Shown here: positions 1 to 41,568 of the stretch, piece after piece
Numbering within the stretch: the stretch's first letter is position 1
Layout of the letters: each line of letters opens with the position of its first letter
Assembly: GCA_937936275.1 (NCBI GenBank)
Contig: CALHCJ010000012.1
Span: forward strand, 1-41,568
Origin: an uncultured Flavobacteriaceae bacterium
Lineage (GTDB): Bacteria > Bacteroidota > Bacteroidia > Flavobacteriales > Flavobacteriaceae
Direction: 5' to 3'
DNA length: 41,568 nt
The notes under the pieces: generated by a model
Told to the model about the DNA's origin: nothing
Database searches by the model: none
What the model saw: only the letters and a program-made list of their open reading frames with translations
Program-made: the position numbers and the translations under genes

Positions 1-353
1 GTTTTAGCAGCTTGTGTGGTTCTAACGTTTGCTTTGGTGGCAACTTTCATTCCGATAAATCCTGCTAAAGCCGAACAAATTGCTCCAACTATAAAGGATA
101 CAGCTACCATTCCGTTTGATCCTACTTCATTACTTCCCTTGAAATACAAAAGAATAGCTACTGCAATCACAAAAATCGATAAGATTTTGTATTCTGCTTT
201 TAAGAAAGACATTGCACCATCTGCAATATTTTTGGCAATTCTAGCCATTTTGTCGTTACCGACTTCCTGCTTGCCTACCCAAGCATTCTTCCAAGCCACA
301 AAAAGAAGGGCTATTACTCCAAATGCTGGTAATAATTGAATTACTAATTCCAT
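1..353 (-). CDS. hppA: Membrane-bound ion-pumping pyrophosphatase, N-terminal part (cut by window edge)
   Basis: The ORF track shows only a plus-strand shadow here; the minus strand reads from ATG at 353 to the window edge without a stop. The 117 visible codons give MELVIQLLPAFGVIALLF, then WVGKQEVGNDKMARIAKNIADGAMSFLKAEYK and two further hydrophobic segments. The 'A..I..GA..FL..EYK' stretch after the first membrane helix is characteristic of membrane pyrophosphatases, which couple pyrophosphate hydrolysis to Na+ or H+ export across the inner membrane. The family has about 15-17 helices and 700-800 residues, so most of the gene lies outside the window, including the residues that separate Na+ from H+ pumps and K+-dependent from K+-independent forms. 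It lies downstream of the soluble pyrophosphatase gene on the same strand, separated by a hairpin terminator. Confidence 0.9.
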   Translation of the reverse strand, partial: MELVIQLLPAFGVIALLFVAWKNAWVGKQEVGNDKMARIAKNIADGAMSFLKAEYKILSIFVIAVAILLYFKGSNEVGSNGMVAVSFIVGAICSALAGFIGMKVATKANVRTTQAAK

Positions 354-411
354 TTTGTTGAGTTATTTTAGTTTTTTTAAAGGCTGCTAATGTACTAAAA
401 TCAAATAGAAT

Positions 412-450
412 AAAAAAAGCCACTTTTATTGCTAAAAGTGGCTTTTTTTT
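412..450 (-). terminator. Bidirectional Rho-independent terminator after ppa
   Basis: A run of A, then GCCACTTTTA-TTGC-TAAAAGTGGC, then eight T: a perfect stem with a 4-nt loop flanked by A and T tracts on both sides, so it could work in either direction. It sits 14 bases past the ppa stop and before the hppA start, and so probably ends the ppa transcript and leaves hppA with its own promoter in 354-411. Confidence 0.9.
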
Positions 451-463
451 ATGTGAAATTTAT

Positions 464-994
464 CTAAATCGTAAATGTGCGTTTCTTTTTGTGTTCGCTT
501 TCGTCATAGCGCTTCACACATTCATGATAAATGGCAATAGCTTCTTTTGCATCACCCCAACCTCCGGTATCAACTTTCTTTTCCTCTAAATCTTTATAGA
601 CTTTAAAAAAGTGCTTGATTTCTTTTTTACGATGTGGATTTATATCACTTAAATCATACTTTTTATTCCAAACAGGATCGCTTACGGGTACGCAGATAAT
701 TTTTTCATCCGGCCCTTTTTCATCGGTCATGTGAAACACACCAATAGGCCGAACTTCCATCACCACCATAGGGTAGGTTGGCTCCGTACCTAAAACCAAC
801 ACATCCAAAGGATCTTGGTCTAGTGCAAGGGTCTCAGGAACAAACCCGTAGTCACCTGGATACATCATTGACGAAAATAACATACGATCAAATCGAATTT
901 TATGTAAAGTAAAATCGTACTCATATTTATTTCGACTTCCTTTGGGAATTTCGATTAATACGTCAAAAGTAATGTCATCAAGTTCTGTACTAAT
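464..994 (-). CDS. ppa: Soluble inorganic pyrophosphatase (family I), apparent ATT start
   Basis: Cytoplasmic Mg2+-dependent enzyme that splits pyrophosphate to phosphate. The ORF track gives only 139 residues from an internal Met (MLFSSMMYPGDYGFVPETL). The same frame stays open upstream and encodes TFDVLIEIPKGSRNKYEYDF and LHKIRFDR, which are the conserved family N-terminus and carry the lysine and arginine that bind substrate, so the listed start is wrong. The Asp-rich metal site (LDQDPLDVLV, DEKGPDEKI) is intact. Between the upstream in-frame stop at 1028-1030 and the conserved region there is no ATG, GTG or TTG. Starting at ATT (992-994) gives (M)STELDDITFDVLIEIPKG and 176 residues, which is the usual family length. 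The gene identity is certain; the ATT start is an inference, and a sequencing error is the main alternative. Confidence 0.93.
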   Translation of the reverse strand: MSTELDDITFDVLIEIPKGSRNKYEYDFTLHKIRFDRMLFSSMMYPGDYGFVPETLALDQDPLDVLVLGTEPTYPMVVMEVRPIGVFHMTDEKGPDEKIICVPVSDPVWNKKYDLSDINPHRKKEIKHFFKVYKDLEEKKVDTGGWGDAKEAIAIYHECVKRYDESEHKKKRTFTI

Positions 995-1080
995 AGTTGC
1001 TTGTTTATTTAAGAAAGTAAAGATACTTCAACGATTCTTTACCTTGGTTAGTATATCTTTTTATAGTTAGGGTAACGATG

Positions 1081-3582
1081 TTAAAAATTAAATCCGAAAG
1101 TACCCGTTACACTAAAGGGTCTAGCATTCGGACTGTCTAAATAATTTCCTCGGAAATTAAAATCAATTCTAAGAATCTTAAAAATATTTCCAACTCCCAC
1201 AGAATATTCATAGTATATTCTTTCAGAAGGTGCTTGTAATGGAGTGTTGACTGCAGCCGGAGCACTTAAAGCTCTATTTTCGTCAGACAAATCTCCCCAA
1301 ACACCTCGAAGAGCGACAATTTCTCTTAAATTGAGTTTACGTAAAAAAGGAACTCTTGAAAATAAACGACCGTTAAAATTATGTTCTAAATGCAATGAGG
1401 CGTACGTATCAGTAACAAACTCGTAAAAATCTAAATTTGGAAACGTACCATAATTAGAGAAAAAGGTTTGGTTACCAGGCACGACACTTAATAAGCCTAA
1501 AGGAACTGCCCCAAAGGTTTTTCCGATTTCTAAAGTACTGAAAAGTCTTCCAAAACCTCCAACCTGCCAAGGTTGACTGTATGAAAATTGAAGTCGATCA
1601 TAACTAAAATCACTATTCATAGTTCCTTCAATTCCCTTGGTATACTTTAATAATAAGGTACTATAATTATCATTGATGTCTCTTCGTTCTACACCATAAC
1701 CGATGGTTCGCTTGCCAGGTGTGTAAATGATAAGTGCGTTTAAATCAAGCTGGCTTATTTCAGAAGAAATACCTGTGGGTGAATCAGGGTCAATATAATC
1801 GAGACTAAAGTCGTTGGGCAATGCGGAACTCAGCGTTCGAAATGTACTACCGATACCAATTCTAAAATTTGTTCGTGGTTCTATTTCTAAATTCAGCGCA
1901 CTTAAATTAATATTTGTCAATCGGTTGTTCGCCCCAACGGTAAGCAGAGACGACGAAGCAATACTTCGTCCTAAAACATCATTTGTGGCAGTAAGACTCA
2001 CTCCGAGTTGTTCAATATCTCGCCGATTTCCACCAGAGATTATCAATCGATTTTTACGATCTAAAAGAAACTTTCCTGAAATTCCTGTTTTGAATTTGCG
2101 ATCAGCAAAACCGTAGGCCGTATATCCTTCCAAGCGCCACAGATCATTTTCTCCAAAATAGGTTCTTGCCCCAATTCTAACCCGAGCGCCTTCTGCATCA
2201 TTATATCCGAAGAAATCGTAGACTGAACCAATATCCATATTCCATTTATCGATTTCCACATAACCAGAACCTAGGATACTCACAAGGTTATAGTAAGATT
2301 TAAATTTAGGTACTGTTTTTAAAGTGTCCAGTAGTTTATAAATTCCCGCCTCGTCTTTATTTAAATTCTCTAACCGATTCGTGGCCCAGAATTCGTCGTC
2401 TTTGACAACAGCGGCAGGATCGAAAGGATTCTTATCGGTTTTATAAAATTCTTTTGGTCGCTTTATATCAAACTTATAATTGTCATAAACTGTTGTCCGT
2501 TTCCCATAAACTCCTCTAGATTCTTCTTTTTTCTGAAAGCTAAAATCACTCAACATATAATCACGTTTCAGAAGAAAAACGGAGTCATTGACGACATCAA
2601 ATTCTTGCTCAATATAGATCTCTTTTACCCAGTTGATATTTGCACTTTTGGTAACCTCTAAATTTATATTTTTAATTGCATAGGTAGAGTCATTGACCCA
2701 AAAATCACCTTTAAAGGTCAGTTCATTTTTTCTCCTAGGATAATACACAATGTTATAGCACCATTTATTATCTATGAAAGCACTATCACGTAATGCATAA
2801 TTATAGGTATCAATACCAGTTCGTGAGAGAGGGCTTGTAAAGCTTTTATCAAAAAACTTTAAATAGTTATCATAGATATCATATTCTTGATACAGATCAG
2901 CAACAAAAGCTATTATTGCCTGATTGTTATCAAAACCCGAGTTTTTGTTTCCTAAAATATTTTCTTTTTCTTCCTTGAAATTATTATCACCATACACCTT
3001 TGAAAACGTCTCATTTAAGAAAATAGGTAGATACGTTTTACCCGTAATTCTAGAAGTATCTAAATCTTGAAAGATAAACTCTAAACCCTTGAAAATTTTC
3101 TTTTCCATTAGAGCACTGTCAATAGTATTCAAATCAAATTCTACCTTCTCATATTTATCAAAAGCATATTGATCAAATTTTCTCAAACCATTTACACGTT
3201 TCTTCGCCCAAATTTTACGTAAGATATCTACCGCAGGATTATTTTTTTTAGACTGTTTTCCTGAAATCAATACCACTTCATCGAGTTGCTCTGTACTCTC
3301 AACCATCGTGATTTTCATCTCATAGGTTACCCTTGACGTCAGTGTTATTTCTTGATCGGTATAACCAATAAATGAGATTAATAGAGTTTCATAGGTTTCG
3401 TCAGACTCCATATAAAATCGACCATTATCATTGGTGATTGTACCCTCATTGGAGTTCTTGAAAATAACATTGGCAAAAGCAACAGGTTCACCCAATTCAT
3501 CAATCACCATACCACCCACTTTAGTTTGGGCAGCTAGGGTACTGATAAAAAGAAAGAATAGTGAAAAAAAGAAATGTTTCAT
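1081..3582 (-). CDS. Outer-membrane DUF5686 / carboxypeptidase-like regulatory domain protein
   Basis: 833 residues. A signal peptide (MKHFFFSLFFLFISTLAAQ) is followed by a carboxypeptidase-D regulatory-like beta-sandwich (about residues 20-105; 'VIDELGEPVAFANVIFKNSNEGTITNDNGRF', as seen at the N-terminus of SusC/TonB receptors), then the long DUF5686 region with 'NPAVDILRKIWAKKR'. The C-terminal half alternates polar and aromatic residues and ends in Phe (FSVTGTFGFNF), as expected for an outer-membrane beta-barrel. There is no TonB-plug signature, so it is not a typical TonB-dependent transporter. These proteins are common and conserved in Bacteroidota but their function is not established. 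It lies alone between ppa and pdhB with gaps of about 85-105 bp, so it is probably its own transcription unit. Confidence 0.88.
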   Translation of the reverse strand: MKHFFFSLFFLFISTLAAQTKVGGMVIDELGEPVAFANVIFKNSNEGTITNDNGRFYMESDETYETLLISFIGYTDQEITLTSRVTYEMKITMVESTEQLDEVVLISGKQSKKNNPAVDILRKIWAKKRVNGLRKFDQYAFDKYEKVEFDLNTIDSALMEKKIFKGLEFIFQDLDTSRITGKTYLPIFLNETFSKVYGDNNFKEEKENILGNKNSGFDNNQAIIAFVADLYQEYDIYDNYLKFFDKSFTSPLSRTGIDTYNYALRDSAFIDNKWCYNIVYYPRRKNELTFKGDFWVNDSTYAIKNINLEVTKSANINWVKEIYIEQEFDVVNDSVFLLKRDYMLSDFSFQKKEESRGVYGKRTTVYDNYKFDIKRPKEFYKTDKNPFDPAAVVKDDEFWATNRLENLNKDEAGIYKLLDTLKTVPKFKSYYNLVSILGSGYVEIDKWNMDIGSVYDFFGYNDAEGARVRIGARTYFGENDLWRLEGYTAYGFADRKFKTGISGKFLLDRKNRLIISGGNRRDIEQLGVSLTATNDVLGRSIASSSLLTVGANNRLTNINLSALNLEIEPRTNFRIGIGSTFRTLSSALPNDFSLDYIDPDSPTGISSEISQLDLNALIIYTPGKRTIGYGVERRDINDNYSTLLLKYTKGIEGTMNSDFSYDRLQFSYSQPWQVGGFGRLFSTLEIGKTFGAVPLGLLSVVPGNQTFFSNYGTFPNLDFYEFVTDTYASLHLEHNFNGRLFSRVPFLRKLNLREIVALRGVWGDLSDENRALSAPAAVNTPLQAPSERIYYEYSVGVGNIFKILRIDFNFRGNYLDSPNARPFSVTGTFGFNF

Positions 3583-3688
3583 TCGAAGATTTATGTTCTC
3601 AACAGAACTTTATCAAATAGCATACCAACAAAAATGCTCCGTCAATTTTTAGTCGACGAAGCAAAGGTATGTTTACAAAAATTGTTTG

Positions 3689-4666
3689 TTACCTATATAA
3701 CACTTTCTTAACAGCTTTTACCACATCTTCATGATTCGGTAACCATTCAGCCAGCAAAACTGGTGAATAAGGTGCTGGCGTATCAGCGGTGTTTATTTTT
3801 TCTATAGGAGCATCTAAATAATCAAACGCGTGTTTTTGAACATGAAATGTTATCTCAGTGGCTACATTTCCAAACGGCCAAGCTTCTTCTAAAACGACCA
3901 ATCGATTTGTTTTCTTTACCGAGGTCAAAATAGCTTCATAATCCATCGGTTTTACCGTTCTTAAATCGATGATTTCGCAGCTAATTCCTTCTTTTTCTAA
4001 TTCATCCGCCGCTTTATCAGCCTCCTTAATAATCTTTCCGAAGGAAACAATAGTAACATCGCTTCCAGCTCTTCGGATGTCAGCCACTCCTAAAGGAATT
4101 GTATATTCTCCCTCAGGAACTTCTCCTTTATCACCGTACATCTGTTCTGATTCCATGAAAATTACCGGATCGTCATCGCGAATGGCAGCTTTTAATAACC
4201 CTTTAGCATCTGCTGGATTTGATGGCACAACAACCTTTAAACCTGGACAATTGGCGTACCAACTTTCAAAAGCTTGTGAATGCGTAGCAGCCAGTTGACC
4301 CGCTGAAGCAGTAGGCCCTCTAAAGACAATCGGACAAGGAAATTGTCCACCAGACATTTGTCGAATCTTCGCGGCATTATTGATAATTTGATCAATACCC
4401 ACTAAAGCAAAATTAAAGGTCATAAATTCTATAATGGGTCGATTACCCGTCATTGTAGAACCCACTCCGATACCCGCAAAACCTAATTCAGAAATCGGAG
4501 TATCGATCACTCGTTTCGCACCAAATTCATCTAACATTCCTTTAGAAGCTTTGTAAGCGCCGTTGTATTCAGCAACCTCTTCACCCATTAAATAAATGGA
4601 CTCATCTCTTCTCATCTCTTCTGACATAGCTTCGCAAATAGCCTGTCTAAACTGCAATGTTTTCAT
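3689..4666 (-). CDS. pdhB: Pyruvate dehydrogenase E1 component, beta subunit
   Basis: 325 residues, full length for the beta subunit of the alpha2beta2-type E1. It begins MKTLQFRQAICEAMSEEMRRDESIYLMGEEVAEYNGAYKASKGML and contains the conserved RVIDTPISELGFAGIGVGS segment and the C-terminal transketolase fold domain (VTIVSFGKIIKEADKAADELEKEGISCEIIDLRTVKPMD). With PdhA it decarboxylates pyruvate using thiamine diphosphate and passes the acetyl group to the E2 lipoyl domains. The matching pdhA and pdhC genes lie about 21 kb away in this window. The gene is divergent from etfBA and shares a 167-bp intergenic region with it that contains a long palindrome. Other 2-oxo acid dehydrogenase beta subunits look similar, but the presence of pdhA-pdhC without a beta gene beside them supports this assignment. 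Confidence 0.95.
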   Translation of the reverse strand: MKTLQFRQAICEAMSEEMRRDESIYLMGEEVAEYNGAYKASKGMLDEFGAKRVIDTPISELGFAGIGVGSTMTGNRPIIEFMTFNFALVGIDQIINNAAKIRQMSGGQFPCPIVFRGPTASAGQLAATHSQAFESWYANCPGLKVVVPSNPADAKGLLKAAIRDDDPVIFMESEQMYGDKGEVPEGEYTIPLGVADIRRAGSDVTIVSFGKIIKEADKAADELEKEGISCEIIDLRTVKPMDYEAILTSVKKTNRLVVLEEAWPFGNVATEITFHVQKHAFDYLDAPIEKINTADTPAPYSPVLLAEWLPNHEDVVKAVKKVLYR

Positions 4667-4758
4667 ATATTACTATTTCTTGATTGTGCTAAAAACGCAT
4701 GCAAAAATAGGAAAATATATCTCAAAAATTGCAGCCTTAAAATCAAAAAAAGTTATAA

Positions 4759-4784
4759 AATTTACTATGCATGCATAGTAAATT
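4759..4784. promoter_or_regulatory. Perfect 26-bp palindrome between pdhB and etfB
   Basis: The sequence AATTTACTATGCA is followed directly by its exact reverse complement TGCATAGTAAATT, with no spacer. It lies 92 bp upstream of the pdhB start (minus) and 49 bp upstream of the etfB start (plus), where an operator for a dimeric repressor or activator would be placed. There is no T tract, so it is not a terminator. The regulator is unknown; none is encoded next to it. Confidence 0.6.
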
Positions 4785-4833
4785 CGGAAATTAATACCTA
4801 TCTTAGCGCTGTCATTTTAAAGACCTTATTATA

Positions 4834-5574
4834 ATGAAAATATTAGTTTGTATAAGTAATGTACCGGATACAACATCCAAAATAAATTTCACTGATGGTG
4901 ACACAAAATTTGACACTAATGGGGTGCAGTTTGTGATCAATCCCAACGATGAATTTGGCCTAACTAGAGCCATGTGGTTTAAAGAAAAGCAAGGTGCTAG
5001 TGTTCATGTTGCGACCGTTGGCGGTGCAACTACAGAGCCTACCATAAGAAAAGCTTTGGCAATTGGTGCTGATGAAGCTATTCGTGTGAATGCAGAACCG
5101 ACAGATGGTTTTTTTGTTGCGGAACAACTGGCTGCAGTGGTTAAAAATGGAGGTTACGATTTAGTCATTGCTGGTCGTGAATCTATTGACTACAATGGTG
5201 GAATGGTACCAGGCATACTTGCCACCTTACTTGATATGAACTTTGTTAATACGTGCATTGGTTTGGAAGTAGATGGAACAACGGCTACTGCGATGCGCGA
5301 AATCGATGGTGGTAAAGAAAAAATCTCAACAAGCCTTCCTTTAGTTATTGGAGGACAAAAAGGTTTGGTTGAGGAAAGTGATTTGAGAATACCAAATATG
5401 AGGGGTATCATGATGGCACGAAAAAAGGCCTTAAATGTAGTTGAACCCGTTGATGCCAATAAGACTACTGAAGATAGAAAATTCGAAAAACCAGCTGCCA
5501 AAGGAGCAGTTAAGTTAGTCGATAATGTTGATGATTTGGTAAATCTGCTTCATAATGAAGCCAAAGCAATATAA
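4834..5574 (+). CDS. etfB: Electron transfer flavoprotein, beta subunit
   Basis: 246 residues. It begins MKILVCISNVPDTTSKINF and contains 'VINPNDEFGLTRAMWFKEKQGASVHVATVGG', 'ALAIGADEAIRV' and 'DLVIAGRESIDYNGGMVPGILA', all characteristic of the EtfB fold that binds AMP. With EtfA it forms the soluble cytoplasmic heterodimer that takes electrons from acyl-CoA dehydrogenases and similar enzymes and passes them to the membrane ETF:quinone oxidoreductase. It is the first gene of an etfB-etfA operon; etfA starts 10 bases after its stop. The palindrome just upstream probably controls this pair, pdhB, or both. Confidence 0.96.
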   Translation: MKILVCISNVPDTTSKINFTDGDTKFDTNGVQFVINPNDEFGLTRAMWFKEKQGASVHVATVGGATTEPTIRKALAIGADEAIRVNAEPTDGFFVAEQLAAVVKNGGYDLVIAGRESIDYNGGMVPGILATLLDMNFVNTCIGLEVDGTTATAMREIDGGKEKISTSLPLVIGGQKGLVEESDLRIPNMRGIMMARKKALNVVEPVDANKTTEDRKFEKPAAKGAVKLVDNVDDLVNLLHNEAKAI

Positions 5575-5584
5575 AAAAGAAAAT

Positions 5585-6553
5585 ATGTCAGTATTAGTAT
5601 ATACAGAATCAGAAAACGGAAAATTTAAGAAGAATGCTTTTGAGGTTGCTTCTTATGCAAAAGCAGTAGCAGATCAATTAGGTACTTCAGTAACCGCTAT
5701 TTCGTTTAACGCCACTGAAAATGATAGTTTGGGTGCTTACGGAGTTTCAAAAGTATTGAATGTTTCCGATGAAAAGTTGAATACCTTCAACGCCAAAGCA
5801 TTTGCAAACGTCATAAGTGAAGCGGTTGCGAATGAAAATGCAAGCACCATAATACTGAGCTCAAGTGCAGATACGAAGTTTTTAGCTCCATTGGTTGCTG
5901 GAAAACTAAGAGCTGGCTATGTACCCAATGTCGTCGCTGCCCCTGAAAGTACGAGTCCGTTTACCGTGACACGAACTGCTTTTAGCAACAAAGGCTTTGC
6001 TCAAACGCAGATCAACTCAGACGTCAAAGTTATTGGTGTATCGAATAATTCGTTTGGTGCGCATGAAAATGCTACATCTGCAGCGGTAGAAGATTTTAAT
6101 CCTTCATTAAGTGAAGCTGATTTTGCAACAAAATCTATTGAAATTGACAAAGTCGTTGGAAAAGCAACCATCGCAGATGCCGACATCGTTGTCTCAGGAG
6201 GAAGAGGACTTAAAGGACCTGAGAATTGGGGAATGATTGAAGAACTAGCTGATGTTTTAGGTGCTGCTACCGCTTGTTCGAAACCTGTTTCTGATTTAGG
6301 TTGGAGACCTCATGGCGAACATGTTGGCCAAACTGGAAAACCTGTTGCAAGTAATCTTTATATAGCTATCGGTATTTCTGGAGCGATCCAACATTTAGCA
6401 GGAGTCAGCTCTTCAAAAGTGAAGGTGGTAATTAATACAGACCCTGAAGCTCCTTTCTTTAAAGCAGCAGATTACGGTATTGTAGGTGATGCCTTCGAAG
6501 TTGTACCACAACTCATCGAAAAATTAAAAGATTTTAAAGCGCAAAACGCTTAA
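5585..6553 (+). CDS. etfA: Electron transfer flavoprotein, alpha subunit
   Basis: The ORF track starts ten codons early, overlapping etfB; the start at 5585 (MSVLVYTESENGKFKK) matches the family N-terminus and gives 322 residues. The C-terminal FAD-binding domain is clear: VVSGGRGLKGPENW, then GWRPHGEHVGQTGKPVASNLYIAIGISGAIQHLAG and INTDPEAPFFKAADYGIVGD. It holds the redox FAD of the ETF dimer. It is in an operon with etfB, followed by a strong hairpin. Confidence 0.96.
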   Translation: MSVLVYTESENGKFKKNAFEVASYAKAVADQLGTSVTAISFNATENDSLGAYGVSKVLNVSDEKLNTFNAKAFANVISEAVANENASTIILSSSADTKFLAPLVAGKLRAGYVPNVVAAPESTSPFTVTRTAFSNKGFAQTQINSDVKVIGVSNNSFGAHENATSAAVEDFNPSLSEADFATKSIEIDKVVGKATIADADIVVSGGRGLKGPENWGMIEELADVLGAATACSKPVSDLGWRPHGEHVGQTGKPVASNLYIAIGISGAIQHLAGVSSSKVKVVINTDPEAPFFKAADYGIVGDAFEVVPQLIEKLKDFKAQNA

Positions 6554-6576
6554 ATTTCGTTAATTTGCCCCTAATA

Positions 6577-6631
6577 AAGAAGGGCTGTTCAAACTAATTG
6601 GTCACCCCTTTTTGTTTGAACAGCCTTTCTT
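6577..6631 (+). terminator. Long hairpin after etfA, probable terminator
   Basis: The arms AAGAAGGGCTGTTCAAAC and GTTTGAACAGCCTTTCTT form an 18-bp stem with one G-U pair and a 19-nt loop. It starts 24 bases past the etfA stop and ends 15 bases before the next gene. A long T tract does not follow the stem, so it may act as a weak terminator, an mRNA-stabilising end or a processing site rather than a classical terminator. Confidence 0.65.
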
Positions 6632-6645
6632 AGTTTAAAACGTCT

Positions 6646-7275
6646 ATGAGTTTAGTACGATTAAAAATAAAAGGAATATCCTATAGTCAAACCCAAAATG
6701 GGGCCTATGCTCTTATTTTAAATGAGGTTGATGGCGATAGAAAACTTCCTATCGTTATTGGTGCCTTTGAGGCTCAATCCATTGCAATCGCATTAGAAAA
6801 AGAAATCAAACCACCTCGCCCACTAACTCATGATCTTTTTAAAAACTTTTCAGATCGCTTCGAAATTGTTATCAAACAGGTCATCATACATAAACTCGTT
6901 GACGGTGTTTTCTATTCCAGTATTATCTGTGAAAGAGATAAAATCGAAGAAATTATTGATGCCAGAACCAGTGATGCAATAGCTTTGGCTTTACGATTCA
7001 GCGCGCCAATTTTTACTTATAAAACCATATTGGACAAAGCGGGCATTTTCTTAAAATTTTCTTCAAAAGATAAAGACAAAGAAGACGCAGACGATAGTAT
7101 CATGGTTGATGAAATATTACAAGAAGGTGAAACCGTTGAAATTGAACAAGGAGCAACCGATGGGTATACTGAACTTACCATTGACGAACTCAATAAAGAA
7201 CTCGATCGTGCTGTAGCTAATGAAGATTACGAAAAAGCAGCCAAACTAAGAGACGAAATTTCCAAACGAAACTAA
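6646..7275 (+). CDS. Bifunctional nuclease (DUF151) with C-terminal UVR motif
   Basis: 209 residues. The first 130 or so form the bifunctional nuclease (BFN, DUF151) domain: MSLVRLKIKGISYSQTQNGAYALILNEVDGDRKLPIVIGAFEAQSIAIALE and 'IDARTSDAIALALRFSAPIF'. After an acidic linker (KDKDKEDADDS) a UvrB/UvrC-type motif follows (ELNKELDRAVANEDYEKAAKLRDEISKRN), a helical hairpin used for protein contacts in UvrB and ClpC-type proteins. BFN proteins have been reported to have DNase/RNase activity, but the cellular role in bacteria is not clear. The gene is 21 bp upstream of the nucleoside transporter gene and probably co-transcribed with it. Confidence 0.88.
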   Translation: MSLVRLKIKGISYSQTQNGAYALILNEVDGDRKLPIVIGAFEAQSIAIALEKEIKPPRPLTHDLFKNFSDRFEIVIKQVIIHKLVDGVFYSSIICERDKIEEIIDARTSDAIALALRFSAPIFTYKTILDKAGIFLKFSSKDKDKEDADDSIMVDEILQEGETVEIEQGATDGYTELTIDELNKELDRAVANEDYEKAAKLRDEISKRN

Positions 7276-7296
7276 TTCACCAACAAACAAGTATTT

Positions 7297-8739
7297 ATGA
7301 AAACCAAGCTATGGATTTTAATACTTGTGCTACTTCTTTGTTTTCCCGCTCTTGCCCAAGAGTCTAGTGCTATCAATATAGAACCAGCACTTGAAGCTAC
7401 TACTATCAATGATGTTTCGGAAATAGTACCGAACGCTGGATTCTCGGTGAATAGTTTGTGGAGAGGTGTTCTGGGCATGGGAGTCTTAATTTTAATTGCT
7501 TTTCTGTTTAGTGCAAATAGACGAGCTATCAACTGGAAAACTGTAGGAATCGGACTTGGACTTCAGCTCATCATAGCAATTGGTGTTTTGAAAGTACGCT
7601 TCGTTCAAATTATATTTGAATGGATCGGTGAACGCTTTATTGACATTTTAGAATTTACTAGAGCAGGAAGTAAATTTTTATTCGAGGGACTCGTTGTTGA
7701 CATGGACACTTTTGGATATATTTTCGCATTTCAAGTACTACCCACGATTATCTTCTTTTCCGCCCTTACTTCAGTTCTCTTCTATTTAGGTATAATTCAA
7801 AGGGTAGTAAAAGGCCTAGCTTGGCTGCTCACAAAATCACTTGGAATTTCTGGCGCAGAAAGTTTATCCATCGCTGGTAATATCTTTTTAGGTCAGACTG
7901 AAGCTCCACTCTTAATTAAGGCCTATTTAGAAAAAATGAATAAGTCTGAGATTCTGTTAGTTATGATCGGGGGCATGGCTACCGTTGCGGGAGCTGTTCT
8001 CGCTGCTTATATTGGTTTTCTCGGAGGCGATGACCCTGCCTTACAACTCATTTTCGCAAAACATTTATTAGCAGCTTCTGTAATGGCTGCTCCAGGTGCC
8101 ATAGTAATATCAAAAATATTATATCCGCAAACCGAGACAATAAATACAGATGTAAAAGTTTCACAAGATAAAATAGGCTCAAACCTATTGGATGCGATCG
8201 CAAATGGTACCACAGAAGGACTCAAACTAGCCGTTAACGTTGGGGCAATGCTTCTCGTTTTTGTTGCATTTATAGCAATGATTAATGGTATATTGGGAGG
8301 GCTGGGTGATTGGACCTCAATAAACTCGTGGATAGCAGATAATACATCTTACGACAAATTTTCCCTTGAAGCTATTTTAGGAACTATTTTCGCACCGCTG
8401 ATGTGGCTAATCGGAGTAGCCAAGGAAGATATAATGTTAATGGGTCAGCTATTGGGTATTAAATTAGCCGCAAGTGAATTTATAGGCTACATTCAATTGG
8501 CCGAACTTAAAGACCTTGCCACCAATCCGCATTTTAAATTTAATAAATCAATAATCATGGCCACCTACATGCTTTGTGGCTTTGCAAATTTTGCTTCAAT
8601 TGGCATACAAATAGGTGGAATTGGCTCTCTTGCGCCTGGCCAACGCAAAACGCTCTCAGAGTTTGGAATCAAAGCTGTAATCGGTGGATCTTTAGCCTCT
8701 TTGCTTTCAGCGACAATTGCAGGAATGATATTAGGTTAA
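7297..8739 (+). CDS. nupC: Concentrative nucleoside transporter (NupC/CNT family) with signal-peptide-like N-terminus
   Basis: 480 residues. The CNT core includes 'FIFAFQVLPTIIFFSALTSVLFYLGIIQRVVKGLAWLL', 'GISGAESLSIAGNIFLGQTEAPLLIKAYLEKM' (the G-Q-TEAPL motif that binds nucleoside and Na+) and 'MLCGFANFASIGIQIGGIG'. It imports nucleosides using the Na+ or H+ gradient. It is longer than E. coli NupC (about 400 residues) because of an N-terminal cleavable-looking signal (MKTKLWILILVLLLCFPALAQ) and a polar stretch of about 35 residues before the first core helix. It is followed 67 bp later by thyA, which fits a pyrimidine salvage and synthesis grouping. Confidence 0.92.
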   Translation: MKTKLWILILVLLLCFPALAQESSAINIEPALEATTINDVSEIVPNAGFSVNSLWRGVLGMGVLILIAFLFSANRRAINWKTVGIGLGLQLIIAIGVLKVRFVQIIFEWIGERFIDILEFTRAGSKFLFEGLVVDMDTFGYIFAFQVLPTIIFFSALTSVLFYLGIIQRVVKGLAWLLTKSLGISGAESLSIAGNIFLGQTEAPLLIKAYLEKMNKSEILLVMIGGMATVAGAVLAAYIGFLGGDDPALQLIFAKHLLAASVMAAPGAIVISKILYPQTETINTDVKVSQDKIGSNLLDAIANGTTEGLKLAVNVGAMLLVFVAFIAMINGILGGLGDWTSINSWIADNTSYDKFSLEAILGTIFAPLMWLIGVAKEDIMLMGQLLGIKLAASEFIGYIQLAELKDLATNPHFKFNKSIIMATYMLCGFANFASIGIQIGGIGSLAPGQRKTLSEFGIKAVIGGSLASLLSATIAGMILG

Positions 8740-8806
8740 TAATTATTGATAACTCAAAGCACTAGCTTTTTGAGATTTCACCCATTACCTTTTACCTTTA
8801 TCCTCT

Positions 8807-9631
8807 ATGAAACAATACCACGACTTACTCAAACACGTATTAGCCAACGGCAACCAAAAAGGTGATCGAACGGGTACAGGTACGCTTAGTGTCTTCGGAC
8901 ATCAAATGCGTTTTGACCTTAGTGAAGGCTTTCCCATGGTGACGACTAAAAAACTACACTTAAAGTCCATAGTATATGAATTATTGTGGTTTCTAAAGGG
9001 AGATACGAATGTAAAATATCTTCAAGAAAACGGAGTACGTATTTGGAATGAATGGGCCGATGAAAACGGAGATTTAGGTCCGGTTTACGGACACCAATGG
9101 CGCAATTGGAACGACGATGAAATTGACCAAATTAAAGATGTCATACATGCTTTGAAAAACAATCCGAATAGCAGACGTATCCTAGTTTCTGCATGGAACC
9201 CAAGTGTACTGCCCGACACTTCAAAGTCATTCGCTGAAAACATCACGAATGGAAAAGTAGCACTACCGCCATGTCATGCTTTTTTTCAGTTTTATGTTGC
9301 CGACGGAAAACTATCGTGTCAATTGTATCAGCGTAGTGCTGACATTTTCTTGGGAGTACCTTTTAATATTGCTTCTTATGCCTTGTTTACCATGATGGTA
9401 GCGCAGGTTTGCGGTTATAAAGCAGGTGAATTCATTCATACGTTTGGAGATGCTCATATTTATAACAACCACATGGAACAGGTTGAATTACAGCTGAGTC
9501 GTGAACCACGACCATTACCAAAAATGATCTTAAATCCGGAAGTGAAAGATATTTTCGATTTTAAATTCGAAGATTTTTCATTAGTCGATTATGACCCACA
9601 TCCACATATTAAAGGGGTTGTTGCTGTTTAA
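8807..9631 (+). CDS. thyA: Thymidylate synthase
   Basis: 274 residues, cytoplasmic. It converts dUMP to dTMP using methylene-tetrahydrofolate. The N-terminus contains [20 protein letters not shown] (phosphate-binding Arg), the central region has [21 protein letters not shown], and the nucleophilic Cys is in [13 protein letters not shown] (around residue 155), followed by [18 protein letters not shown] and the C-terminal '[13 protein letters not shown]' closing segment. It is slightly longer than E. coli ThyA because of an insert before the Cys loop ([12 protein letters not shown]). FolA, which regenerates the folate oxidised by this enzyme, is encoded 6 kb downstream but not in the same operon. 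Confidence 0.98.
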
Positions 9632-9637
9632 AAAACT

Positions 9638-10450
9638 ATGAAAAAGTACATATCAATCTTACTACTATTTTTTTCACTTTATGGGTTTTCTCAGAAAGAC
9701 AAAAAAGCAGAGGGAACTTATTCAATCTGTGAAACTGCCATCGATAAAGATAAGTGCCTATACGAGCAACTTCAACAAAAAATCCTTTATCACTATGACA
9801 TAAGAGCAATTGAACTGATTACAAAAGATACCACGAACGACACAATAGCAATATTTAGTGCGTTGGCAGTTGATTTTGATGGTAGTGTTGACATCGCAAA
9901 TTCAGATATTTCATCATCAGACGATTACATTGACTCAATACATTTTAAGATTTTAAAAAGCCTTGAACCATTTATTGTGCCAGTAGATAACTCTGGAAAT
10001 CCACTTTCAGAAATGGTTCGCACCAAATTATATTTCTTTTTAGACCGAAAAAATAAAAATTTAAATCCACTTCCCTACGGAGAAGATTACGCTACTAAAA
10101 CAACTGGTTTTGCACTAATTGAAGATGTACCTGTATTTCCTGGTTGTGAAAATTATCCTAAAGACAAACTTCGAAAATGTTTTAATCAACGTATGATTGA
10201 ACATATTACGCAGCATTTTAGATATCCAAAAAAAGCACAAAGAAAAAAAATATCTGGTCGTGTAAGTGTCGTTTTCACTATCGATAAAAAGGGTTTTATT
10301 ACTAAAATTCGAACCTTTGGAGCAGATCCAATACTTATGACAGAAGCTCGGAGAATAATTAGCCTACTACCACAAATGACACCTGGAAAACAAAAAGGGA
10401 AATTAGTCCGCGTTCCTTTTGCAATACCAATAACATTTAAACTTCAATAA
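9638..10450 (+). CDS. Secreted protein with TonB C-terminal-like domain
   Basis: 270 residues. A signal peptide (MKKYISILLLFFSLYGFSQ) is followed by a region of about 140 residues without a recognised domain, then 'VPVFPGCENYPKDKLRKCFNQRMIEHITQHFRYPKKAQRKKISGRVSVVFTIDKKGFITKIRTFG', typical of the TonB C-terminal fold in Bacteroidota. There is no Pro-rich linker and no uncleaved anchor, so it is probably a periplasmic protein rather than an energy-transducing TonB. It starts 6 bp after thyA and is likely co-transcribed, although no functional link is apparent. Confidence 0.75.
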   Translation: MKKYISILLLFFSLYGFSQKDKKAEGTYSICETAIDKDKCLYEQLQQKILYHYDIRAIELITKDTTNDTIAIFSALAVDFDGSVDIANSDISSSDDYIDSIHFKILKSLEPFIVPVDNSGNPLSEMVRTKLYFFLDRKNKNLNPLPYGEDYATKTTGFALIEDVPVFPGCENYPKDKLRKCFNQRMIEHITQHFRYPKKAQRKKISGRVSVVFTIDKKGFITKIRTFGADPILMTEARRIISLLPQMTPGKQKGKLVRVPFAIPITFKLQ

Positions 10451-10613
10451 TATTTAGACTATTTATCTAGCATAATTCTCTTTCGATTTAATTCAAGCTT
10501 ACGACCTAAATCAGTCAAACACTTACTTTTTCAGTGCAATAGTCCCTCATAATTTTCTTTACCTTTATGGTAGTCTACTACTATTATAATTTGAACCTTT
10601 AAACTGCATTACA

Positions 10614-11330
10614 ATGGCTAGTGAAAAACCAGATTTCTCAAAGTTAAAAGCGCTGTTTATTAATTGCACCTTGAAAAAATCTCCGACAAAAAGTCATACG
10701 CGCGGACTAATGGATGTTTCGATGGACATCATGAAATCAGAAGGTGTTGAAGCCGAGGTATTGCGACTAGTGGACTATGATGTACCTGTTGGAGTACAGC
10801 CCGACATGACCAAAGAAGGCGCGTCTAAAGACGATTGGCCAGAGATTTACGAAAAAGTAGCTGCTTCACATATTTTAGTTATCGGCACTCCTATTTGGTT
10901 AGGCGAGCGTTCTTCAGTCGCTACTAAATTGATTGAACGTTTGTACGCTATGAGCGGTATGCAAAATGAGAAAGGTCAATACGTTTATTATGGTAAAACT
11001 GGAGGTTGCATCGTTACAGGAAATGAAGATGGCGTGAAACATTGTTCGATGGGCATACTTTATGCTCTGCAGCATTTAGGGTATAGTATTCCCCCTCAAG
11101 CAGATGCAGGTTGGATTGGTGAGGTAGGCCCCGGTCCTAGTTATTTAGACGAAGAGGCCAATGCACAAAATAACGATTTCACCAATCGAAATACCACTTT
11201 CATGACCTATAACCTTTTACATCTCGCCAAAATGTTGGCAGAACAACAAGGATATCCAGCATACGGTAATTCTAGAAAAGATTGGGATAACGGTTCACGT
11301 TGGAATTTTGCAAATCCGGAATATCGTTAA
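10614..11330 (+). CDS. Flavodoxin-family NAD(P)H-dependent oxidoreductase
   Basis: 238 residues. The N-terminal strand and phosphate loop region 'LKALFINCTLKKSPTKSHTRGLMD', then 'SHILVIGTPIWLGERSSVATKLIERLYAMSG' and 'YYGKTGGCIVTGNEDGVKHCSMGILYALQHLGYSIPPQADAGWIG' match FMN-binding flavodoxin-like reductases of the WrbA/IsiB/azoreductase superfamily. The protein has no signal sequence and is cytoplasmic. The natural substrate cannot be told from sequence. It stands 160 bp after the preceding gene and 80 bp before egtB, on the same strand; a redox link with the ergothioneine genes is possible but unproven. Confidence 0.82.
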   Translation: MASEKPDFSKLKALFINCTLKKSPTKSHTRGLMDVSMDIMKSEGVEAEVLRLVDYDVPVGVQPDMTKEGASKDDWPEIYEKVAASHILVIGTPIWLGERSSVATKLIERLYAMSGMQNEKGQYVYYGKTGGCIVTGNEDGVKHCSMGILYALQHLGYSIPPQADAGWIGEVGPGPSYLDEEANAQNNDFTNRNTTFMTYNLLHLAKMLAEQQGYPAYGNSRKDWDNGSRWNFANPEYR

Positions 11331-11410
11331 CCATAAGTTTTATCTTAAAGTTGTTTTAAACCCGCCCTTTTGCTTTTCAAATTCAGTAATTTTAGGAAAT
11401 AACCATTGCT

Positions 11411-12571
11411 ATGATTCAAACCGATTCTTTGCTTGACTTTTTTATTGAGACTAGAATTTATACCGAGACACTCTGTAAACCTTTAGCAATAGAAGATTAT
11501 GTGGTGCAACCTATAATTGATGTTTCACCTCCTAAATGGCACCTAGGTCACACCACTTGGTTTTTCGAGGAATTCATACTTAAACCCCATGTTGAGAATT
11601 ATAAAATTTTCGATGAAGACTTTTCTTTTGTATTTAATAGTTATTATGAGACGCTAGGAAAGCGTGTGGTGAGAGCCGACCGAGGCAACTTATCAAGACC
11701 TTCGGTTCAGAAAGTATACGATTATCGGCATTATGTGACCGCTGCCATGAAAGACTTTTTTGTAAAAAATCAAAATCAAGAATTGGATGATTTGCTAGAA
11801 ATAGGAATTCATCATGAAAAGCAGCATCAAGAATTATTACTAACCGATATCAAATTTATTTTAGGAAATAATCCTTTACTTCCTGTATATTCTGAGGATA
11901 TTGAAGAACATCCTGTAGAACAACATCAGCAAGAATGGATCACTATAGAAGAAGGTATTTATGAGATTGGGCACAATTCTGAAAGCTTCTGTTATGACAA
12001 TGAGCTAGGAAGACACAAAGTCTACATACATCCTTTTGAAATTTCAAATACTCTTATTAAAAACAGCGAGTACATCGCCTTTATTGCCGCTGGTGGATAT
12101 GAAAAATTTGAGCTATGGCATGCCGAAGGATGGGATTGGGTGAATACCAATCAAATAAAATCACCTCTATATTGGTATATGATTGATAACGAATGGCACT
12201 ACTATTCCTTCAACGGACTGCAGAAAGTAAACCCAAATGCACCCGTGACCCATATCTCATATTTCGAAGCATTTGCTTTTGCCCAATGGCGAGGGCATCG
12301 ACTTCCTACAGAATTTGAATGGGAAGTAGCACAAGAATATTTTACATGGGGAAAGCGATGGGAATGGACGGAGAGTGCTTATCTTCCCTACCCCAATTAT
12401 TCCAAGGCTGATGGCGCCTTAGGCGAGTACAATGGTAAATTTATGGTCAATCAAAAAGTGTTAAGAGGCGGCTCTATCGCAACTTCCAAAAAACATACAA
12501 GATCTACCTATCGTAATTTTTTTCAAACCAATTTGAGATGGCAATATACAGGCCTTCGATTGGTAAAATAA
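11411..12571 (+). CDS. egtB: Ergothioneine biosynthesis sulfoxide synthase EgtB
   Basis: 386 residues. The N-terminal DinB-like helical domain carries the iron ligands: WHLGHTTWFFEEF and GIHHEKQHQELLLTDIK (H-x3-H-x-E pattern). The C-terminal formylglycine-generating-enzyme (FGE-sulfatase) fold includes 'VTHISYFEAFAFAQWRGHRLPTEFEWEVA', 'EWTESAY', 'VLRGGS' and the ending 'TYRNFFQTNLRWQYTGLRLVK'. EgtB is a non-haem iron enzyme that uses oxygen to join trimethylhistidine (hercynine) to a thiol. The mycobacterial enzyme uses gamma-glutamylcysteine; no egtC or gamma-glutamylcysteine ligase is visible here, so cysteine may be the thiol donor (inference). egtD follows after 47 bp. The homologous SenA (selenoneine) and OvoA (ovothiol) enzymes are less likely because egtD is adjacent and OvoA is a fusion. 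Confidence 0.92.
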   Translation: MIQTDSLLDFFIETRIYTETLCKPLAIEDYVVQPIIDVSPPKWHLGHTTWFFEEFILKPHVENYKIFDEDFSFVFNSYYETLGKRVVRADRGNLSRPSVQKVYDYRHYVTAAMKDFFVKNQNQELDDLLEIGIHHEKQHQELLLTDIKFILGNNPLLPVYSEDIEEHPVEQHQQEWITIEEGIYEIGHNSESFCYDNELGRHKVYIHPFEISNTLIKNSEYIAFIAAGGYEKFELWHAEGWDWVNTNQIKSPLYWYMIDNEWHYYSFNGLQKVNPNAPVTHISYFEAFAFAQWRGHRLPTEFEWEVAQEYFTWGKRWEWTESAYLPYPNYSKADGALGEYNGKFMVNQKVLRGGSIATSKKHTRSTYRNFFQTNLRWQYTGLRLVK

Positions 12572-12618
12572 ACCACCCATAAACGTATAGTTTTACTATA
12601 AAGAACGACATACTTTCT

Positions 12619-13590
12619 ATGAATGAAGAAATACAAACGCAATTTAAAACTCCGTTTGAACAAGATGTTTATCAGGGCTTAACGGAATACCCCAAATACT
12701 TATCATCTAAATATTTTTATGATAAGAAAGGAGATAAGCTTTTTCAAGATATTATGAATATGCCTGAGTATTATCTAACGGATGCTGAATTCGATGTTTT
12801 AGACCATCATAAAGAAGAAATAACATCTCTTTTCTCAAGTAATGGTAAAGAATTTAACCTTATTGAATTGGGTGCTGGTGATGGTAAAAAGACAAAAATT
12901 TTATTAAAATACCTGTCTGACAATAATCTTCCATTTGAATATTTACCGATTGATATTAGTCAAAATGCTCTTGATCAATTAGAAGATTCTCTTCGGTTAG
13001 AATTACCTAAAGTTCAGGTTAGAACCCAACAGGGTACCTATTTTGAGGTGCTAGCAGATATTGCCAAATTAAATCGCACCAGAAAGGTAATCTTGTTCTT
13101 AGGGTCTAACATTGGCAACTTATTACACCCTCAAGCAATTTCTTTTTTAACGAGCGTTCAAGAGCTAATGCACGAAGGTGATTTATTTTTTGTTGGTTTC
13201 GATCAAAAGAAAAATCCACAAACAATATTAAATGCTTACAATGATCAAACAGGAATTACAGCAGCCTTTAACAAAAACGTACTAGCTCGAATAAATAAAG
13301 AATTAAATGGGAATTTTAGCTTAGATGATTTTATCCATTGGGAGGTCTACGACCCTGAAACCGGAACTGCTAAAAGTTATTTGGTTTCTAAAAAAGACCA
13401 AAAAGTAGAAATTAAGGATTTAAGTCTAACAGTTAATTTTAGAGAGTGGGAAACAATACACACGGAAATATCGCAGAAGTATGATGATAGCACTGTAACA
13501 TGGCTTGCAGAAAAATCAGGATTACAGATCGAAACACAGTTTACAGATTCAAAAAATCAATATAAAAATTACATTTTTAAGAAGGGATAG
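12619..13590 (+). CDS. egtD: L-histidine N-alpha-methyltransferase EgtD
   Basis: 323 residues, the usual length. Family markers: 'QDVYQGLTEYPKYLSSKYFYDKKGDKLFQDIMNMPEYYLTDAEFDVL', SAM-binding motif 'NLIELGAGDGKKTKILLKYL', 'LPIDISQNAL', and 'RKVILFLGSNIGNLLHPQAISFL'. It trimethylates histidine with three SAM to give hercynine, the substrate of EgtB. It lies 47 bp after egtB in the same direction; the spacer holds a short inverted repeat (TATAGT-ttt-ACTATA, 12586-12600) of unknown relevance. The gene pair is the minimal core of an ergothioneine pathway. Confidence 0.95.
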   Translation: MNEEIQTQFKTPFEQDVYQGLTEYPKYLSSKYFYDKKGDKLFQDIMNMPEYYLTDAEFDVLDHHKEEITSLFSSNGKEFNLIELGAGDGKKTKILLKYLSDNNLPFEYLPIDISQNALDQLEDSLRLELPKVQVRTQQGTYFEVLADIAKLNRTRKVILFLGSNIGNLLHPQAISFLTSVQELMHEGDLFFVGFDQKKNPQTILNAYNDQTGITAAFNKNVLARINKELNGNFSLDDFIHWEVYDPETGTAKSYLVSKKDQKVEIKDLSLTVNFREWETIHTEISQKYDDSTVTWLAEKSGLQIETQFTDSKNQYKNYIFKKG

Positions 13591-13684
13591 CTTTAGTTTA
13601 AAATTATCTTTTATCACTTCGAAGTTCTAATAATACAACGAAAGATTCTGGTTTTTACTGGATTTTACACTAAATAAATTAAAA

Positions 13685-13966
13685 ATGAAAGCAATTTGGA
13701 ATAACACTGTAATAGCCGAAAGCAATGAGACTGTAGTTGTGGAAAATAACCATTATTTTCCCGCAGACAGTATTAAAAAAGAATTTTTTAAAAGTACTGA
13801 CACGCTTACCTCTTGCCCTTGGAAAGGGCAGGCACATTACTATTCAATTATAGTTGATGGAAAGGAAAATACGGATGCCGCTTGGTATTATCCCGAGGTT
13901 AGCGAATTAGCGAAAGGCATCAAAGGTAGAGTTGCGTTTTGGAAAGGAGTTACCATCGAAAAATAG
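13685..13966 (+). CDS. DUF427 domain protein
   Basis: 93 residues. The sequence 'MKAIWNNTVIAESNETVVVENNHYFPADSIKKEFFKSTDTLTSCPWKGQAHYYSIIVDG' with 'AAWYYPEVSELAKGIKGRVAFWKGVTIE' is the full DUF427 domain, a small beta-rich cytoplasmic fold whose biochemical role is not established. It has the conserved T-x-C-P-W-K-G-x-A-x-Y-Y pattern. It lies 94 bp downstream of egtD on the same strand and before a terminator-like hairpin, so it may belong to the same transcription unit. Confidence 0.85.
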   Translation: MKAIWNNTVIAESNETVVVENNHYFPADSIKKEFFKSTDTLTSCPWKGQAHYYSIIVDGKENTDAAWYYPEVSELAKGIKGRVAFWKGVTIEK

Positions 13967-13990
13967 CACTGATCATTACTTGATAAAAAC

Positions 13991-14023
13991 AAAAAAAGCC
14001 AGAATGCTAAAACATTCTGGCTT
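13991..14023 (-). terminator. Terminator downstream of the CBM48 gene
   Basis: Stem AAGCCAGAATG / CATTCTGGCTT (11 bp) with a 6-nt loop. On the minus strand it is followed by a run of seven T then GTTTTT, so it best serves the minus-strand gene ending at 14044. On the plus strand only a weak T-rich stretch follows, so termination of the DUF427 transcript would be less efficient. Confidence 0.85.
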
Positions 14024-14043
14024 CCATATTTTCTAATCTAAGC

Positions 14044-14343
14044 CTACAATTCTAAAACTGCATTTTCAGAACCTGCAAATTCATTCCATTGGTAACGATC
14101 TGCACTATCATCATTCACATAGTTACCGTCGATGATATACTTGAATTCAAATGTAGATTCTTTAGGAAGCTCCAAAGTTCCTTTGAAATTTCCATTTTTA
14201 AGCTTTTTTAAAGCACTTGCTTTGTTCGCTTTCCAATTGTTGAAATCTCCAACAACTGCTACTTTCTTTGCTTCTTCTGCTGGTACCGTAAAAGTAACTT
14301 TACAAACGGGTTTCGTTTTTAAATACTGTTTTGTTATTGCCAT
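14044..14343 (-). CDS. Free-standing glycogen-binding (CBM48 / isoamylase early-set) domain protein
   Basis: 99 residues. 'CKVTFTVPAEEAKKVAVVGDFNNWKANKASALKKLKNGNFKGTLELPKESTFEFKYIIDGNYVNDDSADRYQWNEFAGSENAVLEL' is a complete CBM48/AMPK-beta-type carbohydrate-binding domain: 'VVGDFNNW', a basic-hydrophobic middle and 'FEFKYIIDG'. It has no signal peptide and no fused catalytic domain. In other proteins this fold binds glycogen or starch beside an amylase-type or kinase partner; no such partner is seen in this window. It has its own terminator and an A/T-rich upstream region. Confidence 0.85.
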   Translation of the reverse strand: MAITKQYLKTKPVCKVTFTVPAEEAKKVAVVGDFNNWKANKASALKKLKNGNFKGTLELPKESTFEFKYIIDGNYVNDDSADRYQWNEFAGSENAVLEL

Positions 14344-14517
14344 GATATTTTAATTTTAATTTTTTTTGACCTTTGGTCTTTAAATTCGGTGCAAAGCTAA
14401 AGCATTAACTCACTCATTTACAATGATTAAAGTCATTTTTATGATTTTCTCAATATTTGGCAAAAATTAACACTGCCTTATCAAAAAAAGGCGAACAATT
14501 TTTCTAGTAGTGGAATT

Positions 14518-15603
14518 TTAAAGAACAGATTTCAAGATATTCAAAATGGTATCTAGATCATTTTCAGTATTATAAAAGTGAAATCCGATGCGAATACCAC
14601 CCCCTCTTTGCGCGCAGATGATATCATTTTCTAATAAATGCTGAAACAAAACATCGTCTCCTTTAATATTAAAAATAGTACTGTGCGTTTTTCTCGCAAC
14701 AACCTCATCTTGTAGAAGTCCGAGATTCGTAAATTCTAATTTTGCTTTCTTCGACAACTTTTGATTTTGTGCTTCAATGTTACCCTTACCTATACGCTCC
14801 AAAAAATCCAACGAAAACTTCAGACTTCCAAAGTTTATACATGCCAAGTGACCTGGCTCGAAACGTCTCGCAAAACGGATTTCATTTTTCTTTTCTGGAG
14901 ATGCATTGGCAGCATTAAAGCCCGTTGTTCGTAAATTACAACGCTCTTTGACCTCATCTTTAAAGAGCATTAATCCGCTTCCGTAACCAGCTAGTAACCA
15001 TTTATACGCGCTTCCGCCCAAGACGTCTATACCAGAATTTTCGAAACTAAAATTTGTTATCCCTAAGAATTGAGTGCCATCAGCAATGATAAGAAGATTG
15101 GGGAACTCTTTTTTCAAATCTTTCAGAAAGCCCAGATCAATCATAATTCCATTCTGCCACTGAACAACACTTAAAGCTAGAATTGAAATATTTTCGTTTT
15201 GTATAACATGCTTTATATGCTGTTCTAGGTTTTCATCAATTTTCGCATAAAACATTTCGAAACCTCTACTCGCAAAGGGCCAATCAACTGAAGGATAATC
15301 GTTCTCTAGTAAAAGTACCTTTTCACTTTTTTCTAATCCCTCTAAGAGCATATTTAGCCCCGTAGAAAAATTATTTAATAGTGCGACATTTTCTCTTTTA
15401 CAGTCAAAAAAATTTGCAACTGTAGTTCTCGTATCAGAAATGGTTTCAAGTGTTTGGTTTCTCATACCACTTGCCTTCAAAAGAAAGTCAAGATCACGTT
15501 CTTGTTTCCAATCTATTAAATCGTCATACAACGGACCAAAAACAGGAGTGTTCACGTAAATTGAATTTCTTAGCACTGGAAATTGCTTGCGAATTTTTTC
15601 CAT
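14518..15603 (-). CDS. Class V aminotransferase-fold PLP enzyme
   Basis: The ORF track starts 12 codons early; the Met at 15603 (MEKIRKQFPVLRNSIYVNTPVFGPL) is the natural start and gives 361 residues. It has the type I PLP fold: 'NVALLNNFSTGLNMLLEGL', 'LIIADGTQFLGITNFSFENSGIDVLGGSAYKWLLAGYGSGLMLF', where the Lys in SAYKW is the Schiff-base residue and the Asp in IADGTQ pairs with the PLP ring. Relatives include cysteine desulfurases, kynureninases and EgtE-type sulfoxide lyases. A cysteine desulfurase function is unlikely since I see no conserved active-site Cys loop. It lies 0.9 kb from the egt genes on the opposite strand, so it could be the C-S lyase, but that is speculative. Confidence 0.8.
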   Translation of the reverse strand: MEKIRKQFPVLRNSIYVNTPVFGPLYDDLIDWKQERDLDFLLKASGMRNQTLETISDTRTTVANFFDCKRENVALLNNFSTGLNMLLEGLEKSEKVLLLENDYPSVDWPFASRGFEMFYAKIDENLEQHIKHVIQNENISILALSVVQWQNGIMIDLGFLKDLKKEFPNLLIIADGTQFLGITNFSFENSGIDVLGGSAYKWLLAGYGSGLMLFKDEVKERCNLRTTGFNAANASPEKKNEIRFARRFEPGHLACINFGSLKFSLDFLERIGKGNIEAQNQKLSKKAKLEFTNLGLLQDEVVARKTHSTIFNIKGDDVLFQHLLENDIICAQRGGGIRIGFHFYNTENDLDTILNILKSVL

Positions 15604-15765
15604 AGAAAATGATAAAAGTGTTTTACTATCTTTAAACAAATAAAGTTAACCAATAAAAACAGTAAGTTTACGCTTCTAAAACTCGAAAAAATGACCACGC
15701 CTTACCAGCAAATTTGATTGGCCTATTTTTTGTTTTAGCAATACAAACCAAAACCCGAAAAAATT

Positions 15766-16260
15766 GTGAAAACAATTACACTGATAGCAGCTGCTTCAAA
15801 GAATAACGCCTTAGGAAAGAATAACGATCTACTATGGCATTTACCTGATGATTTCAAACGTTTTAAAAAACTAACTACTGGTCATAAAATCATTATGGGC
15901 AGAAAGACTTTTGAAAGCTTTCCAAAACCCCTACCCAATAGAACGCATATTATTATCAGTCGAGATAAGGAATATGAAACGGGTTTTGATTCATGTATCG
16001 TTGTTCATTCTATCGAAGCTGCATTGAAACTTGTCGAAAACGATACTACTTCATTTATCATTGGCGGCGGAGAGATTTACCGTCAAAGTGAAAAATTTGC
16101 AAATCGTATTGAGCTAACCAGAGTGCATAAAGCCTTTGAGGCAGACACCTTTTTTCCAGAAATAGATTTAAATGATTGGGAGTTAGTAGCCGAAGAATAT
16201 CATCCAAGAGACGAAAAGCACCTGTATGATTTTACGTATCTAAGCTACGTTAGAAAGTGA
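15766..16260 (+). CDS. folA: Dihydrofolate reductase (GTG start)
   Basis: 164 residues, the usual length. It begins at GTG: (M)KTITLIAAASKNNALGKNNDLLWHLPDDFKRFKKLTTGHKIIMGRKTFESFPKPLPNRTHIIISR. The catalytic acid is the Asp in HLPDDFKRF, NADPH-binding elements are 'MGRKTFES' and 'FIIGGGEIYRQ', and the C-terminus ends 'YDFTYLSYVRK'. It reduces dihydrofolate with NADPH, regenerating the cofactor used up by ThyA. The upstream region is A-rich with no other in-frame ATG, supporting GTG as start. Convergent with murI. Confidence 0.97.
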   Translation: MKTITLIAAASKNNALGKNNDLLWHLPDDFKRFKKLTTGHKIIMGRKTFESFPKPLPNRTHIIISRDKEYETGFDSCIVVHSIEAALKLVENDTTSFIIGGGEIYRQSEKFANRIELTRVHKAFEADTFFPEIDLNDWELVAEEYHPRDEKHLYDFTYLSYVRK

Positions 16261-16300
16261 CTGATACTCTGGTCATAAGGCATCACCTTGAATCGCGCAT

Positions 16301-17089
16301 TCAAAAATCTAAATACTCAATGTCTATATTATTATTTTCACTAGCTAAGAAACTAGCTAGTATTTCTACATCACTGTTCGTATAAAACTGATGTTCTCTT
16401 TTTTGGTTAGATGTATCGCTTAAATCGTACTGTTCTAAAATAGCTTTTGTTTGTCGGGCAACCGCCTCGCCCGAATCAATAATTTTTATATTCGCAGGAA
16501 GAATTTCTTTAAGTACTGGTATCAAATATGGGTAATGCGTACAGCCCAAAACCAAATAATCAATACCTTCGTCTAGCATCGGTTTTAAATATTTCTGCAA
16601 CAAGGCCTTGGTGGTATTTGTTTGTATTTCTCCCTGTTCTATCAAAGGTACCAAACCTGTGCCCTCTTGTTCAATAATTTGAATTCCGTAGGCATGATTT
16701 TCACTAGTACTATGAAATAAGCTACTGGCCAGAGTTCCTTTCGTTGCTAGTACCCCTACCCTCTTAGATTGTGATTGTAAAGCCGCAGGTTTGATCGCTG
16801 GCTCAATACCGATGAACGGCACATCATATTCTTTTCGAAGAAATGAAATCGCATTTGTGGTAGCTGTATTACATGCAACGACTATTAGTTTGCATTCTTT
16901 TTTTAAAAGAAGTTCAGTATTCTTAATACTTAACTGAAGGATCTGTTCTGCTGTTTTTTCTCCGTAAGGTGCATTTTTACTATCTGCTAGATAAATGGTG
17001 TTCTCTTCAGGTAGTAGGCTATGAATCTCCTTCCAGATGGAAGTTCCACCAATGCCAGAATCAAAAATACCAATCGATCGGTTGCTCAT
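16301..17089 (-). CDS. murI: Glutamate racemase
   Basis: The track start at 17137 overlaps the upstream phosphatase gene; the Met at 17089 (MSNRSIGIFDSGIGGTSIWKEI) fits the family and gives 262 residues. The two catalytic cysteines are in 'LIVVACNTATTNAIS' and 'YLVLGCTHYPYLIPVL', with 'FDSGIGG' at the N-terminus and 'IDSGEAVARQ' near the end. It makes D-glutamate for peptidoglycan in the cytoplasm. It begins 7 bp after the stop of the phosphatase gene, so the two are probably co-transcribed. Confidence 0.96.
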   Translation of the reverse strand: MSNRSIGIFDSGIGGTSIWKEIHSLLPEENTIYLADSKNAPYGEKTAEQILQLSIKNTELLLKKECKLIVVACNTATTNAISFLRKEYDVPFIGIEPAIKPAALQSQSKRVGVLATKGTLASSLFHSTSENHAYGIQIIEQEGTGLVPLIEQGEIQTNTTKALLQKYLKPMLDEGIDYLVLGCTHYPYLIPVLKEILPANIKIIDSGEAVARQTKAILEQYDLSDTSNQKREHQFYTNSDVEILASFLASENNNIDIEYLDF

Positions 17090-17096
17090 AAACAGT

Positions 17097-18767
17097 CTAT
17101 TCCAACACCTCAACAATAGGTTTTCCAGTAGTTCCATTAGGAAAAGCGATTCCCAATAACGATGCCAAGGTAGGAGCGATATCGGGTATTTCAGTTCGTG
17201 CCACTGTACTACCCTGCTTTATTCCCTTCCCATAAAATAATAACGGAACATGCGTATCGTAAATCTGTGGTGACCCATGCGTTGACCCTGTATTATGATA
17301 ACTAATAAATCCAGGTCGGAGCACGATAAAAATATCTCCTGAACGCTTTTGGTTATATCCATTTTGTAAAATGTAGGGTATGCCAGAAACGTAATTATTA
17401 TTCCACATTTGTTGACCTGTATAAACACGATCAATACTATCGTATGTTAACAGCTCTGTCGCAATAATTTCTTGTGCCTTCGCCAAGTCCATATCCAAGT
17501 TTTTTACAATTTTATGATCGAGAAAAAACTGGTAATTGGAAAAATTTTTAACCACGTCTGCGGTTCCAAAACTATATTTCAAGAACTCATTAAACCGTTC
17601 CTGCATCGCTTTTGAATCGAAGTATCCTGCCGGTATTTTCTGATCTTTCAAATATGCAGGCACATCAATGGCACCATGATCTGCAGTTAGAAAGACCGTA
17701 TACTCACCCTTTCCAACCTTTCTATCTAGAGCTTTAAAAAACCTTTCCAAATCAGCATCTAGTCTGATGTACGTGTCTTCAACTTCTTTTGAATTAACCC
17801 CGTATTTATGCCCTACATAATCAGTGCTTGAAAAACTAACCGCTAAAAAATCTGTGATTTCGTCTCCTCCCAAAAGTTCTTTTTCAAGAGCTTCTATAGC
17901 AAAATCAGCAGTCAAACTATTTCCATAAGGTGTAGCTCTCAACCCATCATACTTTCCATTCGTATCCCAATTCTTTTCAAGATCGTGCGGAAATACACTG
18001 GTAGTTTCTCCTTCAGATAAACCTTCGTAAAGGTTTTCATCTATTCCACTCTCTGCATAGCTATTGATATCTTTTGCTGAATTCCAAGCTTTCTTATACT
18101 TACTGAAATGATCTGCTTTATTATAATCAAGAACCCATTTCGGAAGTTGTGTCATGTAAAAAGTACTTGTTATCCAATTACCTCTATCACCACCTTCAAA
18201 CCAGTATGCCGCGTTTGCGGTATGACCACCAGGGAGCACAGCACCACGATCTTTTAACGCGATTGCAATAGTTTTACTTCTCATCTGCGTATGCAGTCGT
18301 AATTCATCAGTTATTGTGGTAACATTCATTCGGTGCGGAGACATTTTCCCCGCATCAGATGTGGTGCCTACAGAATTAAAGGTTTCATCAGAAGCACAGT
18401 ATACTTCCTTATCTAATTGCTTATCATACCAATTATTACCTATAATACCATGAGTTGCAGGAGTAGTGCCAGTATAAATAGAAGAATGCCCCGGGCCAGT
18501 GCTCGTAGGTGCATAATTGAAATGATTATTCTTGCAATTATAGCCTTCATTTACTAGCCGCTTAAATCCGTTGTTCCCATATTGATCCCAAAAACGAGTT
18601 AGATAATCATACCGCATTTGATCAACAACGATACCCACCACCAATTTAGGCGAGACCTTCAAATCAGTATTTGACTCTTCTTTTGACTTCTTTTGAGCAG
18701 TTGTTTCCAAAACGCCAAAAAGAATAAAAAATAAGACAAAAATTAGTAGTGAATTTTTCTTTTGCAT
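17097..18767 (-). CDS. pafA: PafA-type secreted alkaline phosphatase
   Basis: 556 residues with a signal peptide (MQKKNSLLIFVLFFILFGVLETTAQ). 'LVVGIVVDQMRYDYLTRFWDQYG' provides the first metal-binding Asp, 'YAPTSTGPGHSSIYTGTTPATHGIIGNNW' holds the Thr nucleophile, 'IALKDRGAVLPGGHTANAAYWF' matches the K-x-R pair that marks PafA, and 'SSTDYVGHKYG' and 'FLTADHGA' supply the remaining metal ligands. PafA from Elizabethkingia is a zinc-dependent, periplasmic, broad phosphomonoesterase. The K-x-R motif favours a monoesterase over a nucleotide pyrophosphatase/phosphodiesterase. Probably secreted to the periplasm to release phosphate. First gene of a two-gene unit with murI. Confidence 0.9.
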   Translation of the reverse strand: MQKKNSLLIFVLFFILFGVLETTAQKKSKEESNTDLKVSPKLVVGIVVDQMRYDYLTRFWDQYGNNGFKRLVNEGYNCKNNHFNYAPTSTGPGHSSIYTGTTPATHGIIGNNWYDKQLDKEVYCASDETFNSVGTTSDAGKMSPHRMNVTTITDELRLHTQMRSKTIAIALKDRGAVLPGGHTANAAYWFEGGDRGNWITSTFYMTQLPKWVLDYNKADHFSKYKKAWNSAKDINSYAESGIDENLYEGLSEGETTSVFPHDLEKNWDTNGKYDGLRATPYGNSLTADFAIEALEKELLGGDEITDFLAVSFSSTDYVGHKYGVNSKEVEDTYIRLDADLERFFKALDRKVGKGEYTVFLTADHGAIDVPAYLKDQKIPAGYFDSKAMQERFNEFLKYSFGTADVVKNFSNYQFFLDHKIVKNLDMDLAKAQEIIATELLTYDSIDRVYTGQQMWNNNYVSGIPYILQNGYNQKRSGDIFIVLRPGFISYHNTGSTHGSPQIYDTHVPLLFYGKGIKQGSTVARTEIPDIAPTLASLLGIAFPNGTTGKPIVEVLE

Positions 18768-18879
18768 AGTGCTATTTTTTGAAAGCGTAAAAGTAAATAA
18801 AATACCCTTTTAAAATTTAAATAGGAGTTAAGAGAATGTTTTATTCTTATTTTTACGTAATGATATCTAATCTCATTTC

Positions 18880-19617
18880 ATGAAATATTTAGCTGATATT
18901 GGAGGCTATGCCATAATGGTTTTCGATTTATTCAAAAAGCCTACAAAATGGAGAATCATGAAGAATTTGATTCTAAAAGAGATTGACGAACTCATCTTCG
19001 GGTCGTTAGGTATTATTGTTTTTATTTCTTTCTTTATTGGAGCGGTAGTTTCTATTCAAACCGCAATGAATCTTACTAGTGATTTGATTCCAAAAAATTT
19101 GATAGGTTTTGCTACACGTCAATCCATCATTTTGGAATTTGCCCCTACCTTTTGTTCGGTAATTATGGCGGGTAAAGTAGGTTCTTTTATTACCTCTAGC
19201 ATTGGCACTATGCGTGTAACCGAGCAAATTGATGCCTTAGAAGTGATGGGTGTAAATGCTTTGAATTATCTCGTTTTTCCAAAAATTGTAGCCATGATGC
19301 TTTATCCTTTTATTATTTCAGTAGCAATGTACGTTGGTATTTTTGGCGGATGGTTTGCTGGTGTATTTGGGGGGTTTATTACAAGTGCGGACTTTGTTGA
19401 GGGGGTCACCATGGATTTCATTCCGTTTCACGTTACCTATTCCTTCATCAAAACTTTTGTGTTCGCATTTCTTCTAGCTACCATACCTTCCTATCATGGC
19501 TTTTATATGAAAGGCGGAGCACTAGAAGTAGGAAAAGCGAGTACTACTTCTTTCGTATGGACAAGTGTGGTAATCATTATAACCAATTATGTACTAACAC
19601 AACTATTACTAACCTAA
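18880..19617 (+). CDS. MlaE-family ABC transporter permease
   Basis: 245 residues. It matches the MlaE/YrbE family: 'IFISFFIGAVVSIQTAMNL', 'QSIILEFAPTFCSVIMAGKVGSFITSSIGTMRVTEQIDALEVMGVNALNYLVFPKIVAMMLYPFIIS', and several hydrophobic helices. In Mla-type systems this inner-membrane subunit works with an MlaF ATPase and an MCE-domain protein to move phospholipids between membranes. The ATPase gene overlaps its stop codon by one base (TAATG), so translation is coupled. No MCE gene is in the neighbourhood. Confidence 0.9.
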   Translation: MKYLADIGGYAIMVFDLFKKPTKWRIMKNLILKEIDELIFGSLGIIVFISFFIGAVVSIQTAMNLTSDLIPKNLIGFATRQSIILEFAPTFCSVIMAGKVGSFITSSIGTMRVTEQIDALEVMGVNALNYLVFPKIVAMMLYPFIISVAMYVGIFGGWFAGVFGGFITSADFVEGVTMDFIPFHVTYSFIKTFVFAFLLATIPSYHGFYMKGGALEVGKASTTSFVWTSVVIIITNYVLTQLLLT

Positions 19618-20384
19618 TGATAGAAGTAGAAAATATACATAAATCTTTTGGTGATGCCCATATATTAAAGGGAATTACCACAACTTTTGATACAGGGAAG
19701 ACCAATCTAATTATTGGACAAAGTGGGTCAGGTAAAACTGTTTTCTTAAAATGTTTGTTAGGGTTATTTACGCCCACCGAGGGAGCGATTAAATACGACG
19801 GGCAGAATTTTTCTGAACTTTCAAGTCAAGACCAGCGGGCGCTGAAAGAAGATATGGGAATGGTTTTTCAAGGTAGTGCACTTTTTGATGGTCTAACTGT
19901 GGCAGGAAACGTAATGTTTCCTTTAGAAATGTTTACCAAGCTTGCCAAGTCTGAAATGGAAGATCGTGTTAATATCGTTTTGAATAGAGTAAATCTAGTT
20001 GATGCACATCATAAATTTCCCTCTGAAATATCAGGAGGGATGCAGAAAAGGGTCGCTATAGCTCGCGCTATCGTTATGAATCCGCAATATTTATTTTGTG
20101 ATGAACCTAATTCTGGATTAGACCCCAGAACGGCTATAGTAATCGATAATCTGATCAAAGAAATTACAGAAGAGTATAATATTACTACGGTGATCAATAC
20201 GCACGATATGAATTCTGTAATGGAAATTGGAGAGAAAATTCTTTTCTTGAAAGACGGACTTAAAGAATGGGAAGGCACCAAGAACGAAATTTTCAAAACC
20301 GATAACAAGGCTGTAACTGATTTTGTTTACTCTTCAGAACTCTTTAAGAAGGTTCGTCAAATGTATATTGAAGAGCGAAATTAA
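19617..20384 (+). CDS. MlaF-like ABC transporter ATP-binding protein
   Basis: The track start at 19557 is too early; ATG at 19617 (MIEVENIHKSFGDAHILKG) is right and gives 255 residues. Walker A 'LIIGQSGSGKTVFLKCL', Q-loop 'GMVFQGSALFDGLTVAGNVMFPL', signature 'SGGMQKRVAIARAI', Walker B 'YLFCDEPNSGLDP' and switch His 'INTHDMNS' are all present. The Asn after DEP and the overall pattern fit MlaF/Ttg2A-type ATPases. It works with the preceding permease. Its TAA stop shares the bases TTAA with the stop of the convergent DUF389 gene. Confidence 0.92.
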   Translation: MIEVENIHKSFGDAHILKGITTTFDTGKTNLIIGQSGSGKTVFLKCLLGLFTPTEGAIKYDGQNFSELSSQDQRALKEDMGMVFQGSALFDGLTVAGNVMFPLEMFTKLAKSEMEDRVNIVLNRVNLVDAHHKFPSEISGGMQKRVAIARAIVMNPQYLFCDEPNSGLDPRTAIVIDNLIKEITEEYNITTVINTHDMNSVMEIGEKILFLKDGLKEWEGTKNEIFKTDNKAVTDFVYSSELFKKVRQMYIEERN

Positions 20385-21850
20385 TCTTGAATAATTTCTG
20401 TCAACAAAATCGTACTATCCTTTAAACGCACTTTCAACCAACGATGCAATTTCTTAGCATCTTTAACAACATCCACTCTTTTTGCATTACGCTTCCATTT
20501 CGCTTCAAACACCGAGACAGTATCTAATTTTTTAAAGTCCGTTCGAATCGCATTTGAAAATGCCAAATATTCGAGATTCTCGTAATTCGTTTGCGCTTCT
20601 GCGCTGATATCTTGAAAAGGAATCTGCTTTGCGTTCAACTTATTTAAACGCTTTAACTCTGATTCTAACAATCGTATTTTTTCGTCTTTTCCTAAAATCT
20701 CATTTTTTTGTGTTTGATATAGCTCTTCTACATATTTTAACTGACTACCTTGCTCGTTTTGAGAGCCTTGAATAATTTTCAACCCACAATTATCAAGGTC
20801 GTCGTAGTTTCTCATATTAGCTTCCCACGTGGCAATAACTCCGTCTGGAATGCTCTCATTGCCCATAAATATTAATTCAATTGTAGAAGCCTCATCTCTA
20901 TTATAATTCAAAACTGATAAATCTTTTAAGAATCGGCCATCCTTAATAAATTTATAAGGCATAATATTTTCCTCTATAAACGAGTTAGCATCACTTTTGA
21001 ACTTAAACTCTTGCAAAACACCCCAAAAAATATAGCCTGAAGGAATCATTACTGCAAGAGCAGTTAGCGAAACCAAACGGGCTATTAACCTTCGCCTTTT
21101 GGAATTTGCATAGCGAACCATAGGAAAACGGAGCAATTTCAATACTAAAAAAGTAGCTAAGGCAATGAAAATAGTATTGATACCGAAAAGCAACATTGCA
21201 CCACCTGCGTAAGTCCAATTACCGATTGCCAAACCAAATCCTACGGTACAGAGAGGAGGCATCAACGCAGTAGCAATTGCAACACCAAAAATAACACTAG
21301 CTATTGTTCCTTTTTTAGCGCGAGCTATTACTAGGGCTAAACCACCAAAAAACGCGATTAGTACGTCACGAATATCGGGCTTTGTTCTGGCTAAAAGTTC
21401 AGATGACTCTTCTTGCAAAGGAAATATAGCAAAAAATAAGTATGCAGTTAGAACACTTAAAACCACCATAACTGCTAAATTCTTAAGCGATCTTCTTAAC
21501 GTATCAATATCATTAATGGCAAGTGACATACCGAGACCCAAAATAGGACCCATGAGTGGAGAAATTAACATCGCACCAATTACAACAGCAGTGGAGTTAG
21601 CATTTAACCCGACAGATGCTATAAAGATTGAGCAAATCAAAATCCATGACGTATGCCCTTTGAAGGGAATATCAGCAATAATAGCCTCTTTTGTAGCTTC
21701 TTGATCCGTATTCGTTCGAATATCTAAGAGCTCTTTCAGAAACTTTCTGGTGCTTCCTAGTAATCCCTCAAAATCTTTTTGGACTTCCTTTTTACTTTCA
21801 ATAGGTTCCTCCGTTGGGGTGACTTGGTCTTGATTTATATCTTCACTCAT
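20381..21850 (-). CDS. DUF389 family membrane protein
   Basis: 489 residues. The DUF389 membrane core is evident: 'WILICSIFIASVGLNANSTAVVIGAMLISPLMGPILGLGMSLAINDIDTLRRSLKNL' and 'ALVIARAKKGTIASVIFGVAIATALMPPLCTVGFGLAIGNW', followed by further helices and a charged C-terminal region (about residues 290-489) with a coiled-coil-like stretch 'KNEILGKDEKIRLLESELKRLNKLNAKQ'. The function of DUF389 proteins is not established. It follows the mannose-1-phosphate guanylyltransferase gene by 2 bp, so the two are co-transcribed, and converges on the MlaF-like gene with a 4-base overlap. Confidence 0.88.
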   Translation of the reverse strand: MSEDINQDQVTPTEEPIESKKEVQKDFEGLLGSTRKFLKELLDIRTNTDQEATKEAIIADIPFKGHTSWILICSIFIASVGLNANSTAVVIGAMLISPLMGPILGLGMSLAINDIDTLRRSLKNLAVMVVLSVLTAYLFFAIFPLQEESSELLARTKPDIRDVLIAFFGGLALVIARAKKGTIASVIFGVAIATALMPPLCTVGFGLAIGNWTYAGGAMLLFGINTIFIALATFLVLKLLRFPMVRYANSKRRRLIARLVSLTALAVMIPSGYIFWGVLQEFKFKSDANSFIEENIMPYKFIKDGRFLKDLSVLNYNRDEASTIELIFMGNESIPDGVIATWEANMRNYDDLDNCGLKIIQGSQNEQGSQLKYVEELYQTQKNEILGKDEKIRLLESELKRLNKLNAKQIPFQDISAEAQTNYENLEYLAFSNAIRTDFKKLDTVSVFEAKWKRNAKRVDVVKDAKKLHRWLKVRLKDSTILLTEIIQD

Positions 21851-21852
21851 AT

Positions 21853-22932
21853 TTAAGCGTATTCGTTTCCGAATTTATCTTTAACCTTATTAAGAACTTG
21901 TTTGATATCTTGTTCTTTTGATTTAGGATAAATTAGAAGAACTTCTTCTTTATCAACAATAATATAATCATTTAGTCCGTCTACCACCACAACTTTACCT
22001 TTTGGAGAACGAATCATGTTACCACTGGCATCTTCGGAAATAATTCTACTATTCACAACTGCATTATTGCTATTGTCTTTGTCAAGTTTGTCGTACAGAG
22101 AACCCCAGGTGCCCAAATCGTTCCAGCCAAAGGTTGCAGGAAGTACAAAAATGGATTTTGAATTTTCCAGAATTGCGTAATCTATTGATATATTTTCGGC
22201 CTTCGGATAGTTCTCTTTTATAAACTTAGATTCATCTGACGTATTATAACAGGACATTCCTGATTCAAACAAATCGAATTGTTTCTTTTGGTAGGCTTTA
22301 AAGGCATTTACAATAGTTTTCACACTCCACATAAAGATTCCTGCATTCCAAAGAAAATTGCCTTGTGCCAAAAACTCCTTTGCAGTCTCATAATCTGGTT
22401 TCTCTCTGAATTGATCTACTTTTTTGAGTTCCGTGCTGCTATCTTTCTGAAATTCAATGTATCCAAAACCCGTATTTGGAAAAGATGGTTTTATACCCAA
22501 GGTACAGAGCACCTCTTCTTTTTCGCATTTTTCAAAGCAGGTAGTAACGTCTTGGGCAAACGCTTCCTCATCCTCAATCCAGTGATCACTTGGTGCAACA
22601 ATCATCACCCCATCAGGATTCATTTTCTGAATTTTCATCGCTGCATACAAAATGCAGGGAGCTGTATTCCGCATTGCTGGCTCTAAAACCACCTGCTCCT
22701 GTTTAACCAGAGGTAATTGTTCTAAAACCAAATCATTATACCGCTCGTTAGTAAGAATCAGAATATTCTCGGTAGGCACAAATTTATTTAGTCTTTTAAA
22801 GGTCTTCTGAATAAGTGTATCACCAGTACCCAACATATCATGAAACTGTTTCGGATAATTAGAGGTACTTATAGGCCAAAATCGAGACCCGACCCCACCG
22901 GCCATTAAAACTGCGTAATAATTCTTATTCAT
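21853..22932 (-). CDS. manC: Mannose-1-phosphate guanylyltransferase
   Basis: 359 residues, containing only the nucleotidyltransferase part (no fused isomerase domain). The pyrophosphorylase signature 'YAVLMAGGVGSRFWPISTSNYPKQFHDML' and 'VVLEPAMRNTAPCILYAAMKI', 'MIVAPSDHWIEDEEAF' and 'FGWNDLGTWGSLYDKL' are characteristic of ManC/GMP enzymes. It makes GDP-mannose for surface glycans, cytoplasmic. Upstream is the SprT-like gene (45 bp gap); downstream is the DUF389 gene (2 bp gap). Confidence 0.94.
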   Translation of the reverse strand: MNKNYYAVLMAGGVGSRFWPISTSNYPKQFHDMLGTGDTLIQKTFKRLNKFVPTENILILTNERYNDLVLEQLPLVKQEQVVLEPAMRNTAPCILYAAMKIQKMNPDGVMIVAPSDHWIEDEEAFAQDVTTCFEKCEKEEVLCTLGIKPSFPNTGFGYIEFQKDSSTELKKVDQFREKPDYETAKEFLAQGNFLWNAGIFMWSVKTIVNAFKAYQKKQFDLFESGMSCYNTSDESKFIKENYPKAENISIDYAILENSKSIFVLPATFGWNDLGTWGSLYDKLDKDNSNNAVVNSRIISEDASGNMIRSPKGKVVVVDGLNDYIIVDKEEVLLIYPKSKEQDIKQVLNKVKDKFGNEYA

Positions 22933-22977
22933 TCTTATATTTTTTTAAGCTCAGCCAAACTATTCGTACTGACCTGT

Positions 22978-23577
22978 TCAATTTATAGGTTCCACCTCAG
23001 CATTTGGTTGAAAAAGATAAATCTTACCAGAATTTAGTTCAACGCATTCATAACGTTTGATACGGCGGTTACCCTTCTTGTAAATTTTTCCGTTGTACAA
23101 TCGAAAAACACTTCCTAAAGGTAATTCAAAAACGTACGATTTATCGCTATGTTGTTCATCATAACATTTTAAAGCAACTGATAGTTTTGCATCAGTACTA
23201 CTACTAGCTTTGGGATTTTTGAAGTGTTTTGCTAATAGAGGTAGTAATTTCGAAGGAAATACTTCTGGTCGAATAAAAGGTAGCATCAAACGTTGAAATG
23301 TATGTTTCCATTCATGACCGTGAGGTTTAATTCGTCTACCATACTTTTCAAAAGCTACCAAATGAGCTATCTCATGGATTAGTGTTATCAAGAATCGATA
23401 CTGGTTGAGAGTAGCATTTACGGTAATTTGATGCCTTCCATCAGGCATTTGTCGATAATCTCCGTGTCTTGTGACCCGTTCATTGACTATTTTCAAATGA
23501 ACGCCAGTCTCTTTAATCAACTGTAGACAAGAAGCTACAGCACGTTCTGGCAGATATTTTTTTAGGATGTTATCCAT
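22978..23577 (-). CDS. SprT-like domain protein
   Basis: The track adds 37 codons; the Met at 23577 (MDNILKKYLPERAVASCLQLI) is the sensible start and gives 199 residues. The zinc-protease motif is 'FLITLIHEIAHLVAFEKYG' (HEIAH) followed by 'KPHGHEWKHTFQRLM', the SprT layout in which the downstream His provides the third ligand. The family includes the DNA-protein crosslink protease SPRTN, but the role of the bacterial small forms is not settled. The C-terminal part has 'FRLYNGKIYKKGNRRIKRYECVELNSGKIYLFQPNAEVEPI', a small beta domain without the usual zinc-ribbon cysteines. Divergent from the cyclophilin gene, 55 bp away. Confidence 0.87.
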   Translation of the reverse strand: MDNILKKYLPERAVASCLQLIKETGVHLKIVNERVTRHGDYRQMPDGRHQITVNATLNQYRFLITLIHEIAHLVAFEKYGRRIKPHGHEWKHTFQRLMLPFIRPEVFPSKLLPLLAKHFKNPKASSSTDAKLSVALKCYDEQHSDKSYVFELPLGSVFRLYNGKIYKKGNRRIKRYECVELNSGKIYLFQPNAEVEPIN

Positions 23578-23632
23578 CGTGAACAAAAATAGTACTTTTA
23601 AGCTTCCTCGATTCATTAAAATCAAGATCGAA

Positions 23633-24256
23633 ATGAAAAAAATAAGCCTGTTTTTACTGATTATTCTATTTGTAAGTTGCGGACCCAAATTGTTTCAATC
23701 GAAGTGGACAAAAGAAGTAGCCCCTGAAAAATATGTTGCAAGATTTGAGACTTCAAAAGGCAATTTTGATATTGAAGTAGAACGAAAGTGGAGTCCAAAA
23801 GCAGCCGATCGCTTTTTTCAATTGGTGAAATACAAGTATTTTGAAAATGCAGTCTTTTACAGAGTAATTCCGGAATTTGTAGCCCAATTTGGAAGTCGCG
23901 ATACTTTATCACTTCGTTTATGGAATACATTTAAAGTACCTGATGAAAGGGTGATCTTAGGAAATGAATTAGGAACACTCAGCTTTGCAAGAAGTGAAAA
24001 AAAGACTAGAACTTCGCAATTATACATCAACCTCAAAAATAATTCAAGACTAGATACATTAGATTACAACGGTGTCAAAGGATTTCCTGCTTTTGGTAGA
24101 GTAACTCAAGGTATGGATGTAGTCTCACAGCTATATTCCGGATACGAAGGTAAATCAGCTGCCAAATTAGATCTTTTGTATTCTGATAAGAACAAGTTCT
24201 TTGCAGAATTTCCTAAACTAGATTCAATTCGAACTGCTTATTTTATTAGCAAGTAG
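23633..24256 (+). CDS. Cyclophilin-type peptidyl-prolyl isomerase, lipoprotein
   Basis: The track start at 23567 lies in the divergent promoter region; ATG at 23633 gives MKKISLFLLIILFVSCGPKLF, a lipoprotein signal with a lipobox Cys, and 207 residues. Cyclophilin features: 'YVARFETSKGNFDIEVERKWSPKAADRFFQLVKYKYFENAVFYRVIPEFVAQFG' and 'GTLSFARSEKKTRTSQLYINLKNN', 'FPAFGRVTQGMDVVSQLYSGY'. The active-site Arg (FYRVI) and Gln (VAQFG) are present. It acts in the periplasm, anchored in a membrane, as a proline isomerase or chaperone. Confidence 0.9.
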   Translation: MKKISLFLLIILFVSCGPKLFQSKWTKEVAPEKYVARFETSKGNFDIEVERKWSPKAADRFFQLVKYKYFENAVFYRVIPEFVAQFGSRDTLSLRLWNTFKVPDERVILGNELGTLSFARSEKKTRTSQLYINLKNNSRLDTLDYNGVKGFPAFGRVTQGMDVVSQLYSGYEGKSAAKLDLLYSDKNKFFAEFPKLDSIRTAYFISK

Positions 24257-24268
24257 ACATTTTGAAGC

Positions 24269-24946
24269 TTAGGGCGTAGAACTAGATACTTGTAATAGCT
24301 TTCCATTATATAGCTTATTTCCGGTCAGAGCAAAATCTTTGATATAATTAGCCATTTCTAGCGCAGTAATTGGAGCTTGGTATCCAGGAAATGCTTCTTC
24401 CAGCATTTCAGTTTGTACCGCGCCTAAAGCTAACACGTTAAAAGAGGGACCCGTTTCTTTAAACTCCTCCGCCCATAATTCCGTTAAAGTTATTACGGCA
24501 GCTTTACTTGAACTGTAGGCTGAGAGTCCGGGGAATTTCATACTCCCTTGAACTCCCCCCATAGAACTTATAGTTACCACATGTGCATCTTTAGGCATTT
24601 TTGGTAAAACTACTTGCGTCATGCTTGAGACTCCGAATACATTTACTTTATAAACTTCTTCGAATTCAAATGCAGTTGTCTCTAAGAAAGGCTTATTCAG
24701 TAATCTGCCTGCATTGTTGATCAGAATATCAACAGAAGTCCAACTCGTCAAATAATCTTTAAGCTTCTGTAGATCAGAAGTATTGGAAAGATCAAACGGA
24801 AAAGTGGCAATATTTTCATGTCCTAAATCTGTTATTGGCTTATCATTTCGAGACAAAGCCAGCACCTGATGTCCTTCGTTTGCAAAAAGTTTAGCGAGCT
24901 CAAATCCGATACCTCTGCTAGCTCCTGTTATAATTACGTTCGCCAT
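24269..24946 (-). CDS. Short-chain dehydrogenase/reductase (SDR)
   Basis: 225 residues, classical SDR. The NAD(P)-binding motif is 'VIITGASRGIGFELAKLF', followed by 'ILINNAGRLLNKPF' (NNAG), the catalytic Ser in 'HVVTISSMGGVQG' and Tyr-x3-Lys in 'LSAYSSSKAAVITL'. The Ser and Arg after the glycine-rich loop and the LSRN segment suggest NADPH preference (inference). The substrate is unknown. Its ATG follows directly after the stop codon of the M28 peptidase gene (TAA-ATG), so the two are translationally coupled. Confidence 0.9.
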   Translation of the reverse strand: MANVIITGASRGIGFELAKLFANEGHQVLALSRNDKPITDLGHENIATFPFDLSNTSDLQKLKDYLTSWTSVDILINNAGRLLNKPFLETTAFEFEEVYKVNVFGVSSMTQVVLPKMPKDAHVVTISSMGGVQGSMKFPGLSAYSSSKAAVITLTELWAEEFKETGPSFNVLALGAVQTEMLEEAFPGYQAPITALEMANYIKDFALTGNKLYNGKLLQVSSSTP

Positions 24947-25870
24947 TTAATTGTATTTAACTTCTTGGGTTGGGGCATTGGCAATACCTTCTATTACTGG
25001 AATGACTTTGTTCACTACATTCGCCATATGCTCAAAATCCATCAAACTGTTTTCATCACCTACTTTATGATAATGATCAAAATTTGTGAAATCAAAAGTG
25101 CTATACGTCTGTGACGGCACATTAAATAATTCATGAAAGGGAAGGTTGTCAGACCGCTTAAACAGGTTAAACTCTTTCGCTTTTGGCAAAAAGCCAGCTA
25201 TTTTTTCACCCGCATAACTATTGGTAACATCCGCTAAATTTGATAGTTCATAACCTGTGAGATACATTAAATGGTCTTTCTCTACCATGGGCACTCCGAC
25301 CATTTCAAAATTCAACATGACATATAGATTTAGATTTTCATCTTTTAATTTCTCAGCTAAATGTTTTGAACCTAAAAGTCCTTTTTCTTCAGCGCTGAAT
25401 AAGACAAAAATGATACTACGTTTATTCGATTTTGTATGACCAAAATATCGGGCTAATTCTAAGACTGTTGTACTTCCAGAAGCATTATCATTGGCTCCGT
25501 TCGCGACGGTATCCTCTCCAACCGAAGCGGCTTTACCTATATGGTCATAATGTGCTCCAAGAACAACAAACTCCTTCTTTAAATTTTTGTCTTTTCCTTC
25601 AATAAATCCGACCATATTGTAGGTTACGCCGTCAAAATTTGAAAGGGTGTCACGGTAGGTTTCAAAATAAGGATCTATTTTATTTTCTTTAAATATAGTT
25701 TCGATATAGTTTGCAGCAATTTCAATACCAGCTGTACCCGCCTCACGACCATTGAGTTCGTCAGAAGCTAAATAATTCATCATCTCGCCAATTCGTTCAC
25801 TGGTCGATGGTTCAGGAACAGATTTGCATCCAACAATAAGCAAAATCATAGCGTAAAAAAAGCACTTCAT
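24947..25870 (-). CDS. M28-family zinc aminopeptidase, lipoprotein
   Basis: The track start is 13 codons too early; the Met at 25870 gives MKCFFYAMILLIVGCKSVPEP, a lipoprotein signal peptide, and 307 residues. Zinc ligands of the M28 fold are visible: 'FVVLGAHYDHIGKAA' (His), 'VANGANDNASGSTTVLELARYF' (bridging Asp), 'RSIIFVLFSAEEKGLLGSKHLAEKL' (catalytic Glu-Glu), and 'TFDFTNFDHYHKVGDENSL' (C-terminal His). It cleaves peptides at the N-terminus, in the periplasm or on the cell surface. It leads a two-gene unit with the SDR gene. Confidence 0.92.
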   Translation of the reverse strand: MKCFFYAMILLIVGCKSVPEPSTSERIGEMMNYLASDELNGREAGTAGIEIAANYIETIFKENKIDPYFETYRDTLSNFDGVTYNMVGFIEGKDKNLKKEFVVLGAHYDHIGKAASVGEDTVANGANDNASGSTTVLELARYFGHTKSNKRSIIFVLFSAEEKGLLGSKHLAEKLKDENLNLYVMLNFEMVGVPMVEKDHLMYLTGYELSNLADVTNSYAGEKIAGFLPKAKEFNLFKRSDNLPFHELFNVPSQTYSTFDFTNFDHYHKVGDENSLMDFEHMANVVNKVIPVIEGIANAPTQEVKYN

Positions 25871-25900
25871 AATATCGGGTTTAGCAATTTTTAAAGATAA

Positions 25901-25932
25901 AAAAAGCATCCGCCATATGACAGATGCTTTTT
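25901..25932 (-). terminator. Terminator after pdhC
   Basis: AAAAAGCATC and GATGCTTTTT form a 10-bp stem around a 12-nt loop, with an A tract on one side and a T tract on the other. It lies 26 bp after the pdhC stop and 31 bp before the start of the M28 gene on the same strand, so it ends the pdhA-pdhC transcript. Confidence 0.8.
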
Positions 25933-25957
25933 GATATAATTATAAATATATTTCAAT

Positions 25958-27601
25958 CTATGCTAACATGGTTACAGGGTTTTCTAAGAATGCTCTCAAA
26001 GTCAATAAAAACTGAGCTCCGGTAGCACCATCAACTGTTCTATGATCACATGCGAGAGTCACTTTCATTGTATTACCCACAACAATTTGACCATCTCTGA
26101 CCACTGGCTTTTCTACAATAGCACCAACAGATAAAATTGCTGAGTTAGGTTGATTAATTATCGAGGTGAAATCAGTGATTCCAAACATACCCAAGTTAGA
26201 AACGGTAAATGTACTTCCTTCCATTTCAGCTGGGGTTAGTTTTTTATTTCTAGCTTTACCTGCCAAATCTTTTACGGCAGCTCCTATTTGTGTTAATGAC
26301 ATATGGTCTGCGAACTTCAGTACGGGTACCATCAATCCGTCGGGAACAGCAACTGCAACACCTATGTGCACATGTTGATTATAAATCATAGCATCATCAC
26401 CCCAGGTAGTGTTAACCTGTGGGTGCTTTTTCAGCGCCATCGCACACGCCTTTACTACTAGATCATTAAAGGACACTTTAGTTTCTGGCAGATTGTTGAT
26501 TCTCTTTCTTGAAGCGATAGCATTACTCATATCAACCTCAATATTAAGATAGTAATGAGGCGCAGTAAACTTAGACTCTGAAAGACGCTTAGCAATCACC
26601 TTACGCATTTGAGAATTTTTAACTTCTTCTGTTCCTTCTTCACCTACAGGTAAATTAACGATTGGTGCAACAGCATTACTTGCAGATACAGCATTCGCAG
26701 TAGTTTGTGATGCGGCCGCTGGTGTTTGGGCAGCTGGCTGGAAATTCTCAATATCTTTCTTAACAATTCTGCCATGATCTCCTGATCCTTTGACATCAGC
26801 CAAATTAACACCTTTATCTTTCGCGATTTTCTTAGCTAAAGGAGAGGCAAAAATACGTTGTCCATCGTTTGCAGAAACAGGTTGATCAACCGCTTCCGTT
26901 TTTGTTTCTGCTGACTTTTCTGTTTTCTTTTCTTCAGATGGAGTCGTCTTGGAGCTACTGGAAGCTCCACCTTTTAACACAGCATCGACATCTGTTCCTT
27001 TAGGTCCGATAACAGCTAAAACCTCATCTACTGGTGAAGATTCTCCTTCCTGAATTCCTATATATAATAAAGTTCCAGAGTAGAAAGATTCAAACTCCAT
27101 GGTGGCTTTATCCGTTTCAATTTCTGCCAGTATATCTCCTTCTTCAACGGAATCACCAACACTTTTCAACCAAGCAGCCACAGTGCCTTCCTCCATAGTA
27201 TCACTAAGTCGTGGCATCTTAATTACTTCAACACCTTCAGGAATTTCAGCTGGCTCTGAACTTGCAGTATTTGCTACCTCTTTGACCTCATCTGGAGCTA
27301 CAACTTCTTCTTTTGTGTCTTCGGAAGTTGAACTTCCATTTAACAACGCAGAAATATCTTCACCTTCTTCTCCTATTATAGCAAGTAGCACGTCTACAGG
27401 TGCGGTATCGCCTTCAGCAACACCGATATGCAATAAAGTTCCTTCATTGAAAGATTCAAATTCCATAGTGGCTTTATCTGTTTCAATTTCGGCTAAGATA
27501 TCTCCTTCTTCGACCTTGTCCCCTACCTTTTTTAACCATGCGGCAACGGTGCCTTCTTCCATGGTATCACTCAAACGGGGCATATTTACTACTATCGCCA
27601 T
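25958..27601 (-). CDS. pdhC: Pyruvate dehydrogenase E2, dihydrolipoamide acetyltransferase
   Basis: 547 residues. Two tandem lipoyl domains (about residues 3-78 and 128-205), each with the lipoylated Lys in 'ETDKATMEFESF'; a linker rich in Ala, Ser, Thr and Glu; a peripheral-subunit-binding domain ('RIFASPLAKKIAKDKGVNLADVKGSGDHGRIVKKDIENF'); and the catalytic acetyltransferase domain ending with 'LACDHRTVDGATGAQFL' (HxxxDG). It moves the acetyl group from E1 to CoA and forms the core of the complex. The two lipoyl domains are about 78% identical by my count, with 43 of the first 45 residues the same, which suggests a fairly recent duplication or gene conversion. pdhA is 8 bp upstream; the E1-beta gene lies elsewhere (pdhB, 3689-4666). 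Confidence 0.97.
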   Translation of the reverse strand: MAIVVNMPRLSDTMEEGTVAAWLKKVGDKVEEGDILAEIETDKATMEFESFNEGTLLHIGVAEGDTAPVDVLLAIIGEEGEDISALLNGSSTSEDTKEEVVAPDEVKEVANTASSEPAEIPEGVEVIKMPRLSDTMEEGTVAAWLKSVGDSVEEGDILAEIETDKATMEFESFYSGTLLYIGIQEGESSPVDEVLAVIGPKGTDVDAVLKGGASSSSKTTPSEEKKTEKSAETKTEAVDQPVSANDGQRIFASPLAKKIAKDKGVNLADVKGSGDHGRIVKKDIENFQPAAQTPAAASQTTANAVSASNAVAPIVNLPVGEEGTEEVKNSQMRKVIAKRLSESKFTAPHYYLNIEVDMSNAIASRKRINNLPETKVSFNDLVVKACAMALKKHPQVNTTWGDDAMIYNQHVHIGVAVAVPDGLMVPVLKFADHMSLTQIGAAVKDLAGKARNKKLTPAEMEGSTFTVSNLGMFGITDFTSIINQPNSAILSVGAIVEKPVVRDGQIVVGNTMKVTLACDHRTVDGATGAQFLLTLRAFLENPVTMLA

Positions 27602-27609
27602 TTAATTTC

Positions 27610-28605
27610 TTATTTATGTTCTACAAATGGAAAATCTTCTTGCTCATACACCATATCATACAATTGCTGTACTGGCGGATAATCTGATTCTTCAGCAAAC
27701 TTTTCACATTCTGCGACGCGTTGTTTAACTCTTTTATCTATTGCTTTGATTTCCTCTTCGGTAGCATATTTTTTATCTTTAATCACATCTAAAACCTGAG
27801 TGATCGGGTCGATTTTCTTATACTCTTCTACTTCATCTTTAGTTCTATAGTGCTGTGCATCTGACATAGAGTGACCTCTGTAACGATACGTTTTCATTTC
27901 TAAGAAAGTTGGTCCACCACCGCTTCTAGCCCGTTCAATCGCTTTACTCATTTCTTCAGCAACCGTAACTGGATTCATGGCATCTACAGGTCCACATGGC
28001 ATTTCATAGCCTAAACCTAATTTCCATATCTCTGTTGAATATGAAGTACGTTCTACTGAAGTACCCATTGCATATCCATTATTCTCACAAATAAAAACTA
28101 CTGGTAACTGCCAAAGCATCGCTAAGTTCAGCGCCTCATGAAAGGCACCTTGGCGTACCGCACCATCACCCATATAACATAAGGTCACATTATCTCTACC
28201 AGCGTATTTATCACCAAAAGCCATTCCCGCACCTAGTGGAATTTGGCCCCCTACAATACCGTGGCCCCCATGAAAACGGTGTTCTTTAGAAAAGATGTGC
28301 ATTGAACCGCCCATTCCTTTCGAAGTACCAGTTACTTTACCGTAAAGTTCTGCCATTACTTTTTTAGGATCAACACCCATACCTATTGGCTGAACATGAT
28401 TTCGATACGCCGTAATCATTCGGTCTTTAGTTAAATCCATAGCATGTAAAGCACCTGCTAATACGGCTTCTTGGCCATTATATAAGTGTAAAAAACCTCT
28501 AACTTTTTGTTGAATATAAACGGCGGCAAGCTTATCCTCGAACTTTCTCCAGAATAACATATCCTCGTACCACTTTAAATATACCTCTTTGGTGATTTTT
28601 TCCAT
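27610..28605 (-). CDS. pdhA: Pyruvate dehydrogenase E1 component, alpha subunit
   Basis: The track adds 27 codons; the Met at 28605 (MEKITKEVYLKWYEDMLFWRKFEDKLAAVY) is the natural start and gives 331 residues. The thiamine-diphosphate motif is 'VTLCYMGDGAVRQGAFHEALNLAMLWQLPVVFICENNGYAMGTS' and the phosphorylation-loop region 'YRYRGHSMSDAQHYRTKDEV' is conserved. It forms the E1 heterotetramer with PdhB. It leads the pdhA-pdhC operon. Confidence 0.96.
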   Translation of the reverse strand: MEKITKEVYLKWYEDMLFWRKFEDKLAAVYIQQKVRGFLHLYNGQEAVLAGALHAMDLTKDRMITAYRNHVQPIGMGVDPKKVMAELYGKVTGTSKGMGGSMHIFSKEHRFHGGHGIVGGQIPLGAGMAFGDKYAGRDNVTLCYMGDGAVRQGAFHEALNLAMLWQLPVVFICENNGYAMGTSVERTSYSTEIWKLGLGYEMPCGPVDAMNPVTVAEEMSKAIERARSGGGPTFLEMKTYRYRGHSMSDAQHYRTKDEVEEYKKIDPITQVLDVIKDKKYATEEEIKAIDKRVKQRVAECEKFAEESDYPPVQQLYDMVYEQEDFPFVEHK

Positions 28606-28772
28606 TAATTTGATTTTAGTAGAATTTCCGAAAAAACGGAAAACAAAAATACATATTAAATCAATAGTGAAAAAAAATAGAAGCAAAAGCTTTGATGAAA
28701 ATTCAGAGTTTCACAAAGCAGCTAAAATTTGTAGAATTCAAGTAAAATTTACCATGGTACATCTAACACTAA

Positions 28773-29258
28773 TCAGTTCAAGTAAGTGCTATTAAATGCA
28801 AGCGGAAGTATGTCAGACATAGCGTTACATTTTAAAATTTGCCCTGTCTCACCCATCATCAATATTTTGATTGGTTGTTTTTGCTTTACCTCATATTCAG
28901 ATATGGCCTGGCGGCAATTACCACATGGGGCAGCGGGTTGATCAACCACATGATGTTTAGAGGTGGCAGAAATAGCAATGGCTTTTATTGGAACATTAGG
29001 AAAATTGGCTCCAGCGTAAAAAACAGCAACGCGCTCGGCACAGAGCCCAGACGGATAAGAAGCATTCTCTTGATTATTTCCGGTTATGATCTCTCCATTC
29101 TCTAAAAGAACTGCAGCGCCCACTTGAAAACTAGAATAAGGTGCGTAGGCTTTTTTTCGTGCTGATCTTGCCGACGTCATTAAGTTCTGTTCTTCAGAAG
29201 AAAGTTCATGAAAGTTTTCAAAAACTGTAAGTTCAAAAGCTATCTTTTGTTTTTTCAT
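28773..29258 (-). CDS. cdd: Cytidine deaminase
   Basis: 161 residues. Zinc site: 'SYPSGLCAERVAVFYAG' (Cys ligand and catalytic Glu in CAE) and 'PAAPCGNCRQAISEY' (PCxxC). 'SSFQVGAAVLLENGEIITGNNQENASYPSGLCAER' is typical for tetrameric Cdd, here with a 25-30-residue N-terminal extension. It deaminates cytidine and deoxycytidine in the cytoplasm for pyrimidine salvage, and works with the nucleoside transporter and ThyA seen elsewhere in the window. It lies between porV and pdhA on the same strand, separated from porV by a strong terminator. Confidence 0.95.
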   Translation of the reverse strand: MKKQKIAFELTVFENFHELSSEEQNLMTSARSARKKAYAPYSSFQVGAAVLLENGEIITGNNQENASYPSGLCAERVAVFYAGANFPNVPIKAIAISATSKHHVVDQPAAPCGNCRQAISEYEVKQKQPIKILMMGETGQILKCNAMSDILPLAFNSTYLN

Positions 29259-29290
29259 TTTTTAAAATTAGGTAACAAAACTATGTAAAC

Positions 29291-29320
29291 AACAAAACCT
29301 GCTCTAAGGCAGGTTTTGTT
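29291..29320 (-). terminator. Terminator after porV
   Basis: A perfect 12-bp inverted repeat, AACAAAACCTGC-tctaag-GCAGGTTTTGTT, located 18 bp past the porV stop and 32 bp before the cdd start. The arms hold their own T-rich end on either strand. It should separate porV from cdd. Confidence 0.85.
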
Positions 29321-29338
29321 TTAAGATTATCAATTTTC

Positions 29339-30487
29339 TTAATCATTAAAATACTCCTCACCTAAATTAAAAGTAAGCGAAAAGCGTAATGTGTTCTCTA
29401 ATGGGTTTGTTACTTGAGAGGTCGAAAATAAATAAGACAAATCAATCTGAGCAGATTTAAATGCAAACCCGGCGCCTAATGTAAAATATTTTCTAGCACC
29501 TTTTTCTTCACTCTCGTTGAAATAACCTGTTCGAATCATGAACGAATCTTGGTATACATATTCAGCGCCCAAAGCCCATGTGAATTCTTTTAGCTCTTCA
29601 CTAAAACCATCAGGTGCATCACCAAAAGATGTGAAGATACCATCGAAAAACCCTATCTGTTGATATTCATCATTATCTAAAGCATCAATAGAACCATCTC
29701 CATTAAAATCTTGCGGTGTTGGCACCAACAATTTATTAAACTCCGTGGTAACACCAATGACATTGTCTTGATCTAGTATAAAATCAAAACCGACACCCGC
29801 TTTTAAATTCGCAGGTAAGAAGTTTTCTTGACCTCCTTCATCATATTGTATTTTTCCCCCAAGATTTGCAAAATTAAAACCAGCTCTCCATCTACCATCA
29901 AAGCTGTTGTAGGCTTTTTCCCTTGATCGATAAAACCCTGATATGTCAAAAGCAAAAGAACTTGCGGCTTGCGAATCAACATTTCCATCTGAGGGTAATC
30001 TCAAGTTTGATCTAATATATCGACCTCCAACAGACATTGAAAATGTTGGACTCAATTTTAAAGAATATGAACCATCAAAAGCTAATTCGTTTGGTTTTAC
30101 GGTTTGACCTTCATCTCCTGCAAACTGACGTAATTCTATTTCTCCTAGCGTGAAATACCGTAAACTCAGTGCAAAAGCACTTTGGTCATCAATTTTAGTA
30201 AAGAAGCTACCATTTAATAAAGAAATATCAGTAATAAGACCTTGTAAATATGGGGTGTAACTAACACCTATTCCCATTTTACGCTCAGCAAAAGCAAATT
30301 TTGCAGGGTTCCATTGTTGTGAAAAGACATCCGTTGAAGTTGCAACGCCCATATCACCCATACTAGCAGCTCTTGCATCTGCCGCTATGGTTATAAAAGG
30401 AACTGCTGTAGTAATTACACGCTCATTATTTTGGGCTGATATTTTGCATACAAAAGCAAGTAGGACTATTAATGACAATTTTTTCAT
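29339..30487 (-). CDS. porV: Type IX secretion system outer membrane protein PorV (LptO)
   Basis: 382 residues with a signal peptide (MKKLSLIVLLAFVCKISAQ). 'RVITTAVPFITIAADARAASMGDMGVATSTDVFSQQWNPAKFAFAERKMGIGVSYTPYL' is the PorV hallmark, and the rest is a FadL-like 14-strand outer-membrane barrel ending in 'LRFSLTFNLGEEYFND'. The loop 'DFNGDGSIDALDNDEY' is an Asp-rich, calcium-site-like insert. In the type IX system PorV receives cargo from the Sov/SprA channel and passes it to the sortase PorU. In relatives porU is normally next to porV; here it is not (see the gap entry and findings). Confidence 0.94.
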   Translation of the reverse strand: MKKLSLIVLLAFVCKISAQNNERVITTAVPFITIAADARAASMGDMGVATSTDVFSQQWNPAKFAFAERKMGIGVSYTPYLQGLITDISLLNGSFFTKIDDQSAFALSLRYFTLGEIELRQFAGDEGQTVKPNELAFDGSYSLKLSPTFSMSVGGRYIRSNLRLPSDGNVDSQAASSFAFDISGFYRSREKAYNSFDGRWRAGFNFANLGGKIQYDEGGQENFLPANLKAGVGFDFILDQDNVIGVTTEFNKLLVPTPQDFNGDGSIDALDNDEYQQIGFFDGIFTSFGDAPDGFSEELKEFTWALGAEYVYQDSFMIRTGYFNESEEKGARKYFTLGAGFAFKSAQIDLSYLFSTSQVTNPLENTLRFSLTFNLGEEYFND

Positions 30488-30943
30488 TTCTTCTAGCTAA
30501 GTTTAATTGGCGACATTTTAAACACATCCTCAGATAAAATATTACGGACGTATGACACGTAAACGGGTATTTTAAAGATATCTTATGTGAAATGGTCATT
30601 ATTTTTTTAAATATTTATATCCCTTTATTCAATATAAAGCAGAATTGAAAGTATTCTATTTGATAGTGGCCGATTTTAGACAATCATTCAGGTCAAAACA
30701 TGAGGGGAATGAGAAAAAGTAGTATTAACCATACTATACCCCGCTTTATTCCGTTATGCTTTTTGAATACCATTGCTTCGGGTTTAAGCCTGAAAAAATG
30801 ATTTGAAAAATATTTCTCTAACGAATGAAATATTATACTCAAATCATCGTTTTATATGCCGAAAGTGATGCTTAATTAATCAAAATCCAAATTACAAACT
30901 GTTTGAAAAAACAGTAAACTTATTTGAATCTCAAGTCCTAATT
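30488..30943. other. 456-bp intergenic region between porV and gldJ; no porU
   Basis: A divergent region that must hold the porV (minus) and gldJ (plus) promoters. All six frames are broken by frequent stops. It contains one short signal-peptide-like ORF (30693-30773, minus), a small inverted repeat TTACG-N11-CGTAA (30542-30562), and a 7-bp hairpin ACTGTTT-gaaa-AAACAGT (30898-30915) in the gldJ leader. I see no long coding remnant of porU. No clear match to the Bacteroidota promoter TTG-N17-23-TAnnTTTG is convincing here. Confidence 0.6.
30693..30773 (-). CDS. Possible 26-aa hydrophobic leader-like ORF
   Basis: Minus-strand ORF MVFKKHNGIKRGIVWLILLFLIPLMF: a basic start and a hydrophobic stretch, like a signal peptide or a single membrane helix, then a stop. 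It is the only coding-looking element in the gap between porV and gldJ, in the position and direction where the 5' end of porU would lie. It may be a remnant, a small membrane protein, or chance. A plus-strand ORF overlaps it. Confidence 0.2.
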   Translation of the reverse strand: MVFKKHNGIKRGIVWLILLFLIPLMF

Positions 30944-32614
30944 ATGAAAAAACAGTTTATCAAAGTTGTACTTTCTTGTGCAGTCATAGCGGGAGGTTTT
31001 ACAGTTACCAGCTGTAGTAAATCATCCGGTTCTTCTAAAAATGTGTCAAGAGCTACAGGTTGGAAAATTAATGCTAAAGAAGGCGGCTTCCAATATAATA
31101 CAGATTTCAAGGAGCAAGAAACTTCGCCGGGTCTCGTATTTGTGGAAGGTGGCACCTTTACTAAAGGTAAGGTACAAGATGATGTTATGCACGATTGGAA
31201 TAATACTCCAACTTCACAGCACGTACAATCTTTCTACATGGATGAGACTGAGGTAACCAATGTAATGTATTTGGAATACTTAGACTACCTGAAAAGTGTT
31301 TATCCTCCAGAAAATCCAAAATATACTAATATCTACAAAGGTGCTTTGCCTGATACTTTAGTTTGGAGAAACCGATTAGGTTTTAATGAAACAATGACGA
31401 ATAACTATTTACGCCACCCTGCGTACGCTGAATATCCAGTAGTAGGTGTAAATTGGATTCAAGCTACACAATTTGCAGAATGGAGAACTGACCGCGTAAA
31501 CGAAGTTCTATTAGAAAGAGAAGGTTATTTATCTGAAGATGCAAAATATCAAGCCGCTTCTGGTGAAGTTGAAGGAACTTTTAGTACCGAGGCTTATTTA
31601 AACCGACCTGAATCTGTTTATAACGGCCAGATTGATTCTTTACAGGGAAAACAGAAAAAAGATAGTACGAATACATACGCAAAAAGAAGTAGCGGTGTAA
31701 TTACACCAGAATATAGACTTCCAACAGAAACAGAATGGGAGTATGCTGCTCAGGCAAATCAAGGTACTCGTGAGTATAATAACTACAGAGGTAGAAAGAA
31801 ATATCCTTGGGAGGGCGATTACACCAGAAACGGACAACGTGTTGGTAGAGGTGATCAATTAGCCAACTTCAAGCAAGGAAAAGGAGATTACGGCGGAATC
31901 GCTGGCTGGTCAGATGATGGTGCCGATATTACTGCTCAGGTAATGTCTTACAAGCCTAATGATCTTGGACTTTACGATATGGCTGGTAATGTTGCCGAAT
32001 GGGTAGCTGACGTTTACCGACCAATTGTTGATGATGAGGTAAGTGACTTTAACTATTACAGAGGAAATATCTACATGAAATCTGCTATTGGTGAAGATGG
32101 GAAAGTAAACATTTTGCGAGATTCAGTCGTATATGATACCTTGCCTAATGGCAAAGTGGTTGCGGTGAACCTACCAGGAGAAATAAAGATGGTTCCTGTT
32201 GACGAAAATGAAACGTATTTAAGAACTAATTTTGATTCTAGTGATAACAGAGCGTATAGAGATGGTGACCCAGGATCTTCAAGATTTTTCGACCAATTCA
32301 ATGATGAAGAAGACGAAGAGAATCAAAGAAAAATGTACGATGCTCCAAGACACTCTGTTCAAACAGATTCAACAGGTGCAGTCACGCGTCAGTATGATGA
32401 ATCTAACAATAGAACTTCTTTAATCAACGACGAAGTAAGAGTCTTCAAAGGAGGTTCTTGGAGAGACAGAGCATATTGGTTAGACCCAGCGCAACGTAGA
32501 TATTTGCCACAATATATGGCAACTGATTATATCGGTTTTAGATGTGCAATGTCTAGGGTAGGTTCAAAGTCTAAAACAAAGAACAAAACTCCTAGAGGAA
32601 AGAAAGCAAGATAA
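30944..32614 (+). CDS. gldJ: Gliding motility lipoprotein GldJ
   Basis: 556 residues. The lipoprotein signal (MKKQFIKVVLSCAVIAGGFTVTSCSKSSG, lipobox Cys) is followed by an FGE-sulfatase-like domain: 'GLVFVEGGTFTKGKVQDDVMHDWNNTPTSQHVQSFYMDETEVTNVMYLEYLDYL', 'YRLPTETEWEYAAQANQG', 'DMAGNVAEWVADVYR' and 'RVFKGGSWRDRAYWLDPAQRRYLPQYMATDYIGFRCAM', with a basic tail 'SKSKTKNKTPRGKKAR'. GldJ lies on the inner face of the outer membrane or in the periplasm and is needed for gliding and for stable GldK, a type IX core component. In F. johnsoniae its C-terminal tail is needed for gliding. It is followed by a terminator and murF, a typical flavobacterial order. Confidence 0.95.
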   Translation: MKKQFIKVVLSCAVIAGGFTVTSCSKSSGSSKNVSRATGWKINAKEGGFQYNTDFKEQETSPGLVFVEGGTFTKGKVQDDVMHDWNNTPTSQHVQSFYMDETEVTNVMYLEYLDYLKSVYPPENPKYTNIYKGALPDTLVWRNRLGFNETMTNNYLRHPAYAEYPVVGVNWIQATQFAEWRTDRVNEVLLEREGYLSEDAKYQAASGEVEGTFSTEAYLNRPESVYNGQIDSLQGKQKKDSTNTYAKRSSGVITPEYRLPTETEWEYAAQANQGTREYNNYRGRKKYPWEGDYTRNGQRVGRGDQLANFKQGKGDYGGIAGWSDDGADITAQVMSYKPNDLGLYDMAGNVAEWVADVYRPIVDDEVSDFNYYRGNIYMKSAIGEDGKVNILRDSVVYDTLPNGKVVAVNLPGEIKMVPVDENETYLRTNFDSSDNRAYRDGDPGSSRFFDQFNDEEDEENQRKMYDAPRHSVQTDSTGAVTRQYDESNNRTSLINDEVRVFKGGSWRDRAYWLDPAQRRYLPQYMATDYIGFRCAMSRVGSKSKTKNKTPRGKKAR

Positions 32615-32637
32615 ATAAAGAATTGCTAGATAAAGAT

Positions 32638-32670
32638 AAAAGCCCTGACAATGAAGTCAGGGCTTTTTTT
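32638..32670 (+). terminator. Terminator after gldJ
   Basis: AAAAGCCCTGAC-aatgaa-GTCAGGGCTTTTTTT: 12-bp stem, 6-nt loop and seven T. It ends the gldJ transcript 24 bp past the stop. It also rules out the longer track start for murF (32651), which would lie inside this hairpin. Confidence 0.9.
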
Positions 32671-32683
32671 ATACTTTTGCTTT

Positions 32684-33961
32684 ATGAATATTTCTGAACT
32701 TCACACCATTTTTTTAGCCTTTCCCAAGGTATGTACCGATACTAGAAAAATCACGAAAGATTGTATATTTTTTGCACTCAAAGGAGATAATTTCAATGGA
32801 AATACATATGCCAAAGAGGCTTTAAAAAAAGGAGCGAAATATGCCGTTGTAGATGAAAAAGAACAGGTACAATCAGATCAGTACTTGTTGGTTGATGATG
32901 TACTTGAAACCTTGCAAAAACTAGCTACACATCATAGACATTTTTGTAAAGCCAAGGTAGTTGCCCTCACTGGAAGCAATGGCAAAACTACCACCAAAGA
33001 GTTAATTAACGCCGTTCTTTCTACCACCTATAAAACCATTGCAACCAACGGAAATTTGAATAACCATATTGGTGTTCCCTTAACGTTACTTTCTATCACA
33101 ACAAAAACCGAAATTGCAGTTATTGAAATGGGGGCAAACCATCAGAAAGAAATTGAATTTTTATGCGGAATTGCGCAACCTGACTTTGGCTACATCACCA
33201 ATTTTGGAAAAGCTCATTTAGAAGGATTTGGAGGGGTAGAAGGAGTAATCAAAGGTAAAAGCGAGATGTACGAATATTTGACCGCAAACCAGAAAGCTGT
33301 TTTTCTAAATGCAGATGATCGTATTCAGTTTGAAAAGCTTAATACCTATATCAATAAATTTGGATTTAGTACAGAAAAGAAAGAGTATTATACCATTGAA
33401 TTTTTAGATGCAAATCCGTTTGTTCGATTTAAAGTAGAAAATGTAGTAATCACCTCTCAACTCATAGGAAGTTATAATTTCACCAATTGCGCTGTGGCCG
33501 CTTTGATGGGTAAATACTTTAGTATTCCACTCGAGAAAATTAAAAATTCAATTGAAGCTTACGTACCTGAGAACAATCGCTCTCAACTCCTGAAAAAAAA
33601 CGGAAATGAAATTATATTAGATGCTTATAATGCAAATCCAACCAGTATGACCGCGGCTTTAGAAAATTTTAAAGCAATGCAGGGTGAGCATAAGATTGTA
33701 TTTCTAGGTGATATGTTTGAACTTGGTGAGACTGCTGTATCTGAACATCAAGAAATAGCCGATTTGACTGACCAACTTAACTTTGAACAAGCTTTTCTGA
33801 TTGGAGAGAATTTTTATGGAGTAAATACTTCTATTAAAACGTTCAAGGCATATGAAGATATAGCAAACTATATCAAAGAGCATCCGTTAAAAGACCAAGG
33901 AGTAATTTTGATTAAAGGCTCAAGAGGAATGGCTCTAGAAAGATTGTTAGATCATTTATAA
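32684..33961 (+). CDS. murF: UDP-N-acetylmuramoyl-tripeptide--D-alanyl-D-alanine ligase
   Basis: The start at 32684 (MNISELHTIFLAFPKVCTDTRKITKDCIFFALKGDNFNGNTYAKEAL) gives 425 residues; the longer track start is in the gldJ terminator. The ATP-binding loop is 'KVVALTGSNGKTTTKELINAVL' with 'TNGNLNNHIGVPLTLL', 'AVIEMGANHQKEI' and 'ILDAYNANPTSMTAALENF' (C-terminal domain). It adds D-Ala-D-Ala to UDP-MurNAc-tripeptide in the cytoplasm. Followed by a hairpin terminator. Confidence 0.96.
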   Translation: MNISELHTIFLAFPKVCTDTRKITKDCIFFALKGDNFNGNTYAKEALKKGAKYAVVDEKEQVQSDQYLLVDDVLETLQKLATHHRHFCKAKVVALTGSNGKTTTKELINAVLSTTYKTIATNGNLNNHIGVPLTLLSITTKTEIAVIEMGANHQKEIEFLCGIAQPDFGYITNFGKAHLEGFGGVEGVIKGKSEMYEYLTANQKAVFLNADDRIQFEKLNTYINKFGFSTEKKEYYTIEFLDANPFVRFKVENVVITSQLIGSYNFTNCAVAALMGKYFSIPLEKIKNSIEAYVPENNRSQLLKKNGNEIILDAYNANPTSMTAALENFKAMQGEHKIVFLGDMFELGETAVSEHQEIADLTDQLNFEQAFLIGENFYGVNTSIKTFKAYEDIANYIKEHPLKDQGVILIKGSRGMALERLLDHL

Positions 33962-33974
33962 ATTCCTCAAAGCA

Positions 33975-34004
33975 AAAAGGTGTGATTAAAAAATCACACC
34001 TTTT
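33975..34004. terminator. Bidirectional terminator between murF and the MscS-like gene
   Basis: AAAAGGTGTGATT-aaaa-AATCACACCTTTT: a perfect 13-bp stem with A and T tracts on both strands, placed between two convergent genes (ends at 33961 and 34031). It can serve both transcripts. Confidence 0.88.
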
Positions 34005-34030
34005 ACATCAACCCAACCCAAACTATTTTA

Positions 34031-34855
34031 TTAGTCAATCTCAACTCTACTTTCTACCACTTCTTTTATCGGCACCACTAGTTTTCCATTGATAGTTTTT
34101 ATGGTCACAAAAAGACTATCGATTGACTCTATTGTTCCTTCGACGTCACTAAATTTAATTTTATCTCCAATAGCATAACTTTTTCTTGCGTAGAAGGTCT
34201 TGAGCAAGTTGGAAACCACATCTCTTGAACCCAAACCAAATGCGATTGAAAATGCTAACAAGAATGATCCTAAGATCAACGTAAAATTACTTGTTATAAT
34301 GGTAGTATCAATACCCGCCTGATTCAAAGCGGTTATCGTTACAAAAATTAGTAAAATATAGAATACGATTCCGCTCACTAATTTAGAACCACCAAATCCC
34401 ATAGACTCAAAGACACTTACCAACATATTCTTGATAAGCTTTGCCGCAAATAGTCCTACCATAAATATCACCATGGCACTCAACAAAATAGGTAAATAGC
34501 GAAGTAGATTTGCGATCTCTGTTGAGATCACGGTTAACTCAGCTATATCAGCAGCTACTATTATAAAAACAAGTAGTAAAAGCCATTTAACAAAGCTTAA
34601 TAAGACCTTTTCAATATTAATCTTAATCTCACTTTCACCAAAAAGTTTTGCGTCATTTATCTTATCTGATAATTTTGAGACCTTGGCTACCCTTAGTACT
34701 TTTTTAAGAATAAATCTGATTATTTTACTAATGACCCATCCTATAAGCAATACTACGATTGCTCCTACTATTTTTGGAAAGGCAGAAGCAATATCCATTA
34801 GTATTGAGGATATCGTATTAAAACTTAGATCTTTCCATTGATTTACAGTTTCCAT
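34031..34855 (-). CDS. MscS-family mechanosensitive channel protein
   Basis: 274 residues. N-terminal hydrophobic helices ('IVGAIVVLLIGWVISKIIRFILKKVL' and two or three more) lead into the MscS pore and beta domain: 'TSNFTLILGSFLLAFSIAFGLGSRDVVSNLLKTFYARKSYAIGDKIKFSDVEGTIESIDSLFVTIKTINGKLVVPIKEVVESRVEI'. The long C-terminal alpha/beta vestibule of E. coli MscS is missing, as in small 'conserved TM helix/MscS' proteins. It lies in the inner membrane and probably releases solutes on hypo-osmotic shock. It is the last gene of a three-gene unit with the ECF sigma factor and the 64-aa protein, which makes envelope or osmotic stress a plausible trigger (inference). Confidence 0.88.
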   Translation of the reverse strand: METVNQWKDLSFNTISSILMDIASAFPKIVGAIVVLLIGWVISKIIRFILKKVLRVAKVSKLSDKINDAKLFGESEIKINIEKVLLSFVKWLLLLVFIIVAADIAELTVISTEIANLLRYLPILLSAMVIFMVGLFAAKLIKNMLVSVFESMGFGGSKLVSGIVFYILLIFVTITALNQAGIDTTIITSNFTLILGSFLLAFSIAFGLGSRDVVSNLLKTFYARKSYAIGDKIKFSDVEGTIESIDSLFVTIKTINGKLVVPIKEVVESRVEID

Positions 34856-34875
34856 ATTTTGTTTTATTAGTTAAG

Positions 34876-35070
34876 TTAACGTTTGTTATCTGTATTCGTT
34901 TTCATCATTCCCTCAATTGTCGATTTATAATTGCACGTAAATAAAGATGCCATTTCCATAGCTAACTTAGCCATAGCAATGTCATCCATTACCTTCTTTT
35001 TCATATGAGCAGGTACATCTTTCATAGAAAGTTCCAACTCCTTAAAGGGATTTTGTTTTTTCTCAGACAT
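34876..35070 (-). CDS. 64-aa conserved-looking protein coupled to the ECF sigma factor
   Basis: MSEKKQNPFKELELSMKDVPAHMKKKVMDDIAMAKLAMEMASLFTCNYKSTIEGMMKTNTDNKR. I do not recognise a named domain. It is soluble, mostly helical by composition, with a Met/Ala-rich amphipathic middle ('KKVMDDIAMAKLAMEMASLF') and a single Cys. Its ATG overlaps the sigma-factor stop by one base (TAATG), so the two are translated in a coupled way and likely in fixed ratio. This is the usual position of an anti-sigma factor, but it has no membrane segment and no zinc-binding HxxxCxxC motif. A small cytoplasmic regulator of the sigma factor is the simplest guess; function unproven. Confidence 0.8.
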   Translation of the reverse strand: MSEKKQNPFKELELSMKDVPAHMKKKVMDDIAMAKLAMEMASLFTCNYKSTIEGMMKTNTDNKR

Positions 35071-35642
35071 TATGGAATTTTATTATAAATTTCTGCTATT
35101 CGAGCCTTAGCCCGTTTTAGCCTCATCTTTACTGCGCTTTCACCAATATCCATCAATACCGAAAGCTCCTTTATACTTACATCGTCTTGATATTTTAATA
35201 ACAATATCGTTTTATCTTCTGGATCAATCATTTCTAACGCCTTCTTTAGTTTATGTGAACGCATTTCAAGAATACTATCATCATCTAAATAAACCGAAAG
35301 CTTATTTGGTTCTTCTGCAATTGAATCTGACTTATCACTTATTTTTCTGCCCTTATTTCTATTCACGTAGTTTACGCAAAAATTGTATGTAAATGAATAC
35401 ACCCAACTAGAGAATTTAGATCTACCTTGAAAACTTCCTAGTTTCACAAACAACATTAAAAATACATCTTGGGTTAAATCTTCAGCCTCTGCCGCAGATT
35501 TGGCAAAACCATAGCATTTATTATAAATAACCTGAGAATACCGATCGTAAAGCGTTGCAAACAACATCGTATTATTGTTTTTAACAATTTCGCGAACAAG
35601 CTCCTCGTCAGTTAATAATTTCGACGCCGGTTCTGTTTCCAA
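35070..35642 (-). CDS. ECF-type RNA polymerase sigma factor
   Basis: 190 residues. Region 2: 'LFATLYDRYSQVIYNKCYGFAKSAAEAEDLTQDVFLMLFVKLGSFQGRSKFSSWVYSFTYNFCVNYVN'; region 4: 'LKKALEMIDPEDKTILLLKYQDDVSIKELSVLMDIGESAVKMRLKRAKARIAEIY'. Region 3 is absent, which defines the ECF class. It directs RNA polymerase to a small set of stress genes. No membrane anti-sigma of the FecR or RsrA type is adjacent; the coupled gene makes a 64-aa soluble protein, then an MscS-like channel. Upstream is the motif AGTGACT-N13-GGTGTCTTAA in promoter position, repeated in front of the 53-aa membrane protein gene, which suggests that the sigma factor activates its own operon. Confidence 0.95.
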   Translation of the reverse strand: METEPASKLLTDEELVREIVKNNNTMLFATLYDRYSQVIYNKCYGFAKSAAEAEDLTQDVFLMLFVKLGSFQGRSKFSSWVYSFTYNFCVNYVNRNKGRKISDKSDSIAEEPNKLSVYLDDDSILEMRSHKLKKALEMIDPEDKTILLLKYQDDVSIKELSVLMDIGESAVKMRLKRAKARIAEIYNKIP

Positions 35643-35670
35643 TTTTTAAATCTAGTTGTGGTTATTATCT

Positions 35671-35700
35671 TTAAGACACCTATTTTTTCAAATAGTCACT
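35671..35700 (-). promoter_or_regulatory. Putative ECF-sigma promoter of the sigma operon
   Basis: On the minus strand: AGTGACT, a 13-nt A/T-rich spacer, then GGTGTCTTAA, ending 28 bases before the sigma-factor ATG. The GTC core in the downstream element and the distance to the upstream element (about 15-16 bp from GTGACT to TGTC) fit ECF promoters. The same two elements with the same spacing recur at 36161-36190. Inferred, not tested. Confidence 0.65.
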
Positions 35701-35808
35701 TTTTTTAAAGATTTCAATAGTATAGCAATAAATAACCTGGCAATGTAATGAAAAGATCAATGTAATTTTTCACTAAAAAGAAGTACATCGTTAATTTTAA
35801 TAAAATAA

Positions 35809-35831
35809 AAAAGCCCCTGAGAGGGGCTTTT
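35809..35831 (-). terminator. Terminator after the 53-aa membrane protein gene
   Basis: AAAAGCCCCT-gag-AGGGGCTTTT: 10-bp stem, 3-nt loop, with T-rich flanks on both strands (minus strand: CTTTTTTATTTT). No plus-strand gene lies upstream, so it serves the minus-strand transcript from 36127. The 134 bases between that gene's stop and this hairpin (35832-35965) contain no ORF of note and make a long 3' untranslated region. Confidence 0.85.
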
Positions 35832-35965
35832 ATTGACTGAATTAAAAAACTAAGGGGGAACCTAATTTTGAATAGAAGATTAAACCTCCCAACCGAATTT
35901 CTAAAACAAAATTATCCTTATTTAATTCTAGTCAACATGAACAGTTGTGGTTAGTGTTTGTATAG

Positions 35966-36127
35966 TTACAACCGCTTCATTTTATGTGCTTTTTTAATGG
36001 GTTGAACAGATATTTCTTTCTTGAAAAAATAATCGAAAACCATTGTTGGTACAATAACTACTAGAGCTATTAAAAAGATGATAACTCCAGTTGTGAAAAG
36101 AAAGTTTGATAAAGTAAATTCGCCCAT
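35966..36127 (-). CDS. 53-aa single-pass membrane protein, below the ORF-track length limit
   Basis: The minus-strand ORF reads MGEFTLSNFLFTTGVIIFLIALVVIVPTMVFDYFFKKEISVQPIKKAHKMKRL. It has one strong membrane helix (about residues 9-32) and a Lys/Arg-rich C-terminal tail, which by the positive-inside rule should face the cytoplasm. It has an ATG start, a promoter-like ECF motif 34 bases upstream of the ATG, and a terminator downstream, so it looks like a real transcription unit. No known domain. It is probably a target of the neighbouring ECF sigma factor, perhaps an envelope-stress small protein or a membrane sensor for the sigma system (inference). Confidence 0.72.
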   Translation of the reverse strand: MGEFTLSNFLFTTGVIIFLIALVVIVPTMVFDYFFKKEISVQPIKKAHKMKRL

Positions 36128-36148
36128 AATAACGTTTCAATAATTTTA

Positions 36149-36169
36149 GTGTCTCAATTATTAAGACAC
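36149..36169. promoter_or_regulatory. Inverted repeat overlapping the -10 element of the 53-aa gene
   Basis: GTGTCT-N9-AGACAC, a 6-bp inverted repeat that covers the GGTGTCTTAA element of the promoter at 36161-36190. The copy in front of the sigma factor lacks the second arm. It could be an operator specific to this gene, or the arm could be chance. Confidence 0.35.
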
Positions 36170-36190
36170 CATAAATTTTATAAAGTCACT
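36161..36190 (-). promoter_or_regulatory. Putative ECF-sigma promoter of the 53-aa membrane protein gene
   Basis: Minus strand: AGTGACT-N13-GGTGTCTTAA, matching the sigma-operon promoter at all 17 positions of the two elements and in spacer length, while the spacers differ in sequence. It ends 33 bases before the ATG at 36127. Confidence 0.65.
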
Positions 36191-36320
36191 ATAACTACGA
36201 AAAAAAATAAAAAAAGTTCGTTTTTGGAAATAGCTAGTTGTGCTATTCTATTTCAATAAGACCAACCCTGAAGCCAAATACAAATAAGAAGAAAATTTTA
36301 CGAAAGATATAAGTAAAAGT

Positions 36321-36394
36321 GGGATATACTGGATTCGAACCAGTGACCTCTGCCCTGTCAAGGCAGCGCTCTAAACCAACTGAGCTAATATCCC
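36321..36394 (-). tRNA. tRNA-Val (anticodon GAC)
   Basis: 74 bases on the minus strand. Acceptor stem GGGATAT/ATATCCC, D-arm TAGCTCAGTTGGTTTAGAGC, anticodon arm CTGCC-TTGACAG-GGCAG with anticodon GAC (reads GUC, valine), and T-arm CTGG-TTCGAAT-CCAG. The 3' CCA is not encoded. It is a single tRNA, not part of an operon. Confidence 0.95.
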
Positions 36395-36645
36395 AAGAAT
36401 TCGCTAAGGTAAAGCTTATTTCCAATTTTGAAAACTAAACTGATATTAGAAGTACCATTTTAAACTATTGAAATTTTCATTTCTATAAGCTGCTTTTAGA
36501 TGAGATGTTTATGATCATATATAAATTAAAATTACTCTGAAATGAATCCATATTAATAGCATTACAGCACAACATCTACTTACTTCCTTAATACTTTTAC
36601 GACAGGAGAATTAGAGTAGTTCTCATTTAATTTAAAACATCACAT

Positions 36646-37209
36646 ATGAAGTTAGAAAACAAAAGAGTAGCTATTTTAGCTACCGACGGATTCGAAAAAT
36701 CAGAACTTTTTGAACCCTTGAAAGCCTTAAAAAATGAAGGCGCAAGAGTTGATGTCATTTCAGTAAAAGAAGGTTCTATTAAGAGTTGGGACGGAGACAA
36801 TTGGGGCGAAAGTACATCAGTAGATTATGTAGTTACGGATACCAACGAAAGTGAATATCATGCATTGGTTTTACCGGGTGGTGTAGCGAACCCAGACTTG
36901 TTACGAACCAATGACAACGCATTAGAGTTTATCCGCAATTTTTTTAAAAGTGGAAAGCCAGTAGCAGCAATATGCCACGCACCATGGCTCTTAATTAGCG
37001 CAGGCGTAATAGAAAACAGAAAAGTCACATCTTATCACAGTATTAAAGATGATGTTATCAACGCTGGTGCAAATTGGGTGAACAAAGAAGTTGTAGTTGA
37101 TGAAGGTCTGGTCACGAGCAGAAATCCTGACGATTTACCTGCATTCATTGATAAAGTGATTGAAGAAATCAAAGAAGGAAAACATGACGATCAAGTTGTG
37201 AATGCCTAA
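36646..37209 (+). CDS. PfpI/DJ-1 family protein (type 1 glutamine amidotransferase-like)
   Basis: 187 residues. 'KRVAILATDGFEKSELFEPLKALKNEGARVDVISVKEGSIKSWDGDNWGESTSVDYVV' at the N-terminus and the nucleophile elbow 'KPVAAICHAPWLLISAGVI' (catalytic Cys in ICHAPW) with the conserved Glu in 'EKSELFEPL' identify the PfpI/YhbO group. E. coli YhbO-like proteins are reported to protect against oxidative, pH and glycation stress, and members have been described as deglycases or proteases; which activity applies is open. The promoter region is the 250-bp stretch after the tRNA. It is followed by a terminator. Confidence 0.9.
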   Translation: MKLENKRVAILATDGFEKSELFEPLKALKNEGARVDVISVKEGSIKSWDGDNWGESTSVDYVVTDTNESEYHALVLPGGVANPDLLRTNDNALEFIRNFFKSGKPVAAICHAPWLLISAGVIENRKVTSYHSIKDDVINAGANWVNKEVVVDEGLVTSRNPDDLPAFIDKVIEEIKEGKHDDQVVNA

Positions 37210-37229
37210 TCGGTTACAATTATTAAAAG

Positions 37230-37258
37230 AGCGGAGTTATTTCCGCTTTTTTATTTTT
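37230..37258 (+). terminator. Terminator after the PfpI gene
   Basis: AGCGGA-gttatt-TCCGCT followed by TTTTTATTTTT: a short 6-bp stem with a strong T-rich tail, 20 bases past the stop codon. Confidence 0.75.
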
Positions 37259-37276
37259 AAATAAATAATAAACACT

Positions 37277-38803
37277 ATGCCCATCTTAGGATCGTTAATA
37301 AAAGGATTAATTCATACCGCAGAGAAAATTTCTTCAGACAGAAATCCCGTAGATGAACAAAAGCAGGTATTGCTCAAATTAATACGGACAGCTGTACAGA
37401 CCGATTTTGGAAAAAAGTACAACTTTAACCAAATTTTGGAATCGCATGATATCGAAAAAACTTTTAAAGCGCACATCCCTTATTTCGACTATGATCGCAT
37501 TCATTCTTCATGGTGGCAAAAGCAACATGAGAATAATAAAGAAAATGTAACGTGGCCTGGCAACCCCGATCATTATGCGTTAAGCTCGGGAACTACAGGA
37601 AAAACCAGCAAAAGAATTCCAGTTACCAGCGATATGATTCAGGCCATTCAAAATGCTGGTATCCAGCAAGTTTTGGCACTTAAAAATTTTGATTTACCAA
37701 ATGAGTTTTTTGAAAAAGGAATTCTAATGCTTGGCAGTTCTACCGATCTTACGAAAAACAAAAATCATTTAGAAGGTGAAATTAGCGGTATTAGTGCCAG
37801 TAATATTCCATCTTGGTTTAGAGGGTATTACAAGCCAGGTGAAGAAATAGCCGAAATTGATGATTGGGATGAACGTGTACAAAAGATAGTACATGAAGCA
37901 CCAAATTGGGATATAGGTGCTTTAAGTGGCATACCCTCGTGGATAGAGCTCATGCTTGAAGAAGTTATATCTGCGCACCAACTCGAAACTATACATGATA
38001 TATGGCCTAACCTACAAGTATACACCTCTGGCGGGGTAGCTTTTGGCCCTTATAAGAAGAGTTTCAATGCCTTAATGGGAAAACCAGTAACAGTCATAGA
38101 CACATATCTTGCCTCAGAAGGTTTCATCGCATTTCAAAGTAGGCCTGAAACCAATGCCATGCAGCTCATTACGAATAATGGAATCTATTTTGAATTTGTT
38201 CCGTTCACTTCTGATATTATCAACAATGATGGCTCGTTAAAACAACACGCCCCTTCGCTCAGCATAAGTGAAGTCGAACTAAATCAAGATTATGTATTGG
38301 TAATCAGTACGGTATCTGGTGCCTGGCGCTATATGATTGGTGACACCATTCAATTTACAGATTTAGAAAGAGCAGAAATTAAGATAACTGGTAGAACTAA
38401 ATTCTTTTTAAATACTGTTGGTTCTCAGCTTTCGGTAAATAAACTAGATCAAGCAGTATTGCAACTAGAGGATAAATTTAATATTCAAATACCTGAGTAC
38501 ACACTTTGTGCCAAAAAGTTTGATGATGGATTTTATCATTCTTGGTATTTAGGAACAGAAACGTCAGTGAACGCCAAAACGCTAGCCAAAACTCTAGATA
38601 CTTTTCTTAAAGACGCAAATAAAAATTACCAAGTGGCTCGATCCAAAGCTTTACAGGGGGTAAAAGTATGCATAGTTGATCAGTCCGTATTTCATGAGTG
38701 GAGCGCTAATAACAAGAAAAAAGGTGGGCAAGTAAAAATGGAACGTGTAATGGGCGAAGATAAATTTGAAACTTGGGAGAAATTTGTTTCCGAAACAGTT
38801 TAA
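37277..38803 (+). CDS. GH3-family acyl-acid-amido-synthetase-like protein
   Basis: 508 residues of the GH3 family (adenylating ANL-related enzymes; plant members join auxin or jasmonate to amino acids). 'HYALSSGTTGKTSKRIPVT' is the ATP/AMP phosphate loop, 'LQVYTSGGVAFGPYKKSFNALMG' and 'DTYLASEGFIAFQ' correspond to the other nucleotide-binding motifs, and 'YRYMIGDTIQFTD'-like 'WRYMIGDTIQFTDLERAEIKITGRTKFFLNTVGSQLS' marks the C-terminal hinge. It is full length, with no signal peptide. GH3-like genes are frequent in Flavobacteriaceae, but their substrate is unknown. It is separate from the preceding gene (terminator between). Confidence 0.88.
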   Translation: MPILGSLIKGLIHTAEKISSDRNPVDEQKQVLLKLIRTAVQTDFGKKYNFNQILESHDIEKTFKAHIPYFDYDRIHSSWWQKQHENNKENVTWPGNPDHYALSSGTTGKTSKRIPVTSDMIQAIQNAGIQQVLALKNFDLPNEFFEKGILMLGSSTDLTKNKNHLEGEISGISASNIPSWFRGYYKPGEEIAEIDDWDERVQKIVHEAPNWDIGALSGIPSWIELMLEEVISAHQLETIHDIWPNLQVYTSGGVAFGPYKKSFNALMGKPVTVIDTYLASEGFIAFQSRPETNAMQLITNNGIYFEFVPFTSDIINNDGSLKQHAPSLSISEVELNQDYVLVISTVSGAWRYMIGDTIQFTDLERAEIKITGRTKFFLNTVGSQLSVNKLDQAVLQLEDKFNIQIPEYTLCAKKFDDGFYHSWYLGTETSVNAKTLAKTLDTFLKDANKNYQVARSKALQGVKVCIVDQSVFHEWSANNKKKGGQVKMERVMGEDKFETWEKFVSETV

Positions 38804-38816
38804 TGTATCTATGTAT

Positions 38817-39407
38817 TCAAAGCACTTTCTTTAGATCTCGTTCCTTAACTATTTGCATTATTTCTTCAGGAGATAAGTACAATGACTTGATTCTATTCCT
38901 GTATTTCTCGGGAATACCAGCTTGTTTAAGAATGAACTCCTTCGTTTTTAGAATGTAAGCTTCCATTCCGCTATTTACAGCATAAGTATCGGCAGCTCGT
39001 TCCGCCTTTTTGATATAACTTCTAGACATGACATATTTCAATCCAAACCACACTAGTCCTAAACTACTCCTATTTTCATAATCCATGATATGACCAAGTT
39101 CATGGCCAATCCAACCGATGAGTATATCCTTCGGTATATCTTCGGTCTTAAAGGTAGTGTCTCCTATTACAAAACGTTTACTAATTAAGACTACATATTT
39201 CCTATTTTTAGAAAATAGCGTTTTAAAAACTGGCTGCGCCTGCATTGTTGATTTCTTAATCTTTTTCTTGAATTTAAATGTTATGGCTACATCGCAAAGA
39301 CTGGGATAGTACGATAATGCTATTGTGGTTTCTTCTTTTATATTCTCCGGAATTTCTACTTGAGCCATACTTGTAGTAGTAATAAATAATAATATGAAAA
39401 GTCTCAT
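38817..39407 (-). CDS. Secreted HELGH zinc metalloprotease-like protein
   Basis: 196 residues with a short signal peptide (MRLFILLFITTTSMAQ). It has the zinc motif in 'ILIGWIGHELGHIMDYENRS' (HEXXH) and, about 40 residues later, 'KKAERAADTYAVNSGM', whose Glu and Asp match the third ligand pattern (ExxxD) of gluzincins such as M48. There is no membrane segment other than the signal. I do not recognise a named family. The likely role is a periplasmic or surface protease with unknown substrate. Convergent with the GH3 gene, 13 bp apart. Confidence 0.78.
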   Translation of the reverse strand: MRLFILLFITTTSMAQVEIPENIKEETTIALSYYPSLCDVAITFKFKKKIKKSTMQAQPVFKTLFSKNRKYVVLISKRFVIGDTTFKTEDIPKDILIGWIGHELGHIMDYENRSSLGLVWFGLKYVMSRSYIKKAERAADTYAVNSGMEAYILKTKEFILKQAGIPEKYRNRIKSLYLSPEEIMQIVKERDLKKVL

Positions 39408-39457
39408 TTTAATTTTGAAATACTTCTAACGGCAAACGAACATAGAAAACCATCTTG

Positions 39458-39556
39458 ATGAAATATAATAAACAAAGATATCTACTACAAGCGGCTATAG
39501 CATATGTGCTAGTATCTTTTTTAATTGGATCAACAATAGGTTTTATTAAGCAATAA
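39458..39556 (+). CDS. Possible 32-aa single-pass membrane protein
   Basis: Plus-strand ORF MKYNKQRYLLQAAIAYVLVSFLIGSTIGFIKQ: a basic N-terminus, one membrane helix and a short tail. It is too short for the ORF track. It stands 21 bp before the Spx/ArsC-like gene, in the same direction, and may be translated from the same mRNA. The overlapping minus-strand ORF in the track starts at GTG and looks like a shadow. No homologue is recognised. Confidence 0.4.
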   Translation: MKYNKQRYLLQAAIAYVLVSFLIGSTIGFIKQ

Positions 39557-39577
39557 ATTAGCAAAAAAAGGAAAGAT

Positions 39578-39994
39578 ATGGGTGTTTTCACTACGACTAA
39601 AAATCATTTGCAACTAATTTATAATTCTAAGAATTCCTTAGGTAAACAGGCTTTAGCTTATATTAATTCATCTGAAAAATCCATCTACACTTTAGATACA
39701 GCAAAAGACAATCTTACACCAACACAATGGAGTGAAATTGCAAGTAAGCTAGAATTGTCCATTGCCGAGCTCGTTGATAAAAATCAGTCGGATTTTAAAA
39801 ATGAATTTGGATCAGATGATATCGTTATGGATGACGATCAATGGATTAAAGTAATTAACAAAAAACCGTATTTGATAACTAAGCCAATCTTAGTGGTAGG
39901 TGATCGTGTTTTCCAAATTACGACGCCTTCTGACATTTTAAAATATATTGAAGCTGATAGTGCGGGCCTTGAAAAGCCTTACAATAAGAAATAA
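39578..39994 (+). CDS. ArsC/Spx-like thioredoxin-fold protein
   Basis: 138 residues. The layout 'HLQLIYNSKNSLGKQALAYINSSEKSIYTLDTAKDNLTPTQWSEIASKLELSIAELVDKNQSDFKNEF' and 'WIKVINKKPYLITKPILVVGDRVFQITTPSDILKYIEAD' is that of the ArsC/Spx/YffB family. The N-terminal catalytic Cys (CxxC or CX2-type in 'IYxxxxC') is missing: the position reads YNSKNSLGK. So it is unlikely to be an arsenate reductase or a redox Spx; it may be a binding or regulatory protein. It is 21 bp upstream of the DUF2945 gene. Confidence 0.75.
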   Translation: MGVFTTTKNHLQLIYNSKNSLGKQALAYINSSEKSIYTLDTAKDNLTPTQWSEIASKLELSIAELVDKNQSDFKNEFGSDDIVMDDDQWIKVINKKPYLITKPILVVGDRVFQITTPSDILKYIEADSAGLEKPYNKK

Positions 39995-40015
39995 ATTAAT
40001 TTAAATATTAAAACT

Positions 40016-40225
40016 ATGATACGAAAAGGAACAGAGGTAAAATGGAATTGGGGCAATGGAACAGCAAAAGGAAAGGTGATGGAGACATTTACCGAAAAAA
40101 CCACCAAGACCATAAAAGGTTCTGAAGTTACCAGAAACGGAGAAGAGGGAAACAAAGCACTTTATATCAAACAAGATGACGGAGATCATGTATTAAAATC
40201 GGAAAGCGAAGTAACGAAAATTTAG
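40016..40225 (+). CDS. DUF2945 (Tudor-like) small protein
   Basis: 69 residues: 'MIRKGTEVKWNWGNGTAKGKVMETFTEKTTKTIKGSEVTRNGEEGNKALYIKQDDGDHVLKSESEVTKI'. This is the whole DUF2945/HVA1 family domain, a small beta-barrel with the typical 'G..V.W......GKV......T..IKG..V.R.......Y.I....G..VLKSESE' pattern. The biochemical function is unknown. Follows the ArsC-like gene in the same direction and converges on topoisomerase IB with two bases between the stops. Confidence 0.85.
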   Translation: MIRKGTEVKWNWGNGTAKGKVMETFTEKTTKTIKGSEVTRNGEEGNKALYIKQDDGDHVLKSESEVTKI

Positions 40226-40227
40226 CA

Positions 40228-41343
40228 TTAAATTTTGGCAAACTCGTTTAAAAATTTTGGAGTATAGGTATTCAATAGTTCTAAGATTACCTGTTCTACT
40301 GAAGACAAAAAAGGTTGCTCAGAAATCTCTAAAGAACGTTGAAAAAACTTCTCCAAACTGTTCTCCTCATATGTTCGAACTATTAAAGGATGCACGTAAT
40401 ACTTTCTACAGACATTTCTGGTATTACCAAGTGCTCTAGCGGCTTCATCGAAAGCTGACAATATATTTTTTTGTGTTTGAGATTCACTGATAGGAATTTT
40501 CTTCTCCCTTAAGTTTTCGAAAAAAACAACCGAGGCAGCCCAGGTACGAAAGTCTTTTGCTGTAAATAATTCACCTGAAATATTATGGATATACTCATTG
40601 ACCATACCGCTCTCAACGTATTGCTTATTACCCTCAGAATCATAAAATTTAAATAATTCCCAACCAGGCAGTTCTTCACATCTGTTTACTAAACGAATTA
40701 GTTTTCTATTTTTCAAGGTGATACTGTGTTCTTTCCCTCTTTTACCAACAAACTCAAATTTAATCTTGTCCTTAAACTTTTTCAAATGCCTACTCCTAAG
40801 TGTTGAGAGTCCGTAGGTGCTATTTCTTTTGGCATATTGTTGATTTCCAATTCGAATGTGGGTTTCTTCCATCAGGCGAATAATTAAAGCCATTACTTTT
40901 GACTTTGGCCAGCCTTCTTGCGCTAAATCTGCTTCTACCGCAGCTCTAATTTTCGGAAGCTGACGTCCAAAAGCTTGCATTTTATAAAACTTCGTTTGAT
41001 TTCTTATTCGTGTCCAAGTGGGATGGTACCGATACTGTTTTCTTTTTTTTATATCGTATCCAACTGCTTGAAGATGTCCGTTGGGCAAATGGGCTATTTT
41101 CACCCTTTCCCAAGCTGGAGGAATTACCAAATTGTTAATGCGTTTAATTTCTTCCTTTTCTGATACCTCCTCTCCTAGGTATACGTACTTGAAATCTTTG
41201 TCTTTTCGTTCCCTTGAAATTGCAAGTTGTTTACTATCCAAATAAACCAAGTTTAACTTCTCTATAGCCTCCTCTGGCTCTTTGAGCACAGCGTCTAAGA
41301 ATGGTTTCACCTTTAGTTTTTGTTTCATCCTTGCAACATTCAA
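40228..41343 (-). CDS. DNA topoisomerase IB (poxvirus type)
   Basis: 371 residues. The N-terminal 'WERVKIAHLPNGHLQAVGYDIKKRKQYRYHPTWTRIRNQTKFYKM' and catalytic pieces 'EETHIRIGNQQYAKRNSTYGLSTLRSRHL' (Arg), 'GKRGKEHSITLKN' (Lys), 'FTAKDFRTWAASVVFFE' (Arg/His-like) and 'ALGNTRNVCRKYYVHPLIVRTY' (Tyr nucleophile) define the bacterial/poxvirus type IB enzyme. It relaxes supercoils in both directions via a 3'-phosphotyrosyl intermediate. Such genes are common but not universal in Bacteroidota and often occur beside stress genes. The ORF begins MNVARMKQKL; the second Met is also possible. Confidence 0.95.
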   Translation of the reverse strand: MNVARMKQKLKVKPFLDAVLKEPEEAIEKLNLVYLDSKQLAISRERKDKDFKYVYLGEEVSEKEEIKRINNLVIPPAWERVKIAHLPNGHLQAVGYDIKKRKQYRYHPTWTRIRNQTKFYKMQAFGRQLPKIRAAVEADLAQEGWPKSKVMALIIRLMEETHIRIGNQQYAKRNSTYGLSTLRSRHLKKFKDKIKFEFVGKRGKEHSITLKNRKLIRLVNRCEELPGWELFKFYDSEGNKQYVESGMVNEYIHNISGELFTAKDFRTWAASVVFFENLREKKIPISESQTQKNILSAFDEAARALGNTRNVCRKYYVHPLIVRTYEENSLEKFFQRSLEISEQPFLSSVEQVILELLNTYTPKFLNEFAKI

Positions 41344-41568
41344 AATAAGTTTTCTACAATTCTTTTCGAGTAAGTGACAGAGTCTAAATTAATAAAAAGA
41401 TTGAGGTACATATGCACTCAATCAATTCAAATAGGTGTCAGTAAAAAGAAAAACATCACAAATGAAATATGAACGTTAAGAAAATGACAGTATTTACGGT
41501 TAAGTGTTCGTTTACACTAATCTTTTTGTATTAGTAAACTTTAACGAATTATAGTTTCACCATAAGTG
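41344..41568. other. Intergenic end of window, no gene recognised
   Basis: A/T-rich, with no ORF above about 21 codons. It contains an inverted repeat GATTGAG-N11-CTCAATC (41399-41423) without a T tract. It should hold the promoter of the topoisomerase gene, but I see no convincing promoter match. Confidence 0.5.

Follow-up and report, generated by a model that had tools for sequence, protein, structure and literature searches.

The window, that is, the whole 41,568-nt stretch of DNA from a marine flavobacterium analyzed here, carries on its minus strand a compact locus made up of a gene for an ECF sigma factor, genes for a small soluble protein and an MscS-like channel protein, and an adjoining gene for a 53-aa membrane protein. 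The features are as follows.

34031–34855, minus strand: MscS-like channel protein, 274 aa, with conserved-TM-helix and beta domains (PF05552 in two stretches, and PF00924, above cut-off)
34876–35070, minus strand: p64, a 64-aa soluble helical protein, putative anti-sigma factor or adaptor, adjoining sigma in nearly all orthologous loci
35070–35642, minus strand: ECF sigma factor, 190 aa, TTG start (Pfam Sigma70_r2, 4e-13; r4_2, 5e-11)
35671–35700, minus strand: ECF-type promoter, AGTGACT-N13-GGTGTCTTAA (−35/−10), serving the sigma operon, exact match
35809–35831, minus strand: intrinsic terminator lying downstream of the 53-aa gene and ahead of the sigma promoter (10-bp stem, 5 G-C pairs, T-rich tail)
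35966–36127, minus strand: 53-aa single-pass membrane protein, second regulon member (hydropathy 2.79 over 19 residues)
36161–36190, minus strand: second promoter copy, 5′ of the 53-aa gene, exact match

The reading frames of 190, 64, 274, and 53 aa given in an initial annotation of this DNA were all borne out, as was its placing of the two promoter copies at these positions: the copies are identical at 17/17 element positions, both have spacers of 13 nt that differ in sequence, and they lie 28 nt from the sigma TTG (35642) and 33 nt from the ATG of the 53-aa gene (36127), respectively. The terminator indicates that the 53-aa gene and the sigma operon form two transcription units. Matches to sigma-70-type promoters were fewer in the region than in shuffled sequences, and were disregarded.

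The sigma factor matches PF04542 and PF08281 (Pfam) and TIGR02937 (NCBIfam) above cut-off, with regions 2 and 4 characteristic of an ECF (group IV sigma-70) factor. Its TTG start codon (35640–35642) recurs, in the alignment, in 124 of the 140 orthologue loci; the orthologues mostly have no ATG within 15 codons of this TTG, and the operon partners use ATG. A weak start codon kept across the orthologues may hold the level of sigma low. The ATG of p64 overlaps the sigma stop codon, and alignment showed N7, F9, P20, and V27 of p64 to be invariant. An AlphaFold model of p64 consists of helices, with a pTM (0.38) too low for a fold search; neither p64 nor the 53-aa protein matched a Pfam or NCBIfam family, and no relative of p64 was found in the viral contigs searched. 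In the 274-aa MscS-like protein, residues 115–266 are matched by MscS chains of the PDB, and the C-terminal alpha/beta cytoplasmic domain of MscS (PF21082) was not detected with Pfam. The genes for sigma, p64, and the MscS-like protein adjoin one another in nearly all orthologous loci, and likewise in 68 of the 79 named loci. Outside the Flavobacteriaceae, relatives of p64 sit between sigma and the MscS-like gene in three genomes from other families of the class.

The exact 17-position motif occurs twice in the 3.38-Mb genome assembly (85% complete), both times in the window; a third exact copy was not found in the assembly, and the motif read backwards had no exact match there. With up to three mismatches allowed, shuffled versions of the window yielded a mean of 0.09 matches, and two matches were seen in none of 100 shuffles. 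An alignment of the regions upstream of orthologous sigma genes, which the initial annotation had suggested as a check, revealed the motif to be conserved there, favoring its interpretation of the pair as promoters of this sigma factor. Indeed, the motif was present at 11 or more of 14 positions upstream of sigma in 50 of 63 orthologues, with approximately two expected from shuffles, and lay 8–42 nt 5′ of the sigma start in 73 of the 79 named loci, which were obtained in the sigma-alignment search and represent Zobellia, Maribacter, Polaribacter, Tenacibaculum, Winogradskyella, Aquimarina, and others. The consensus in these loci is GTGAC(T/C)TTT and GTGTCT(T/A)AA, separated by a spacer of 14 nt in 68 of the 73; an ECF-type promoter of its own, with a −35 element and a GTC-type −10 element at the usual spacing (GTGACY-N14-GTGTCTWA), is thus present 5′ of sigma. 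Some close relatives (L075, L076, and L077) have weak sites 5′ of their sigma gene. As read from this promoter, sigma probably activates its own gene.

The distribution of the motif follows that of the sigma factor. When 151 Flavobacteriaceae genomes, nearly every one from a different genus, were searched at the protein level, orthologues of sigma (E ≤ 1.6e-36, nearly all ≤ 1e-47) were separated by a gap from paralogues (E ≥ 1e-27), and an orthologue was found to be present in 58 genomes and absent from 93. The strict core GTGACT-N14-GTGTCTTA was detected in 42/58 sigma-positive and 0/93 sigma-negative genomes (Fisher p ~2e-24), and the relaxed core GTGACYT-N13-GTGTCTWA in 52/58 and 0/93 (Fisher p ~4e-34), counts that are not independent of phylogeny; six of the 58 sigma-positive genomes lack the relaxed motif. 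The core pattern read backwards, as a control, matched in one or two of the 151 genomes. Within the genus of the window, 5 of 15 genomes carry sigma, and the motif occurs in exactly those 5. Sampling of one genome per genus, together with this agreement within a genus, means that ancestry alone explains the co-occurrence poorly.

Two other explanations of the motif bear on these results. Duplication could yield two identical elements 490 nt apart, so that the paired copies might be a local duplication or a chance repeat devoid of regulatory meaning, but their spacers and flanks are not alike, two matches never arose in shuffles, and the same core precedes homologous genes in dozens of genera; this reading is refuted by the orthologue comparison, and its probability is negligible. 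It is also conceivable, although improbable, that the motif is the site of another regulator or of a different ECF sigma factor controlling the operon and other genes, with the sigma factor of the locus not recognizing it at all. Comparative genomics gives association rather than binding, and the sigma-positive genomes contain many further ECF genes. However, the spacing and layout of the motif are those of an ECF promoter, 20–60 nt 5′ of start codons; it is absent from the 93 genomes that have plenty of other ECF sigma factors but not this orthologue; it tracks this sigma exactly within one genus; and the conserved operon contains no gene for a transcription factor. The claim that the motif is the recognition site of this sigma factor is supported by its confinement to sigma-positive genomes and its conservation 5′ of the orthologues. 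An autoregulated ECF sigma factor with a GTGAC(T/C)T-N13-GTGTCT(T/A)A promoter and a regulon of its own is highly probable on sequence comparison. From what is known of the family, RNA polymerase carrying this sigma factor would recognize such promoters, and transcription of sigma from its own promoter would create positive feedback.

With up to one mismatch from the relaxed core, five sites were found in this genome, each 29–40 nt 5′ of a start codon: those of sigma, the 53-aa gene, a 269-aa MscS protein (contig C134), a 368-aa OmpA-family protein (C41), and a 391-aa TM-helix channel protein (C60). Matches with two or three mismatches were about as numerous as in the reversed control, and were kept only if the downstream gene is conserved; a weaker site lies 19 nt 5′ of a DUF3078 gene (C193) and has a counterpart in genome G051. 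The genome search proposed earlier returned near-matches before MscS, OmpA-like, and TM-helix-channel genes, and no further exact copies; likewise, the regulon first proposed (sigma and the 64-aa, MscS-like, and 53-aa proteins) stood as far as it went but was incomplete, at least the 269-aa MscS, 368-aa OmpA-family, 391-aa TM-helix, and DUF3078 proteins also belonging to it. Channel-type genes occur in three of the six transcription units of this regulon. The 269-aa MscS carries the C-terminal domain PF21082, and the 391-aa protein (L353, on contig C60 of genome G000) has three PF05552 stretches, with no MscS beta domain detected in it. For the orthologues of the OmpA-family protein, the motif (at least 12 of 15 positions, within 160 nt upstream) was present in 12/16 sigma-positive and 0/14 sigma-negative genomes (p = 2e-5). 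Sigma would thereby transcribe its own operon (sigma, the 64-aa soluble protein, and the MscS-like channel protein), the adjoining 53-aa membrane protein gene, and unlinked mechanosensitive channel and outer-membrane protein genes; very probably, one DNA signal lets it switch on both its own gene and those for several pressure-valve channels and outer-membrane proteins. The initial inference on sigma and its promoter was right and was understated, the promoter being sharp and the regulon wide. Separately, membership of the 391-aa PF05552 protein in the regulon is conserved within the genus (L353, L352, and L354).

In relatives, the motif was found 22–53 nt 5′ of homologues or look-alikes of the 53-aa gene (G051, G157, G026, G107, and G163; those in G051 and G157 are homologues), and this gene family has the upstream motif even when distant from sigma (L204 and L138). 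Recurrent targets of the 150 distinct sites in the fetched loci include sigma (29), DUF2853 (11), LysM/BON (10), the region before ruvX (8), MscS-type channels (7), M48 lipoprotein protease (6), DUF3078 (6), small membrane proteins (5), OmpA-like proteins (4), and RpoD (3), with MscL, an aquaporin, and LapA found singly. Some regulon genes are neighbors of sigma elsewhere: the OmpA-like gene in G026, an MscS gene in L260, and a DUF3078 gene in both L080 and L303.

About twenty sites without an evident target ORF are followed, 45–150 nt downstream, by a strong intrinsic terminator; on the motif strand, these include L135:1001, L213:501, L195:1501, L222:501, L152:1001, L163:1001, L199:1501–2048, L022:1501, and L227:501, among others. 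Some of them have AACATTAACCTTA or TTAATAGCTAATT in common, and L199 contains three tandem motif-terminator units upstream of ruvX. A comparison of the motif-terminator sites with Rfam matched no family. They are candidates for sigma-dependent small RNAs or, where ruvX comes next, for attenuators.

The many channels among the targets point towards hypo-osmotic or tension stress, and the best reading of the locus is that it controls an envelope regulon responding to membrane tension or hypo-osmotic conditions, the signal and the sensor role being inferred. By analogy, membrane stretch, most likely hypo-osmotic, would be sensed via the MscS-like protein, and p64 may hold or release sigma as an anti-sigma factor or adaptor; sigma, once released, would amplify itself and drive production of tension-relief channels and envelope-remodeling proteins. 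This chain of sensing by the MscS-like protein, gating by p64, self-amplification, and tension-relief output is, by analogy, nearly as probable as not. The main rival to the tension reading is a general envelope-stress response to altered lipid fluidity or outer-membrane damage, in which channels merely form a part, and it retains a substantial though lesser probability. OmpA-family, DUF3078, LapA, M48, and LysM proteins are among the targets, and membrane fluidity and cold shock also act on Pseudomonas aeruginosa SigX (PMC7641640); furthermore, DUF2853, the RuvX region, RpoD, and dodecin have no obvious osmotic role, which counts against a hypo-osmotic regulon. On the other hand, an MscS-like gene lies within the sigma operon itself, MscS, MscL, and aquaporin are recurrent targets, and half of the transcription units counted above in this genome include channel-type genes, all of which speak for the tension reading.

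The initial annotation knew of no described system with such a set of genes, but a closely similar one exists in P. aeruginosa SigX, CfrX, CmpX, and OprF (PMC8999054, PMC7641640). This is the one studied ECF system listed as governed by a mechanosensing complex, in which SigX is joined by CfrX, a soluble protein, CmpX, a channel, and OprF, a porin (PMC8999054); it is classified as ECF102 and described as a “mechanosensing complex” (PMC8999054; PMC7641640; PMC10965496). There, cfrX-cmpX are SigX targets, sigX is possibly self-regulated, sigX expression increases in hypo-osmolarity, and the promoter consensus is not precisely defined (PMC7641640). In both systems, the gene for an ECF sigma factor has as linked genes those for a small soluble partner and a channel of the MscS type, both under its control (probably so here); the sigma factor possibly regulates itself, and an OmpA-type outer-membrane protein belongs to the regulon (OprF there, the OmpA-family protein here). 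The best NCBIfam model for the window sigma is also SigX (PRK09640), at 95.6 bits, below the cut-off of 194, and among the 22 ECF genes of this genome it has the best score with that model. The flavobacterial system would work like SigX-CfrX-CmpX-OprF, matching it part for part; its membership in the SigX group is no more than possible, its sigma scoring well below the SigX cut-off. The differences are that Pseudomonas belongs to a different phylum; that sigma, p64, and the channel form one operon here, whereas cfrX-cmpX lie upstream of sigX; that CfrX has 84 aa and p64 64 aa; that the promoter is sharp here and poorly defined for SigX; and that the 53-aa membrane protein and the candidate small RNAs are additional here. 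A fuller picture, of a Bacteroidota mechanosensing ECF system equivalent to SigX-CfrX-CmpX but not derived from it, with a truncated MscS-like sensor, p64 as a soluble anti-sigma factor, the 53-aa protein as a modulator, an output of channels and sigma-dependent small RNAs, and the TTG codon keeping sigma scarce, is possible, though less probable than not.

The sigmaE regulon is another example of an autoregulated envelope sigma factor with small RNAs, namely MicA and RybB. The present system resembles it in autoregulation and in terminator-ended small RNAs, which are candidates here, and differs in that no membrane anti-sigma factor RseA or protease cascade was seen and in that the target set is centered on channels. 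In the available part of a study of Flavobacterium psychrophilum, motif SM6 is an ECF-type promoter in the same family that differs in having a CGT −10 box and serving type IX secretion genes, and GTGAC/GTGTCTWA is not among the six motifs described there (PMC9723704). A literature search found no description of the flavobacterial sigma system.

The locus would represent a second, distant lineage resembling a mechanosensing ECF system, with sigma and motif readable together in dozens of genera of marine bacteria. The sharp promoter, compact operon, and channel-rich regulon make the question of how tension reaches sigma directly testable, providing a test case for the conversion of membrane stretch into gene expression, and the motif promoter could serve as a tension reporter.

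Several variations were observed among relatives. In some close relatives (L074, L078, and L079), the −10 element upstream of sigma is GTTTCTWA instead of GTGTCTWA, possibly reflecting drift of sigma specificity. The motif also occurs 109–113 nt upstream of rpoD, the gene for the primary sigma factor, in three genomes (L132, L216, and L242), which might connect the one sigma factor with the other. Finally, a second sigma copy is present in some genomes (L081 in G139, L080 in G107, L115 in G052, L126 in G136, and L130 in G036), and G139 contains an additional p64 gene with its own motif, placed between sigma and the MscS-like gene.
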